DNA from: Opitutales bacterium
GTDB lineage: Bacteria > Verrucomicrobiota > Verrucomicrobiia > Opitutales > Oceanipulchritudinaceae
Direction: 5' to 3'
Length of the DNA: 53,886 bases
Assembly: GCA_020831485.1 (NCBI GenBank)
Contig: JAFIGG010000016.1
Span: 1-53,886 of the forward strand
The position numbers were made by a program, and so were the translations under genes. Of the stretch, positions 1 through 53,886 are shown in pieces. Position 1 is the stretch's first letter. Each line of letters starts with the position of its first letter. Below the pieces are notes generated by a model, which made no database searches, was not told the DNA's origin, and saw only the letters and a program-made list of their open reading frames with translations.

Positions 1-953
1 CCGCTGACCGAGCGAACGCGGTCCGCAAATTTTTTAAAATCCGCGACGGAAGTCAGGTCTGCAAAAGTCGGCGGAGATACCGCCGCTTCCCCTTCCGGAA
101 TGCCTCTCACCTCGGCAATTCGGCCAATATTCTTATTGGCCGGCAGGTGGCCTCCCGTTCCGGTCTTTGCTCCCTGGCCACCCTTGAAGTGGAAGGCCTG
201 CACTTTCTCCAGAAGCGCTTCGTCATACCCGAATTTGGCGGAAGCCAGTTCATAGAGGTAGCGGCTGTTGGCCTCTTGTTCATCCGGCAGGATGCCCCCT
301 TCGCCCGAGCAAATACCCGTCCCCGCCAGTTCCGCGCCCTTGGCCATCGCCGTTTTCGCTTCCTCGGAAAGCGCCCCAAAACTCATGTCAGAGACCAGTA
401 ATGGAATTTTCAGCACCAATGGCTTGCGCGCCTCGGGTCCGATAACCAGCTCGGTGCCGACCTCCGCGTCTTCCATCAGCGGCTTGCGGGCCAACTGTGC
501 AACCAGTATCTGAATGTCGTCCCAGCTCGGAAGTTGATTCCGTGGAACCCCCATAGCCGCCATCGGTCCGTGATGGCCGACTTTTTCCAGTCCCCCTTCG
601 GCCAGTTCGTGAATGAATGCAACCGTTGGCTCTTCAGGCGTTGCCTTGGGCGACGGCATAGCGTCTTTATCGCCCTCCTTTTCCAATTTATAGGGCTCGC
701 CAACCTTATCGTCCAGAATCTGCGTATGGGATCCATCGCAGTAGGGCGCGTTCCCCGTCTGCTTGCATTGGCAGAGCGTCGCTTTTTCATCCTTCTCCGC
801 CTTGAAGGCCTTTGGCGTGAAGTCCGTTCCTTTATGAGATCCATCGCAGAACGGTTGATTAGCCGACTTTCCGCAGGTGCAGAAATAATAGCTTTCTCCC
901 TTTTTAAGTTCAACAGATGTCGGTTTCTTGGCGGCAACTACTGGTTTACTCAT
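1..953 (-). CDS. Tandem CDGSH iron-sulfur + FMN-dependent glutamate synthase-like protein (partial)
   Basis: The gene starts at ATG 953 and runs off the window edge, so about 317 N-terminal residues are visible. Two CDGSH iron-sulfur motifs come first (C25, C27, C36, H40 and C61, C63, C72, H76, both C-X-C-X8-C-X3-H), each expected to hold a [2Fe-2S] cluster. After a linker, from about residue 140, the sequence reads like the FMN-binding domain of the glutamate synthase large subunit (GltB-type): SDMSFGALSEEAK, then a Gly-rich GICSGEGG segment, then FHFKGGQGAKTGTGGHLP. No glutamine amidotransferase domain precedes it, so it is a GltB2-like stand-alone oxidoreductase whose electron donor could be the fused CDGSH part. 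That role is inference. No clear Shine-Dalgarno sequence precedes the ATG. The C-terminal half lies outside the window. Confidence 0.85.
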   Translation of the reverse strand, partial: MSKPVVAAKKPTSVELKKGESYYFCTCGKSANQPFCDGSHKGTDFTPKAFKAEKDEKATLCQCKQTGNAPYCDGSHTQILDDKVGEPYKLEKEGDKDAMPSPKATPEEPTVAFIHELAEGGLEKVGHHGPMAAMGVPRNQLPSWDDIQILVAQLARKPLMEDAEVGTELVIGPEARKPLVLKIPLLVSDMSFGALSEEAKTAMAKGAELAGTGICSGEGGILPDEQEANSRYLYELASAKFGYDEALLEKVQAFHFKGGQGAKTGTGGHLPANKNIGRIAEVRGIPEGEAAVSPPTFADLTSVADFKKFADRVRSVS

Positions 954-1008
954 GGTGATTTAAGGTAGGCTAATGGCAGCTATTAGGAAAGTGTTTTTTG
1001 GTTTTCGG

Positions 1009-1620
1009 TCAGCGCCGCCGTGAACGTACGCGATAAAGGCGCTCCGTAAAGCCACCTTCTTTTTCGAAGGCGGCGGCGAGAGCGGCCACCTGGCGGTCGA
1101 GCAGTGCGCAGGCCACGGCTATTAGAGTGAGGGCGGCGTTGGCGGCGATTTCGGGGTAGGTGGACGGAGTGGACCCGGTGGACGAGGTGGAGGGGATGTT
1201 GGCTTGCGTCCGGTGGGTGTGGTGGACCCACTTTACGATTGGCTCCAGTGTCGGGTAGCGCTGGTTGACCAAGTCCTGGCGGCGCGGGTCGTTTCGGGGC
1301 CACAGTGAGAGACCCCGTTGACGCAGGAAGTCTTCGTAGTCCAGCCGGAGCTCCTCGAGGCTGGCTCTCGCAACCTGCGTGAGCTTCAGCTCCATCTTCT
1401 TCGATGTTCCACTTGCCGCACTGCCCTCGGCGATATTCTGCACCCCACTGCGTGCCGCCTGCACCATTTGATCATGTGTTCGGCTGCGGCGATCAATGTA
1501 GCGATTGCAGAAGCGCACCGTGAAATCGTAAGCCAACTGCGCCACCTGGAAACTCTTCAATTTACGGTAGCCACCATGTTCAGGGATCAGCTTTTCTTTG
1601 TCATGTGCTTTCATGGCCAT
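1009..1620 (-). CDS. Four-helix-bundle protein with C-terminal 'suffix' domain
   Basis: About 203 residues. The N-terminal two thirds match the S23/IVP four-helix-bundle family (GGYRKLKSFQVAQLAYDFTV, then a Gln-Asn-Ile-Ala-Glu-Gly core), and the C-terminal part (YPEIAANAALTLIAVACALL, ending in a basic tail) matches the 'suffix' domain seen in some of these proteins. Function is unknown; relatives occur as free-standing genes and inside 23S rRNA intervening sequences. Between the two domains lies a Ser-Thr-X tripeptide run encoded by a 9-bp-period GTCCAC array (1159-1193), also found between genes nearby. The longer frame begins at a TTG at 1650, but ATGs at 1620 or 1614 are more likely starts; neither has an evident Shine-Dalgarno sequence. 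Confidence 0.8.
   Translation of the reverse strand: MAMKAHDKEKLIPEHGGYRKLKSFQVAQLAYDFTVRFCNRYIDRRSRTHDQMVQAARSGVQNIAEGSAASGTSKKMELKLTQVARASLEELRLDYEDFLRQRGLSLWPRNDPRRQDLVNQRYPTLEPIVKWVHHTHRTQANIPSTSSTGSTPSTYPEIAANAALTLIAVACALLDRQVAALAAAFEKEGGFTERLYRVRSRRR
1159..1193 (-). repeat. GTCCAC nonamer array inside a coding sequence
   Basis: Read on the - strand, about four units of roughly nine bases follow one another, each starting (G)TCCAC plus a variable triplet. The 9-bp period keeps the reading frame and encodes Ser-Thr-X repeats in the four-helix-bundle protein. The same unit type recurs between genes at 2356-2397. Confidence 0.8.
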
Positions 1621-1705
1621 CAGGCCAGTAAGCAGGCTCTTCAAAAGCAACAGCCAATAATAATCATTTTTACGTTATTCGCAGACAGCCCTGTCAGCAC
1701 AAAAA

Positions 1706-1780
1706 TGGCGCCCCCACCCGGACTCGAACCGGGATTGACGGTTTAGGAAACCGCAGTTCTATCCTTTGAACTATGGGGAC
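1706..1780 (-). tRNA. tRNA-Arg (anticodon CCT)
   Basis: A complete 75-base cloverleaf can be folded on the - strand. The acceptor stem is GTCCCCA with TGGGGGC, the D stem GTTC/GAAC, and the anticodon stem GCGGT/ACCGT with loop TTCCTAA, giving anticodon CCT, which reads AGG arginine codons. The T stem is CCCGG/CCGGG with a TTCGAGT loop. The 3' CCA is encoded. One G.T pair sits at the top of the anticodon stem and one T.G in the acceptor stem. Confidence 0.95.
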
Positions 1781-1820
1781 TCCTGAAAACGCCGTTTATT
1801 CATGGTTCAACCGTTAAAGC

Positions 1821-1890
1821 TGTCAAGGTTTGGCCCCAATCGAATTTTCTGGCTCCGCCAGGTCCGCCGGGTCTACATTGTCCACAGACT
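1821..1890 (+). repeat. Dispersed repeat copy 1 (TGTCAAGGTYTGRCCCC plus degenerate nonamers)
   Basis: A 29-bp segment (1821-1849) matches 2325-2353 at 25 of 29 positions. Both copies begin TGTCAAGGT and are followed a few bases later by GTCC-type units of about nine bases, degenerate here (GTCCGCCGG, GTCTACATT, GTCCACAGA). The shared order of 29-mer then nonamers suggests one repeat element present twice. Confidence 0.7.
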
Positions 1891-1920
1891 AGCTTCGAAT
1901 GTTTTTACAGGGATCCTTCG

Positions 1921-1942
1921 CCAGCATGAATGCAGGCGCTAC
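1921..1942 (-). repeat. REP-like palindrome, family 1
   Basis: On the - strand it reads GTAGCGCCT, then a small hairpin GCAT-TC-ATGC, then TGG. It belongs with the copies at 3717-3740, 3776-3799 and 27787-27809, which share the GTAG head and the two-base loop flanked by pairing bases. It lies just past the stop of the DUF2442 remnant. Confidence 0.6.
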
Positions 1943-1958
1943 TTTTTATTGCCCGACT

Positions 1959-2224
<266 letters not shown>

Positions 2225-2324
2225 TGCTTGGATGGATTGGGGGTTCCTGAGGTCATCCGGCCAGTTATTGATGTCGCCCTATTGATATCCGAGCGAATAT
2301 CAAAGGCGCTGACAGCAGATCTAA

Positions 2325-2397
2325 TGTCAAGGTCTGACCCCGATCGAATTTCCCGCGTCCACTCAGTCCACTGCGTCCACCTTGTCCACCGTCCACT
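2325..2397 (+). repeat. Dispersed repeat copy 2 with GTCCAC nonamer array
   Basis: The 29-bp unit at 2325-2353 (TGTCAAGGTCTGACCCC and onward) is followed at 2356-2397 by five units beginning GTCCAC, spaced nine bases apart except for one shortened unit (GTCCACTCA, GTCCACTGC, GTCCACCTT, GTCCACC, GTCCACT). The array lies in the gap before the FkbM gene. Confidence 0.8.
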
Positions 2398-2445
2398 CCC
2401 GACAATTATCTTGCGCCGCCTGATTATGGCCGAAACATAGGGTTT

Positions 2446-3267
2446 ATGTCCCAAGTCAGTCGTCAGGTCCGTTCGTGTTTGCTCTCTTGTTTGCCCATGG
2501 GGCTGAGGATGAAAGTTCTGAATACTTGGCCGAACTGGCGTAAGGCGGCGCCGGAGGGGATGGAGTTTGTATTTGATGGCTATCTGGACGACCTGAAAAT
2601 CCAGGTGGACACGCGCTTTCTGGTGGAACGCATTGCCTGGACGGGGGCTTATGAGGCGGATTTTCAGAATTGGATTCGCTGCAACATTGTGCCGGGGGCA
2701 GTGGTGCTGGATATTGGGGCGAATGTGGGGGCGATTACCTTGGGCCTGGCGAAACAGGTTGGCGATGCGGGTCGGGTGCATGCCTTTGAGCCGGCGCCGC
2801 CGAACCGCCGCCGACTGGAAGAGAACCTGGCCCTGAATCCTGAGCTGGAGCAACGGGTGACGGTGCATCCTTTCGGCTTGGGACAGAATGTTGAAACGCT
2901 CTACTGGCACGAAGAACCGGGCAATCCGGGCAATGGCTGGTTGCGGACGGAGGGCGAAGAAGCGGTGCCGGTGAAAGTGCTCGACGAGGTAGTGGAGGGC
3001 TTGAGCCTCTCCCGTCTGGACTTCATCAAAATCGATGTCGAAGGCATGGAATGGCCGATCTTCCAGGGGGCCGAGGCAACGCTGAAAAAGTGGAAACCAG
3101 GGCTTTATTTCGAAACGCTCTCGCGCTTCCGTCAGGATGGCGAAGGGCATGAGCCGATCCGGGAATTTCTGGAAGGCTTGGGTTACCAGTTCTATTTCCT
3201 GAACAAGGACGGAACCGCCGAGCCGCTGACCGCAGGCAAGTGGGCGAGTTATACTTTGGCTTTGTGA
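2446..3267 (+). CDS. FkbM-family SAM-dependent methyltransferase
   Basis: 273 residues. The class I methyltransferase motif I is clear at residues 86-101 (VVLDIGANVGAITLGL), followed by an acidic residue at the end of strand 2 (HAFEPAPPN, near 113-120) and the FkbM signature FIKIDVEGMEW at 193-203. The family methylates hydroxyl groups, often on glycans or natural products; the substrate here cannot be told. The gene stands alone, with repeats upstream and an ArsC-like gene 73 bp downstream. Start codons at 2446, 2497 and 2509 are all possible; the core begins well after all three, so the choice affects only the N-terminus. Confidence 0.85.
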   Translation: MSQVSRQVRSCLLSCLPMGLRMKVLNTWPNWRKAAPEGMEFVFDGYLDDLKIQVDTRFLVERIAWTGAYEADFQNWIRCNIVPGAVVLDIGANVGAITLGLAKQVGDAGRVHAFEPAPPNRRRLEENLALNPELEQRVTVHPFGLGQNVETLYWHEEPGNPGNGWLRTEGEEAVPVKVLDEVVEGLSLSRLDFIKIDVEGMEWPIFQGAEATLKKWKPGLYFETLSRFRQDGEGHEPIREFLEGLGYQFYFLNKDGTAEPLTAGKWASYTLAL

Positions 3268-3340
3268 ATGTGAGGGGCTGAGGGGCTGGATGACAGTGGG
3301 GCTTTGACAGGATCTATTGGGATGTTTGTTTCATTGTTTG

Positions 3341-3697
3341 ATGAAAACGATTCGTGTTTATACCTATTCCAAGTGCAGCACTTGTCGCAAAGCGACGGCT
3401 TGGCTGAATGCAAAGGGGATTGATTACGAGGAAATCCCCATCGCCGAAAATCCGCCTTCAATCCAGGAGCTGGCGCGAATGGAAAAATTCCTCGGCGGAA
3501 AACGAGGAAGGCTGTTCAACACCTCCGGCCGGGAATACCGCTCACTCGGTTTGAAAGACAAGCTGCCAGATATGTCTGCCGAAGAGGCCTACGCTCTGTT
3601 GAATGGCAACGGAATGCTGGTCAAACGGCCGTTCCTGATTACGCCGCAAGGCGGTGCGGTCGGGTTTCGCGAGGCTGAATGGCAGGAGCTGTTGTAG
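3341..3697 (+). CDS. ArsC/Spx/MgsR-family thioredoxin-fold protein
   Basis: 118 residues from ATG 3341; the frame opens earlier, at 3317, but the family begins at the beta strand IRVYTYSKC, so the internal ATG fits. The redox motif is C-S-T-C (C12, C15), and the tail LVKRPFLITPQGGAVGFRE matches the arsenate reductase-like family (YfgD, ArsC, Spx). The CXXC form and length resemble Spx/MgsR-type proteins rather than classical glutaredoxin-linked ArsC, which has a single Cys. No arsenic genes are nearby, so arsenate reduction is not supported by context. It is followed by REP-like palindromes. Confidence 0.8.
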   Translation: MKTIRVYTYSKCSTCRKATAWLNAKGIDYEEIPIAENPPSIQELARMEKFLGGKRGRLFNTSGREYRSLGLKDKLPDMSAEEAYALLNGNGMLVKRPFLITPQGGAVGFREAEWQELL

Positions 3698-3716
3698 GGT
3701 CGCGCCTCGCATTAAA

Positions 3717-3799
3717 GTAGCACCTGCATTTATGCTGGTGAAGGGCGTGGTTCCAGACAGCTGATTTGCGCGGGTCACCACGCTAAAGCGAGGTGCTAC
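3717..3799. repeat. Inverted pair of REP-like palindromes, family 1
   Basis: The + copy at 3717-3740 reads GTAGCACCT, hairpin GCAT-TT-ATGC, then TGGTG. The - copy at 3776-3799 reads GTAGCACCT, hairpin CGCT-TT-AGCG, then TGGTG. Head, loop and tail are identical, while stem bases differ on both sides so that pairing is kept. The outer GTAGCACCT arms can also pair across the 49 bases between them. Confidence 0.7.
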
Positions 3800-3864
3800 T
3801 CTGAGCTCTTCAGATTTTGCTCGCAGAGCCACGGGCTCTGCTTTTGGGTTGAGGGTTCTTTGTT

Positions 3865-5481
3865 ATGATCGAACTCAACGAATTTAAGCTCAGCTACGGA
3901 GAGAAGGTGGTCTTCAACGACATCTCTGCTCAGGTTTCGCCGAACGACCGCATTGGTTTGGTGGGAGTCAATGGCTCCGGTAAGTCCACCTTTTTGCGGG
4001 TGTTGACGGGTGAAGCCGAATTGGATGCAGGAAAGATCCAGAAACCGGATTGGGCCACTGTGGGCTACCTGCCGCAGGATGGCATTCAGGTGCGGGGGAA
4101 GAGCCTTTATAAAGAGGTGGAGACGGCTTTCGAGGATGTGCTCAGCCTGCAGGCGAAAATTGATGGGGCCACGGAGAAGATGTATGAAATGGATCCGGAG
4201 GATGATGCCTATTACGAGTTGATCGACACGATTGGCGAATGGGAGCAGCAGCTCGAGGATCACGAGCCGGAGCGGATGAAGTCGCGCATTGAGCGAATTT
4301 TGACCGGTCTCGGGTTTGCCATGAGCGACATGGATCGCGACACGGGTGAATTCTCCGGGGGTTGGCAAATGCGCATCGCGCTGGCCAAACTGTTGCTGCT
4401 GAATCCAAGTTTGTTGCTGCTGGACGAACCGACGAATCACCTGGACCTCTACTCGCAGCGCTGGCTGGAAGCCTATTTGCGTGGTTACCATGGTTCCCTG
4501 ATGGTCATTTCCCACGACCGTGCATTTCTCAACGAAGTGACCAATGCCACCTGGGAACTCAAATTCGGCAACCTCAACATTTATAAAGGAAACTACAGTT
4601 TCTACGAAAAGGCCCGCGCGGAGCGCCTGGCGGTTCAGCGCAAGGCGGCGGACAACCAGAAAAAAGAGATTGCCCGCCAGAAGGAGTTCATCAACCGCTT
4701 CCGCTCCAATCAGAAGAAGGCGAGCATGGTTCAGAGTCGCTTGAAGCAACTGGACAAGGTGGAGATCATTCAGCCGGAGCGCGAAGAGAAGAAAATCTAT
4801 TTCCGCTTTCCACCACCACCGGTCGCCAGCCACAAGGTGGTGAAAATCGAGAACCTGCACAAGGCTTACGGTGACCTGAAAGTCTTCGACGGCCTCGACT
4901 TGGAGATCACCAAAGGCGACCGCATTGCGGTGGTGGGCGTCAACGGCGCTGGTAAATCGACCCTCGCCCGTATCCTTGCTGGCAATGAGCCTTATCAGGA
5001 CGGAGAGATCAGCTACGGCATCAACACCGTGATCGGTTACTTCGCACAGCAGCAGGCTGAGGAATTGGATCCGAACCTGACCGTGCTTGATGAAGTTGAA
5101 CGCGCCGCGATTGACAATCCCGATGCCAGCCCCCGTGCCGCCTTGGGAGCCCTTTTGTTTTCCGGCGACGAGCAAAACAAATCGATCAATGTGCTCTCCG
5201 GTGGTGAACGCAATCGAGTGGCCCTGGCCAAAATGCTCATGCGACCTGCGAACTGCCTGATCCTGGACGAACCGACCAATCACCTGGACATCCGTTCCAA
5301 GGAGGTCCTGCAGGATGCCATACGCGAATTCGACGGCACCGTCATCCTCGTCAGCCACGACCGCGACTTCCTCGACCCCGTTGTCGAAAAGGTTCTCGAA
5401 GTCTCCCCAACCGGCACCCGCATGTTGACCTGTAACGTAACCGAATACATCGAGCGCCTGGAAAAAGAATCAGAGAAGTAG
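3865..5481 (+). CDS. ABC-F family ATPase (Uup/EttA-like)
   Basis: 538 residues with two ABC ATPase domains and no membrane segments, the hallmark of ABC-F proteins that act on ribosomes. Domain 1 has Walker A GVNGSGKST near residue 36, signature FSGGWQMR and Walker B LLLLDEPTNHLDL. Domain 2 has GVNGAGKST, LSGGERNRVAL and LILDEPTNHLD. Both catalytic Glu residues are present. A charged linker rich in Lys, Arg and Glu joins the domains (about residues 240-310), as expected for the P-site tRNA-interaction motif. The subgroup (EttA, Uup, YbiT or YheS) is not certain from reading alone. A hairpin follows the stop at 5482-5502. Confidence 0.92.
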   Translation: MIELNEFKLSYGEKVVFNDISAQVSPNDRIGLVGVNGSGKSTFLRVLTGEAELDAGKIQKPDWATVGYLPQDGIQVRGKSLYKEVETAFEDVLSLQAKIDGATEKMYEMDPEDDAYYELIDTIGEWEQQLEDHEPERMKSRIERILTGLGFAMSDMDRDTGEFSGGWQMRIALAKLLLLNPSLLLLDEPTNHLDLYSQRWLEAYLRGYHGSLMVISHDRAFLNEVTNATWELKFGNLNIYKGNYSFYEKARAERLAVQRKAADNQKKEIARQKEFINRFRSNQKKASMVQSRLKQLDKVEIIQPEREEKKIYFRFPPPPVASHKVVKIENLHKAYGDLKVFDGLDLEITKGDRIAVVGVNGAGKSTLARILAGNEPYQDGEISYGINTVIGYFAQQQAEELDPNLTVLDEVERAAIDNPDASPRAALGALLFSGDEQNKSINVLSGGERNRVALAKMLMRPANCLILDEPTNHLDIRSKEVLQDAIREFDGTVILVSHDRDFLDPVVEKVLEVSPTGTRMLTCNVTEYIERLEKESEK

Positions 5482-5502
5482 GTGCAGCGGTCTCCGCTGC
5501 AC
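5482..5502 (+). terminator. Hairpin after the ABC-F gene
   Basis: A perfect 9-bp stem, GTGCAGCGG with CCGCTGCAC around a TCT loop, begins at the ABC-F stop codon. No T tract follows, so it may stabilise the mRNA end or be another small palindrome rather than an intrinsic terminator. Confidence 0.4.
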
Positions 5503-5530
5503 AGCGCGTAATGGGGAGGTGCACTGGGTA

Positions 5531-5560
5531 GGATTCCGCACTCGGGACGAGCGCGGCTAC
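5531..5560 (-). repeat. GTAG-headed palindrome
   Basis: On the - strand it reads GTAGCCGCGCTC, loop GTCCC, then GAGTGCGG. Seven of the eight stem positions pair (CCGCGCTC with GAGTGCGG). It shares the GTAG head and general design of the family 1 palindromes but has a longer stem. It lies between the ABC-F and hydrolase genes. Confidence 0.45.
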
Positions 5561-5593
5561 GAACGATTTGCCGAATTTGTACTATTGGCTAGC

Positions 5594-6226
5594 ATGTCCG
5601 GCATGGACATTCATCACTTTCCACATCAATTTGTTTCTGGAGATCCGAAGGGGTCCGTACCGAACTTGCTGCTGCTGCATGGCATGGGTGGCAGTGAACA
5701 CGATCTGATCCAACTGGCTCAAGAGCTGTCGCCCGGGAGTGCGCTGCTGAGTCCGCGGGGGCAGATTTCCGAGCGTGGGGCTGCGAGGTTTTTTAAACGC
5801 TTTGCGGAAGGGGTGCTGGACATCGACGACTGGCGTTTTCGCAGTGCGGAACTGGCTGAGTGGCTGCAGCTGGCGAAGGATGCGTATGACCTGAAGGGCC
5901 TTCCTCTGTACGCGTTGGGCTATTCCAATGGAGCGAACATCGCCTTGGGTCTGCTGCTCCTGCAGCCGGAGGTCATCTCCGGGGCGGTGCTGCTGCGGCC
6001 GATGTGGATCACGGATGAGGTGCCTGGCACCACTTTGACTGGGCAGCGGGTGCTTCTGCTGTCCGGGGCCGAGGATCCGATCATTGATGCTGACGATGCG
6101 GCCAAACTCGAAGCGCAATTCAAGGCCTTGGGCGCTTCAGTGAGCATGCATCAGCACGAAAGAGTGGGGCACCAACTGGTCAGGCGCGACCTGGAGTTGG
6201 CTAAGGAGTGGCTTGCGAGCTCCTGA
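5594..6226 (+). CDS. Alpha/beta hydrolase (carboxylesterase/MhqD-like)
   Basis: 210 residues from ATG 5594; the frame extends back to 5519 but the extra residues show no family resemblance. The oxyanion region LLLLHGMGGSEHDL (residues 25-38), nucleophile elbow GYSNG with Ser111, an acid at Asp161 or Asp165, and His193 in VGHQL form the catalytic triad. Size and motif order match the phospholipase/carboxylesterase group (MhqD, YpfH). No signal peptide is seen, so it is probably cytoplasmic. The substrate is unknown. The next gene is convergent, with stops 6 bp apart. Confidence 0.85.
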   Translation: MSGMDIHHFPHQFVSGDPKGSVPNLLLLHGMGGSEHDLIQLAQELSPGSALLSPRGQISERGAARFFKRFAEGVLDIDDWRFRSAELAEWLQLAKDAYDLKGLPLYALGYSNGANIALGLLLLQPEVISGAVLLRPMWITDEVPGTTLTGQRVLLLSGAEDPIIDADDAAKLEAQFKALGASVSMHQHERVGHQLVRRDLELAKEWLASS

Positions 6227-6232
6227 ACTCTA

Positions 6233-7027
6233 TCAGCGCAGCTTGCCGGTTTTCTCCAGGACCAACAGAATAGCAGCCTGGCGTCCGGGAATGTCCAGTT
6301 TGGCGTAGGCGTTGCGGAGGTGCTTTTTGACGGTGGTGAAATGCAGCTTGAAACGCTCGGCGATGGCTTTGTCGCTGAGTCCCTCGGCAACCTGCTGGAG
6401 GATTTCCGCTTCGCGCAGGGTGACGCCCAGGGCCTGGGCGAGCGCCTTGGGCGTTTGTGCCGGTGCGGATTGTTTACTGGTGCCAGGCACCGTTCCTTGA
6501 GAAGAAAGGCGTTCCAGCAGTTGCAGCAGGTGAGGTCCGAGGGCGTTGAGCAAGGCCAGTTCCTCATCACCGAAGTCGAACAGGCTGCGGTCCAGAAGGA
6601 GCAGAAGTTCACTGCTGTTTTCGCCCTCGATACACAGAGCGAGAGTGAAGGCAAGGCGGTGGTTCTGCTGGCTGCTGCGGTAGATCGTATGGCGCCGCCA
6701 GTCGAGTGCCGACATAAGGTCGGTCAGCCGCACTGGCTCCCCGCTTCCTTCGCTGCTGTAGTGTTCCAGAATAGGGTGGCTGGCCAGTTGGCTGCGGAAG
6801 GCCTTGCTTTCGTCTTTGCTATAAGGGAAACGGTGCCCCTCTATCCAATCCGTTTTGCCGCCTGCGGCGGCTGTCCAGCGTAGGCTGGAAGCTTCCGCGG
6901 AAATCAGTTCGTCGACAATGCGCAGAGCCTGTTCGCGAAACACTGCAAGCGATCGAATCGCATTCAGACGGAGTATGCTTTCAAGCAGTTGTGCGGTTTT
7001 ATCCGGCGGGAGGCGGTGCAGATCCAT
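6233..7027 (-). CDS. LuxR-type transcriptional regulator
   Basis: About 264 residues from ATG 7027; earlier starts at 7060 (ATG) and 7099 (GTG) are possible and would extend further into the upstream gene. An AGGAG lies 14 bases before ATG 7027, rather far for a Shine-Dalgarno sequence. The last 65 residues form a LuxR/GerE helix-turn-helix (LTLREAEILQQVAEGLSDKAIAERF read as GVTLREAEILQ and AEGLSDKAIAERF, then HFTTVKKHLRNAYAKL). The N-terminal 170 residues are helical with no receiver-type Asp site, so the input domain is unidentified, possibly a divergent GAF or PAS-like fold. It overlaps the 3' end of the Na/Pi cotransporter gene, suggesting translational coupling. Confidence 0.82.
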   Translation of the reverse strand: MDLHRLPPDKTAQLLESILRLNAIRSLAVFREQALRIVDELISAEASSLRWTAAAGGKTDWIEGHRFPYSKDESKAFRSQLASHPILEHYSSEGSGEPVRLTDLMSALDWRRHTIYRSSQQNHRLAFTLALCIEGENSSELLLLLDRSLFDFGDEELALLNALGPHLLQLLERLSSQGTVPGTSKQSAPAQTPKALAQALGVTLREAEILQQVAEGLSDKAIAERFKLHFTTVKKHLRNAYAKLDIPGRQAAILLVLEKTGKLR

Positions 7028-8666
7028 GGGCGTGATTAATACTCCTATTGGAGTATTCATCAAGCGTAAAGTGCGTGCCTTTTGAGTCAACCGGTTCACC
7101 GGAAATCAGGTAGAAGGCAATTCGCCAGATGTGGTAGCTGCTGCTGTCCAGCAAGCGGATCACATCCAGCTGTTTGAGTGTGCCCTCGGGTTGGTTTTTA
7201 CCGGAGGCGGTTTCCTGGAGCAATTCGTGGCGCCGCTGCTTGCGTTCCTGCCCCTGAGTCCTTGACAGGCCTTCCAGTTTCTCGAGACCGTCGGGCAGTT
7301 CGTCGGGTGTATGCAGTGCCTCTCCGGCCAGCCGTGCGCTATTGAGGCTGCGATTCAGGAAGGGTGCCAGAACAGGATCCGAGAGCATGCTGACCAGTGT
7401 GAGCTGCCCTCCCTGAATCTGGTGCACCAGACGGGTCATGTGGTCCAGCGAATGCAGCAGCGAGACCCGTCGGTCGGCATCCCTTTGGTTGTCGGCCACG
7501 AAGGGAATGCGGGCCAAAAACCGTTTGCAGGATTCGAGGGAGTCTTCCAGCTCCTTCCAAGTACCTGCAGGCATTTGCGTTTTTCGCTGTGGGTCGAGCA
7601 GGCTTTGCCAGCGCTGCAGAAGGGCTGTCGCGGTGTCGCGCTGGGAGCGCCAGACCGCTTCGAGGGCTACGCTTGGGATCGACAGCAGCGAATCGTCGAG
7701 GTGGCGGCTGAAGGCTGAACCTTGATGCGGCAGCAGCCATTCGATGCCGCGCGCAAACGGCTTCACGAAAGGCAGGAAAATTAGCACACCCAAGGCGATG
7801 AAACTGGTGTGGAAAAAGGCCAGAGCGATGGCTCCGGATTCCAGCAGATCCGCGGATTCCAGCGCCGCGATGATGCGCAGGAAAATGGGCAGCAGGATAA
7901 GTGCGATGACACCCGTCAGCAGATTGAAAAGGATGTGGGCCAGCGAGGTTCGCCGAGCCGGAACGCTGGCACCGATGCAGGCCAGGGCTGCGGTAACTGT
8001 GGTGCCGATAGCCTGGCCAATGACCAGCGAGGTGGCCTGTTCCATGTTGATCGTGCCGGCGTGCAGCGCGGCCATGGCCGTAGCCACCGCGGCGCTGGAA
8101 GACTGCATGATGACGGTCATGGCAAAGCCGATCAGCAGGATCAGCAGGTGGCCCCAGAAGCCGGTTGAAGGCACCTGTGACAGGTCGAATGCCTCGGCCA
8201 AGCCTGCCATGCCCTCCTGCAGGTGATCGATGCCGATAAAGATCAAGCCGAAGCCGGCCAGTGCAACCCCGATGGGCGCTATGCGGCCGCGCCCCAGCAG
8301 CTTCATAAAGGCCCCGATGCCCACCAGTGGCAGCGCCAGGGTGCCAATACTGAATTTCAGGCCCAGGGTGGAAACGATCCAGCCCGTGCTGGTTGTGCCC
8401 AGGCTTGCGCCCATAATGACGCCAATGGACTGGGGGAAGGTCAGCAGTCCGGCGCTGACAAAACCTATGGTCATCAGGGTCGTGGCGCTTGAAGACTGCA
8501 CCATCGCTGTCACTCCCAGTCCGGACAGAAAGGCACTGACCGGCTTCCCGGTGAAGCGCAGGAGTGCCTGCCGCAATCGGTCTCCGGCGAAGTCCTTGAG
8601 GCCCTCCGTGAGGAGAACCATTCCGAGCAAAAACAGCCCAATGCCGCCGAGCAGTAGAAAAAGCAT
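6999..8666 (-). CDS. Na+/phosphate cotransporter family protein (NptA-like)
   Basis: 555 residues. Two inverted transport repeats carry the family motif, QSSSATT at residues 57-63 and QSSSA at 188-192, each followed by a Gly-Thr-Thr segment (GASLGTTSTGW and GQAIGTTVTA). About nine membrane segments fill residues 1-310. The C-terminal 230 residues are soluble and helical, in the position of the PhoU-like domain of this family. It would couple phosphate movement to sodium across the inner membrane. The gene follows the MscS gene by 77 bp on the same strand, and the LuxR gene overlaps its end. Confidence 0.9.
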   Translation of the reverse strand: MLFLLLGGIGLFLLGMVLLTEGLKDFAGDRLRQALLRFTGKPVSAFLSGLGVTAMVQSSSATTLMTIGFVSAGLLTFPQSIGVIMGASLGTTSTGWIVSTLGLKFSIGTLALPLVGIGAFMKLLGRGRIAPIGVALAGFGLIFIGIDHLQEGMAGLAEAFDLSQVPSTGFWGHLLILLIGFAMTVIMQSSSAAVATAMAALHAGTINMEQATSLVIGQAIGTTVTAALACIGASVPARRTSLAHILFNLLTGVIALILLPIFLRIIAALESADLLESGAIALAFFHTSFIALGVLIFLPFVKPFARGIEWLLPHQGSAFSRHLDDSLLSIPSVALEAVWRSQRDTATALLQRWQSLLDPQRKTQMPAGTWKELEDSLESCKRFLARIPFVADNQRDADRRVSLLHSLDHMTRLVHQIQGGQLTLVSMLSDPVLAPFLNRSLNSARLAGEALHTPDELPDGLEKLEGLSRTQGQERKQRRHELLQETASGKNQPEGTLKQLDVIRLLDSSSYHIWRIAFYLISGEPVDSKGTHFTLDEYSNRSINHAHGSAPPPAG

Positions 8667-8743
8667 GGGAAGGTTTTAGCGAATAAAGTGGCGCTTTGCC
8701 GAGTCTGAATTGCTCAGCCTTCGGTCCATTGTTCCACGTCCGC

Positions 8744-9577
8744 TCAAATTTTACGCTTGATCACATTGCCTTCGGCGAAGCGCCGGTTGGGGACTGAAAT
8801 CCACTGCTTGCCATCGTCTATACAGGTCGTGATCAGGCGAATGGTTTCGATCCGTCCGCGCACGCCATCGACTTCAACTTCGTCCCCCGGACTGAAATCG
8901 CCCCGCAGCATGCGCCCGGCAAGAATGGAGGTGACGATACTGCGTCCGCCAATCAGCAGGGTGGCAAAGGCCAGCACCGGGACGGCGATAAAGATAACCA
9001 GCAGCACTTGGAAGACAATGGGTGCCGCAAGTTCAAGATACTGGACGACATTGAGGACGGCCAAGCCAATGATCGTGAATCGTGCCAGTTGCCCCAGCAG
9101 GCCCGAAAGCGGCACATCCGCCATGCGCAGGGTCTTTTCCGCAACCTGGCCGACATAGTTGCCGAACAGGATGCCAACCGACAGCAGAATCGCTGCAACT
9201 GCTATCTTGGGTAGAAACCACAGTATGGTCAGCAGGAAAGCATGTGCTTCGACGAGCTCAAGGGTCGAGAAGACCACCGCCAGGGCACTGATGAGGATTA
9301 CCCAGTAAAAAAACAGTCCGACCAGATAGGACGGATGGGAATCGACACCGCCGCGCTGGAGGAGGGCTTTGAGGCCGAATTTTTCACAGAAGATGTTGAA
9401 GCCGATTGAGCGCAGGAGTTTGTGGCTCACCTGGCGCACAATGACGGCTATCAGCCAGCCGAGTATCAACACCACCAGCGAAAGCACGACGGCTGGGCCA
9501 TGATGGACGATGAAATGTTGGACTTGATTCCAGATGTTGCCGAAAAGGTCCGAGAGCAATTGAGTGAGTGTATCCAT
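8744..9577 (-). CDS. Small mechanosensitive ion channel (MscS family)
   Basis: 277 residues with four or five membrane segments (VVLSLVVLILGWLIAVIV at about 30-47, then three further hydrophobic stretches), followed by the MscS beta domain. GDFSPGDEVEVDGVRGRIETI and SVPNRRF near the C-terminus are its typical signature. It lacks the large C-terminal vestibule of E. coli MscS, ending shortly after the beta domain. Such channels release osmolytes on hypo-osmotic shock. It sits 14 bp downstream of the MFS gene and is probably co-transcribed with it. Confidence 0.85.
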   Translation of the reverse strand: MDTLTQLLSDLFGNIWNQVQHFIVHHGPAVVLSLVVLILGWLIAVIVRQVSHKLLRSIGFNIFCEKFGLKALLQRGGVDSHPSYLVGLFFYWVILISALAVVFSTLELVEAHAFLLTILWFLPKIAVAAILLSVGILFGNYVGQVAEKTLRMADVPLSGLLGQLARFTIIGLAVLNVVQYLELAAPIVFQVLLVIFIAVPVLAFATLLIGGRSIVTSILAGRMLRGDFSPGDEVEVDGVRGRIETIRLITTCIDDGKQWISVPNRRFAEGNVIKRKI

Positions 9578-9591
9578 GGGTAATCAGGGGA

Positions 9592-11109
9592 TTAGTCTTT
9601 GCTGAGGAATTGACGCAGCCAATTGCCGAGCTTGCCGAAGCGCTTGCTGCCGTTCTCAATGGCACGGCCGATGCGCTGTTCCGAGCGTTCGGCAAGGCGT
9701 TCGCTGCTTTCGTCGAGTTGGCGGAGAATGCCGGAGGTGCGGCGGAATTCAAAAATCAGGAAATCGCTGCTGGCAGCGACACCTTTCTGCGGATCCAGGT
9801 CGTTGCGCAGCTCCATCAAAACCATGGTCTGCTTGGCGGCGCCCTCTTCATGCACTCTCAGAATTAGAAAAATGACCAGAACCTGGCCGACCGAAGAGAG
9901 CAGGAACACGAAGTGCAGATTGGTGACCACGTAGGGGCCGAGGTTGAAACTAAACCCTTCCAGCAGGCCCACCAGGACGCCGCCGATCATCGGCGCCATG
10001 GCGCCGATGACGCCAGTGACAGCCGCAAAAACAGCCAGGTAGATTGATCGTCCCTGAGAGGGCGACAGTTTGATCAGCATGTTGAACTGGGAAAGACTGG
10101 AACCTGCAATGAAGGCGCCGCTGATCACGTGCCCCAGGAATAGAGGAAGCACATAACTGCCGGGGACCGCTGCAAGCCAGACAAATGGCACGGCAATCAA
10201 ACCCCAGCCAGCAACCAGGATGATCGGCTTGTTGCCCACCCGGTCCGAAATGGGACCCCAGACCTGCATCATCAGAAGGGTGGCAACCGTGGCGACGGTT
10301 ATGAACAGGGTGATTTGGGAAAAACTGATGCCCAGAATGTCGATCATGTAGACTCCGTAAAAGGGGCCTGCCAACTGGATTGAAAATATCCAGCCGGACA
10401 CAAAAATGATCAGTTTGCGGAAATTGGCATCGCGGAAGGGCAGGGCAAAGCGACTCAGAGTGATCTTTTCCGCGCTGGGTTGAAAGGCGGGTTCGCCCAT
10501 CCGCGAAAGCAGCAGTGAAGCAATAAGCCCCATCGCTAAGCCAAAGGCGAACAACAGCATATAGCCGGTTGGATCGCTCTCACCAAAGCGGTCACTCCAT
10601 TCCGTGAGAAAGCGTCCACCGGCGAGCAGGGCGGCGGTTCCGCAGGTAAGGGCGATCATATTGCGCTTGCCGAAATAGGCCCCGCGAATCTTTTCGGGCA
10701 CCACATCGCTCATCCACGAAAGCCAGGCCACCCCGGCCAGAGCGTTGGCCAGACTGGCAATGAAAATGATCGCCACGAGCACCCAGACGCGGGCATCGCC
10801 TATGGGATCAAACATCGCCAAGGGCAGCAGAATGATGCCCAACCAGACCAGTCGGCCAACAGTCACGCAGGTCAGGCACAGCTTTTTGCGCTGTCCGGTT
10901 CGTTCGATCAAGTAGGCACCGAACATCTGCAGCAGGTTGGCGAATGTCGGCAAGGCCGCGAGAATGCCGATCTGGAGGGCACTGGCATCGAGGATCTGCA
11001 AGGCGAAGCCGACCAGAAAGATACCGCCCGCCAGCGATGCCCCCACTGTTGCGAGGGCCCCATCCGCAATTGAAATGCGCAAGGCTTGTTGTCTTTGAGC
11101 TTCGTCCAT
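9592..11109 (-). CDS. MFS transporter
   Basis: About 505 residues from ATG 11109; an upstream TTG at 11142 would add 11 residues. Twelve hydrophobic segments are visible, with the cytoplasmic loop 2-3 motif region near YLIERTGQRKKL and an equivalent SDRVGNKP in the second half. Both are MFS A-motif-like. The C-terminal 90 residues are soluble, charged and rich in Arg and Glu, with probable coiled-coil character, which is longer than usual for the family. The substrate cannot be inferred. It is first in a - strand run with mscS, the Na/Pi transporter and the LuxR gene. Confidence 0.85.
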   Translation of the reverse strand: MDEAQRQQALRISIADGALATVGASLAGGIFLVGFALQILDASALQIGILAALPTFANLLQMFGAYLIERTGQRKKLCLTCVTVGRLVWLGIILLPLAMFDPIGDARVWVLVAIIFIASLANALAGVAWLSWMSDVVPEKIRGAYFGKRNMIALTCGTAALLAGGRFLTEWSDRFGESDPTGYMLLFAFGLAMGLIASLLLSRMGEPAFQPSAEKITLSRFALPFRDANFRKLIIFVSGWIFSIQLAGPFYGVYMIDILGISFSQITLFITVATVATLLMMQVWGPISDRVGNKPIILVAGWGLIAVPFVWLAAVPGSYVLPLFLGHVISGAFIAGSSLSQFNMLIKLSPSQGRSIYLAVFAAVTGVIGAMAPMIGGVLVGLLEGFSFNLGPYVVTNLHFVFLLSSVGQVLVIFLILRVHEEGAAKQTMVLMELRNDLDPQKGVAASSDFLIFEFRRTSGILRQLDESSERLAERSEQRIGRAIENGSKRFGKLGNWLRQFLSKD

Positions 11110-11235
11110 GAAGAGATTGGAAGATAGCAGGCTTTGCGCCAATGAACAGAGCTTTTTTAAATGCCTGCTGGAAGCAATCCCTGCCTTCAGCTTTGCATAG
11201 ACAGAAGCCCGAAACCCTGTTTCAGTACCCTGAGA

Positions 11236-11613
11236 ATGGATGATTCAACCGATTCACCCCGCAATGTCCTTGGCGGCCCGCTTAAAGTCTGCGGTCAGGA
11301 TCCGATGACCGGCTTCTTTCGCGACGGCTCCTGCAGAACCTGCGAGGAAGACCTGGGCCTGCACACCGTTTGCGCGGAGATGACAGAGGAGTTCCTTGGC
11401 TTTTCACAGGCGGTCGGCAACGACCTTTCCACCCCCCGTCCGGACTGGGGATTCTCCGGCCTCAAGCCAGGTGACCGTTGGTGCCTGTGTGCTCTGCGCT
11501 GGCGCGAGGCCTACCTCAACGGCTTTGCACCGCCGGTTGTCCTGGTCGCGACCCACGAAGCTACCCTGGAAGTGGTGCCGCTGAAAGAACTGCAGGCCCA
11601 CGCGACTGCCTGA
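11236..11613 (+). CDS. DUF2237 family protein
   Basis: 125 residues from ATG 11236; the frame opens at 11161 but the family begins at NVLGGPLKVCG. The pattern continues with DPMTGFFRDGSCRT, LGLHTVCAEMTEEFL and PGDRWCLCALRW, the conserved Cys-rich pattern of DUF2237, a small cytoplasmic family of unknown function. Several cysteines (in KVCGQ, SCRTC, TVCAE and CLCA) could bind metal. The gene is isolated on the + strand, with a repeat cluster just downstream. Confidence 0.85.
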   Translation: MDDSTDSPRNVLGGPLKVCGQDPMTGFFRDGSCRTCEEDLGLHTVCAEMTEEFLGFSQAVGNDLSTPRPDWGFSGLKPGDRWCLCALRWREAYLNGFAPPVVLVATHEATLEVVPLKELQAHATA

Positions 11614-11630
11614 GTGCGCTGCGATAGTAG

Positions 11631-11746
11631 GTGGCGGACGGGCGATAGCCCTTCGGGGAACGATCCAACCAGACCCTACTCCGAGGCGCTGTCGCGCGCC
11701 CGCCACTCAAGGCTCCGAGGCGTTGTCGCGCGCCCGCCACTCAGGG
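11631..11746. repeat. REP-like palindrome cluster, family 2 (three copies)
   Basis: The + copy at 11631-11655 reads GTGGCGGACG, then hairpin GGGC-GATA-GCCC overlapping it, then TTCG. The - copies at 11682-11706 and 11716-11740 read GTGGCGGGCG with hairpin GCGC-GACA-GCGC (one stem base altered in the last), then CTCG. The two - copies sit in a tandem 34-bp direct repeat (11679-11712 and 11713-11746) that differs at two positions. The same head and hairpin occur at 49383-49407 and 49693-49717. Confidence 0.75.
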
Positions 11747-11781
11747 TGAATTTAGACGCGACTTAGTGGTCGCAGCACTAT

Positions 11782-12231
11782 TCAGCCTGGATAGGCGCCG
11801 TTGATGTAGTCCAGGAGGTTTTCGATGTACATTTCGTGTTCACGAACGAACCAGCGCATCACGTCGCCGATCGAAATCATTCCAAGCAGCACGCCATCCT
11901 CGACTACAGGCAGGTGCCGGCAGCGCTTTTGGGTGATGATGCGCATGGTGTCCTCGATGGATAAGCTGGGGCGGATGGCCACCAGCTGACTGGTCATGAC
12001 GTCGCGGACTTTGGTGGACTTCGGGTCCGCACAGGTGTCGACCACGCGGGTCAGTACATCGCGTTCCGTGAACATGCCGACCGGTTTGCCCATGTGAACC
12101 ACGAGCAGCGATCCGATCTTTTTTTCGTTCATGGTTTTAACGGCTTCCGAAACGGTTGCCTCGGGCGAGATGGAGTGAACGGTGCTCCCTTTTACATTTA
12201 GAATTCTTGAGACTGGGGTGTTGATTTCCAT
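11782..12231 (-). CDS. CBS-pair domain protein
   Basis: 149 residues made almost entirely of two CBS domains, at about residues 8-70 and 75-135. Typical features are MNEKKIGSLLVV followed by GMFTERDVLTRVV in the first, and IITQKRCRHLPVVEDGVLLGMISIGDVMRWF in the second (quoted in part). Such proteins bind adenine nucleotides and sense energy state. The gene lies 67 bp after nuoN on the same strand, so it may be transcribed with the nuo genes. A 6-bp-stem hairpin (GCGGAG/CTCCGC, 12243-12262) lies in the gap, without a T tract. Confidence 0.88.
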   Translation of the reverse strand: MEINTPVSRILNVKGSTVHSISPEATVSEAVKTMNEKKIGSLLVVHMGKPVGMFTERDVLTRVVDTCADPKSTKVRDVMTSQLVAIRPSLSIEDTMRIITQKRCRHLPVVEDGVLLGMISIGDVMRWFVREHEMYIENLLDYINGAYPG

Positions 12232-12298
12232 TGGGGTTCAAAGCGGAGGGTTGAAGCTCCGCGGTTAGAGTTACAAAAAGTTCGTGGCCGACGCGCCG

Positions 12299-13738
12299 TC
12301 AGGGCTGCGTGCTCAGCGCACGAATCCAGAGATTGAGCGATTCGGGATGAAGCCCGAACCAGACGATAGAAAGAACCAGTAATCCGATTACTGTTCCTAT
12401 AATGAGTGCGAACGGGGGGGCTGTCGAGTCCTCGGATTGGGGATCGTCCGATGTTTGATACATCGCGATGACAATTCGCAGGTAATAATAAAGTCCGATG
12501 GCGCTGTTTGCGGCCAACCAGATCACCAAAAGCCATTCTTCCGCCTGAATGCCGGCGGAAACCAGAAAGAGTTTGCCCATGAAACCAGCGGTCAGCGGCA
12601 GGCCTATCAGTGAAAAGAGGGCAATGCTGAATGCGACGGCTATCCAGGGGCGGCTCCAGAACAGGCCCCGATAGTGATCAATGGTGTCACTGTCGCGGTC
12701 GCTGGGCGACAGGTAGGCGATCACGCCAAAGGCTGCAAGCAGGGCCAGCGAATAGATGCTCAGGTAGAAGGTGACGGCTTCGGGGCCCCGCTCCCCACCG
12801 GCGATAAATGCAACGAGAATGTAGCCGATGTGCGCGATTGAGGAGTAGGCGAGCAGGCGCTTCACATTGTCCTGAAACAGCGCCAGCAGATTCCCGACCA
12901 GCATCGAGGCGGCCGCTATCAGGGTCAGGGCGGCTGCGATCCCCGGTTGTTGGTGCAGGTCCATGCTGTAGAAGAAGCGCAGGGTCACCGCCATGACGGC
13001 GATTTTGGACACAGTGGCCAGGTATCCGGTCACCGGGGCCGGAGCGCCCTGATAGATGTCGGGAGTCCATTGGTGAAAGGGGACAACCGACAATTTGAAA
13101 CCAATGCCGACAAACATCAGCACCGAGCCGGCCAGGAGATAGGGGTCGTCCAGGGGGTGCTCGCGGAGGAGATGGGCGATGGTGATGAAATCCATGCTGC
13201 CGAGACGGGCATAGATCAGGGCCATTCCAAACAGCAGGAAGGCTGAGGTCACTGCCGCCAGAAAGAGGTATTTGACCGCTGCCTCAATGGCCTTTGCGCG
13301 GGTGAAAATATACCCAACCATGATGTAGAGAGACACCGACAGCAGCTCAATGCCGAGGAAAAGGGACACAAAGTGCGAGGCCTGGGCCAGCGCTATGGCA
13401 CCGACCAGCGAAAGCAGGAGCAGGATGTAGAACTCACCGCGCTCCATGCGGAACTTCTCCAGGTAGCTGTGGGCAAAGATGGTAACGACCATCGTCAGGA
13501 TCAGCATCAGGCCCTGGTAAAAGAACCCGAAGGAATCGATCACCAGCAGGGGCGCAATCCGGTCGGCGTCGGCGCTCATCGCCATTGGAATCGAGGCCAG
13601 TGCGGCTGCGAGCGAGAGCAGGGTCAGCAGGGAGGAAAGGGTTTGGCTGCGTTTGAAGGACAGCACCAGCATGACCAGCAGCGCGCCGCCAGCCACGATC
13701 AGAATGGGTAGAAGGGCCTGCAAGTCAGCCGGATTCAT
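12299..13738 (-). CDS. nuoN: NADH-quinone oxidoreductase subunit N
   Basis: 479 residues with about 14 membrane segments. It is the smallest of the three antiporter-like proton-pumping subunits of complex I. The Lys-containing helix in GIGFKLSVVPFHQWTPDIYQ and the segment LLAYSSIAHIGYI are conserved features of this family. It overlaps the end of nuoM by 4 bp (ATGA) and is the last nuo gene of the cluster. Confidence 0.95.
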   Translation of the reverse strand: MNPADLQALLPILIVAGGALLVMLVLSFKRSQTLSSLLTLLSLAAALASIPMAMSADADRIAPLLVIDSFGFFYQGLMLILTMVVTIFAHSYLEKFRMERGEFYILLLLSLVGAIALAQASHFVSLFLGIELLSVSLYIMVGYIFTRAKAIEAAVKYLFLAAVTSAFLLFGMALIYARLGSMDFITIAHLLREHPLDDPYLLAGSVLMFVGIGFKLSVVPFHQWTPDIYQGAPAPVTGYLATVSKIAVMAVTLRFFYSMDLHQQPGIAAALTLIAAASMLVGNLLALFQDNVKRLLAYSSIAHIGYILVAFIAGGERGPEAVTFYLSIYSLALLAAFGVIAYLSPSDRDSDTIDHYRGLFWSRPWIAVAFSIALFSLIGLPLTAGFMGKLFLVSAGIQAEEWLLVIWLAANSAIGLYYYLRIVIAMYQTSDDPQSEDSTAPPFALIIGTVIGLLVLSIVWFGLHPESLNLWIRALSTQP

Positions 13739-15234
13739 GGCGCATCCTCCTTCAAGGCCGTTTCAACGGCGGTTACATACACAGGCGTCCGCAATGCCTC
13801 CAGCGGGCCGGCGGCAACATCCAGGACGGGCCGTGGATAGAGTCCCAATCCGACCAAGCCGAGCAACAAAAGGGTCAGAATGAGGGTTTCCATGCGGTTC
13901 AGGTCCGGTAGACTCTGGGTCTTGCCGGGTTTGCCGTGAAAAACTTTTTGCACGATCCAGAGCGAATAGACCGCCGCGGCGACCAGTCCGGTTGCCGCCA
14001 GCGTAGTCAGCACCATGTGCTCGCGGAAGGTTCCGAGCAGGATCAGGAATTCACCGATGAAATTACCCGTTCCGGGAAGCCCAAGCGAGGCCATGGCAAA
14101 AAACAGGGCAAAGGCGGCAAGACGCGGGGCGAGGGTGCGAAAACCGCCCATTTGGTCGAGGTCCCGGGTGTGAATGCGTTCATAGATGAAGCCGGCCAGA
14201 ATAAACAGGGCACCGGTGCTGAGGCCGTGTGCGATCATCTGGATGACGGTGCCTTGCTGCGACACTTCATTCCAGGCGAAAACACCGAGCAGGATGAATC
14301 CCATGTGGCTGACGCTGGTGTATGCGATCAGGCGCTTGAGATCGGTCTGCGCGAAGGCCAGCAAGGCACCGTAAAGAATGCCGATGACTCCCATCAAAAC
14401 CGCATACGGCGCGATGGTCTCAGATGCATCGGGGAAAAGCGGCAGGACAAACCTCAGCAAGCCGTAGCCACCGGTTTTCAATAGAATGCCCGCAAGAATC
14501 ACACTGCCGGCCGTAGGCGCCTCGCTGTGGGCATCGGCCAGCCAGGTGTGGAAGGGGAATGCCGGTAGCTTGACCGCAAAGGCGATGAAAAAACCAAGCA
14601 TGAGCCAGAATTCTGCCAGGGGTTGCAGCTGGCTGCCCAGGAGCTGATTGTAGTCAAATGTGAGCTGGCCGGTCTGTTGTTGGTGGGCGAAGGCCAGACC
14701 GACAATCGCCACCAGCAGCAGGAGTCCACTGGCCTGGGTGAAGAGAAAGAACTTCACCGCCGCATAGTTGCGGTTGGCATGGCCCCATATTCCAATCAGG
14801 AGGAACATGGGCAGGACCATCATCTCCCAGAAAAAGAAAAACAGAAAGAGGTCCGTCGCCAGAAACACCCCGACCGTGCCAGCGAGAATCCACAATAGAT
14901 TGAAGTGGAAAAATCCAACCCGTTCATGGATGGAGTGCCATGAGATCAGGACGGATAACAGACCGAGGAAAAAAGTCAGGGCGATGAGCAATAAACTCAA
15001 GCCATCCAGTGATAACTGAAAGTGAATACCGAGACTGGGGATCCAGGAAATTTTTTCCTCTAGAATCCATCCGTCTGGACCGCTGCCGTGATTCCAGTAG
15101 GCGAGTGTCCAGGCCAGGCCAATCCCGAGTGCCAGCAGCGCTATCCAACGGCAGGCCGCCACACTGTAGCGGGCTGTCAGCCAGCACAGGAGTCCACCGG
15201 CGAAGGGTAATGCGATGAGCGTTGCGAGGGTCAT
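13735..15234 (-). CDS. nuoM: NADH-quinone oxidoreductase subunit M
   Basis: 499 residues with 14 predicted membrane segments, an antiporter-like proton-pumping subunit of complex I. The segment AVKLPAFPFHTWLADAHSEA, followed by PTAGSVILAGILLKTGGYG, is the characteristic NuoM core with the channel Lys residues. FFWEMMVLPMFLLIGIWG contains the conserved Glu of helix 5. The start overlaps the nuoL stop by 4 bp. Confidence 0.96.
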   Translation of the reverse strand: MTLATLIALPFAGGLLCWLTARYSVAACRWIALLALGIGLAWTLAYWNHGSGPDGWILEEKISWIPSLGIHFQLSLDGLSLLLIALTFFLGLLSVLISWHSIHERVGFFHFNLLWILAGTVGVFLATDLFLFFFFWEMMVLPMFLLIGIWGHANRNYAAVKFFLFTQASGLLLLVAIVGLAFAHQQQTGQLTFDYNQLLGSQLQPLAEFWLMLGFFIAFAVKLPAFPFHTWLADAHSEAPTAGSVILAGILLKTGGYGLLRFVLPLFPDASETIAPYAVLMGVIGILYGALLAFAQTDLKRLIAYTSVSHMGFILLGVFAWNEVSQQGTVIQMIAHGLSTGALFILAGFIYERIHTRDLDQMGGFRTLAPRLAAFALFFAMASLGLPGTGNFIGEFLILLGTFREHMVLTTLAATGLVAAAVYSLWIVQKVFHGKPGKTQSLPDLNRMETLILTLLLLGLVGLGLYPRPVLDVAAGPLEALRTPVYVTAVETALKEDAP

Positions 15235-17123
15235 TGGAGTAACATCAGGATTAAGAGTGCGAGCGCACCGGCGGAAATACCGATTGCGTACCGGCGCAGG
15301 CGGCCTTGCTGGGTGGTGCTGAGCAGGAAGTGTCCGGTTCGGCCGAGACTGACCGCGACGCGGCAGAGCCCATCGACGCCGTCACGCCGGTTGATTTGTG
15401 ACAACCAGACGATCGGCTGAACCAGCAAGCGGTCGTAAGCGGTATCGAATCCCCAGCCGCCCAACCAGAAGCGCTGAAGGCCGCTGGTTCGGTCTGAAAT
15501 CTTTTGCCGCAGGGGGCTGCCGGAGCCATACAGCCAGACCGTGGCCAGCACACCTCCGGTCACAATGGCGGAGGCGACCAGCAACAGAATCCACAGCTGC
15601 AGGTCCAGCCCAGGTGGTAGTTCAACACTGGCGGGGATCGCCGTTTCGAGGAAATTGGAGAGCAGGGTCAGGTGGCCGAAATTGTGCGGAACCTCAATGC
15701 CGCCGCCAATCAGGGACCAGACCGCGAGCACGATCAAAACAAAGGAGCTGCGCTTGCCGGGCCGATGGCTGACCTCGGTTTTGGCTTCGCCAAAGAAAAC
15801 CAGCATGATCAAGCGGGTTGAATACAGGGCGGTAATCAGGGCACCGAGGATGGCCGCACTCCAGAACCAGGGTCCACCCAGCGGCGAAATCCAGACGTCC
15901 CAGAGGATCTTCTCCTTGCTGTAGAATCCGGAAGTGACGAGGGGCAGGGCGGCAAGACAGGCGGCCCCTGCGACAAAGGTCCAGAACAAGACCGGCAGGC
16001 GTTTGCGCAGGCCTCCCATACGGTGAATGTTCTGCTCGTGGTGGAGGGCGGCGATGACGCTGCCAGCAGCCAGGAAAAGCAGGGCTTTGAACCAGGCATG
16101 GGTCATGAAATGGAACAGCGCTCCTGCCCAGGCGCCGACGCCGAGAGCCAGGAACATGTATCCGAGCTGGCTGATGGTCGAATAAGCCAGAACGCGTTTG
16201 ATATCGCTCTGCACCAGGGCGGCACAGCCAGCGGTGAGCAGGGTGACGGTGCCCACAAGGGCGACCACGGTCATCGCGGACGGTGACAGCTCGAAGATTC
16301 CATGCATGCGGGCGATCAGGTAGACCCCCGCGGTGACCATGGTGGCTGCGTGGATCAGGGCGCTGACCGGCGTCGGGCCGGCCATTGCGTCGGGCAGCCA
16401 GGTCTGCAGTGGCAGCTGGGCGGATTTACCGACCGCGCCGCCGAGCAGGAGCAGAGAGACAACCCACGCGGTGGTGGAGCCCTCGGCCCAGCGATCGGGC
16501 GCCAGGGCAAGGACTTCACTCAATTGCAGGGTTCCCAGTTCGGAAAAGATCAGAAACACCGCGACGAGCAGGGATACGTCGCCGATGCGGGTGACGACAA
16601 AAGCTTTGCGCGCGGCGAATCCGTTTTCGGGTTTCTGATACCAAAAGCCGATCAGCAGGTAGCTGCAAAGGCCAACGCCTTCCCATCCGAGCAGCAGCAG
16701 GGCAAAGTTGTCTGCCATCACCAGAATCAGCATGAATCCAACGAAGAGATTCAGGTAGGCGAAGAAGCGTGTGTAGGCCTCATCGCCCTGCATGTATTCA
16801 CTGGAATACAGATGAATCAGGAATCCCACTACAGTGATTACCGAAGCCATCACCAGACTGAGCGCGTCGATGCGCAGATTGAAAGCAATCTCCAGGCTGT
16901 TCAGCGGCATCCATTGCCAAAGCGTCACGGTGTGAGCGTAGTCAGCGGGAGGGTTCCAGAGAAATCCGGCAATCATCCCCAGCGTCAGCACCGCTGAAAC
17001 ACCGACGGTGCCACAGGCGATCACTGCGGCGACTCTTTGGCTGAGGCTACGCGCGGCCAATGTCAGGATTAGAAAGCCGACAAAGGGGAGTGCGGGAATG
17101 AGCCAAAGGAGATCGTACATCAC
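15231..17123 (-). CDS. nuoL: NADH-quinone oxidoreductase subunit L
   Basis: 630 residues. The antiporter-like core is clear: FAYLNLFVGFMLILVMADNF, GWEGVGLCSYLLIGFWY, and GKSAQLPLQTWLPDAMAGPT followed by PVSALIHAATMVTAGVYL. The C-terminal 120 residues include a long helical stretch as expected for the lateral helix HL that runs along the other pumping subunits, and a final membrane anchor (ISAGALALLILMLL). It abuts the nuoK stop. Confidence 0.96.
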   Translation of the reverse strand: MMYDLLWLIPALPFVGFLILTLAARSLSQRVAAVIACGTVGVSAVLTLGMIAGFLWNPPADYAHTVTLWQWMPLNSLEIAFNLRIDALSLVMASVITVVGFLIHLYSSEYMQGDEAYTRFFAYLNLFVGFMLILVMADNFALLLLGWEGVGLCSYLLIGFWYQKPENGFAARKAFVVTRIGDVSLLVAVFLIFSELGTLQLSEVLALAPDRWAEGSTTAWVVSLLLLGGAVGKSAQLPLQTWLPDAMAGPTPVSALIHAATMVTAGVYLIARMHGIFELSPSAMTVVALVGTVTLLTAGCAALVQSDIKRVLAYSTISQLGYMFLALGVGAWAGALFHFMTHAWFKALLFLAAGSVIAALHHEQNIHRMGGLRKRLPVLFWTFVAGAACLAALPLVTSGFYSKEKILWDVWISPLGGPWFWSAAILGALITALYSTRLIMLVFFGEAKTEVSHRPGKRSSFVLIVLAVWSLIGGGIEVPHNFGHLTLLSNFLETAIPASVELPPGLDLQLWILLLVASAIVTGGVLATVWLYGSGSPLRQKISDRTSGLQRFWLGGWGFDTAYDRLLVQPIVWLSQINRRDGVDGLCRVAVSLGRTGHFLLSTTQQGRLRRYAIGISAGALALLILMLLQ

Positions 17124-17432
17124 TCAGCCTTTCATAGTGGAAGCCTGGTCGACATCGAGGGACTGATAGCGCCAGTGGAATTGAAGAATGATGGCCAGGC
17201 CGACCGCTACTTCAGCGGCGGCCATGGTCAGGATAAAGATGAACATGATTTGTCCATCGACTTGCCCCCAATGCGCGCCGGCCATGACAAATGCCAGGCC
17301 AGCCGCATTGAGCATGATTTCCACGCAGACCAGCATGATGATCAGGTTGCGCCGAACGAGGAAGCCGAGCAATCCGAGCGTGAACAATGCGGATGCCAGC
17401 AACAGGCCATGTTCGAGGGGGATCTGTGTCAT
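17124..17432 (-). CDS. nuoK: NADH-quinone oxidoreductase subunit K
   Basis: 102 residues with three membrane helices. The two conserved membrane Glu residues are present in [14 protein letters not shown] and [13 protein letters not shown], which carry protons in the E-channel of complex I. Length is normal for the family. The start overlaps nuoJ by 4 bp. Confidence 0.96.
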
Positions 17433-17950
17433 TGGGAGTCGCCTCCTTCCGGCTTGCGCAGCAGGCTGCCGCGCTCATGGCGACGCAGGTGCGAGGAGCC
17501 GACCAAGCCGCTCAGGAGCAGCAGGGCGGCAAGTTGAACAGCGATGAGGTAGGGTCCGAAAAGGGCGTTGCCGACTTCGCTCGGCTCGATGGTTCGGTAG
17601 AAACCGGAAACCATGGGGCCTTGGGCGATGAACGCGATGGTGACCGCAAGTAATGCCGCGCACAGCACGCCGGGTCCTGCCCAGATGCGCTTGCGCAACC
17701 AATGCGTTTCGTGCTCCTCGCGGAAATTGAGCATCATGATGACAAACAGAAACAGCACCAGGATCGCACCGGCGTAGATGATCACTTCCAGTGCGGCCAC
17801 AAAAGGGGCACCGATCATGTAGAAAATGAGTGCGACCGAAAGCAGCGAAACCACAAAATAGAGCAGGGCATAGACCACGTTGGGGTGCGTGATCACGCGA
17901 ACGGTCGCGATCAATGTGATGGCTGCTACTATGTAGAACATCCAGTTCAT
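17429..17950 (-). CDS. nuoJ: NADH-quinone oxidoreductase subunit J
   Basis: 173 residues, five membrane segments. [20 protein letters not shown] and [21 protein letters not shown] are the conserved NuoJ helices; the latter includes the helix whose pi-bulge changes state during turnover. MMLNFREE follows as usual. The start overlaps nuoI by 4 bp and the end overlaps nuoK by 4 bp. Confidence 0.95.
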
Positions 17951-18462
17951 GGCATCAAACTCTTTGGGTCCACCGGTGGGGATTCGTTCTGGGCCTCACC
18001 CTTGGCTTTGTTGCCGAGAGCCAGACCAGCTACCTTATAAAAATTGTATCCATGGTATTTCCCCTCGCCGTCGATCAGGAGATCCTCCTTCTCGTAGACA
18101 AGGTTCTGGCGGTTGTATTCACCCATCTCGAAATCGGGAATCAATTGAATGGCATAAGTCGGACAAGCCTCTTCACAGAAACCGCAGTAAATGCAGCGGG
18201 AAAAATTGATACGAAAGAATCCGGGGTAACGTCTCCCGTCTTCACGCTCGGCGGCATCGAGCGAAATGCACTCCACCGGACAGGCCGCCGCACAGAGGTA
18301 ACAGGCCACGCAGCGCTCTTCGCCGTCCGGATCGCGCGAAAGCACGATGCGTCCCCGGTAGCGCGGCGCGAGGTAGGCCTTCTCTTCCGGATATTGGATG
18401 GTGGCCTTCTTGCGAAACAGGTGAAGGAACACCAGCCAGAGACTTTTAATGATGCTGAACAT
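17947..18462 (-). CDS. nuoI: NADH-quinone oxidoreductase subunit I
   Basis: 171 residues, with an amphipathic N-terminal segment that docks on the membrane arm. Two [4Fe-4S] motifs are intact: [15 protein letters not shown] and [16 protein letters not shown], carrying clusters N6a and N6b that pass electrons toward the quinone site. The C-terminus is longer than the E. coli form, with a hydrophilic tail after residue 140. It begins 6 bp after nuoH. Confidence 0.96.
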
Positions 18463-18468
18463 GGTCCG

Positions 18469-19440
18469 TCAGTTGGGTTGAGGGTTACCGGTCATCAATA
18501 CGATGGCACCGGTAACGATAAGGTTAATCAGGGCCAGGGGCAAAAGGTACTTCCAGCCCCAGGACAGAAGTTGATCGTAGCGCGGACGCGGCAGAGCCGC
18601 GCGCAGGAGAATGAAAAAGAGAATGAAAGCGAAGGTCTTGAGGAAGAAGCAGATCGGTGCCGGCAACCAGGCGGGCCCGAGCCAGCCGCCGAAAAAGAGG
18701 GTGACAATCATCGCCGAGATCAGGGTGAGGCCGATGTATTCGCCGACAAAAAACATGCCGAATTTCATGCTCGAGTATTCGGAATGAAATCCGGCGACGA
18801 GTTCGCTCTCCGCTTCGGGCAGGTCGAACGGCATGCGGTGGGTTTCCGCCAGACCTGCGATCATGAAGATCAGGAAGCCAAGAAACTGCGGAATGATGAA
18901 CCACATGCCGCGCTGGACCTCGACGATCTGTGTCAGGTTCAGCGAACCAGCCAGGATGACAACACCCATGAGTGAGAGGCCCATGAACACTTCGTAACTG
19001 AACATCTGGGCCGACATCCGCAGGCCGCCAATCAGGGCGTATTTGCTGTTGGAGGCCCAGCCAGCCAGCACGGTGCTGTAAATGCCCATGGAGGAAAGGC
19101 CGAGGAAAAACAACAATCCGACGTTCAGATCCAGAACGACGATACCGGGGGCAAAGGGGACGACGGTGAAACTGAGCAGAACGGTGAAAAGAATGATCGC
19201 CGGCGCGAGGATAAAGAGTTTGCGGTCGGCAAAGGGCGGTACCCAATCTTCCTTGGTGAAGATTTTGATGATGTCCGCGACGATAATAAAGAGTCCAAAG
19301 GGTCCCGCACGGTTCGGGCCCAGCCGGTCCTGCAGGAGTGCCAGAACCCGCCGCTCAACCCAGATCAACACACCTGCAAAGTTCAGCAGGGTGAAGAGGA
19401 TCACCAGGGTGATCAGCAGCGTCTGTACGGTCGGATTCAT
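18469..19440 (-). CDS. nuoH: NADH-quinone oxidoreductase subunit H
   Basis: 323 residues from ATG 19440, whose ATGA overlaps the nuoG stop; a TTG six bases earlier is less likely. Eight membrane helices. Quinone-chamber features are present: WVERRVLALLQDRLGPNR, and AETHRMPFDLPEAESELVAG, followed by YSSMKFGMFFVGEY. The subunit forms the quinone tunnel joining the peripheral and membrane arms. Confidence 0.96.
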   Translation of the reverse strand: MNPTVQTLLITLVILFTLLNFAGVLIWVERRVLALLQDRLGPNRAGPFGLFIIVADIIKIFTKEDWVPPFADRKLFILAPAIILFTVLLSFTVVPFAPGIVVLDLNVGLLFFLGLSSMGIYSTVLAGWASNSKYALIGGLRMSAQMFSYEVFMGLSLMGVVILAGSLNLTQIVEVQRGMWFIIPQFLGFLIFMIAGLAETHRMPFDLPEAESELVAGFHSEYSSMKFGMFFVGEYIGLTLISAMIVTLFFGGWLGPAWLPAPICFFLKTFAFILFFILLRAALPRPRYDQLLSWGWKYLLPLALINLIVTGAIVLMTGNPQPN

Positions 19441-22145
19441 TCGCAAACGTTAGCTTGGGCGGGAAGGGGAAGGTAAGTTACGGGTGTGTCGCTGAGACCG
19501 ACAGGAATGCCGATCAGGTTTTCACTCATGACTGGATCCAGGCGCACGGTTGCGGTCAGTTTTTGTTCGCCGATGCGAAGACTCAATGAATCGCCGTCCG
19601 CAAGCCCGAGCCTGTCGGCGGTCTTGGCAGAGAGGCTGAATGCCAGGGGTTCGGAGCGTTCGCGGACAGCCGCGGAGTGGTTGCTCAATTCGTCGGAACC
19701 AAAGACCTGGTAGAGGGGAATGGCGAGGAGTTGATCGGGGGTGGCAGCGCTCTCGGTCGAGGGGCTTCCATGGGGACGTCCGTTTTGGCCTCCGGGGAAC
19801 AAACGCAGTCCGGGCGGACCTCCTCGATTGGGGCCACCCACTTCCTCCTGGAATTTATTCAGCGCCTGAGCCGAATTCCAGCCGGGTGACCAGTAGTGGC
19901 TGACCAGTGCGGCGGGTGGTTGCAGCGCTGAGCCTTCCATCGAAAAGCTCATGGCTGCATCCTTGTCCTCGGGCGGCTTGGGCTCATGTACGGATTCGTG
20001 TGCGAGGATACTGGTACGGCCGCTGAAGCGCCGGGGTGAACGCGGGATCTTCTGATTGTGTATACGGAAGCCTGCACCAGGGGCCGCTTCACGAATGCCT
20101 GCGAGTTCGGGGCAATCCGCCGCCATTTTTGCGAGTATGGTATCGAGGTCTGGCCAGGGGTTCGTGTCACTGCGTTGGCATTCGACCTGAATGCGCCCAA
20201 CCCAGTCCCAGGTAGCGTGCAGGTTTTCTTTCGGAGACAGCGCCTGGAAGAAGCGTTGCCCCCGACCCTCGCAGTTGATCAGGCTGCCATCGCTTTCGGC
20301 GATGGTCGCTGCGGGAAGGAAGGCATCGGCGTGGCGGGTCAGTGAACTGGGAATGCAGTCGATGACGATAAGCTTGGAAAGTTTATCGAGCAGGGCGTCC
20401 ACCGTTGCGTGGGGCAGGCGGCGATAGAGGTCGTTTTCCGCTACAATCAAGGTGTCGCATTCGCCGTTCATGACCTTTGCGACAATGCTTTCCAGTGCTT
20501 GTCCTTGCAGCAAATGAGCGCCAATTGAATTGGCCTCGGCAGCGATGCCCGCCAGTCGGACCGTTGACTTGCCTGCCTTTGCCAATGCGGACACCACTGC
20601 GCGGGCGGCATCGATGATGGCCTCGGATTCGAGTGCAGTGCCGGTGACCACCAAAGGTTGCTCGGCTTCAAGCAGGTCAGCCGCTATGGCTTTGGCCTGT
20701 TTTTGCAATGGGCTGTCCGCGCTGCTGGACGAGCTGGAGTCTTCTCCGATGCATTGGGCCACGGCAAAACCAAGCTTTGCAATTGCATTGGGGGATTCGC
20801 AAAAGGCGCTTTTTGAAATCTCATCGAGGCGGGTTTGTGCCGGCCATGCGCTGTGTAGTGGGCCCTTGCGGCCTTGTGCCAAGTCGCGAACAGCCCGGTC
20901 GTGCCAGCGGGGAATGCGGTGGGCCGCGGCATGTTTGATCGAAACCTGACGCACGGACTGGCGCAGCGCCAGTGCGATGCGCGGCGCGGTGTTTGAAGGG
21001 TCTTCGCCGAGCACGAACACGGCGTCCGAATGTTCAATGTCACGCACGCTCGCTGGTCCGCCGGGTGCCTCCCTGAGGGCGGCAACGAGGGCGTCCAGAA
21101 CTGCGCTCGAGGCCTCTGCGATACCGATGGAAAATGCCTCGCGGCCGGCCAGTGCCTGCAGCGCATAATTGCTTTCCAGAGATGCCCTTGGCGATCCAAT
21201 GGCGGCGATGCCCCTGGCTTCATTCAGAAAACTTCCAATTGCCGCCAGCACCTCAGTTGTTTCTGGCTCTAGTCCGGACTGCTTAGTGCTGCGCAGGCGC
21301 GGTCGGGATGGGCGGTCCGGATGATTGCCATGTTCATAGCCGTAGCGTCCACGGTCACAGAGGAAATAGCCATTGATGTCGTGGTGGTATCGGTTGAGGA
21401 TGCGCCGCACCGCGCCATAGCGGGAGGATGCGATGGTATTGCAGCCCACTGAGCAGTGGTTGCAAATAGAGGGCGCGGATTGCATGTCCCATTTGCGGCT
21501 GTAGTGACCTTTCAGTGTCTTGTCGGTAAAGACTCCTGTTGGGCAGACTTCGGCCAGGTTGCCGCTGAACTCACTTTCGAGAACGCCCTCTTCATGGCGA
21601 CCGAAGTAGACGTGGTTGTGGGAGGCGAATGCGCCCAGATCGTGTCCGCCGGCATAGTCGTTGTAGAAGCGCACACAGCGGTAGCACTGAATGCATCGAT
21701 TCATTTCATGGTTCAGGAAGGGCCCCAGGTATTGGTTTTCAAAAGTGCGTTTTTTGAAGCGGAAGCTGCGGCTGCAGTGTCCGGTCATTACCGTCATGTC
21801 CTGCAGGTGGCATTCGCCCCCTTCATCGCAAACCGGACAGTCGTGCGGGTGATTGGTCATCAGCCACTCGACAACCGATGATCGGAATTCGGTGGCTTCG
21901 GGGTCGGCGATTGAGATGCGTGCCCCGTCGGTCACCGGAACCATGCAGGCCATCACGATCTGACCGTTTTTGTCGTTTTCGTCACGGTATTGACGGACGG
22001 CACACTGACGGCAGGCACCGACGGATCCGAGTGCCGGATGCCAGCAGAAGTAGGGCAGGTCGAGTCCGGCCGACAAAGCGGCCTCAAGCAGATTCTTGGA
22101 GGGATCTGCTTCGTATGTTTTTCCGTCTATGTGTAAAGTCGCCAT
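19437..22145 (-). CDS. nuoG: NADH-quinone oxidoreductase subunit G
   Basis: 902 residues from ATG 22145 (MATLHIDGKTYEAD), 11 bp after nuoF; a longer frame starting at 22175 would overlap nuoF and is unlikely. The N-terminal ferredoxin fold carries cluster N1b (CWHPALGSVGACRQC). CPVCDEGGECHLQDM is the N3 region with its upstream His, and CIQCYRCVR with CPTGV forms N4/N5. CNHCSVGCN plus Cys in FLCDRGRYG forms the extra cluster N7, found only in some bacteria. The remaining 600 residues are a degenerate molybdopterin-oxidoreductase fold. A low-complexity Ser run near residue 465 and a Gly/Pro-rich stretch near 770-800 are unusual. Confidence 0.95.
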   Translation of the reverse strand: MATLHIDGKTYEADPSKNLLEAALSAGLDLPYFCWHPALGSVGACRQCAVRQYRDENDKNGQIVMACMVPVTDGARISIADPEATEFRSSVVEWLMTNHPHDCPVCDEGGECHLQDMTVMTGHCSRSFRFKKRTFENQYLGPFLNHEMNRCIQCYRCVRFYNDYAGGHDLGAFASHNHVYFGRHEEGVLESEFSGNLAEVCPTGVFTDKTLKGHYSRKWDMQSAPSICNHCSVGCNTIASSRYGAVRRILNRYHHDINGYFLCDRGRYGYEHGNHPDRPSRPRLRSTKQSGLEPETTEVLAAIGSFLNEARGIAAIGSPRASLESNYALQALAGREAFSIGIAEASSAVLDALVAALREAPGGPASVRDIEHSDAVFVLGEDPSNTAPRIALALRQSVRQVSIKHAAAHRIPRWHDRAVRDLAQGRKGPLHSAWPAQTRLDEISKSAFCESPNAIAKLGFAVAQCIGEDSSSSSSADSPLQKQAKAIAADLLEAEQPLVVTGTALESEAIIDAARAVVSALAKAGKSTVRLAGIAAEANSIGAHLLQGQALESIVAKVMNGECDTLIVAENDLYRRLPHATVDALLDKLSKLIVIDCIPSSLTRHADAFLPAATIAESDGSLINCEGRGQRFFQALSPKENLHATWDWVGRIQVECQRSDTNPWPDLDTILAKMAADCPELAGIREAAPGAGFRIHNQKIPRSPRRFSGRTSILAHESVHEPKPPEDKDAAMSFSMEGSALQPPAALVSHYWSPGWNSAQALNKFQEEVGGPNRGGPPGLRLFPGGQNGRPHGSPSTESAATPDQLLAIPLYQVFGSDELSNHSAAVRERSEPLAFSLSAKTADRLGLADGDSLSLRIGEQKLTATVRLDPVMSENLIGIPVGLSDTPVTYLPLPAQANVCE

Positions 22146-22156
22146 GACTGTGTGGG

Positions 22157-23434
22157 TTATTCGTGGTAGGGGCACCGGCCCTCCTCAATGTGGCGGCGAA
22201 AGTCGTCTTCGAAATACTTCAGTGCGCTTTGCAGCGGTTCCATCGCTCCGGGAGCAAAGGCGCAGAAGGTTCGACCCGGGCCGAGGTGTTTTACGTGGCG
22301 GTGCAGGAGGTCGATATCGTCCAGGCGTCCCTTGCCCTGATCAATGGCCTCGAGGATTTTTTCAATCCATGGGATCCCATCGCGGCAGGGCGTGCACCAG
22401 CCACAGGATTCATGGGCGAAGAATTTCTGCAGGTTGTGCACCATGCCGACGGGACAGGTTCGGTCGTCGAGTACGATCATTGTTCCGGTTCCCAATCGGC
22501 TGCCCGCCTTGGCCACCGATTCGAAGTCCAGCGGCAGGTCGAGGTGTTCGCTGACAAGAAAATCCGTCGAGGCACCGCCGGGAATCACGCCGCGGAATTG
22601 GTAGCCCTCGCACATGCCGCCGGCATGCTCTTCGATGATTTCACGCAAAGGAGTACCCATCGGCAGTTCCCACAGTCCGGGCTTGCGCACGCGTCCGCTG
22701 ACGCCATACAGCTTGGTGCCCGCGTCTTCGGTGAGGCTCCGTTTCTGGAACCATTCCGGGCCGTGCTGGAGGATAGGGGCAATGTTGTAAAGGGTCTCGA
22801 CATTGTTGACGATCGTCGGCTTGCCAAAAAGCCCAACCACCGGCGGGAAGGGTGGTTTGGCGCGGGGAACGGCGCGACGCCCTTCGAGGGCATTCAGCAG
22901 GGCCGTTTCTTCGCCGCAGATGTAGCGACCGGCGCTGCTGTGAAGGTGAATTTCAAGGGAGTGCTGGCTGCCAAAGATGTTTTTCCCCAGATAACCCGCA
23001 GCCCGCGCTTCGGCCAGGGCTTCGGTCAGCACCTGGTGGCTGCGGTGGTATTCGGCACGCAGGAAAATATAGGCCACTTCCGACTCAATCGCGTAGGCGC
23101 CGAGGATCATGCCTTCGATCAACTGATGGGGATTGCCCTCGAGCAGGTAGCGGTCCTTGAAGGTTCCGGGCTCCATTTCGTCCGCATTGCAAATCAGGTA
23201 TTTGGGACGTGGAACTTCCGGCCCCAGTGGCACAAAGCTCCATTTCATGCCCGTTGAAAAGCCGGCCCCGCCGCGTCCGCGAAGACCCGAGTCGATGACC
23301 GTCTGGGTCACGGCTTTTGGTTCCATTTCCGCCAGGGCCTTGCGTGCCGCCTCATAGCCACCCAATGCTTCATAGCGCTTCAAGCCTATCGGCAGGCTTT
23401 CGCTGAGTATCCATTCTGTAAGGGGGCGGTCCAT
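22157..23434 (-). CDS. nuoF: NADH-quinone oxidoreductase subunit F
   Basis: 425 residues, the FMN- and NADH-binding subunit. GRGGAGFSTGMKW near residue 53 is the NADH/FMN glycine-rich loop, and CNADEMEPGTFKDR follows it. The [4Fe-4S] N3 ligands are ESCGWCTPCRDG plus a later Cys in GRTFCAFAPG. It accepts hydride from NADH. It lies 5 bp downstream of nuoE and 11 bp upstream of nuoG. Confidence 0.96.
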   Translation of the reverse strand: MDRPLTEWILSESLPIGLKRYEALGGYEAARKALAEMEPKAVTQTVIDSGLRGRGGAGFSTGMKWSFVPLGPEVPRPKYLICNADEMEPGTFKDRYLLEGNPHQLIEGMILGAYAIESEVAYIFLRAEYHRSHQVLTEALAEARAAGYLGKNIFGSQHSLEIHLHSSAGRYICGEETALLNALEGRRAVPRAKPPFPPVVGLFGKPTIVNNVETLYNIAPILQHGPEWFQKRSLTEDAGTKLYGVSGRVRKPGLWELPMGTPLREIIEEHAGGMCEGYQFRGVIPGGASTDFLVSEHLDLPLDFESVAKAGSRLGTGTMIVLDDRTCPVGMVHNLQKFFAHESCGWCTPCRDGIPWIEKILEAIDQGKGRLDDIDLLHRHVKHLGPGRTFCAFAPGAMEPLQSALKYFEDDFRRHIEEGRCPYHE

Positions 23435-23439
23435 TGCTT

Positions 23440-23904
23440 TCAGTCGTAGCGGGCAAGAATGTCTTTGAGGTTTTCGCTGTTCAGATTGCCGTGAAGGTCT
23501 TCGTCAATCATCACTGCCGGGGCCGTATCGCAGGCCCCCAGGCAGGGAATCGGCAGGAGGGTAAAACGCTGGTCTTCGGTCGTTTGCCCCGGCTGGATCT
23601 TCAGTTCCTGGCAGAGTTGATTGCGGATCTTGTCGCAGCCCATGACCCAGCAGCTCACGCTGTCGCAGTAGTGGATCACATGGCGGCCGACCTCGCGGCG
23701 ATAGATAAGGTTGTAGAAAGTGGCGACACTGTCGACTTCATGAGGACTGAGGCCGACGGCTTCACCGACATCCCGGATGGCCTCGTCGGAAACCCAACCG
23801 CGGTGTTTCTGGACGATCTTGAGGGCCTCAATGCACAGGGCCTGGGGGCGCTCATAGTGCGCCAGCTCGGCTTCTATTTCCTGTTTTTCCTGATCGCTTA
23901 GCAT
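23440..23904 (-). CDS. nuoE: NADH-quinone oxidoreductase subunit E
   Basis: 154 residues from ATG 23904 (MLSDQEKQEIEAEL). An ATG at 23946 would add 14 residues and overlap nuoCD by 14 bp; both are possible. The thioredoxin-like fold carries the [2Fe-2S] cluster N1a, with ligands C-X4-C in CDSVSC and C-X3-C in CLGAC. EALKIVQKHRGWVSDEAI and VATFYNLIYRREVG are typical of the family. Confidence 0.94.
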   Translation of the reverse strand: MLSDQEKQEIEAELAHYERPQALCIEALKIVQKHRGWVSDEAIRDVGEAVGLSPHEVDSVATFYNLIYRREVGRHVIHYCDSVSCWVMGCDKIRNQLCQELKIQPGQTTEDQRFTLLPIPCLGACDTAPAVMIDEDLHGNLNSENLKDILARYD

Positions 23905-23932
23905 TGGTATGGCTGAATGTTGCGGGCGGGGG

Positions 23933-25705
23933 TTAACGGTCGACATCGGCGAGCACAAAGTCGGTGGCGCCGATGATGGCCAGCAGGTCGGGGATCATGT
24001 GACCCCGGCTGATGGGTGGAATGAATTGCATGGCAGTGAAAGATGGGGTGCGGATGCGCACGCGGTAAGGGATGGTGCTCTTTTCGCTGATGACGTAATA
24101 GCTGTTCAGTCCCTTGCTGCCCTCGATGCAGCCCATCGCTTCGCCCTCGGGAATCACCGGGCCCCAGCTGACGCCGAGGAAGTGTGTGATCAGCGTTTCG
24201 ATGTCCTGCATCGTCCGCTCCTTTGGTTGCGGGGTAGTCAGGGGATGGTCGGCCTTTATGGGTCCGGTGGGCATATAATCGAGGCATTGGCGGATGATTT
24301 TCAGGCTCTCACGCATTTCCGCGACCCGAACCACTGCGCGGTCATAGCAATCGCCTTTGTGTGCGATCGGCACTTCGAATTCAAATTGCTCGTAGCCCGA
24401 GTAGGGCTTTTCCTTGCGCAGGTCCCAACCCATCCCTGTGGCACGCAGGCCCGGACCGGTGATGCCCCATTCAATGGCTTCTTCGGTTGTGTAGGCTCCA
24501 ATGTCCCGGGTGCGGGCTTTGAGCAGGTAGTTATCCATCACCATTGCATCGTATTCGCGCAATTTGGCGGGCATGTAATCGACGAACTCTCGGACAAGGC
24601 TATCCCAGCCCTTGGGCAGGTCTGCAGCGACACCGCCGATCCGCAGCCAGTTTGGGTGCATGCGCGCGCCGCAAATTGCCTCGATGATGCCCAGCAGTTT
24701 CTCGCGGTCGGTGAACATGTAGAACACCGGCGAGAGCTGACCGACATCCTGGGCGTAAGTTCCATACCAGACCAGGTGGTTGGAGATGCGGAACAGTTCG
24801 CAAAGCATCACCCGGATAACCTGTGCGCGTTGGGGAACCTGAATGCCGGCGAGTTTTTCCACCGCCATGACATAGGGAAGGTTGTTGAGCACCCCGCTGA
24901 GGTAATCGATGCGGTCGGTGTAGGGGATAAAGGTATGCCAGGATTGGCGTTCGCCCATCTTTTCAGCACCTCGGTGATGGTAGCCAATATCCGGTACCAC
25001 ATCGACAATCTCTTCGCCATCGAGCTGCAGCACGAAGCGGATGACGCCATGTGTACCCGGGTGTTGCGGGCCGATGTTGAGAAACATGAATTCCGATTCG
25101 TCGCTTTCGCGCTCCATGCCCCATTCCTCGGGTTTGAACTGGAGGGCTTCCTCTTCTTCGATGTGGCGGTCGGTCGGCATGCTGAACGGGCCCATCTCGG
25201 TCGCACGGGCAGGATGATCCTTGCGCAGTGGATGCCCCTTCCAGGTGGGCGGCATGAGGATGCGGCGCAGGTTCGGGTGACCGTCAAAGCGGATGCCGAA
25301 CATGTCCCAGACCTCGCGCTCATACCAGTCTGCTGCCGGCCACAGATCGGTGATGCTTGGCAGCAGCAGGTTTGATTGCTCCAGCGGCACTTTGAGCCGC
25401 AGGTGTTGCACGGATTCGACCTGCAGGAGTTGGTAGAAAACAGTGAAGTCCGATTCGGGCTGATCGTTGCGGTTCTGGCGGGTGCGTTCGTCGATTGCGC
25501 TCAGGTCGTAGAGCATGGCAAAGCGCTGGGGAGCCTCGTGCTTCAGATACTTCAGCACCGCTTTGATCTGCCCGGGCCGGATCCAGACCGTGGGAATGCC
25601 ATCGCAGGTAGACTGGATTTTGAGAATAGCCTCTCCGAAAGCCCCGCGCAGTGATTCGAGCACGGGGCTTTCGGAGAGGCTTGTCTGGTCACCGGATTTC
25701 AGCAT
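23933..25705 (-). CDS. nuoCD: NADH-quinone oxidoreductase fused subunit C/D
   Basis: 590 residues from ATG 25705, which overlaps the nuoB stop by 7 bp (ATGCTGA). A frame extending to 25891 exists but that part only shadows nuoB. Residues 1-180 are the NuoC domain ([20 protein letters not shown], followed by [16 protein letters not shown]). Residues 200-590 are NuoD, related to the NiFe hydrogenase large subunit but without the metal-binding Cys pairs ([15 protein letters not shown], then [12 protein letters not shown]). NuoC and NuoD are fused as in E. coli. NuoD helps form the quinone site (conserved His and Tyr). Confidence 0.96.
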
Positions 25706-26343
25706 TCCGTTGGCGGGCGTAATTGGTTCATGCGCATGCGTTCGTCCCGACGCAGGTCGCGCTGCGAATCGCGTCCGGGTTTTTCCACCCCCTGCGGGCC
25801 GAGCACCCAACTGAGTGGCCGCTTCTCTTTGCCAACGGCATTGTGCAGGAGCACCACGCCGTGCATGAAGGCGTCTGGCCGCGGCGGGCAACCGGGCACG
25901 TAGACGTCCACGGGTAGAAATTTGTCGACCCCCTGTACCACGCTGTAGATGTCATACATTCCCCCGGAGTTCGCGCAGGAGCCCATGGAGATCACCCAGC
26001 GAGGCTCCATCATCTGCTCGTAGAGGCGCTGGATTACCGGTGCCATCTTGACGAACACCGTGCCTGCGATGACCATGACGTCGGCTTGTCGCGGCGACCC
26101 CCGCAGAACTTCTGCACCGAAGCGGGCGACGTCGTATTTGCTCGTGACGCTCGTCGCCATTTCCACGAAGCAACACGAAAGGCCGAAGTTGAATGGCCAG
26201 ATCGAGTTCTTGCGCCCCCAGGCCATCAGGTCCTGAACGCGTGAGAGTGCGAGCACTTTGCCGACGACGTCGTCATAAGTGGCTTCGGTTTCCTCAGCCT
26301 TGGCGGCTGCGGGGTTTTTGGCACGACTGAGGGACCAGGGCAT
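25699..26343 (-). CDS. nuoB: NADH-quinone oxidoreductase subunit B
   Basis: 214 residues. It carries the terminal [4Fe-4S] cluster N2 with the unusual adjacent cysteines (GLSCCFVEM), then [12 protein letters not shown] and [10 protein letters not shown], all ligands present. The N-terminus has an extra Ala/Glu/Lys-rich 25 residues, and the C-terminus ends in an Arg-rich tail. N2 reduces the quinone. It lies 3 bp after nuoA. Confidence 0.96.
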
Positions 26344-26346
26344 TGT

Positions 26347-26775
26347 TTATCGGGTGGGTTCAGGTTTGGAACTGAGAGTGGATGGCCGGCTGCGTTTGTT
26401 CGCCGGTCGGCGCGGTATCCAATCGAGGCTTCCCATCCGCCATTCATAGATCAGGCCGACGGTGAGGATGCCCATGAAAACCATGAGCCCCCAGAATCCC
26501 GGCCAGCCCAGTTCGTGGATGGCCACGGCCCAGGCGAAGATGAAAACCAATTCCAGGTCGAAGATGACAAAGAGGATGGCGATGAGAAAAAATTTGATCG
26601 AGAAGCGCAGGCGGCCAGTGCCCGTCGGCAGGATTCCGGATTCGTAGGCTTCCCCGGTAACACGCTCCCGGTGACGCTCTCCGAGAAAGTGAGAGGCCAA
26701 TAGTTTTCCGGCGATGACGACGACCACTGCGCCGACATATACACCGAAGGGCCAGTATTCGATGGCTGCGTTCAT
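26347..26775 (-). CDS. nuoA: NADH-quinone oxidoreductase subunit A
   Basis: 142 residues and three membrane helices, the first gene of the nuo operon. YESGILPTGTGRLRFSIKFF and AILFVIFDLELVFIFAWAVA are the conserved loop and helix 2 with acidic residues that line the E-channel. The C-terminus is about 15 residues longer than usual, Arg/Pro-rich. The operon promoter should lie in the 26776-27140 gap. Confidence 0.95.
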   Translation of the reverse strand: MNAAIEYWPFGVYVGAVVVVIAGKLLASHFLGERHRERVTGEAYESGILPTGTGRLRFSIKFFLIAILFVIFDLELVFIFAWAVAIHELGWPGFWGLMVFMGILTVGLIYEWRMGSLDWIPRRPANKRSRPSTLSSKPEPTR

Positions 26776-26848
26776 GGGGTGTTACAAAGGGGCAGTCGAA
26801 CTGTATTGGCTTATTGCCACAGGCGACTAGCTTGACCTCTGACAAGAA

Positions 26849-26866
26849 TCTTGCTTTAAAGCAAGA
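26849..26866. promoter_or_regulatory. Perfect 18-bp palindrome upstream of nuoA
   Basis: TCTTGCTTTAAAGCAAGA is a perfect inverted repeat 73 bp before the nuoA start codon. It could be an operator for a dimeric regulator or a small hairpin. No clear -35/-10 pair was recognised beside it. Confidence 0.4.
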
Positions 26867-26923
26867 AGAAAGAATTAAAACTTATGGGATCGTTAAGGGC
26901 AGCTAATCAATTATGGGATTTGA

Positions 26924-27008
26924 GATCAAGATAAAGACCCAAGAAAAAGATCAAGAGGGGGAGATTTCTGGCATCACCATTCTTGATCTTGGTTCTTAAT
27001 CTTGATCC
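26924..27008. repeat. Imperfect inverted repeat of AAGATCAAG-type units
   Basis: The left arm (26924-26959) is GATCAAGATAAAGACCCAAG and onward; the right arm (26980-27008), read on the - strand, is GATCAAGATTAAGAACCAAG and onward. They pair over about 29 bp with a few mismatches around a 20-base centre. The arms themselves consist of near-repeated GATCAAGA units. The 367-bp gap between nuoA and the next gene holds this, the 18-bp palindrome, a GTAG-type palindrome at 27065-27084, and no gene that I can support. Confidence 0.6.
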
Positions 27009-27064
27009 CCGGATAAAGAAAAAGAATTGGACTGGAATTTGGGTTGCTACCAAGTATCATTGCA

Positions 27065-27084
27065 CCCCTGAAGCGAAGGGCTAC
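27065..27084 (-). repeat. GTAG-headed repeat, degenerate
   Basis: On the - strand it reads GTAGCCCTTCGCTTCAGGGG, resembling the copy at 28104-28129 in the GTAGCCCT head and the GCTTCAG centre. The stem is poor, so it may be a decayed copy. Confidence 0.35.
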
Positions 27085-27142
27085 TTGTCGACGCTTGCGC
27101 TTTTCGAGGATTTGTATTTAAATTGATAATAGATTGCTCCCC

Positions 27143-27781
27143 ATGTTTCAAAGAATAGGCAGTGCTATTGGCTTGATCCTCCTCGTCGTTGCTGGCGGTG
27201 GTGGCTACATCGCGGTGAAGTCCCACATGGAATCGGAGATCTACCGCGACCGGCTGCAAACGCTTGGGGCGGACTACACCCGCTTGGCTGCGGACTATCA
27301 GGAAGCAGTGCGCAAGAGTGCGGTGACTGAGTTGCGGGTTCAGGACAACAAGCTGTCTGTGTTGGTCCGTACTGCGGATGGGGTCCTGGAAGAAATAGAC
27401 ACTCCCTTCGATCCCCGCCGCGAAATCTATATTGATTTTGTGGTCATGAATGGCCGCCTCTGGATCCGCCGGGTCTTTGATCAGGAGACCCCGCCCAGCC
27501 AGGCGGTTCTGATCAATCCGCGACTGATCGACATCAACTGGGATGAACGGTCGGGTGAGGAGCACGGTAAGGCTGTTTATCGACGCCTTGGCGAAGGGCG
27601 TTGGGCGATTACGGTTACCGGATCCGGAGCGTTGGGCCTGAGGCAGGTTTCCGCCGATGCCGGCATTGATCTGGTCGGCCCGCCGGAAATCCGCGATTTC
27701 AGTGAGCTGGAGCAATCGATCCGCAAGGATATCTCCGAAATCGGCCCTGGCGAAGTGGTCCGGCGCCTGCTCAATTTGTAG
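27143..27781 (+). CDS. Membrane-anchored protein of unknown function
   Basis: 212 residues from ATG 27143 (an upstream in-frame TTG at 27134 is less likely). One N-terminal hydrophobic segment (IGLILLVVAGGGGYIAV, residues 6-22) is followed by a likely coiled coil (about 30-65, with ESEIYRDRLQTLGADYTRLA) and a soluble domain with alternating strands (ELRVQDNKLSVLVRTADGVL, and RREIYIDFVVMNGRLWIRRV). The topology suggests an inner-membrane anchor with a periplasmic domain. I do not recognise the family. It is transcribed away from nuoA and stands alone. Confidence 0.65.
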   Translation: MFQRIGSAIGLILLVVAGGGGYIAVKSHMESEIYRDRLQTLGADYTRLAADYQEAVRKSAVTELRVQDNKLSVLVRTADGVLEEIDTPFDPRREIYIDFVVMNGRLWIRRVFDQETPPSQAVLINPRLIDINWDERSGEEHGKAVYRRLGEGRWAITVTGSGALGLRQVSADAGIDLVGPPEIRDFSELEQSIRKDISEIGPGEVVRRLLNL

Positions 27782-27786
27782 CCCTT

Positions 27787-27809
27787 GTAGACCCTGCATT
27801 CATGCTGGG
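27787..27809 (+). repeat. REP-like palindrome, family 1
   Basis: It reads GTAGACCCT, hairpin GCAT-TC-ATGC, then TGGG. It begins 6 bp after the stop of the membrane-anchored protein and shares head and hairpin with the 1921-1942 copy. Confidence 0.6.
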
Positions 27810-27818
27810 TACCGGGGT

Positions 27819-28007
27819 TTAGTCGTCCAAACCACGGGCTTCGCCTGCCGGTATCCCGTCCAGGTCGTAAAACTGAATGATCATTGGCCGGCAGCAGACT
27901 TCACAGTCGTAGTCCAGATCTGCCGGCAATTCCTGCAAAGCTGGGGCTGGAACCTCTATAATCTGGAAGCAGCTCGGACAGGTGATACGCGCAAAGTCGG
28001 TTTCCAT
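27819..28007 (-). CDS. CPXCG-motif cysteine-rich protein
   Basis: 62 residues. The pattern is CPSC at residues 10-13 and CEVCCRPM near 35-42, the two Cys pairs of the CPXCG family of small putative zinc-binding proteins. EVPAPALQELPADLDYDCEV and GIPAGEARGLDD fit the family. Function is unknown. It is convergent with the membrane-anchored protein and lies apart from the exonuclease gene. Confidence 0.8.
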   Translation of the reverse strand: METDFARITCPSCFQIIEVPAPALQELPADLDYDCEVCCRPMIIQFYDLDGIPAGEARGLDD

Positions 28008-28103
28008 TGAACAAGGGTATTCATGTAATAGGGGTCGGGATCGAGATTAATTTATCGAGCTGTCCGGGGCCCTGGAAGCGGTGGGGCGCTGGTTGAGTCG
28101 CGG

Positions 28104-28129
28104 TCCCTCCGCTGAAGCGGGAGGGCTAC
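28104..28129 (-). repeat. GTAG-headed palindrome
   Basis: On the - strand it reads GTAGCCCTC, then a palindrome CCGC-TTCA-GCGG, then AGGG. The two arms pair over eight bases with one bulge. It immediately follows the exonuclease gene and may act as its transcript end, though no T tract follows. Confidence 0.5.
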
Positions 28130-28794
28130 GACAGATCCCGCAGTTGCAGGTCGCGCTTTAGGCGTTTCTGAATCCGCGCGCACAGGGTCAAAAATACCTG
28201 AGCCGTGGTGAAGGTGTCGCCAGCGGCGGTGTGGCGGTCGACCATCGAGATTTCCAGATGGGAGCAAAGATCTTCAAGGGTAGGCGGACGTTGATTTGCG
28301 TAGCCCGTGCGGGCAAAGGCATCCAATTCACGCATCGCCAGTTCAGCGGTGTCAACCAGACAGTTGCGGAAGCGGATGCCAAAATGTCGGCGGAAGGCCT
28401 GGTCGATCATGTCGGCGTCGAAACCGATGTGGTGCCCCACCACCGGAGCGTTGCCGAGGATGGGCAGCAAGGCTGCCATCACCGCCTGTTCAGACTCTCC
28501 GTCCGCAGTTTCCGAAGGCAGAATCCCGTGCACATTGACGGCTTCCGTGAGGCCGGCATCGGCTTGGTAAATTAACCAGGAATTCATGTCGGAAAGGTGC
28601 AGTTCAAGGTCTTCAATGCGCATCGTGGCGAGGGACAGCATGCGGTCCTTTGCCCGATCGAAACCGCTGGTTTCTGCGTCGAGAACAATGAAGCGGATGT
28701 TTTCCGCGATATCCCGGCGCCCGGGGGCCTTGCGCTGGCATTGCTTGTAGGCGCGGGCTTGTGGATGCCGGGGCTGTTTCCAGGGCCAGATCAT
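28126..28794 (-). CDS. 3'-5' exonuclease (DnaQ/ExoN family)
   Basis: 222 residues. The DEDDh exonuclease motifs are all present: Exo I VLDAETSGF (Asp39, Glu41), Exo II VGHHIGFDADMIDQAF, and Exo III HTAAGDTFTTAQVF (His and Asp). An N-terminal basic stretch of 30 residues precedes the domain. No polymerase or other domain is attached. The gene overlaps the cNMP/CBS/nucleotidyltransferase gene by 4 bp. That pairing is one I recall from many bacterial genomes, but what nucleic acid it acts on is unknown. Confidence 0.88.
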   Translation of the reverse strand: MIWPWKQPRHPQARAYKQCQRKAPGRRDIAENIRFIVLDAETSGFDRAKDRMLSLATMRIEDLELHLSDMNSWLIYQADAGLTEAVNVHGILPSETADGESEQAVMAALLPILGNAPVVGHHIGFDADMIDQAFRRHFGIRFRNCLVDTAELAMRELDAFARTGYANQRPPTLEDLCSHLEISMVDRHTAAGDTFTTAQVFLTLCARIQKRLKRDLQLRDLS

Positions 28795-30746
28795 CGACTG
28801 CGCGATTCGAGGTGAAATTCCGTGCGCACGGCCTGCTGAACCATGCGTTGAACATCGAACACATTGGCCAGGTGGGCGCGTTCCAGCTTGCTGAGGGACC
28901 CCGGCTCGAAGTAGCGCCCGGCATCGCCCCGGCTGAGGCCTGTGAGCGTGCGGAGGCGCAGCAGGGAATCGTAGCCATCGTAGGCCAGGCGGGCCATTTC
29001 GCGCAATTGGGGGACCCGGTCATTCAGCTCTTCCAGGCGCCCTCCGGTGGAATAGTGGGCGGTTAGGCGGTATTTCAGGGCGAGTATTCGGGCGGCATCC
29101 CGCAGTGGCGAGAGGCCGCGGGCCTTGATGTCAAAGAGGCCCTCTTTTCCACCCTTTTTCTCAACCACAAACTTCCCCCAGAAATTCAAGGGTGGCGGCG
29201 TTTCGACGGCGGCTTCGGCAATCTGCCGTTGCAGCTGAGGATTCTCTGCTACCGTGTCAAAAACGGCGGTGCGCAGTGCAGTGCAGATTTTGGCGTCACC
29301 GGTGACGTAACGCAGGTCAAAGAGGATTAGAGCCCGTAGCAATTGGTCGCCCTCGCGGGCGTCGCCATAGTTCTTTATCTCATCGATCCATTCGCGGTTG
29401 GTTCGGCACCAGCGCGGGTTGGAGGCCATCACGCCGCCCTGACAGCGGGAGAAACCGCAGTCCACCATGCCTTGCACCACCTTTTCAGCCAATTGCAGGA
29501 AGATTTTGCGGTTGGCCTCGTCGGTTTCGGCGTCCTTGCCCGCGCCAAAAACAAAGGCATTGTCCATGTCTGTGCGCAGGATCTGCTCGCGTCTGCCGTC
29601 GCTGCCAACGGTGATCCAGGCCCAGGGAACTTCCGGCAGCTCCACGCCTGCCTCAAGCAGTTCTTCGCGGGCGAGTTCGACCAGGCGGTGGACCAGTTCA
29701 TCGTACAATTCGGCGCAGATCTGGCCGAGAAAGATCGCGGACACTCCCGACTCCAGATAGCTGCGGGTGATGCTTTCGACCTCATCGCAGAGTTCGCGCA
29801 GCCGCACAACCGAACGCGCCAGGCGAATCTCCCGCAGCAGGCCGGCGGGGTGGTGACCACTCTGGGTCAGCAAGTCCTTGTGGGTGCAGACATCCAGGGC
29901 CGGGCTGTTGGGGGTGCCATCCTGGGTGATGCAGATCTGGCCGATGCGCTCGCGCAGCATCAGCAGCACCGCTGCGGTCGCACTGCGGTTGGCCCGGATG
30001 GTGTAGACCGGCGAACTCATCACCTTGCGGATGGGCTCCTGATAATCGAGCTCGGCCACGATGGCTTTGCGCACCAGATCGTTGCTGGTAACAATGCCTA
30101 TGGGGTGACGCTGCTCGTTGACCACCAGAATGGAGGAAACCTTTCGCTCCGCCATGCGCTTGGCGGCGGTGCGGATGGACTCATCCGGCAGGCAGGACAG
30201 GAGTCTTTCCACCGGTCGTGGCCGCACCACCTGGGCTCCATCGAGGTGCGCCTGCAGGATGGTGCGCTTGCCCTCCAGCGGATCGCCGCCATTGCCCGGC
30301 ATTTTGACGCTGCCGCCAACCCGGGTCGCCCAGAACAAATGCCGCCGCACATAATTGCGCGCCGTATCATTGGCGTCCAGCAGGTGCTTGAATTCATTAC
30401 CAGGCAGGATATAGACCAGCGAGTCTTCAACCACACGAGCCGAAACCCTGAAAGGTGCACTTTCGAGCAGTGCCGTCAGCCCGAGCAGGTCGCCGATGTC
30501 ACGCACATCCACCAGCTCAAGACGGTTGTCCACAGTCCAGACATACTCCACCCGTCCCCGGGCAAGAAAGAGCACGTCCTCCGTCGGCGGATCGCCCTGC
30601 TCCCAGATTAAATCGCCATCGCTGAAGGCTTTTACCCGTGCCTGCTGCGCCAGTGAACTGACCGCCTCCTTCGGCAGCATCGAAAAGGGTGGATAGCTCC
30701 GCATGGCTGCGGCAATGCGGTCTGGGATGACATTGGGTGTGGTCAT
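28791..30746 (-). CDS. cNMP-binding / CBS-pair / DUF294 nucleotidyltransferase-like protein
   Basis: 651 residues, four parts. A cyclic-nucleotide-binding domain occupies about residues 20-135 (FSDGDLIWEQGDPPTEDVLFLARGRVEY, quoted as FSDGDLIWEQGDPPTEDV). A CBS pair follows at 170-300 (KRMAERKVSSILVVNEQRHP, then GIVTSNDLVRKAIV). A nucleotidyltransferase-like domain follows near 390-420 with GSDGRREQ and DMDNAF, resembling the GlnD-type active site with its Gly-Ser and Asp-X-Asp. The C-terminal 180 residues are the DUF294 C-terminal helical domain. It presumably senses nucleotides and may modify a target protein or nucleotide. It is cytoplasmic, with no membrane segment. The gene lies 48 bp after gluconokinase. 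Confidence 0.88.
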   Translation of the reverse strand: MTTPNVIPDRIAAAMRSYPPFSMLPKEAVSSLAQQARVKAFSDGDLIWEQGDPPTEDVLFLARGRVEYVWTVDNRLELVDVRDIGDLLGLTALLESAPFRVSARVVEDSLVYILPGNEFKHLLDANDTARNYVRRHLFWATRVGGSVKMPGNGGDPLEGKRTILQAHLDGAQVVRPRPVERLLSCLPDESIRTAAKRMAERKVSSILVVNEQRHPIGIVTSNDLVRKAIVAELDYQEPIRKVMSSPVYTIRANRSATAAVLLMLRERIGQICITQDGTPNSPALDVCTHKDLLTQSGHHPAGLLREIRLARSVVRLRELCDEVESITRSYLESGVSAIFLGQICAELYDELVHRLVELAREELLEAGVELPEVPWAWITVGSDGRREQILRTDMDNAFVFGAGKDAETDEANRKIFLQLAEKVVQGMVDCGFSRCQGGVMASNPRWCRTNREWIDEIKNYGDAREGDQLLRALILFDLRYVTGDAKICTALRTAVFDTVAENPQLQRQIAEAAVETPPPLNFWGKFVVEKKGGKEGLFDIKARGLSPLRDAARILALKYRLTAHYSTGGRLEELNDRVPQLREMARLAYDGYDSLLRLRTLTGLSRGDAGRYFEPGSLSKLERAHLANVFDVQRMVQQAVRTEFHLESRSR

Positions 30747-30794
30747 TATTCAGATAGCCTATAGGCAGCGGATGAGATGCGACCAATAAATTCT

Positions 30795-31292
30795 TCAGCG
30801 AAGTTCTTGAAGGCTCTGTTTAAGGATGATGTCGACTGGCAGACGAATGTCCAAGCGGATTGCGTTCATGGGTTCTTCGAGGTCTGCCAGTTGAGAGTCC
30901 AATAGATTTCCGGGCATAAAATGGCCGCTTCTTTGTTCGAGTCGGGCTTTCAGGGTCGGTCGATCTCCGTGAAGAAAGAGAACCTTCCAGTCTTCGATGC
31001 CCTTTCGCAGCTGTTGGCGATAGCTTTCTTTCAGTGCGCTGCAGGCAAGCACCTGAATGGGCTCGTTCGCTTTGGCGTCGCGCAGTCGCTGATTCAAATC
31101 GCACAGCCACGGCTCTCGGTCTTTGTCGCTTAAAGGTTTCCCCGATCGCATCTTATGGATGTTTTCAGCGGGATGGTAGTCGTCCGCATCGATTAAGACT
31201 CCCTGGAGTTCTTCGGCCAGAGCTCTTGCCACGCTGGACTTCCCGGATCCCGAGACGCCCATGACAAGCAGAGTGTGGGTGCTCGCTGGCAT
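30795..31292 (-). CDS. gntK: Gluconokinase
   Basis: 165 residues, normal length. Walker A is GVSGSGKSSVARAL at residues 13-26. IDADDYHPAENIHKMRSGKP, followed by LSDKDREPWL, and ACSALKESYRQQLR are the diagnostic gluconate kinase motifs. It phosphorylates gluconate to 6-phosphogluconate. It abuts the histidine kinase gene upstream. No gluconate permease of the GntT/GntP type is in the window. Confidence 0.92.
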   Translation of the reverse strand: MPASTHTLLVMGVSGSGKSSVARALAEELQGVLIDADDYHPAENIHKMRSGKPLSDKDREPWLCDLNQRLRDAKANEPIQVLACSALKESYRQQLRKGIEDWKVLFLHGDRPTLKARLEQRSGHFMPGNLLDSQLADLEEPMNAIRLDIRLPVDIILKQSLQELR

Positions 31293-32738
31293 TTAAGGTC
31301 GCAGGGCCGGAAGCCGGACGATGAATTTGGCGCCCTTGGGGTTGTTGTCTTCGACCTGCAGGGTGCCGTCGAGTTTCTGTAGAATGACGGTTGAAATGCT
31401 GAGGCCGAGGCCGAGGCCGAAGTTGCCGCCCTGGGCTTTGGTGGTGAAGTTGGGTTCGAAGATGGCGTTGCGGAGGGACTCGGGGACGCCGGGTCCGCTG
31501 TCGGAGAAGCTGATTTCGACCTGCTGGTCGTCGGTGACCAGGCGGCTGCTGATGCGGATCTTTCCGCCGGGGTCCATGGCTTCGACGGCGTTGACGATGA
31601 GGTTGGTCCAGACCTGGTTCAATTCATCCTCATTGGCGGAAACTTTTGGGGTCTCGGCGAAGTCGGTTTCAATCTCGGTGTCGCGGAGTCGGCTGCCAAG
31701 CACAAGCAGGGTGTCGCGGATGCCGTCCTCAACCTGAATCGCCTGAAAGTTTTCGCTTTGTGGGCGGGTGTAGCGCTTCAGGCTTTGCACAAGGCGGCTG
31801 ATGCGGTGCGAGGTGCTGCGGACGACCTGGATAAAGTGGCCGGCCTCAAAGGGCTGCAGTAGGCGCTCCCAGCCTTGTTCGTCTTTGGGGACGGAATTTC
31901 CTTGCGGTATCAATTCGGGGGGGAGTTTGGCCAGGCGGCGCAGCAGCGGGCGGGGCAGCTTTGGGAAACGTTGACTCAGTTGTTCCAGGCGTTGGCGCTG
32001 CTCGTTGGTGTCGGAAAAGGCATTCTGCAATCCCGCCTGCCAGCTTTGGGCCATTTGTTCCGGTGTGTCCGGGCCGGTGAGTAAGTTTTTGAGAATGCCT
32101 TCCAGATAATCCGCATTGCGCGAGAGGGAGGCCGCCGGGTTGTTGAGTTCGTGGGCGATTCCGGGCACGATGGAGCCGATCATTGCCAGCTTTTCCTGAT
32201 GGATCAGGCGTTCGCGGGTTTTTCGCAGTTCATCGATGGTGGCGCGGAGTTCCTCGCGTTCCTGATTGAGGGCCTGGTTGACGCGGTCCACCTCAATGTG
32301 AAGGTCTGCCAGGCGTTGGTAGCGCTTGGTCAGGCTGCCCTTGATCAGCTCCTGCAGGAAGCGGTAGGCGGAAGGTTGGGACTCTTGCAGGCCATCGACG
32401 TCGTCCCAGCTCAGGACCAGTGCGCGGCCGGACTCCACGGCAAGCACGCCGAAATAGTTCGGATTGCGCGTGTAGTAAGAAAGAATGCCGACCAGTTCGC
32501 CGGCTCCAAGGCGGTCAAAGCGCAACTGATTGTTGCTTTCGGCCCCTTTTGAGAGCTGCAGTTCCCCTTCCAGTATCAGCCAGACCGCCTGTTCGCGTTC
32601 GGTTTCCCGAATCAGCAGGTCGCCGGCTTGAAAACTTCGCAGGCGCTCCGCAAAGAAGCGGTCCTCCGCAATCAGCTTGCGGATGGACTCGAGGTGGGCG
32701 TCGGTCGCGGATTGAGCCGGCGGGGAGCGGTCAGGCAT
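31293..32738 (-). CDS. Soluble histidine kinase with N-terminal cNMP-binding domain
   Basis: 481 residues, no membrane segment. A cyclic-nucleotide-binding domain fills residues 18-135 (FQAGDLLIRETEREQAVWLI, followed by GELVGIL). A coiled-coil linker (140-180) leads to the phosphoacceptor helix with His196 (GIAHELNNPAASL). The ATP-binding domain has the N box NLIVNAVEAMDPGG, G1 DSGPGVP and G2 GLGLGLSIS. The gene overlaps the receiver gene by 8 bp, making that protein its likely partner. Whether the sensory domain binds a cyclic nucleotide cannot be read off. Confidence 0.9.
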   Translation of the reverse strand: MPDRSPPAQSATDAHLESIRKLIAEDRFFAERLRSFQAGDLLIRETEREQAVWLILEGELQLSKGAESNNQLRFDRLGAGELVGILSYYTRNPNYFGVLAVESGRALVLSWDDVDGLQESQPSAYRFLQELIKGSLTKRYQRLADLHIEVDRVNQALNQEREELRATIDELRKTRERLIHQEKLAMIGSIVPGIAHELNNPAASLSRNADYLEGILKNLLTGPDTPEQMAQSWQAGLQNAFSDTNEQRQRLEQLSQRFPKLPRPLLRRLAKLPPELIPQGNSVPKDEQGWERLLQPFEAGHFIQVVRSTSHRISRLVQSLKRYTRPQSENFQAIQVEDGIRDTLLVLGSRLRDTEIETDFAETPKVSANEDELNQVWTNLIVNAVEAMDPGGKIRISSRLVTDDQQVEISFSDSGPGVPESLRNAIFEPNFTTKAQGGNFGLGLGLSISTVILQKLDGTLQVEDNNPKGAKFIVRLPALRP

Positions 32739-33240
32739 CTTGGAACGGATTGTTTTCGTGGAGGTGTTCGGCGATCCGTTTCTGATCCAGTTGGCTCATG
32801 TAGGGCAGGGGTGGGATGGCTTCAGCGATGACGAAGTCCGTCAGCAGTTTACGCGTCAGCTCCACCAGCTCATCGGGTTCCCAGGGTTTTGCCTGGTAGT
32901 GGCAGATGCCGGCTTCGTTGATGGCTGTGATGGTCTCCTGGTGCCCCGCCTGGCCCGTGAAGAGCACTTTGCAGGTGCCTTTGAGGACGACTGACTCCCG
33001 GCGCTGGAGCTCACTCATGAAATCCACACCACGCTGCCCAGGCATCACATGGTCACAGTAGATCAGCGCGATGCGGTCGGCGTCGGGATCGAGTCCGTCG
33101 ATCCAGGCCCCGGCTTCCTGAGCCGATGAAAAGCCCTCCAGTTGAAAGGTCGATTCGAAAGGGGAGAGGTCGCGGAGGATGGCATCGAGCACATCCATTT
33201 CATCTTCAACGCAGAGGATGTAGAGTTTGGGATCGTTCAT
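32731..33240 (-). CDS. Single-domain response regulator
   Basis: 169 residues, one receiver domain and a short tail, no DNA-binding output. The acidic pair is Glu12/Asp13, the phosphoacceptor Asp63 (YCDHVMPGQRG), the switch Thr95 (VLFTGQ) and Lys118 in YQAKPW. These are complete. With no output domain it must act through protein contacts, for example on the kinase itself or another partner. It lies 6 bp after the DASS transporter and overlaps the kinase gene. Confidence 0.9.
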   Translation of the reverse strand: MNDPKLYILCVEDEMDVLDAILRDLSPFESTFQLEGFSSAQEAGAWIDGLDPDADRIALIYCDHVMPGQRGVDFMSELQRRESVVLKGTCKVLFTGQAGHQETITAINEAGICHYQAKPWEPDELVELTRKLLTDFVIAEAIPPLPYMSQLDQKRIAEHLHENNPFQDA

Positions 33241-33246
33241 GGGACT

Positions 33247-34632
33247 TTAGAATATGAGGTTCCAGATCAAAAAGGCGGAGGCGAGGAGCAAAACGTAACC
33301 GACGAGGCCGATGACAACACCGACCCTCAGCATGTGGCTGCTGTTGAGCAATCCGGTGCTGATGGCGATGGCGTTGGGTGGCGTCGAGATGGGAAGGGAC
33401 ATGCCGAGGCTGGCGCCGACCGCGACCATCAAGGCGGCGGTTTGGATGGCGAAGCCGTCACCGATACCGGAGCCAACAAGGGTCATCATAATCGGAATGA
33501 GCAGGGTCGCCGCCACGGTGTTCGCAATAAAGGTTGCGAGCAGAATGGCTACGACGCCGAAGGCCGCCAGAATCATCATCGGACTCATCGCGGCCCAAGG
33601 CACCAGTTCGACCAGCCAGACGGCGAGGCCGGTCTGGTTCATGGCGACGCCGAGGGCCATGCCGCCGGCCATAAGCCAGAGTACTTCCCAGGGCAGTGAA
33701 CGGATCTCCTTGCGCTCAATGATGCCGAAAACAGGAAAGAGGGCGACTGGGATGAAGGCAACCAGACCACTTGGGATTTCATGCAGCTTTTCCGTTACCC
33801 AGAGCAGCACGGTCAGGGCAAAGATAACATACAGGGCGATGGCTTTGGGCGAGGTTTGAAACTTTCCTTCCAATTGCAAGGGAAGCCTGGCCTGAGAGGA
33901 AGGATACATCCGAATCAGGATGAACCACAGGGCTGCGAGGCCCGAAATGACCAACGGTGCAGTGTAGCCCATCCAGGAGCTGAAGGGCATGTCGATGCCG
34001 CGGGAAACCAGCGCATTGATGGCAATCGCGTTGGGCGGGGTTCCGATCGGTGTCAGGATGCCTCCAATATTGGCGGCAAATGGAATGGACAGTGCCAGAG
34101 CGATGCGAAAGCGGTCACCTTCCGGTGCGGCTGCGGCGATCGGCAGAATCACGGCCATCATCATGGCGGTGGTCGCGGTGTTGCTCATGAAACCGGAGAG
34201 CAGGGCGGTGACCAGCATCAAGCCCATTAGAATACTGCCCGGTTTGGTGCCGAAGGGTTTAAGGATTATTCGGCTGAGGTTGCGGTCCAATTGGTATTTG
34301 ACCGCTCCCGCTGCGAGCACAAAGCCGCCCAGGAAGAGAATGATGATCGAATTGGCCAGGGTGTTCAGGTAGAGCGTATAGGCCGGCGCTTGAAAGTCGC
34401 CCAAGGCACCTGCAATCGGGCTTTCTGCGCTGAGCAGAAATATCTGCATCAGCATCACCAGAACTGAGGTGGCGTAGATCGGAATGGGTTCCAGGATCCA
34501 GAAAATGGCCGCCATTAGAAAGATGCCCAGATTGATCTTGCCGGCGAGTGACAGAGTCTCCAACGGCAGCACAAGCGGCAAAAGAAAGCCGACGGTTCCG
34601 AGGAGGATTGCGATGAGGTGTTTTTTTGTCAT
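33247..34632 (-). CDS. DASS/SLC13-family sodium:anion symporter
   Basis: 461 residues, about 12 membrane helices. Paired motifs with the Ser-Asn-Thr signature are present: SGFMSNTATTAMMMAVILPI in the first half and FIANTVAATLLIPI in the second. Asn-Pro-Pro-Thr-type substrate loops are also seen: NIGGILTPIGTPPNAIAINA and LGMSLPISTPPNAIAIS. Members import dicarboxylates, citrate or sulfate with sodium. The substrate cannot be chosen from sequence alone. It is the first gene of the signalling operon. Confidence 0.9.
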   Translation of the reverse strand: MTKKHLIAILLGTVGFLLPLVLPLETLSLAGKINLGIFLMAAIFWILEPIPIYATSVLVMLMQIFLLSAESPIAGALGDFQAPAYTLYLNTLANSIIILFLGGFVLAAGAVKYQLDRNLSRIILKPFGTKPGSILMGLMLVTALLSGFMSNTATTAMMMAVILPIAAAAPEGDRFRIALALSIPFAANIGGILTPIGTPPNAIAINALVSRGIDMPFSSWMGYTAPLVISGLAALWFILIRMYPSSQARLPLQLEGKFQTSPKAIALYVIFALTVLLWVTEKLHEIPSGLVAFIPVALFPVFGIIERKEIRSLPWEVLWLMAGGMALGVAMNQTGLAVWLVELVPWAAMSPMMILAAFGVVAILLATFIANTVAATLLIPIMMTLVGSGIGDGFAIQTAALMVAVGASLGMSLPISTPPNAIAISTGLLNSSHMLRVGVVIGLVGYVLLLASAFLIWNLIF

Positions 34633-34699
34633 GGATACAAACTATCTCGTATTCGGAATAAGAGGCATAGCGGTTTTTGTCAGCCTGTCTATAAGTAAT

Positions 34700-34729
34700 T
34701 TGATTTTTATTTTATTCTTGAATTAGAAT
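34700..34729 (+). promoter_or_regulatory. Candidate sigma-70-type promoter for the outer-membrane protein
   Basis: A -35 like TTGATT (34700-34705) and a -10 like TAGAAT (34724-34729) are separated by 18 bases in an AT-rich region, about 24 bases before the start codon at 34753. AT-richness makes chance matches likely. Confidence 0.3.
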
Positions 34730-34752
34730 ATTTAATCTCCATCAAGGTCTGG

Positions 34753-35982
34753 ATGTTCCTCTTGGGCACAATTTATTCAAAGAGACGTGAGTCTGCTTTT
34801 TACGCAGGCCTGTTGGCGGCTGCAACCTTGTTTTGCGGCAGCCAATCAATCCATGCTTCGGTGCAGGTCGATGCCAGGCTCTCGCACAGTTATGACACCA
34901 ATGTGTTTCAAACACGTGCCGGATCACTGGGGGACCAGACATCCTGGATTACGCGCTTTGAGCCCCGCTTGCGTTGGCAGCTGGATGAGGCTACGCAGGT
35001 GAGTTATCGGCTGGAAGCTTTCCGGTTCTGGGATGCGAGCAGTGAAGATCACCTTCGCCATCACCTGGGTTTACAGACCCGTGGAGAGTTTAGTGAGCAG
35101 CTGAGCTACCGTTTTTCGACCACGCACCTACAGGTGCAGGGTCCGGCGGATGCTCTGGTTTTTGATGAAGGGCGCAGTGCCTTTTCGACGGCCTCTGCCA
35201 GAGAGCGCCGGAACCAGTGGCAGAACCGGACTCAGACCGACCTTCGCTGGGACCTGAGCGATCACCAGTTTCTGCGGGCGAGGGGCTCCTTGCTATATTA
35301 CGACCTGAACAGCACCGTCCGCACTCAACCCCGCTACGACAACTGGATTGACCGTTACGACATCAACGCTGCGTTGGACTGGGGCACACGGCTTGAGAAC
35401 GGCATGCAGTCCTATGTAGGGCTGCAGCGGGGCTATCAGCATCAGGGCCGTCAGGGTGGGCGCGTCAGCGACCGCTCGAATCATTACCACCGGCTTTTGT
35501 TCGGCCTTTCGGGACAAGCGCATGAAGACTTGAACCTGAACCTCGAATTTGGCCCTTCGCGTCATGAATACCGAATGGGGCCGGGGCCACTCAGCACGAC
35601 GCGCTGGTTTGGCAACCTTGTGGCGACTTGGCAGGTGTCTGAAAAGGACCAGTTGAACGCGAATATTTCAAGGCGGCGTTTTGTGGCCAGCACGGGCAAC
35701 CTGGCCAACACCATCAGCAGCTATGCGGTCGGCTGGAACCACCGCAGCAACGCCCAGCTCAGCTGGCGCCTCCAGGGCCAGGTGCGCAGCATCGAATACG
35801 ACGGCGTCGATATCGGCGACTGGCTTTATATCGGCCGCGCCGGACTGAGCTACACCCTCGAATCGGGTGTCCAGTTGGCCTTCGATTTTGAGCGCACTTT
35901 GGGCCGGGACCGCCACCAATCGATTCCGGGTCGTGAATACAACGGCAACGTTTTTACCTTCTCGGCGGCATACAGTTTTTGA
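34753..35982 (+). CDS. Outer-membrane beta-barrel protein of unknown function
   Basis: 409 residues. A Sec-type signal region (SAFYAGLLAAATLFCGSQSIHA, cleaved near residue 35, quoted here in part as AGLLAAATLFCGS) is followed by a long run of alternating hydrophobic and polar residues with frequent Tyr, Trp and Arg at strand ends (RFEPRLRWQLDEATQVSYRL, ELRVQ-like strands). The protein ends in Phe (VFTFSAAYSF), the aromatic C-terminus recognised by BAM. About 16 strands are plausible. The family cannot be named with confidence. It lies between two oppositely oriented anion transporter genes. Confidence 0.7.
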   Translation: MFLLGTIYSKRRESAFYAGLLAAATLFCGSQSIHASVQVDARLSHSYDTNVFQTRAGSLGDQTSWITRFEPRLRWQLDEATQVSYRLEAFRFWDASSEDHLRHHLGLQTRGEFSEQLSYRFSTTHLQVQGPADALVFDEGRSAFSTASARERRNQWQNRTQTDLRWDLSDHQFLRARGSLLYYDLNSTVRTQPRYDNWIDRYDINAALDWGTRLENGMQSYVGLQRGYQHQGRQGGRVSDRSNHYHRLLFGLSGQAHEDLNLNLEFGPSRHEYRMGPGPLSTTRWFGNLVATWQVSEKDQLNANISRRRFVASTGNLANTISSYAVGWNHRSNAQLSWRLQGQVRSIEYDGVDIGDWLYIGRAGLSYTLESGVQLAFDFERTLGRDRHQSIPGREYNGNVFTFSAAYSF

Positions 35983-35993
35983 CGAGCCTCGTC
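35981..35993. terminator. Small hairpin between convergent stop codons
   Basis: GACGA-GCC-TCGTC spans the two stop codons of the convergent outer-membrane and SLC13 genes (35982 and 35992). No strong T tract on the downstream side of either gene, so termination is possible only weakly. Confidence 0.3.
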
Positions 35994-37809
35994 AGTAAAT
36001 CGGCCAGACCCAGACAAGCATGGGCAGGGCTACGGCAAAAACCACGATTTGCACCGGCAGGCCGAGTTTCCAGTAGTCGCTGAAGCGGTAGCCGCCCGGA
36101 CCCATTACCAGGGTGTTGGACTGGTGTCCTATAGGCGTCAGGAAGGCGCAGGAGGCACCGATCGCGACGGCCATCAAAAAGGGTTGGGGGTTGGCTTCCA
36201 GGCCATTTGCCAGGCTGATGGATATGGGGACCATGAGTACCGCGGCGGCCGCGTTGTTGATGATGTCGGACAGGAACATGGTCAGCAAGAGCAGGACTCC
36301 AAGGGTTACAATGGCGGGCCAGTTGGCCCCGAGTTCCAATAGTTGACCGGCAAGCCAGGCAGCACCACCCGTAGTCTCCAGGGCTTGGCCGACCGGAATC
36401 ATACTGCCGAGCAGCACAATAACCGGCAGATCGATGCCCGCGTAGGCGGACCTGAGGTCCAGCACCCGGGTCAGAATCATCAGCGCCGCGCAGGCCACCA
36501 GGGCCACCGGCGCGCTCAACCAACCGGAAAGAATGCCGGCGATCGCGGTGCCGAACAAGAGAGTGGAAAGCAGAAGTTTGCGCGGTTTCCCCAGCTTGAG
36601 TTCGCGGTCAGCCAAGGGCAGGCAGCCCAATTCGGGCAGCTGTTCGGCCAGGTTCTCTTCATTGCCCTCCAGCAGCAGTACGTCTCCGTGTCTGAAACGC
36701 ACATCGCGCAGGCGCCCTTTGAGGCGCTGTCCCTGACGTGCCACCGCGATCAGGTTCAAGCCATAGCGCTCAAGCAGGCGTAGTTGGGCGACGCTGCGGC
36801 CAGTCAGGCGCGAGTGTGCCATAACCACTGCCTCGGCAAGGTTCAGCGTATCCTTTTCTTCAGCCGCATCGGAGTCCTTGTCGTCCGCAGCTGCTGCTTC
36901 ATCCTCATCCTTCTCCTCCTTGGCAAATCCGATGGCCAGCTCGGCTTTATTGGCGAGGGTTTCGATCTCATCGGTTTCGCCCTCGACCAGGAGGATATCC
37001 CCAGCCTTCAAAGGGCCTCTGAAACGGTGGGCCGAGGTCCGTCGCTCGTTGCGGACGACTGCAAGGATCGGGGGTGCGCCCTCTATTTCCGCTTTAAGCT
37101 GCTGCAGGGTCTGGTTGATCGCCTTCGACTTTTCTTCGACCCGCAGTTCGCCCATGTAGGATTCAATTTCAAAGCGCTCCTCCGCAGAGACCTGACCTTT
37201 GCGTTCGGGTAGTAGGCGCCAGCCCACAAGGGCAACAAAGAGGATGCAGACCACCGCGATCGCCAGGCCAACTGGAGTGAATGAGAAAAGACCAAAGGCT
37301 TCGTCGCTGATGCTGCCCCAATAGCTGGCCACAATGATGTTGGGCGGGGTTCCGATCAATGTTGTCAGGCCTCCCAGGAGGGATCCGAAGGCGAGCGGCA
37401 TCAGCAGGCGAGAGGAAGCAATACCGTGCTCTTTGGCCATTTTCAGCGCCACGGGCATCATCAGGGCAAGCGCCCCGACATTGTTCATAAACGCCGACAT
37501 CAGGGCCACGGCAGTGGTAAGACTTAGCAGCTGCAGTGTGGTGCTGCTGCCCGCCCGGGTTGCCAGGCCCGCCAGAACATCGACCAGGCCGGACTGGAAG
37601 AAAGCCCGGCTGATCACCAACACCGCCGCCACAGTGATCACTGCCGGGTGACCGAAACCGGCAAAAGCCTGTTGCGAGGGGACGAGTCCCAGCAACACCG
37701 CCGCCAGCAGCGAACACAGGGCCACCAGATCGTAGCGCAGAATACCTGAGACAAAACCGGCCAGGGTAAAAACCAGCAGGATGCAGAGGAGTATGGCATC
37801 GGTCGACAT
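35992..37809 (-). CDS. SLC13-family permease with central TrkA-C domains
   Basis: 605 residues. Membrane halves at about 1-195 and 395-605 carry the DASS-type motifs (MSAFMNNVGALALMMPVALK, GLTTLIGTPPNIIVASYWG, and FLSDIINNAAAAVLMVPISI). Between them is a soluble region with RCK-C (TrkA-C)-like segments. LKAGDILLVEGETDEIETLA and FRHGDVLLLEGNEENLAEQL are the recognisable cores. A Glu/Asp-rich linker of about 20 residues (KEEKDEDEAAAADDKDSDAA) separates the two RCK-C units. Membership is the SLC13 permease group, substrate unknown (sulfate is common). It lies 26 bp after the RND pump gene. Confidence 0.88.
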   Translation of the reverse strand: MSTDAILLCILLVFTLAGFVSGILRYDLVALCSLLAAVLLGLVPSQQAFAGFGHPAVITVAAVLVISRAFFQSGLVDVLAGLATRAGSSTTLQLLSLTTAVALMSAFMNNVGALALMMPVALKMAKEHGIASSRLLMPLAFGSLLGGLTTLIGTPPNIIVASYWGSISDEAFGLFSFTPVGLAIAVVCILFVALVGWRLLPERKGQVSAEERFEIESYMGELRVEEKSKAINQTLQQLKAEIEGAPPILAVVRNERRTSAHRFRGPLKAGDILLVEGETDEIETLANKAELAIGFAKEEKDEDEAAAADDKDSDAAEEKDTLNLAEAVVMAHSRLTGRSVAQLRLLERYGLNLIAVARQGQRLKGRLRDVRFRHGDVLLLEGNEENLAEQLPELGCLPLADRELKLGKPRKLLLSTLLFGTAIAGILSGWLSAPVALVACAALMILTRVLDLRSAYAGIDLPVIVLLGSMIPVGQALETTGGAAWLAGQLLELGANWPAIVTLGVLLLLTMFLSDIINNAAAAVLMVPISISLANGLEANPQPFLMAVAIGASCAFLTPIGHQSNTLVMGPGGYRFSDYWKLGLPVQIVVFAVALPMLVWVWPIY

Positions 37810-37835
37810 AAGCAGAGAGAGCGGGCTTGCTGGGT

Positions 37836-40800
37836 TTACTTTCGCAGCAGTTTCTGGGCTTGAACCTTCGCATCTTCGATCACCAAATACAAGGCTGGGA
37901 CCAACAAAAGGGTGATCGCGGACGCAAACAGCACGCCGAAGGCAAGAGATGTGGCCATCGGTATCAGGAATTGAGCTTGTAGGCTGCGTTCCAGAAGAAT
38001 CGGGGTCAAACCAACGAAGGTCGTCAGCGAAGTCAGCAGGATCGGGCGAAAGCGGGCAACGCCGGCTTCCATGACAGCGGTCATTCGATTGGAGCCTTCC
38101 GAGCGGAACTGGTTGACGAAGTCGACCATAACCAGGCTGGCGTTTACGACGACCCCAAATGCGGCAATCAATCCCAAGAGTGACAATATACTGAGGTTCT
38201 GGAAGGTGACCAGATGGCCGAAAATCGCTCCGACAAAAGCAAAGGGAATCGCCGCCATGACGATGAGAGGCTGGACATACGAGCGAAAGGCAACGGCCAG
38301 AAGTGCGTAGATGATAAACATGACCAGCGAGGTGCTTGCGATGACGGCTGCGATGGTTTCCTCGGTCTCGGCTGCCTCGCCCTCCATCGTTCCGGAAACG
38401 CCTTCGAAGTCGGCCAGGATTCGGGGCAGGAAGTCTTCCTTGATTTCTTCGGTCAAGGTACCGAAGTCGGTCGCGTCGCGGTCAATATTCGCAGTGATGT
38501 TTAGGACCCGCTGGCGGTCCAGGCGATTGACGGTGGCAAAGCTCTGACCGACTTCGATCTCCGCCACTTCGGCGAAGGGAACTTCCACACCGTCCGCGAG
38601 GCGGATGCGCATCTGCTCAAGCTGAGCGATGTTTTCCCGCTCTGCACGCGGGTAGCGGACCATGACCCGGACATCATTGCGGCCGCGCTGGATGCGCTGG
38701 GCTTCAGCCCCGAAGAAAGCCTGGCGAACCTGGCGGCCGAGATCGCCGACGCGCACACCCATAGCTTCGGCTTCGGGTTTGAGACGGAGACGGATTTCCT
38801 GCTTCCCACTGGTGAAGTTGTCAGTAATATCAAATACAGCCGGATAGTCCCGCAAACCTTCGCGGACAGCCCTGGCTGCTTCCTGCATCTTTTCGAAGTC
38901 CCGGCCGGTTAGCTGGATGTCGATGGGTTTTTCTTCGGTCGGGCTGGTGTCGGCCATGAAAACCAGACTGCGCACTCCGGGAATCTGGCCGATGGCTTCG
39001 CGCCAGAGGTTGGTCAACTCGATGGAGGATATGGTGCGCGACTCCGATTTGCTAAGCTCCAGAAGATACACCGCGTGGTGGGTGTCGCCTTGCATGAAGA
39101 CCGCCTGATGGTCGATTGTGCGATCGTGGCCCTGTTCCTCTAACTTGCGGATGACTTCGGCAAGTGCTGTTTCCATGCGTGTGACTCCCGCTTCAGTTGT
39201 CGTAATGGGAGTACCCATTGGGTATTCCAATTCGGCGACAACGTAGTCGTGCGGGACGGTTGGAAAGGGGGCAAAGCGGACCCAGCCGCCTAACAGAATC
39301 CCGACTGAAAGAATGAAAATCGAAATGAAACAAACCAGGGTCAGGTAGCGCCGGCGCATGGCTCGGATGAGCAAGGGTTTGTAGTGGTTGCGGACAAAGT
39401 TTTCCAGGCTGTCAGCGATGCCTCGCTGAATACGGGATAAACGGTTCAGGCGGGTGCGGTCGCCAGTGCCTGTGCGGATAAGGGAAAGGTGGTAGGGCAG
39501 CACGAGTTTGCTTTGTATCAGGGAAAAGGCAAGGGTCGCGATAACAACAATCGGGATTGGGTACAGAAACTTGCCAATCATACCCGGGATGAAAAATACC
39601 GGTAGAAAGGCGACCATCGTTGTAAGGACGGCAAATGTGACGGGCATCGCCACCATCTGGCTGCCGCGAATGGAGGCTTCGAGGCCCGGTCCGCTGCGTT
39701 GGTATTCGGAGAAAACGCTTTCGCCAATGACGATGGCGTCGTCCACCACAATGCCGAGCACCAGAATGAAGGCGAATAGTGAAATGAGATTGATGGAGAC
39801 GCCGAAAACCGGAGCCAGGAAAAAGGCGCCGAGGAAGGCAACGGGAATGCCCAGGGCCACAAACATGGCCAGCAGTGGGCGGAGAAAAGCGGTCAGAACC
39901 AGCAATACAAGCAGCAGCCCGATTGCGCCGTTTTTAACCAGCAGAGCAATGCGGTCGCCGAGGTAGAAGGATGCATCCGCAAAGGTGCTGACCTGAATGC
40001 CTGCAGGGAAGTATTGATGGGATTCGGCGATGTAGGCTTCGACCTTTTCCGAAATATCGAGTGGCCGCTCTTCGCTGACTTGGCGGACGAGAATGAAGGC
40101 GGCGGGTTTTCCGTCGAATCGGGCGAGGATTTCGCGGTCGACAAAGCCGTCATTGATCTCCGCCAGGTCGGCCAGGTGAAGGGTGGTGCCATCCGGATCG
40201 CTGCGAAGGGGGATGCGGGCGAAAGCGTCTGCGTCGTAGGCTTGGCCGAGCGTGCGCAGAAGAATTTCGCCGCTGTCCGCGCGGATTGATCCCGCCGGAA
40301 GGTCCTGTGATCCCTGGCGTACTGCTTCGGCGACCTCGTCAAAGGTAAGGCCGTAGGCCCGCAGGGTTTGCTCGGAGACTTCAATCGCTATTTCAAAATC
40401 GCGGACGCCAATCAAGTCGGCCTGGGAGATGCCGGGAATGTTGACCAGATCATCGCGTACCCGCTCTGCGGTTCTGCGCAGGGTGGCTTCGTCGGTGTTG
40501 CCGGCTACGGCAATGTAGAGCAGGTCGCGGGGTATCAGCAGTTCCTCGATGATCGGTCGCTCGGCATTGGTCGGGAAGGTGGCAATGGCATCGACCCGGG
40601 TTTTGATGTCCTCTTTCAGCCGGCGTATATCATAGCCCCTTTGCGCTTCTATCGAGACCGTGCCAAAGCTTTCCTGGGCAGTCGAGCGGATGCGGCGTAT
40701 GCCCTGCACGCCCTGGACGGCTTCTTCCACACGCAGAATAATGCCTTCTTCGACTTCGGAAGGGGTGGCGCCGGGATAGGGGACTTGTACCAGAATTTGA

Positions 40801-40922
40801 TCGAGTGATAGCTCGGGAAAGAGTTCAACTGTCAGCCGTGGCAGCGAAAACAGTCCACCCACGACCACGATGGCCATTAGCAGATTGGCGGCAACGCCGT
40901 TGCGGGCAAACCAGCTGATCAT
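37836..40922 (-). CDS. RND efflux pump permease subunit (HAE/AcrB-like)
   Basis: 1028 residues, the usual size. It has a 12-helix membrane domain with two large periplasmic loops. The proton-relay Asp pair is in LGIVVDDAIVIGESVF in helix 4. FLGDRIALLVKNGAIGLLLV-like helices precede it (read as RIALLVKNGAIGLLLVLLVL). Loop motifs such as VQVPYPGATPSEVEEGI support an RND identity. It exports small molecules from the inner leaflet or periplasm together with the adjacent adaptor and outer-membrane channel. Start overlaps the MFP stop by 4 bp. No regulator gene adjoins the operon. Confidence 0.94.
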   Translation of the reverse strand: MISWFARNGVAANLLMAIVVVGGLFSLPRLTVELFPELSLDQILVQVPYPGATPSEVEEGIILRVEEAVQGVQGIRRIRSTAQESFGTVSIEAQRGYDIRRLKEDIKTRVDAIATFPTNAERPIIEELLIPRDLLYIAVAGNTDEATLRRTAERVRDDLVNIPGISQADLIGVRDFEIAIEVSEQTLRAYGLTFDEVAEAVRQGSQDLPAGSIRADSGEILLRTLGQAYDADAFARIPLRSDPDGTTLHLADLAEINDGFVDREILARFDGKPAAFILVRQVSEERPLDISEKVEAYIAESHQYFPAGIQVSTFADASFYLGDRIALLVKNGAIGLLLVLLVLTAFLRPLLAMFVALGIPVAFLGAFFLAPVFGVSINLISLFAFILVLGIVVDDAIVIGESVFSEYQRSGPGLEASIRGSQMVAMPVTFAVLTTMVAFLPVFFIPGMIGKFLYPIPIVVIATLAFSLIQSKLVLPYHLSLIRTGTGDRTRLNRLSRIQRGIADSLENFVRNHYKPLLIRAMRRRYLTLVCFISIFILSVGILLGGWVRFAPFPTVPHDYVVAELEYPMGTPITTTEAGVTRMETALAEVIRKLEEQGHDRTIDHQAVFMQGDTHHAVYLLELSKSESRTISSIELTNLWREAIGQIPGVRSLVFMADTSPTEEKPIDIQLTGRDFEKMQEAARAVREGLRDYPAVFDITDNFTSGKQEIRLRLKPEAEAMGVRVGDLGRQVRQAFFGAEAQRIQRGRNDVRVMVRYPRAERENIAQLEQMRIRLADGVEVPFAEVAEIEVGQSFATVNRLDRQRVLNITANIDRDATDFGTLTEEIKEDFLPRILADFEGVSGTMEGEAAETEETIAAVIASTSLVMFIIYALLAVAFRSYVQPLIVMAAIPFAFVGAIFGHLVTFQNLSILSLLGLIAAFGVVVNASLVMVDFVNQFRSEGSNRMTAVMEAGVARFRPILLTSLTTFVGLTPILLERSLQAQFLIPMATSLAFGVLFASAITLLLVPALYLVIEDAKVQAQKLLRK

Positions 40923-42064
40923 GGAGCGACCTCCATGCCTTCAACGAAATAGTCGATCGAGCTGAGGTTGATACGGTCACCGGATTCCAGTCCTTCGGTG
41001 ACGATGGCCTCCGTCTCGGTGCTTTGGATAATGGTTACACGGCGTGAATGCAGGCGGTTATCGTTATCGACGATGCGCACCTGGTCCGGGTGTATGACGG
41101 CATCGCGGGGGATTCGAAAGGCTTCCTGAAGAGTGATGCCCTGAATGTTTGCGCTGACAAAGCGGCCGGTTTGAAGGATGGGACCCTCGCCACCGTTGCG
41201 CTGAAAAGGATCATCGATACGTGCAATGACATGGATCATGCGGTTGCGGGGATCCAGATTGCCTTCGCTGCGGACAATGCGTCCCTGCCATTCCTGTTCG
41301 CTATTTCCAAGCTTGGCTGTGACTTGCACGGGGCGCGTTGTGTCAGGAGTTTGCCCGCCTTGTTCGTGCATGCCGAGCAGGGCGTATTCCCTCAGTGTGA
41401 GGGGCAGGCGTATTTCAGCAGTGTCCACTGCGTAAATCTGACCCAATACCGTGCTGTTCGGTGCCGTTACCTGTCCCAGATTCACTCTACGCTCGCGTAC
41501 TCGTCCGTCGTAGGGTGCCCGAACACGGGTGTGTTCGAGGTTGCGCTCGGCGATGCGCACGGCGGCTTCGGCAGCGGCGATGTCTGCTTCGGCCATTTCG
41601 ATCTGTGGTTGGCGCAGGACCAACGCGGAGGGCTCGGAACTGCGCTGGATTCCGCTGAGTTGCCATTCCTCCCGGGCTTGTTCTGCCTGAGCGATTTCCT
41701 GCACCAGAGCCAGTCTTGCGCTTGCCAGTCTGGAGCGCGCTTGTGCCAGTTCGACTTCATAGGGCAGGGGATCGAATTCGATGAGAATGTCGCCCTTGTT
41801 GAAAAAGGCTCCGTTGTCGAAGTTCTCCGAGACCTTCAGTATTCGTCCGCCCACGTCGGCAGTGAGTGCGGTTTCCGTTCGGGGGAGAACATTGCCCTGT
41901 GCCTTTACCTGAATACGGACTGTTTCGGCCTCTGCGGTCAAGGTCTCAACGGCCGGGATATAGGGCGTTGGCTCGGATGTCTCGGCTCCCGGTCGCAGGG
42001 CGATTAGAATGCCGGCGACTGCGATTGCAGCGAGAAGGATTGCGATGGGTAACAGGAATTTCAT
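40919..42064 (-). CDS. RND efflux periplasmic adaptor (membrane fusion protein)
   Basis: 381 residues. An N-terminal membrane anchor (FLLPIAILLAAIAVAGILIA) is followed by the lipoyl half (ALTADVGGRILKVSENFDNG), a coiled-coil hairpin (about 105-175), the second lipoyl half (RVRAPYDGRVRERRVNLGQV) and a beta-barrel. This is the HlyD/MFP layout. It bridges the RND pump and the outer-membrane channel. The gene overlaps both neighbours by 4 bp. Confidence 0.93.
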   Translation of the reverse strand: MKFLLPIAILLAAIAVAGILIALRPGAETSEPTPYIPAVETLTAEAETVRIQVKAQGNVLPRTETALTADVGGRILKVSENFDNGAFFNKGDILIEFDPLPYEVELAQARSRLASARLALVQEIAQAEQAREEWQLSGIQRSSEPSALVLRQPQIEMAEADIAAAEAAVRIAERNLEHTRVRAPYDGRVRERRVNLGQVTAPNSTVLGQIYAVDTAEIRLPLTLREYALLGMHEQGGQTPDTTRPVQVTAKLGNSEQEWQGRIVRSEGNLDPRNRMIHVIARIDDPFQRNGGEGPILQTGRFVSANIQGITLQEAFRIPRDAVIHPDQVRIVDNDNRLHSRRVTIIQSTETEAIVTEGLESGDRINLSSIDYFVEGMEVAP

Positions 42065-43482
42065 GGCGTATGCAGGAAATCGCCGCCCAGTGCGAGCAGG
42101 AGGTCGATGTGGTTTTTGAGTCGCTCGGAGCGGATGCTGAGCAACTGACTTTGATATTCGGTGGAACGCTGCTGCGCTTCCAGCACCGTGGTGAATGGAA
42201 TCAAGCCGCGTTCATAGCGTTCAAGCGCCAATCCTTCGGCGGCCTGCGCTTCTTCGGAGGCGACCTGCATGCTGCTTTCTTCATCGGCCAGCAGGCCTTC
42301 CGCGGCGAGTGCGGTTTCAACTTCGCGAAATGCCTGGAGTGCAGTTTCCGCGTAGGCTTCGGCCGCTTGCTGAATCTGTGCCCGGGCGATATCCGTTTCC
42401 GCTGCCAGGCGGCCTCCATCCCAAACTGGGGCCGTCAGGGATGCTGCAAGGTTCCAGATAAAGGCATCGGACTGCAGCAGGTCGTTGAGTTGTGAGCTGC
42501 TGGTGCCGGCCCGACCGGTCAGGCTCAGTGATGGAAGCCTCGCCCGCTGGGCTGAAGCATAGGCAAAGGCTGCAGCTTCGTAGCGGGCCGCCGCGGCACG
42601 GATATCAGGGCGTCGCTCGAGGAGTTCACTGGGAATGCCCGGTTCCAGCTCCGGAGGCAGCTGCGGCAGTGCTTCCGAAGCCTCCATGCGGGCCGAAGGA
42701 TAGCGTCCAAGCAGGGTTTCTAGGGCGCGTTTGAGTCCGTCCTGCTGGCGTTGCCGCTGGGTCCATTGGTTACGTGCGGCAGCCGTTGAAGTGCGGGCCA
42801 GGCGCAGGTCAAGAGCGCTGGCCAGGCCGGCTTCGAATCGGTTGGCGACGATGGCTTCGCTGGTTTCGAGGTTAGTCAGCGATTGCTCTGCAAGTTGATT
42901 CTGGGCATGGCTCTCGGCCAATTCGATCCACAGCAGGACCGCATTGGCCGCCAGCGCCAGACGGGCGGCTTCATAGTCCGCCTGGCTGGCTTCCAGCCTT
43001 GCTTCGGCAGCGTCGCGACCGGCCCGGTTGCGGCCCCAGAGGTCAATTTCCCAGGACGCCTGTCCGCTGAGTGTGTAGCGGCTCTCGCGGATACGGAAGC
43101 CCTCTGCAATCGGAGTGTCCTGGCGGCTGGCTTCGATGCCGGCGTTGAGTTGTGGCTGAAGTGTGGATCCTGCTCTACGCGCTTCCGCCCGCGCGGCGTC
43201 CAGTTGCGCTGCCATTTGGCGTAAATTAGGATTGTTCTCCCAGACTTCTTCGATCAGTGCCTGCATGCTCGGATGCGTGAGCCTGGCGATCCAGCGGCTT
43301 TCAGCGTTTGACGGGCCAAACTGAGCGGGGATTTCCATACCGGCCCCAGGCGCCTCAGGGCTGGGGACCTGACAGGCTGCGAAAGCGAAGATGCCCAAGC
43401 AGCAGCTGACCCAGCGGAGCCAGAATTGACGGAGAAGACAGTTTAGCACGACCTGCAGCATGACTCGTTGGCGGACGAGCAT
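42061..43482 (-). CDS. Outer-membrane efflux lipoprotein (TolC/NodT family)
   Basis: 473 residues. A hydrophobic signal ends in a lipobox (GIFAFAAC near residue 37), so the channel is lipid-anchored, as in OprM. Two repeats of the TolC fold follow, each with long coiled-coil helices. GQASWEIDLWGRNRAGRDAA and WNLAASLTAPVWDGGRLAAE are the diagnostic NodT-family motifs, with the equatorial Asn-Arg-Ala helices. It is first in the OMF-MFP-RND operon. Confidence 0.92.
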   Translation of the reverse strand: MLVRQRVMLQVVLNCLLRQFWLRWVSCCLGIFAFAACQVPSPEAPGAGMEIPAQFGPSNAESRWIARLTHPSMQALIEEVWENNPNLRQMAAQLDAARAEARRAGSTLQPQLNAGIEASRQDTPIAEGFRIRESRYTLSGQASWEIDLWGRNRAGRDAAEARLEASQADYEAARLALAANAVLLWIELAESHAQNQLAEQSLTNLETSEAIVANRFEAGLASALDLRLARTSTAAARNQWTQRQRQQDGLKRALETLLGRYPSARMEASEALPQLPPELEPGIPSELLERRPDIRAAAARYEAAAFAYASAQRARLPSLSLTGRAGTSSSQLNDLLQSDAFIWNLAASLTAPVWDGGRLAAETDIARAQIQQAAEAYAETALQAFREVETALAAEGLLADEESSMQVASEEAQAAEGLALERYERGLIPFTTVLEAQQRSTEYQSQLLSIRSERLKNHIDLLLALGGDFLHTP

Positions 43483-43573
43483 TTGTTGTCATCAGGCTGC
43501 CTGCAAGCGAAATGCATGAATGGAAATGGTAATCAGCTCGATAAATTCAGCTAATAAGGGTTATAAAAAAAAG

Positions 43574-43586
43574 TTAGTAAAACTAA
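43574..43586. promoter_or_regulatory. Short inverted repeat before the radical SAM gene
   Basis: TTAGT-AAA-ACTAA lies in an AT-rich stretch 50 bp before the radical-SAM start and 92 bp from the divergent efflux operon. It could be an operator for either. No clear -10/-35 pair was recognised. Confidence 0.25.
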
Positions 43587-43635
43587 TATTAAGCTTGCGT
43601 TACATTAACATCTCTGTAGGGTCTTAGGCAATTTA

Positions 43636-44421
43636 ATGAACATGGAGGTTGGCAACATCATCCGGCATTCGGACCGGGATTTTCCGGGCCGACAGGCGGC
43701 AGTGTTGTTCCTGATCGGATGCAATTTCCGATGCCCCTATTGTGCATTTGGTTCTTTGATAGATGGTAGAGGTCTGGCCCGCATCTGGAGTGAGGCGCAG
43801 GTTTTCCAGTTTTTAGAAAGTGCCCGCGAGCGCTTGGATGGTGTAGTGTTTTCCGGTGGAGAACCGACACTGCATCCGGGATTGTCGAACTGGATTCGCC
43901 GGGCCCGTGATCTGGGTTATGCGATTAAACTGGACACCAATGGCAGCCAGCCGGACGTACTGCGCCAGCTGATCGTCGAAGGCCTGGTTGATTACATTGC
44001 GATGGACGTCAAGGCGCCGCTGGAGAATTACAGTCAGCTATGCGGTCGCAAAATCGATACGGAGGCAATTCGCAGCAGTGTCTGGGTCATCAAACAATCC
44101 GGTGTTGCGCATGAATTCCGGACCACTGTGATCCCCGGAATGCATACGGTCCGTGAATTGAAGATGATTGCGGATCTGGTGCATGGAGCGGATCTGTACG
44201 CAGTTCAGGATTTTGTTTCCAAGCACACTCTGCGTCCGGATTTACGTAACCGCCTGGCCTTTCCCGATAAGCCACTGAACGACATGCGTGGCTACGTTCT
44301 GCGTCGCGTTGAGCGCTTTGAAGTGCGCCACGACAAAGAAGCCCGTCCGATGCCTGCCTTTGGCCGCAGGCGATCAAGTGCCCGCAGCGTTGAGACCGCA
44401 AACACGAATTTTTTGGCATAA
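43636..44421 (+). CDS. Radical SAM protein, NrdG-like activating-enzyme family
   Basis: 261 residues. The [4Fe-4S]/SAM motif is CNFRCPYC (C29, C33, C36: C-X3-C-X2-C), and the glycine motif is VFSGGEPTLH. YAIKLDTNGSQPDVL and AMDVKAPLENYSQLCG follow, matching the anaerobic ribonucleotide reductase activase (NrdG2-type) family. The residues after the motif are AFGSLI rather than the usual His-Asn-Pro, and no nrdD, pyruvate formate-lyase or other glycyl-radical enzyme gene is nearby, so the substrate is uncertain. The C-terminal 30 residues are basic and low-complexity. MNMEV and MEV starts are both possible. Confidence 0.75.
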   Translation: MNMEVGNIIRHSDRDFPGRQAAVLFLIGCNFRCPYCAFGSLIDGRGLARIWSEAQVFQFLESARERLDGVVFSGGEPTLHPGLSNWIRRARDLGYAIKLDTNGSQPDVLRQLIVEGLVDYIAMDVKAPLENYSQLCGRKIDTEAIRSSVWVIKQSGVAHEFRTTVIPGMHTVRELKMIADLVHGADLYAVQDFVSKHTLRPDLRNRLAFPDKPLNDMRGYVLRRVERFEVRHDKEARPMPAFGRRRSSARSVETANTNFLA

Positions 44422-44439
44422 CGATGCCCGAAGCAGACT

Positions 44440-44507
44440 TGCTGCAATAGCAGCATAGAGAGAGACAAAAAGAGAGAGACTACATAGAGAGACCCCTCGA
44501 TAAGAGG
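44440..44507 (+). other. AG-rich repeat flanked by two small hairpins in the radical SAM 3' region
   Basis: A hairpin TGCTG/CAGCA (44440-44455) is followed by three purine runs of AGAGAGA type about 15 bases apart (44456-44494), then a second hairpin CCTC/GAGG (44495-44507). A strong terminator comes 6 bases later. Nothing in this stretch looks protein-coding apart from an 8-codon frame. It may be a structured 3' UTR or a small RNA made from the end of the mRNA. Confidence 0.4.
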
Positions 44508-44512
44508 TTAGT

Positions 44513-44547
44513 AGCCCCCCGCCTTGAGACAGCGTGGGGGCTTTTTT
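44513..44547 (+). terminator. Rho-independent terminator
   Basis: AGCCCCC (44513-44519) pairs with GGGGGCT (44536-44542), and six T residues follow at 44542-44547. It ends transcription of the radical SAM gene 92 bp after its stop. In the other direction no T tract is present, so it would serve the rpe end poorly. Confidence 0.85.
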
Positions 44548-44579
44548 ATGTACTCTAGCCATTGGATGCCGACTCGCCG

Positions 44580-45233
44580 TCAGTTTTCGAGACTTTGGCG
44601 GAAGGCTTTGCGGTTTTTTGCTTTGAAGTAGGCGGTGCCGGCTACAAAGGTATCGGCTCCGGCCCGGCGGCAGAGCAGTCCTGTTTCGGCATTGATCCCA
44701 CCATCGACCTGAATTCGGTAGCGGCCACCGTTTTCGTCCCTGAGTTCTGCCAGGCGACTGAGCTTCGGCAAGCTGCTTTCGATAAAACTCTGACCTCCAA
44801 AGCCGGGCCAAACGGTCATGGCCAGAACCATATCCAGCTGATCTATCCAAGGCACGATGGCGTCCGCCGGAGTATCGGGATTGAGCACTAGGCCACAGCG
44901 GCAGCCGAGTTCGCGGATGTGAGCCAGGGTTGCGCCGATGTCGTAATCGGGTTCGACGTGGATGGTGATCTGCTGCGAACCTGCCTTGGCAAAGGCCTCC
45001 ACATATTGATGTGGGTTGTCGAGCATCAGGTGGGTGTCGAAAAAGAGCTTGCTGTTGAGTTTGCGCAGGTCGGCGACCGTTTGCGGACCAAAACTGAAGT
45101 TGGGCACGAAATGCCCATCCATGATGTCCAGATGAACCCAGTCGAGACCGTCGTCGGCGATGATTGCGAGTCCATCGGCGAGTCGGGCGTGGTTCGCGGC
45201 AAGAATGGACGGAGCAAGTATCGGCGTGTGCAT
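44580..45233 (-). CDS. rpe: Ribulose-phosphate 3-epimerase
   Basis: 217 residues from ATG 45233 (MHTPILAPSILAANHARL); a longer frame to 45401 runs into the LptE-like gene and is rejected. The TIM-barrel motifs are APSILAANHARL, WVHLDIMDGHFVPNFSFGP, DTHLMLDNPHQYV, MTVWPGFGGQSFIESSLPK and QVDGGINAETG. It interconverts ribulose 5-phosphate and xylulose 5-phosphate in the pentose phosphate pathway. It is the last gene of the rpmF-plsX-fabH cluster. Confidence 0.95.
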   Translation of the reverse strand: MHTPILAPSILAANHARLADGLAIIADDGLDWVHLDIMDGHFVPNFSFGPQTVADLRKLNSKLFFDTHLMLDNPHQYVEAFAKAGSQQITIHVEPDYDIGATLAHIRELGCRCGLVLNPDTPADAIVPWIDQLDMVLAMTVWPGFGGQSFIESSLPKLSRLAELRDENGGRYRIQVDGGINAETGLLCRRAGADTFVAGTAYFKAKNRKAFRQSLEN

Positions 45234-45243
45234 GGTTTCCGGC

Positions 45244-45777
45244 TTAGGGTTCAATTTCCCAGGGGTGCAGCAATGTATCGCGGATGCGTCGGCTGATCTT
45301 CTGGGCCAGTTGCGGGAAAGCCATGGTGGCTCCGTCGCGAATGGATGGGTCTCCGTAGATGGGAACGGATTCGGTGAAGCGAATGGATTCTTCTTCTCCA
45401 TCGCGGTACCAGCGCGCCTGAACGGTCATATCGAGGGACAGCGAAGCCGGGCGACCGGTGTCATCGTCACGGCCGCTGACAAAGGCTTCCTCATAGGCTT
45501 CTATAATCACTTCCAGTTCCGCATCTGCGCGCCGCCGCTCACTGATAAGGCGTGCGCCCCCATCACGCACCAAGGCGGTTCGCAATTCTCTTTCCAGCAG
45601 TGTTGCAGCCTGGGGGGCGTAGCTGTCGTTGACAACTGGATGCAGGTAAACCCGCATTTCGCCGGTCGAACCCGCTTCACCCCATTGGTAGGATTGGCAT
45701 CCGGCGATGCTCATTGCTGCCACTAGCGCGAGAACGAGAGTTGGCAACGATCGTATGGTGCGGCAACCCGTATTCAC
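45244..45777 (-). CDS. lptE: LptE-like LPS-assembly lipoprotein
   Basis: 177 residues. A lipoprotein signal ends in SIAGC at residue 27. The body (MRVYLHPVVNDSYAPQAATL, and LERELRTALVRDGGARLISE, then ADAELEVIIEAYEEAF) is the LptE fold, two helices on a small sheet that plug the LptD barrel and help export LPS. lptD is not in the window. It lies 10 bp upstream of rpe and 19 bp after the TPR gene. Confidence 0.75.
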   Translation of the reverse strand: MNTGCRTIRSLPTLVLALVAAMSIAGCQSYQWGEAGSTGEMRVYLHPVVNDSYAPQAATLLERELRTALVRDGGARLISERRRADAELEVIIEAYEEAFVSGRDDDTGRPASLSLDMTVQARWYRDGEEESIRFTESVPIYGDPSIRDGATMAFPQLAQKISRRIRDTLLHPWEIEP

Positions 45778-45796
45778 AGACGTTCAAAAGGGGGGT

Positions 45797-46819
45797 TCAG
45801 CCGCGGCGCAAGAGGCGCTGAAGGAAGTTGCGTTCCTGTTGGCGGTCGCCATCGCTACGGGCCTGCTCAGCCTGCTCGCGGCGTTCCTCGATGCGGGCCA
45901 GATAATCCCGGGCCGTGTCTGCAGCTTCGGAGTCCGGAGCTGTGGTAATGGTCTCATTAAAGAATACCTCTGCAGCGTCATACCAGCCGCGGTAGCGGAA
46001 GTAGAACTGGCCAATCACGAGCTTACTGCGGGCAAAAACTTCTTCCATTTCCCGCAGCCCCTCTTCGGCCTGGGCAACGCCCTCGTGCTCCGAATAGAGA
46101 ATGAGGAAATCCTCGAAGTAACTCATCGCCTCGCGGGTTGCACCCTGATCATATTCCGGCCCATCGACGAGCTCGGAGAAGGTTTCTGCCAGGGTCAAAT
46201 ACGCATCGCTTGCCAGCAGGCTGGTCGGATACTCATTGATCATCCAGTCAAGGGCGTCAATGGCCTCCATGGTTTGTCCCTGATATTGGTAGATCAGAGC
46301 CATATTCATGAGTGCCAGCGGAGCCAGATCGTGGTAAGGCGCATTGTTGACTACTCCGGCAAAGTAACCGGCTGCCCGATTCAGTGCGCGGTACGGGAAA
46401 ATAAGTAGAAAGCGGGTGTTTTCACCTTCTGCGACCCTCAGTGCTATATCAAATTGGCGGTGAACAATGCGGTTGAAATGGGGAAAGCCGGGATGGTAGG
46501 CGAGAACCCGCTGGTAACTGTCGTAGGCCTTGATCCATTCGCGCCGTTCGTAGCGCAGAGTTGCATAATTATAGGTGGCTTCCGCAGTGTAATCGGAGGC
46601 GGGCAGACGCCGCCAGATTCGGCGGTATTGGCGGAGGGCCGAGCGCTGGTTGCCCGCAGCCTGCGCTTCCTGTGCCCTTTCAAAAATCGGTCGGGCCCGC
46701 TCCGTCTGCTCCGAAGGTGGTAAATCGAGGGAGGTGCGAAAAAGGCGTTCAAAAAAGGCGTCTGCCGCATTTAGCGGTGCGAGCAAGCCAAGGAGAAAAA
46801 TGAGGTGATAAAGACGCAT
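45797..46819 (-). CDS. BamD-like TPR protein
   Basis: 340 residues. A Sec signal (LIFLLGLLAPLNAADA, residues 6-21) lacks a lipobox Cys, unlike classical BamD. Five or more TPR-like helix pairs follow (SALRQYRRIWRRLPASDYTA, then ATYNYATLRYERREWIKAYD). LALMNMALIYQYQGQTMEAI and ALDWMINEYPTSLLASDAYL match the YfiO/BamD type. The C-terminal tail is Arg/Glu-rich. It may belong to the BAM complex that inserts outer-membrane barrels, or only resemble it. Confidence 0.7.
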   Translation of the reverse strand: MRLYHLIFLLGLLAPLNAADAFFERLFRTSLDLPPSEQTERARPIFERAQEAQAAGNQRSALRQYRRIWRRLPASDYTAEATYNYATLRYERREWIKAYDSYQRVLAYHPGFPHFNRIVHRQFDIALRVAEGENTRFLLIFPYRALNRAAGYFAGVVNNAPYHDLAPLALMNMALIYQYQGQTMEAIDALDWMINEYPTSLLASDAYLTLAETFSELVDGPEYDQGATREAMSYFEDFLILYSEHEGVAQAEEGLREMEEVFARSKLVIGQFYFRYRGWYDAAEVFFNETITTAPDSEAADTARDYLARIEERREQAEQARSDGDRQQERNFLQRLLRRG

Positions 46820-46826
46820 GTGAATT

Positions 46827-47828
46827 TTATTGCCATTTGATGACCATTGCCGCCCAGGTCAAGCCTCCCCCGAACGCGACCATGAGGATGGTGTCGCCGG
46901 ATTTGATCCGGCCGTTGCGGTAGGCTTCATCCAACGCGATGGGAATGGAGGCTGCAGAAGTATTTCCGTAGCGGTCAAGGTTGATTTTAAAGCGATCCAT
47001 GCCGATGCCCAGACGCTGTGACAGCGCTTCAATGATGCGGTTGTTGGCTTGGTGAGGGATCACGAGAGAAATGTCTTCTGCACTGATATTGGCTTTTTCA
47101 AGGATATCGACTGCGCTCTGGCACATGACACGGACCGCGATCTTAAAGACCTGGTTGCCTTGCATATGGATTTTGTGGAGGGCGCGCTCAATTTTTTCGA
47201 CGGCGGCGGTGCCTGATTGTTCATTTTCAGGAACACAAAGGATGTCCGACTCATTGCCGTCGGCACCCATCAGCGATTGCAGAATGCCGACACGAGGTTC
47301 ATCAACCAGGCTTAGGACGACGGCGCCGGCCCCATCACCAAACAGGACGCAGGTGGTGCGGTCTTCCCAATTGGTGATTTTTGAAAGTTTTTCGGCGCCG
47401 ATGACGAGCGCATGCTTGTAACCCGAAGTCAGCATCAGGCTGCGGGCGATTTCAACCGTGTAGAGAAAGCCCGAACAGGCGGCCTCCACATCGAATGCCG
47501 GTACCTTGCCGATGCCCAGTTTGCGCTGGATGAAACAGGCCGTGTTGGGAAAGCGCATGTCCGGGGTCACTGTCCCGACAATAATCAGCTCGATGTCCGA
47601 AGGCTTCAGTCCAGCGTTTTTAATCGCTTCGCTGGCGGCCGCACTGGCCATGTCAGAAGTTGTTTCGTTTTCACCGGCAATTCGGCGCTCGCGAATTCCA
47701 GTGCGGGTACGGATCCACTCGTCCGAGGTCTCGACGATCTTTGAAAGGTCGTCGTTTGTGAGGATCTTGGAGGGTGTGTAGGAACCCACTCCCGAAATAA
47801 TTACGGATTTCTCGGAGGCCTGACTCAT
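46827..47828 (-). CDS. fabH: Beta-ketoacyl-ACP synthase III
   Basis: 333 residues. The catalytic triad of the thiolase fold is present: Cys118 in VEAACSGFLYT, His in VIPHQANNRIIEA and Asn in RYGNTSAASIPIAL. It starts fatty acid synthesis by condensing acetyl-CoA with malonyl-ACP. It lies downstream of plsX, with a weak hairpin in the 58-bp gap. Confidence 0.95.
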   Translation of the reverse strand: MSQASEKSVIISGVGSYTPSKILTNDDLSKIVETSDEWIRTRTGIRERRIAGENETTSDMASAAASEAIKNAGLKPSDIELIIVGTVTPDMRFPNTACFIQRKLGIGKVPAFDVEAACSGFLYTVEIARSLMLTSGYKHALVIGAEKLSKITNWEDRTTCVLFGDGAGAVVLSLVDEPRVGILQSLMGADGNESDILCVPENEQSGTAAVEKIERALHKIHMQGNQVFKIAVRVMCQSAVDILEKANISAEDISLVIPHQANNRIIEALSQRLGIGMDRFKINLDRYGNTSAASIPIALDEAYRNGRIKSGDTILMVAFGGGLTWAAMVIKWQ

Positions 47829-47854
47829 TTAAATTAGCTGATTAGGGAAAAGAA

Positions 47855-47870
47855 TTCCTGAAGCAAGGAA
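47855..47870 (-). terminator. Weak hairpin between plsX and fabH
   Basis: On the - strand TTCCT and AGGAA pair around TGCTTC, followed by TTCTTTTCC. The stem is only five bases, so it may slow rather than stop transcription into fabH. Confidence 0.3.
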
Positions 47871-47886
47871 CGAAGGTATGGCACTG

Positions 47887-48951
47887 TCAAGACTCCTCCC
47901 CGGATCGCTTCTTGCTCGGGCGTGTTAACTGATTAGCGCGTTGGATTGCTTCGGTGGCCTGCTGGCGGTGTTCGCTCTCCACGATTCGGCCAGCGATGCG
48001 TACCGCATTGGCAATGGCATTGCGGTTGCTGGAACCGTGGGCCTTGATGACCATGCCGCCGAGGCCGAGCATCGGTGCCCCGCCGTAGAGATCCGGATCG
48101 AGGCGTTTGCGCGTGTTTTTGAAGGCGCCAGCCAGGCAGCCGGCCCCAAATAGCCGGAGGGGATTGCGTTTGACCTCCTCCTTGATCAATCCCTTTAGCA
48201 TTTTATATAGGGACTCGCAGGACTTCAGCACGATGTTGCCGGTAAATCCATCGGTGACCACCACATCGACCACGTTGTCGAACAGTTGGAAACCTTCGAT
48301 CAGGCCCGCGTAGTGGATCAGTTCGCCGTCAATGGATTTCAGCAGTTCGTGGGCTTGCGCGGTCAACTCATTGCCTTTGCCCTCCTCCGTGCCAATGGTC
48401 AACAACCCAACACGGGGTTTTTCGAGGCCGAGAGCGGCTTTGGCGTAGAGGTCGCCTAGAACCGCATATTGCAACAGGTGTTCTGGCTTGCACTGAGGGT
48501 TGGCTCCGGCATCGAGCAGCACGAAATGGGTGTCTTTGCTGGGCCAGACGGTCGCGAGAGCGGGTTTGTGGACGCCCTCGAGCGGTCGCAGGCGCAGCGT
48601 GCTGCAGGCCATCAGGCTGCCGGTGTTGCCACAGGAAACCGCGGCGGAGCAGGTTCCGAGTTTGACGAGTTCGACTGCGCGAACGAGGGAGGCGTCCTTA
48701 TTCTTCTTCAGACTCTGGATCGGCTTTTCGTGCATGCCGATAACTTCGCTGGCGTGAAAGGTATTGATCCGGGGATGGTCCTGGAGTTTGTGCTTTTTTA
48801 AGGCTGTCTGTAGCTCATCCTCGCGGCCGACAAGCAGGATGCCAGCGGGGGTGAGCCGCTTCTTCAGCGCGATTGCGGCACCTGCAACAACCTCATCCGG
48901 TCCCAGATCGGAACCCATGGCGTCGAGGGCAATGGTAAAGGGAACATCCAT
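47887..48951 (-). CDS. plsX: Phosphate acyltransferase PlsX
   Basis: 354 residues from ATG 48951 (MDVPFTIALDAMGSDLGPDE). An open frame runs up to 49011, but those codons read through a terminator and match nothing. ALDAMGSDLGPDEVVAGA, VSCGNTGSLMACS, DAGANPQCKPEHLLQYA and VTDGFTGNIVLK are PlsX hallmarks. It makes acyl-phosphate from acyl-ACP for phospholipid synthesis. C-terminal 60 residues are basic. Confidence 0.95.
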   Translation of the reverse strand: MDVPFTIALDAMGSDLGPDEVVAGAAIALKKRLTPAGILLVGREDELQTALKKHKLQDHPRINTFHASEVIGMHEKPIQSLKKNKDASLVRAVELVKLGTCSAAVSCGNTGSLMACSTLRLRPLEGVHKPALATVWPSKDTHFVLLDAGANPQCKPEHLLQYAVLGDLYAKAALGLEKPRVGLLTIGTEEGKGNELTAQAHELLKSIDGELIHYAGLIEGFQLFDNVVDVVVTDGFTGNIVLKSCESLYKMLKGLIKEEVKRNPLRLFGAGCLAGAFKNTRKRLDPDLYGGAPMLGLGGMVIKAHGSSNRNAIANAVRIAGRIVESEHRQQATEAIQRANQLTRPSKKRSGEES

Positions 48952-48975
48952 TTTTCGGAATTTGGGGTTGTGGCC

Positions 48976-49001
48976 AAAAAAAACGGCCCGAATTGGGCCG
49001 C
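48976..49001 (-). terminator. Rho-independent terminator between rpmF and plsX
   Basis: On the - strand CGGCCC and GGGCCG pair around a five-base AATTC loop, followed by eight T residues (positions 48976-48983). It lies 31 bp after the rpmF stop and 24 bp before the plsX start, so much rpmF transcription should end here. Confidence 0.85.
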
Positions 49002-49031
49002 GCAAGGACAAATTGAACTGCTCAAACGACG

Positions 49032-49208
49032 TTATTCAACGTCGATCACTTGGCGGCCACGATACATGCCGTTGGCAGGATTGACGCGGTGAGGACGGAA
49101 CAGAGTGCCGTCGGTCGGGTCGGTCGCCAGTTGCGGAGCGGAAAATTGATTGGCACCCCGCCGTTTGCGGGAGCGCTGCTTGGACTGTTTACGTTTCGGT
49201 TGTGCCAT
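49032..49208 (-). CDS. rpmF: 50S ribosomal protein L32
   Basis: 58 residues: MAQPKRKQSKQRSRKRRGAN at the N-terminus, then a Pro-His-Arg-Val-Asn core, ending in RQVIDVE. Length and basic N-terminus are typical of L32, and its position before plsX and fabH is conserved in many bacteria. The Cys residues of zinc-binding L32 forms are absent. The upstream DUF177 (YceD) gene usual in this locus is missing; a repeat-rich gap replaces it. Confidence 0.92.
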   Translation of the reverse strand: MAQPKRKQSKQRSRKRRGANQFSAPQLATDPTDGTLFRPHRVNPANGMYRGRQVIDVE

Positions 49209-49287
49209 GATGGGTTCCGGTTAGAAAATCGATTAGGAAAAACGTGAGATGCAAGATGCTTCCAGTGAGGAGGTCAAGCGCAATGTT

Positions 49288-49369
49288 TGGTGGAATGGTG
49301 GAAGAGTGGATGGTGGAATGGTGGAAGGGTGGGCTGTGAGGCGGTGTTTCTGTGGGCTGTGAGGCGGTG
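49288..49369 (+). repeat. Tandem GGTGGAATGG-type and GTGGGCTGTGAGG-type repeats
   Basis: A 17-bp unit (TGGTGGAATGGTGGAAG) occurs at 49288-49304 and 49311-49327. An 18-bp unit (GTGGGCTGTGAGGCGGTG) occurs at 49329-49346 and 49352-49369. Both are G-rich on this strand. They lead directly into the left arm of the inverted repeat at 49374. Confidence 0.75.
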
Positions 49370-49373
49370 GGTG

Positions 49374-49726
49374 GTGAGATTGGTGGCGGATGGGCGATAG
49401 CCCTTCGTCGGGCCTGGGGGTTGGTTGGAGAGAGCCCTTTAGGCCGAATTGCGGGGCGGGGCTGGGGGATCTCAGATTTGAAATGGCGAAGCCAGGTAGG
49501 GCCCGGTTCGCCGAACCGGCCGTTCATCGTAATGGAGACTGCCTGTTCGATCCAGTCCGATAACAATCGAAAGGCATTGGCTGTGCCGATGGGGCGGTTC
49601 CTTTCGGCGAAAGGATCCCTACCTGCTTGGTCACCCATATCCTGAATCCACCGCATCCAATATTCCAACAATCCATCCTTCCACCACAACAACGAAGGGC
49701 TATCGCCCATCCGCCACCAATCTCAC
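49374..49726. repeat. Nested inverted-repeat element with REP-like palindromes (families 2 and 3)
   Basis: Identical 35-bp outer arms (49374-49408 and, inverted, 49692-49726) each contain a family 2 palindrome (GTGGCGGATG, hairpin GGGC-GATA-GCCC, TTCG). Inside are two inverted family 3 copies: 49494-49521 (AGGTAGGG, stem CCGGTTCG-C-CGAACCGG) and 49597-49624 (on -, AGGTAGGG, stem TCCTTTCG-C-CGAAAGGA). An open frame crosses the segment on the - strand but is low-complexity and overlaps rpmF, so I do not call a gene. The 545-bp gap between rpmF and the ABC genes therefore holds repeats only. Confidence 0.8.
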
Positions 49727-49753
49727 CGCCTCACCGCCCACAGTCCCCCCGCC

Positions 49754-51601
49754 CTACGCTTCTTCAACCAGCTGGCGGTAGAGGCTTGCGTATTGGCCGT
49801 TGGCTTTGAGGAGTTCGTTGTGGGAGCCACTTTCGATGATTTTTCCCTGGTCGAGGACGATGACTTTGTCGGCGTTGCGGATAGTTGAGAGTCTGTGGGC
49901 GACGATGAAACTGGTGCGGTTTTGGGTGAGTGCGGCCAGGGCTTTTTGCAGGCGGGCTTCGGTGACGGTGTCGACTGAGGCGGTGGCTTCGTCGAGGATC
50001 AGGATGCGGGGGTCGGCGAGCATGGCGCGGGCGAAGCAGATCAGCTGGCGTTGGCCGAGTGAAATACCGGTTCCGCGTTCGCCGACGATGGTTTGGTAGC
50101 CTTTGGGCAGGCTGTCGATGAGGTCTTCGAAATCGAGGGCGCGAACGGCTTGGTGAACTTCTTCAACACTGGCATCGGGTTTGCCGAGGCGGATATTGTC
50201 GATGATTGTGCCTGAGAATAGAAAGTTGTGCTGGGCGACGAGTCCAATCTGGCTGCGGAGGGAATCGCTGCGGATGCGGCTGATGTCATAACCGTCGATC
50301 TCAATCTTGCCGCTGCCGGCTGGATAGAACTTGCTGATCAGGTTGATCAACGTGCTTTTGCCGCTGCCGGTGTGGCCAACCAGGGCCATGGTTTGGCCGG
50401 GTTCGACCTCGAAATCAATGTTGTCCAGCACTGGCGTTTTTCCGTCGTACGAAAACCCGAGGTTTTGGAAGGACACGCGGCCTTTGATGGGAGGCAGTTC
50501 GATGGCGTCTTCGGGGTCGGAAAACTCTGGCTTGGTATCGAGCAGGCGAAAGATCCGTTCGGCTCCGGCGACGGCGCTGAGCGCGGTGGTGAATTGTCGT
50601 CCGAGGCTCGGGATCGGCGAGAAAAACAGATTGGACAGGAAAAAGAAGGTGACCAGATCGCCAACCGCCATGTTCCACTCGGGATTCAGAACTCCGTAAC
50701 CGCCGACGATCACGATCATCGCGATGAAAAACTGTGAATTCAGTTCCAGTATCGGTAGATACAGGGCGACATTGCGCGCCAGCCCCATGTTGTAGCCGGA
50801 GTGGTCTTTGATCAACTCGCGGAACAGGTCCGCGTTGCGTTCTTCCCGGGCAAAGCCCTGGGTGACCTGAATGCCCTTCACGCTCTCGGCGACCGTTGCC
50901 GTTACGCGGGAGAAGCTGGCCTGAAGCAGGCGGGAAGATTCACCGATGCGGCGACTGAAATAGCGGTTGATCAGAAAGATTATCGGAGCCATCCCGGCGA
51001 TGATCAGGAACAGGACAAAATTGTAGTAAGCCATCAGTATGCCACTGCCGATCATTTGGCCGAACTGGACCAGACTGACGAAAATGACGTTTTGAGCGCC
51101 CATTCGCAGGGCTTCCAGGTCTGAGGTAATGCGGGAGATGATGCTGCCCAGACGGGTACGCTGGTACCAGGAGAGCGGCATCTTCATGAGGTGTTCGAAA
51201 ATCGCGTTGCGCAGGTCATAGGCCACCCATTCGCCGAGCTCGAGCGCGTAGCGTTGACGAAAGTGCATGGTCACCTGGGTGATAAGGGCCAGTAAACCGA
51301 ATCCGGCCGCACCCCAGAGGACACCGGCCATGTTGCCAGCGGCAATCGCACCGTTGATGACTGCACCGATTGCCCAGGCCAGCGCTGGAATCTGGATCGA
51401 ACGCAGGATTACCGCCAGGATCAGCAGATTGCGCTTCAGGCGGTAGGGGCGTGTCCAGCTGAACAGGCGAACAAATACTTTGACGTCAAATTTCCGCAGA
51501 CCGCGCTCGTGGGAAAAACGGTCGTCGGTGGTGTCGGACGGCCGTGCCAGCGACAGGTCCTGGCGCACTTCTTCCCGAGGCTTGTTGTCGGCCTTGCTCA
51601 T
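49754..51601 (-). CDS. ABC exporter half-transporter, catalytic-Glu subunit
   Basis: 615 residues: a six-helix membrane domain (about 60-370) and a nucleotide-binding domain. Walker A is GHTGSGKSTLINL, Walker B LILDEATASVD with the catalytic Glu, and the switch His is in VAHRLST. The signature is ISLGQRQ instead of LSGGQ. A preceding start overlap of 4 bp with the neighbouring half-transporter suggests the two form a heterodimer. Substrates could be lipids or drugs. No regulator is nearby. Confidence 0.92.
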   Translation of the reverse strand: MSKADNKPREEVRQDLSLARPSDTTDDRFSHERGLRKFDVKVFVRLFSWTRPYRLKRNLLILAVILRSIQIPALAWAIGAVINGAIAAGNMAGVLWGAAGFGLLALITQVTMHFRQRYALELGEWVAYDLRNAIFEHLMKMPLSWYQRTRLGSIISRITSDLEALRMGAQNVIFVSLVQFGQMIGSGILMAYYNFVLFLIIAGMAPIIFLINRYFSRRIGESSRLLQASFSRVTATVAESVKGIQVTQGFAREERNADLFRELIKDHSGYNMGLARNVALYLPILELNSQFFIAMIVIVGGYGVLNPEWNMAVGDLVTFFFLSNLFFSPIPSLGRQFTTALSAVAGAERIFRLLDTKPEFSDPEDAIELPPIKGRVSFQNLGFSYDGKTPVLDNIDFEVEPGQTMALVGHTGSGKSTLINLISKFYPAGSGKIEIDGYDISRIRSDSLRSQIGLVAQHNFLFSGTIIDNIRLGKPDASVEEVHQAVRALDFEDLIDSLPKGYQTIVGERGTGISLGQRQLICFARAMLADPRILILDEATASVDTVTEARLQKALAALTQNRTSFIVAHRLSTIRNADKVIVLDQGKIIESGSHNELLKANGQYASLYRQLVEEA

Positions 51602-53460
51602 TCTGCGCTGCCTCCCTTCTTGCGCTGTTTGCCGGCGAGCAGTGCGAGGCTCGCCGGATCGACTGCCTGCAACTCTACCGCTGAGCGGTAGAGTCCCTCC
51701 TGACGCATGAGCTCAGCGTGACTTCCGCTCTGGATGATGTGGCCGTGATCGAAGACCAGAATGAAGTCGGCCCGTTTCAGCGTGCTGAGCCGGTGAGCGA
51801 CAATGAAAGTGGTGCGGCCCTGGATGGCGCTGTCGATCGCTTCCATGATCTCGTGCTCGGTTTCCGGGTCGATCGCTGCGGTCGGGTCGTCCAAAAGCAG
51901 AATCTGCGGTTCCAGCAATACGGCCCGGGCAATGGCGAGGCGTTGGCGCTGACCGCCCGAGAGGTTCATTCCGCTTTCACTCAGCACGGTGTCGTAGCCA
52001 TCCGGCATGGCTTCAATAAAGTCGTGGGCGCAGGCAATCTTTGCCGCCTTGCGGATCTGTTCGGCCGTGGCCTCCGGATAGCCGAAGGCAATATTGGCGG
52101 CTACGCTATTGGAAAACAGAAAGTTTTCCTGAAAAACAATACCGACATTGCGGCGCAGGCTATCGACTTGGAATTCGCGGATATCCACATCGTCGAGCAG
52201 GATTCGCCCTTTGAGCGGATCGTAAAAGCGGGGAATCAAACTCATCAGGGCACTTTTCCCGGAGCCAGTGGCACCGGCGATGGCAACGATTTTCCCCGGC
52301 TCTGCGGTGAAGTCGATATCGTTGAGGATGATGTTCTGTGGTTTGTATTCAAAAAAGACGTTTTCGAAACGCACTTTACCTTTGGCTCGGGTCAGTGGTC
52401 TGGGTTTCGCGGGGTCCTTGATTTCCACCGGGGTGTCGAGGATTTCAAATACCCGACGGGCACCGGTCAGACTCTGCTGAATCGAATCCGCCACACCCGC
52501 GATGTTGGATATCTGGGTGCTGAATTGTTGCAGCAATACGGCAAAAACCACCAGTCCGGTTCCCAGCGGGAATTCACCCGCTATGACCAGATAGCCGCCG
52601 TAGCCCAGCAGGATGACAAGATTGACCTGGGTGAGAAATCCGATTCCGGGGGAGAAGGTGCTGACAATCCAGAAAATACCCTGGCGCTGCTGGCGCACTT
52701 CTTCATTGGAGGCCTTGAAGTCTCGGGTCTGTCGGTTTTCGAGGCAAAAGCTTTTGATAGTTTGGATCCCCTGGATGTTTTCTGAGAAGCTCAGAATCAG
52801 GTCGTCCATCAACTCCCGACTGCGCATATAAGCCGGATGCAGCAAGCTGGAAAACAGGGCGGAAAGCAGCCACAGCACAGGGGTCGTCATCAGGCAGACA
52901 ATCGTCAGCCAGACATGCATATTCAGCATATACGCCAGGTAGACCGCCAGGGAAATCGCCATAATGAATATCTGCACAATGACCTGATCGATAAACAACC
53001 GCACCGCCTGCACGTCGCTGGTCACCCGGTTGATCAGCGTGCCGCTGGCGGTTTTATCGAAAAAGCGAAAGGACAGGTGCTGCATCTTTTCATATACCTG
53101 CGCCCGCAGCTTCAGGACAATGTCGACGTGAACCAATCGGCCGACAGCCATCTGGTGCAGGTATTCCATGACGGCCCGAATCAGAGCCGTAGCGATGATG
53201 ATTGAACCGATCAGCAGTATCAGTTGAAAAGGACTCCAGCTTTCCGGCGGAGTCCAGCCCAGGGGCCAGCGCAGATGGGATGTCCCCCGCACTTCGTCGC
53301 TGAGCAAATCGATCGCCAGACCCGTCAGTGCAAAGCCCCCGATGGTAAACATCAAAATGGCTATTTGAGTCGATATAACCTGGATCGAACGCGCCCGGAA
53401 TTGCCATGCAAAACGCAAAAGGCGCCAGATAAGCTCACGATTACTGGGAGGGGTAGGCAC
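51598..53460 (-). CDS. ABC exporter half-transporter, degenerate-site subunit
   Basis: 620 residues from GTG 53460. The layout is as in its neighbour: six membrane helices (about 30-340) then the ATPase. Walker A is GATGSGKSALMSL, signature LSGGQRQRLAIARA (canonical), and Walker B LLLDDPTAAID, where Asp replaces the catalytic Glu. Together with the ISLGQ signature of the partner this makes one ATP site degenerate and one consensus, as in heterodimeric exporters such as BmrCD and TM287/288. It is first in the two-gene operon. Confidence 0.92.
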   Translation of the reverse strand: MPTPPSNRELIWRLLRFAWQFRARSIQVISTQIAILMFTIGGFALTGLAIDLLSDEVRGTSHLRWPLGWTPPESWSPFQLILLIGSIIIATALIRAVMEYLHQMAVGRLVHVDIVLKLRAQVYEKMQHLSFRFFDKTASGTLINRVTSDVQAVRLFIDQVIVQIFIMAISLAVYLAYMLNMHVWLTIVCLMTTPVLWLLSALFSSLLHPAYMRSRELMDDLILSFSENIQGIQTIKSFCLENRQTRDFKASNEEVRQQRQGIFWIVSTFSPGIGFLTQVNLVILLGYGGYLVIAGEFPLGTGLVVFAVLLQQFSTQISNIAGVADSIQQSLTGARRVFEILDTPVEIKDPAKPRPLTRAKGKVRFENVFFEYKPQNIILNDIDFTAEPGKIVAIAGATGSGKSALMSLIPRFYDPLKGRILLDDVDIREFQVDSLRRNVGIVFQENFLFSNSVAANIAFGYPEATAEQIRKAAKIACAHDFIEAMPDGYDTVLSESGMNLSGGQRQRLAIARAVLLEPQILLLDDPTAAIDPETEHEIMEAIDSAIQGRTTFIVAHRLSTLKRADFILVFDHGHIIQSGSHAELMRQEGLYRSAVELQAVDPASLALLAGKQRKKGGSAE

Positions 53461-53504
53461 TTTAAGCGATCTTCCTTGCCACAGGTGTAAAGTAAAGGCT
53501 GGAA

Positions 53505-53545
53505 ATTTTTGAATTCCTGATTCCTAATTCGTAATTCCTAATTGA
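53505..53545 (+). repeat. AT-rich tandem AATTCCTAATT-type repeat
   Basis: Three or four near-copies of (A)ATTCCTAATT or ATTCCTGATT follow one another upstream of the ABC operon. I recognise no gene or clear promoter in it. Confidence 0.5.
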
Positions 53546-53566
53546 GTGCGTTGGGGGCCCAACCAA

Positions 53567-53605
53567 GACATAGGTAACACTTTTGGTTCAGGACATGGGT
53601 AACAG
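53567..53605 (+). repeat. Two GACATRGGTAACA repeats, possible IS481-type end remnant
   Basis: GACATAGGTAACAC (53567-53580) and GACATGGGTAACAG (53592-53605) are direct repeats 25 bp apart. I recall this motif as the terminal repeat of IS481-like elements. No transposase coding sequence remains on either side. This identification rests on memory of the motif, not on a search. Confidence 0.45.
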
Positions 53606-53741
53606 TCGGGGAGTGCGACGATTCTTCATTTTGATTATAGGTTGTTGTTTCAGGGGTGATGTTTCGATTTGCTACGCCATCTCCGCTACGCTCCGTCGAT
53701 CTATCAACGCAGGAACAAACCGAAGTTGCAGGGATGGATTT

Positions 53742-53886
53742 CTATTCACCAATATCTTCGTTCCACAGCTCGGGATTATTTTCAATAAATGTTTCCATAA
53801 GCTTTCGGCACTCTTCGTTACCAACAACTATAATTTCTACGCCTCGGGATTTCAAATAATCCTCCGGCCCGCGAAATGTGCGGTTT
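53742..53886 (-). CDS. Nucleoside deaminase, C-terminal part (partial)
   Basis: The last 48 residues of a - strand gene that enters from beyond the window edge. They begin FRGPEDYLKSRGVEIIVVG and end FIENNPELWNEDIGE before a TAG stop. The pattern Gly-Pro-Glu-Asp-Tyr-Leu then Leu-Trp-Asn-Glu-Asp-Ile-Gly-Glu resembles the C-terminus of the cytosine/guanine deaminase-like family. The catalytic zinc motifs lie outside the window, so activity cannot be judged. Confidence 0.7.
   Translation of the reverse strand, partial: NRTFRGPEDYLKSRGVEIIVVGNEECRKLMETFIENNPELWNEDIGE

Follow-up and report, generated by a model that had tools for sequence, protein, structure and literature searches.

A repeat locus occupies the 545-bp intergenic gap (49209–49753) between rpmF and an ABC exporter gene in the window, i.e. 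the whole 53.9-kb stretch of DNA that was analysed, which is contig C65 of a 3.86-Mb genome in 142 contigs (G000, the own genome). Both genes are encoded on the same strand, one on each side of the repeats. The placement between these genes given in the initial annotation holds for rpmF, which passes its model cutoff and is followed by plsX and then fabH (NCBIfam identities). The exporter scores below the TIGR02203 cutoff, so that only its superfamily is certain. Among the best 80 of 226 matches, its nearest named relatives come from metagenome assemblies labelled Kiritimatiellae (69%) and Opitutaceae UBA6669 (62%, best segment). The features are as follows:

49032–49208, minus strand: rpmF (L32; RpmF of 58 residues), TIGR01031 65.1 bits against a cutoff of 22.6
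49288–49333, plus strand: G-rich tandem units (TGGTGGAATGGTGGAAGAGTGGA), comparable stretches of which recur at other places of the genome (repeat and genome search)
49354–49408, plus strand: left outer arm, 35 bp perfect at 49374–49408, 55 bp at 85% (inverted-pair search)
49383–49407, plus strand: outer REP of the second family, GTGGCGGATGGGCGATAGCCCTTCG, 0 mismatches to the family pattern
49495–49623, plus strand: REPIN, GGTAGGG ... CCCTACC, 129 bp (about 134 bp with similar flanking bases), 8 full copies in the own genome
49495–49519, plus strand: left REP, head GGTAGGG, stem CCGGTTC/GAACCGG, 3-nt loop GCC (sequence reading and dimer scan)
49599–49623, minus strand: right REP, inverted, head GGTAGGG, stem TCCTTTC/GAAAGGA, loop GCC (sequence reading, dimer scan, covariation)
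49692–49746, minus strand: right outer arm, perfect 35 bp at 49692–49726 (inverted-pair search)
49693–49717, minus strand: outer REP of the second family, inverted, identical to 49383–49407 (arm comparison and pattern match)
49754–51601, minus strand: MsbA-like ABC exporter half-transporter, best model TIGR02203, 437 against a cutoff of 602

The outer 55-bp pair is the longest inverted pair listed for the window. Its perfect part was described initially as identical 35-bp inverted arms enclosing about 280 bp and preceded by G-rich tandem units; the arms are indeed 100% complementary, 283 bp lie between them, and the tandem units are present. The inner pair reads GGTAGGG-C-CCGGTTC-GCC-GAACCGG on the plus and GGTAGGG-A-TCCTTTC-GCC-GAAAGGA on the minus strand, in agreement with the two inverted palindromes that had been noted to have the same AGGTAGGG head and centre and different stems. 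G-rich, TGGTGGAATGGTGGAAGA-like stretches are found at many places in the genome (C86, C130, C118, C55 and others), and on C118 and C119 they lie beside the second REP family.

A search of the own genome with the inner 141 bp returned 14 matches, 8 of full length (including the query itself) and 6 partial. A covariance model built solely from the 8 full copies (R1) scores its source copies at 128–144 bits, followed by fragments and a weaker, shorter family. Alignment of the 8 copies reveals common heads, hairpins and a near-constant spacer length, and flanks that differ and are in many cases unrelated. A REPIN is a REP doublet forming a hairpin (Bertels and Rainey 2011, PMC3116915), and the inner element combines inverted REPs at a fixed distance, a GT(A/G)G head with a palindrome, multiple dispersed copies and a RAYT in the same genome. 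The initial annotation had suggested a look for target-site duplications. At the ends of the 8 REPIN copies none was found that convinces: repeats of at least 4 bp are missing in 6 of 8 copies and measure 5 and 4 bp in the other two, and the mean direct repeat is nominally a little higher for own pairs (1.1) than for 56 cross-paired flanks (0.5). A Y1 transposase is expected to leave no such duplication (IS200/IS605, PMC2817692). By eye, a T follows CCCTACC in the flanks of 7 of 8 copies, which places a CT at the 3′ edge of the REPIN. TnpAREP of E. coli and S. maltophilia is reported to bind the single-stranded GTAG-headed hairpin and to cut at a CT dinucleotide (PMC8266576); by analogy, the CT at the REPIN edge may be the cut site.

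In DNA folding, the stretch 49490–49630 is more stable than every one of 200 shuffles, whichever strand is folded (z about −4.5); the single inner hairpins folded alone exceed shuffles only weakly, 15 of 200 being equally good. The compensating changes claimed initially are present in the right hairpin, where 3 pairs are changed on both sides among the 8 copies (gathered by DNA similarity), and absent from the left hairpin, which has no double change. In the right hairpin the double changes amount to 5 cells, a figure that none of 500 shuffles attained (1.0 ± 0.9); as many as 3 doubly changed pairs occurred in 17 of the 500 shuffles.

The wider population was addressed with a single-REP model (R2), made from REPs of G000, G048, G014 and G033. 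As these were picked for their perfect hairpins, their pair counts are no independent test. R2 detects at least 115 single REPs in the own genome at E ≤ 0.1 (best 150 of 2614 candidates scored). The matches listed fall into 75 clusters, of which 27 are simple head-to-head pairs, and 28 of 31 head-to-head neighbours span 84–87 bp, the rest 95, 104 and 126 bp. A direct scan of fetched own-genome stretches yielded 32 head-to-head dimers (24 of 84–87 bp and 8 of 126–130 bp); its REP rows were taken from R2 matches plus a hairpin score, so their stems were selected to pair. Within own-genome loci fetched for their repeats, GGTAGGG is followed by a perfect hairpin of at least 6 bp at 34 of 55 sites, compared to 25 of 893 sites for 41 permuted heads scored in the same loci. 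The REPs are locally concentrated on contig C59 (57.7 kb, L251–L259), which holds 19 of the 115 GGTAGGG REP matches listed on 1.5% of the genome.

The same REPINs flank RAYT genes. A 164-residue open reading frame on C16 has a window-family REPIN on each side and passes the NCBIfam model for REP-associated tyrosine transposases (NF047646, 89.8 bits, cutoff 80); its Pfam Y1_Tnp score (PF01797) is 21.2, just under the cutoff of 23, and its one clear solved relative is 4er8 ‘TnpArep’ (E 2e-8). A paralogue on C58 (57% identity, NF047646 81.0 bits) is flanked on each side by the shorter REPIN of 84–87 bp. The own genome carries two RAYT paralogues, and each has a separate REPIN population. Against the same model the homologue of G048 passes with 95.8, and those of G033 (79.8) and G035 (56.4, cut to match) fall short. 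The HUH histidines H84 and H86 and the C-terminal tyrosine Y137 are invariant in 7 aligned Y1-type proteins, an alignment that left out G023 (one in-frame TGA) and C92; Y137 is probably the catalytic tyrosine.

This association extends to other genomes. The RAYT of G048, a genome of another family, is 47% identical and has R1-detected REPINs on both sides, and RAYTs with flanking GGT(A/G)GGG hairpins occur in four genomes besides the own one. At an E value of at most 4e-23, a limit set after the result was seen, 6 of 6 RAYT loci, that of G023 among them, show such hairpins on both sides, at 19–113 bp; at the weaker homologue loci (8 of 14) they lie within 300 bp in 2 and are absent in 6. No such hairpin occurs in the 94,876 bases of 29 control loci, which are rpmF or ABC regions of relatives, although the majority of these control genomes may be devoid of such REPs. 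Among 55 genomes, the own one included, 9 have RAYT homologues at E ≤ 1e-10. With the best candidates scored (up to 59 per genome), R1 matches are present in at least 5 of the 55 genomes, close RAYTs (E < 1e-30) in 4, and both in 3 (own, G033 and G048). R1 matches but no close RAYT are seen in G014 and G047; in G023 a close RAYT is present and no R1 match among the candidates scored. R2 matches occur in at least 8 of 55 genomes (best candidates, up to 138 per genome, scored); their co-occurrence with RAYTs is partly circular because R2 was built from REPs of G000, G048, G014 and G033.

The assignment of inner and outer REPs to two families, as annotated initially, was borne out. Allowing up to 3 mismatches, the pattern GYRGCGRANRRRCGATAGCCNTTCG of the GT(A/G)G-headed outer family has 47 matches genome-wide compared to 0 for a reversed control. 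Stem positions 9 and 21, to which the pattern was blind, are Watson–Crick paired in 23 of the 31 distinct sequences; shuffles average 9.0 and none of 10,000 reached the observed figure, in a control that takes no account of relatedness. One step further inward the pair is kept in 27 of 31 sequences, and the following one in 11 of 31. Most heads read GTAG or GTGG, in agreement with published REPs (PMC2817692) and with O. terrae GTAG-20 (PMC3733652). Close head-to-head pairs of this family number three and span 71, 72 and 75 bp; the outer pair of the window spans 335 bp. Its arms are identical beyond the REP core, and elsewhere in the genome they match mainly over the 25–26-bp REP core or a GGGCTGTGAGGCGGTG stretch, not as a whole. 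The outer pair is therefore best described as a probable inverted duplication of a repeat-rich stretch, not a second-family REPIN. No RAYT could be assigned to the outer family. A 329-residue Y1-type transposase on C92 was considered as its owner, with a copy of the REP about 110 bp upstream of the gene, and was not assigned because a different inverted repeat, TTTGGTGCCAGGCACT, lies on both sides of the gene (L019, 602–623 and 1786–1807). At 11630–11746 of the window, behind another outer-family REP (11631–11655), there is a degenerate partner in inverted orientation, which has undergone a tandem duplication (34 bp, 94%).

Taken together, we attribute the locus with high confidence to a REPIN, probably moved by a RAYT, in an intergenic repeat mosaic between rpmF and the ABC gene. 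Two inverted GTAG-type REP hairpins bound a spacer and form the core REPIN. As single-stranded DNA, e.g. on the lagging-strand template, the GGTAGGG hairpin would be the target of a RAYT (TnpAREP) encoded at another locus of the genome. This HUH Y1 single-strand transposase would cut near the hairpin and move or copy the whole unit of 129–134 bp without target-site duplication. The REPIN presumably landed in a 545-bp mosaic that already held the G-rich tandem units and second-family REPs, one of which may have been duplicated in inverted orientation. Points against this reading are the incomplete overlap of R1 matches with close RAYTs, the 6 weaker RAYT homologue loci that lack hairpins, the Pfam score of the C16 RAYT and the outer family, to which no RAYT could be matched.

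The initial annotation read the entire nested structure of about 350 bp as a small non-autonomous mobile element, and this applies to its inner part, the REPIN with its 8 full copies, not to the nested structure as a unit. A composite non-autonomous element bounded by the 35-bp arms would account for their perfect inversion within the longest inverted pair of the window. However, the genome search that had been proposed for the 350-bp unit gave no second copy, the best other match covering query 193–343 of 439, i.e. the inner part; the arms recur mainly as REP core or GGGCTGTGAGGCGGTG, and the outer pair far exceeds the three close family pairs in length (335 bp against 71–75 bp). The unit occurring once and the length of its outer pair do not support a single mobile element, and we rejected the whole unit as such; the composite is extremely improbable. 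In the 54 relatives returned, the 350-bp query finds matches that, among those listed, fall in the flanking genes or the G-rich units (query 327–375). The other initial reading was a BIME, which in the enterobacterial sense consists of alternating REPs in tandem units that act as protein binding sites; it is favoured by the co-occurrence, between two genes, of inverted REPs from two families. Here, there is a single inner dimer, the outer pair belongs to another family, REPs do not alternate in tandem and, by eye, the families have little in common apart from the GT(A/G)G head. A BIME is very improbable.

Alternatively, the locus might hold a structure that regulates or terminates the rpmF-plsX-fabH or ABC transcripts and is palindromic by chance. 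Its position between two same-strand genes would be compatible with such a role, and REPs have been hypothesised to function in transcription termination and mRNA stabilisation (PMC3733652). Against this, positions 49000–49900 contain 0 terminator-like and 0 promoter-like consensus sites (shuffle means 1.0 and 0.5), the copies sit in many unrelated flanks, and no GGT(A/G)GGG hairpin occurs in the relatives' rpmF or ABC loci (29 in number). A regulatory or terminator structure is very unlikely. The REPIN probably has no essential role at this site. A look for an empty site, as proposed initially, found none in the relatives. None of the 54 relatives shares the genus of the own genome; their rpmF and ABC matches are on different contigs or far apart, among the matches listed, and no locus of the 31 compared by tblastn (L081, L130, L023–L051; ABC 17, rpmF 14) has both genes.

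The reading as an ordinary REPIN in a repeat mosaic is well supported. The element resembles the REPINs described in PMC3116915 in its inverted REPs, conserved ends, near-constant spacer, predicted hairpin with compensatory changes and associated RAYT; it differs in that the inner stems of the two arms are different in 62 of 62 dimers and in the small number of full copies, 8, in the window family. Arms that are asymmetric have precedents in the REPINs of enterobacteria (PMC8049555) and in the heterodimers of many families and species (PMC3733652). As in the RAYT/TnpAREP REPtron (Nunvar 2010, PMC2817692), the gene is flanked by inverted GT(A/G)G-headed REPs with a perfect palindrome interrupted by 2–4 bases; unlike there, the head is extended to GGTAGGG with a CCG tail, and RAYT activity is predicted. 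The perfect stem and the loop starting with G, here of 3 nt, are shared with the group 3 REP of S. maltophilia, where the loop G is required for cleavage in vitro (PMC8266576). The GTAG families of Opitutus terrae are similar in having GTAG REPs with GTGG variants, several families in one PVC genome and family-specific REPtrons (PMC3733652). As GTAG REPs, several O. terrae families and heterodimers are already covered there, the present REPIN is not a new kind. That report was found by a literature search for REP-associated tyrosine transposases in Verrucomicrobia; a search for repetitive extragenic palindromic sequences in Opitutus found none, and a wider one for REPINs in the Verrucomicrobia/Opitutus group had none among the matches listed.

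The added interest of this genome lies in its two RAYT paralogues, two loop types and widely varying stems. Head and tail are near-constant, loops vary little within a genome and stems vary widely, which provides a natural test of the features a RAYT reads. Stems differ widely within and between genomes, yet CGCTTTC recurs in G000, G048 and G014, which speaks against free stems. In the scanned loci the loops are GCC or GAC in the own genome (one GGC), mainly GCC in G048, GAT or GAC in G014, TCC or four-base CCNN in G033, TCCC/TCCT in G023 and TACC in G035. The window family has GAC in 5 of 8 copies, including both flankers of the C16 RAYT, and GCC in 3 of 8, including the window copy; the shorter REPINs have GCC in 47 of 48 arms. 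The loops of the two arms match in 31 of the 32 own dimers (2000 shuffles average 22.7 and reach at most 29), in part a consequence of family structure, and in 8 of 8 long copies (a 3 + 5 pairing by chance: 1 in 56). Loop matching in G048 (24 of 27) and G014 (2 of 3) is no better than in shuffles.

A tentative and, in our estimate, rather doubtful scheme is that in this lineage recognition by the RAYT may be limited to the head GGTAGGG, the tail CCG and the loop. Stems could then drift as long as they pair, and the loop would be a RAYT-specific address; the long family may have split into GAC and GCC forms, the latter captured by the C58 RAYT. Both loops would have to match, and the stems to differ so that each arm folds alone. 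Should the loop be the address, specificity and switching could be tested directly in a genome that has two RAYTs and two loop types. Identical inner 6-bp stems are found in 0 of 62 head-to-head dimers (32 own, 27 G048, 3 G014). A heterodimer rule was rejected on distinct stem combinations, hand-copied from the dimer scan, for which the probability of zero is 0.19 (17 combinations, G000) and 0.61 (11, G048); the clause that two stems must differ is not beyond chance in these data. The REPIN at L244 (C46:13372–13497) shares its long body and its left stem with the window family, but its right stem, CGCTTTC, is characteristic of the shorter one, and it is possibly a hybrid of the two.
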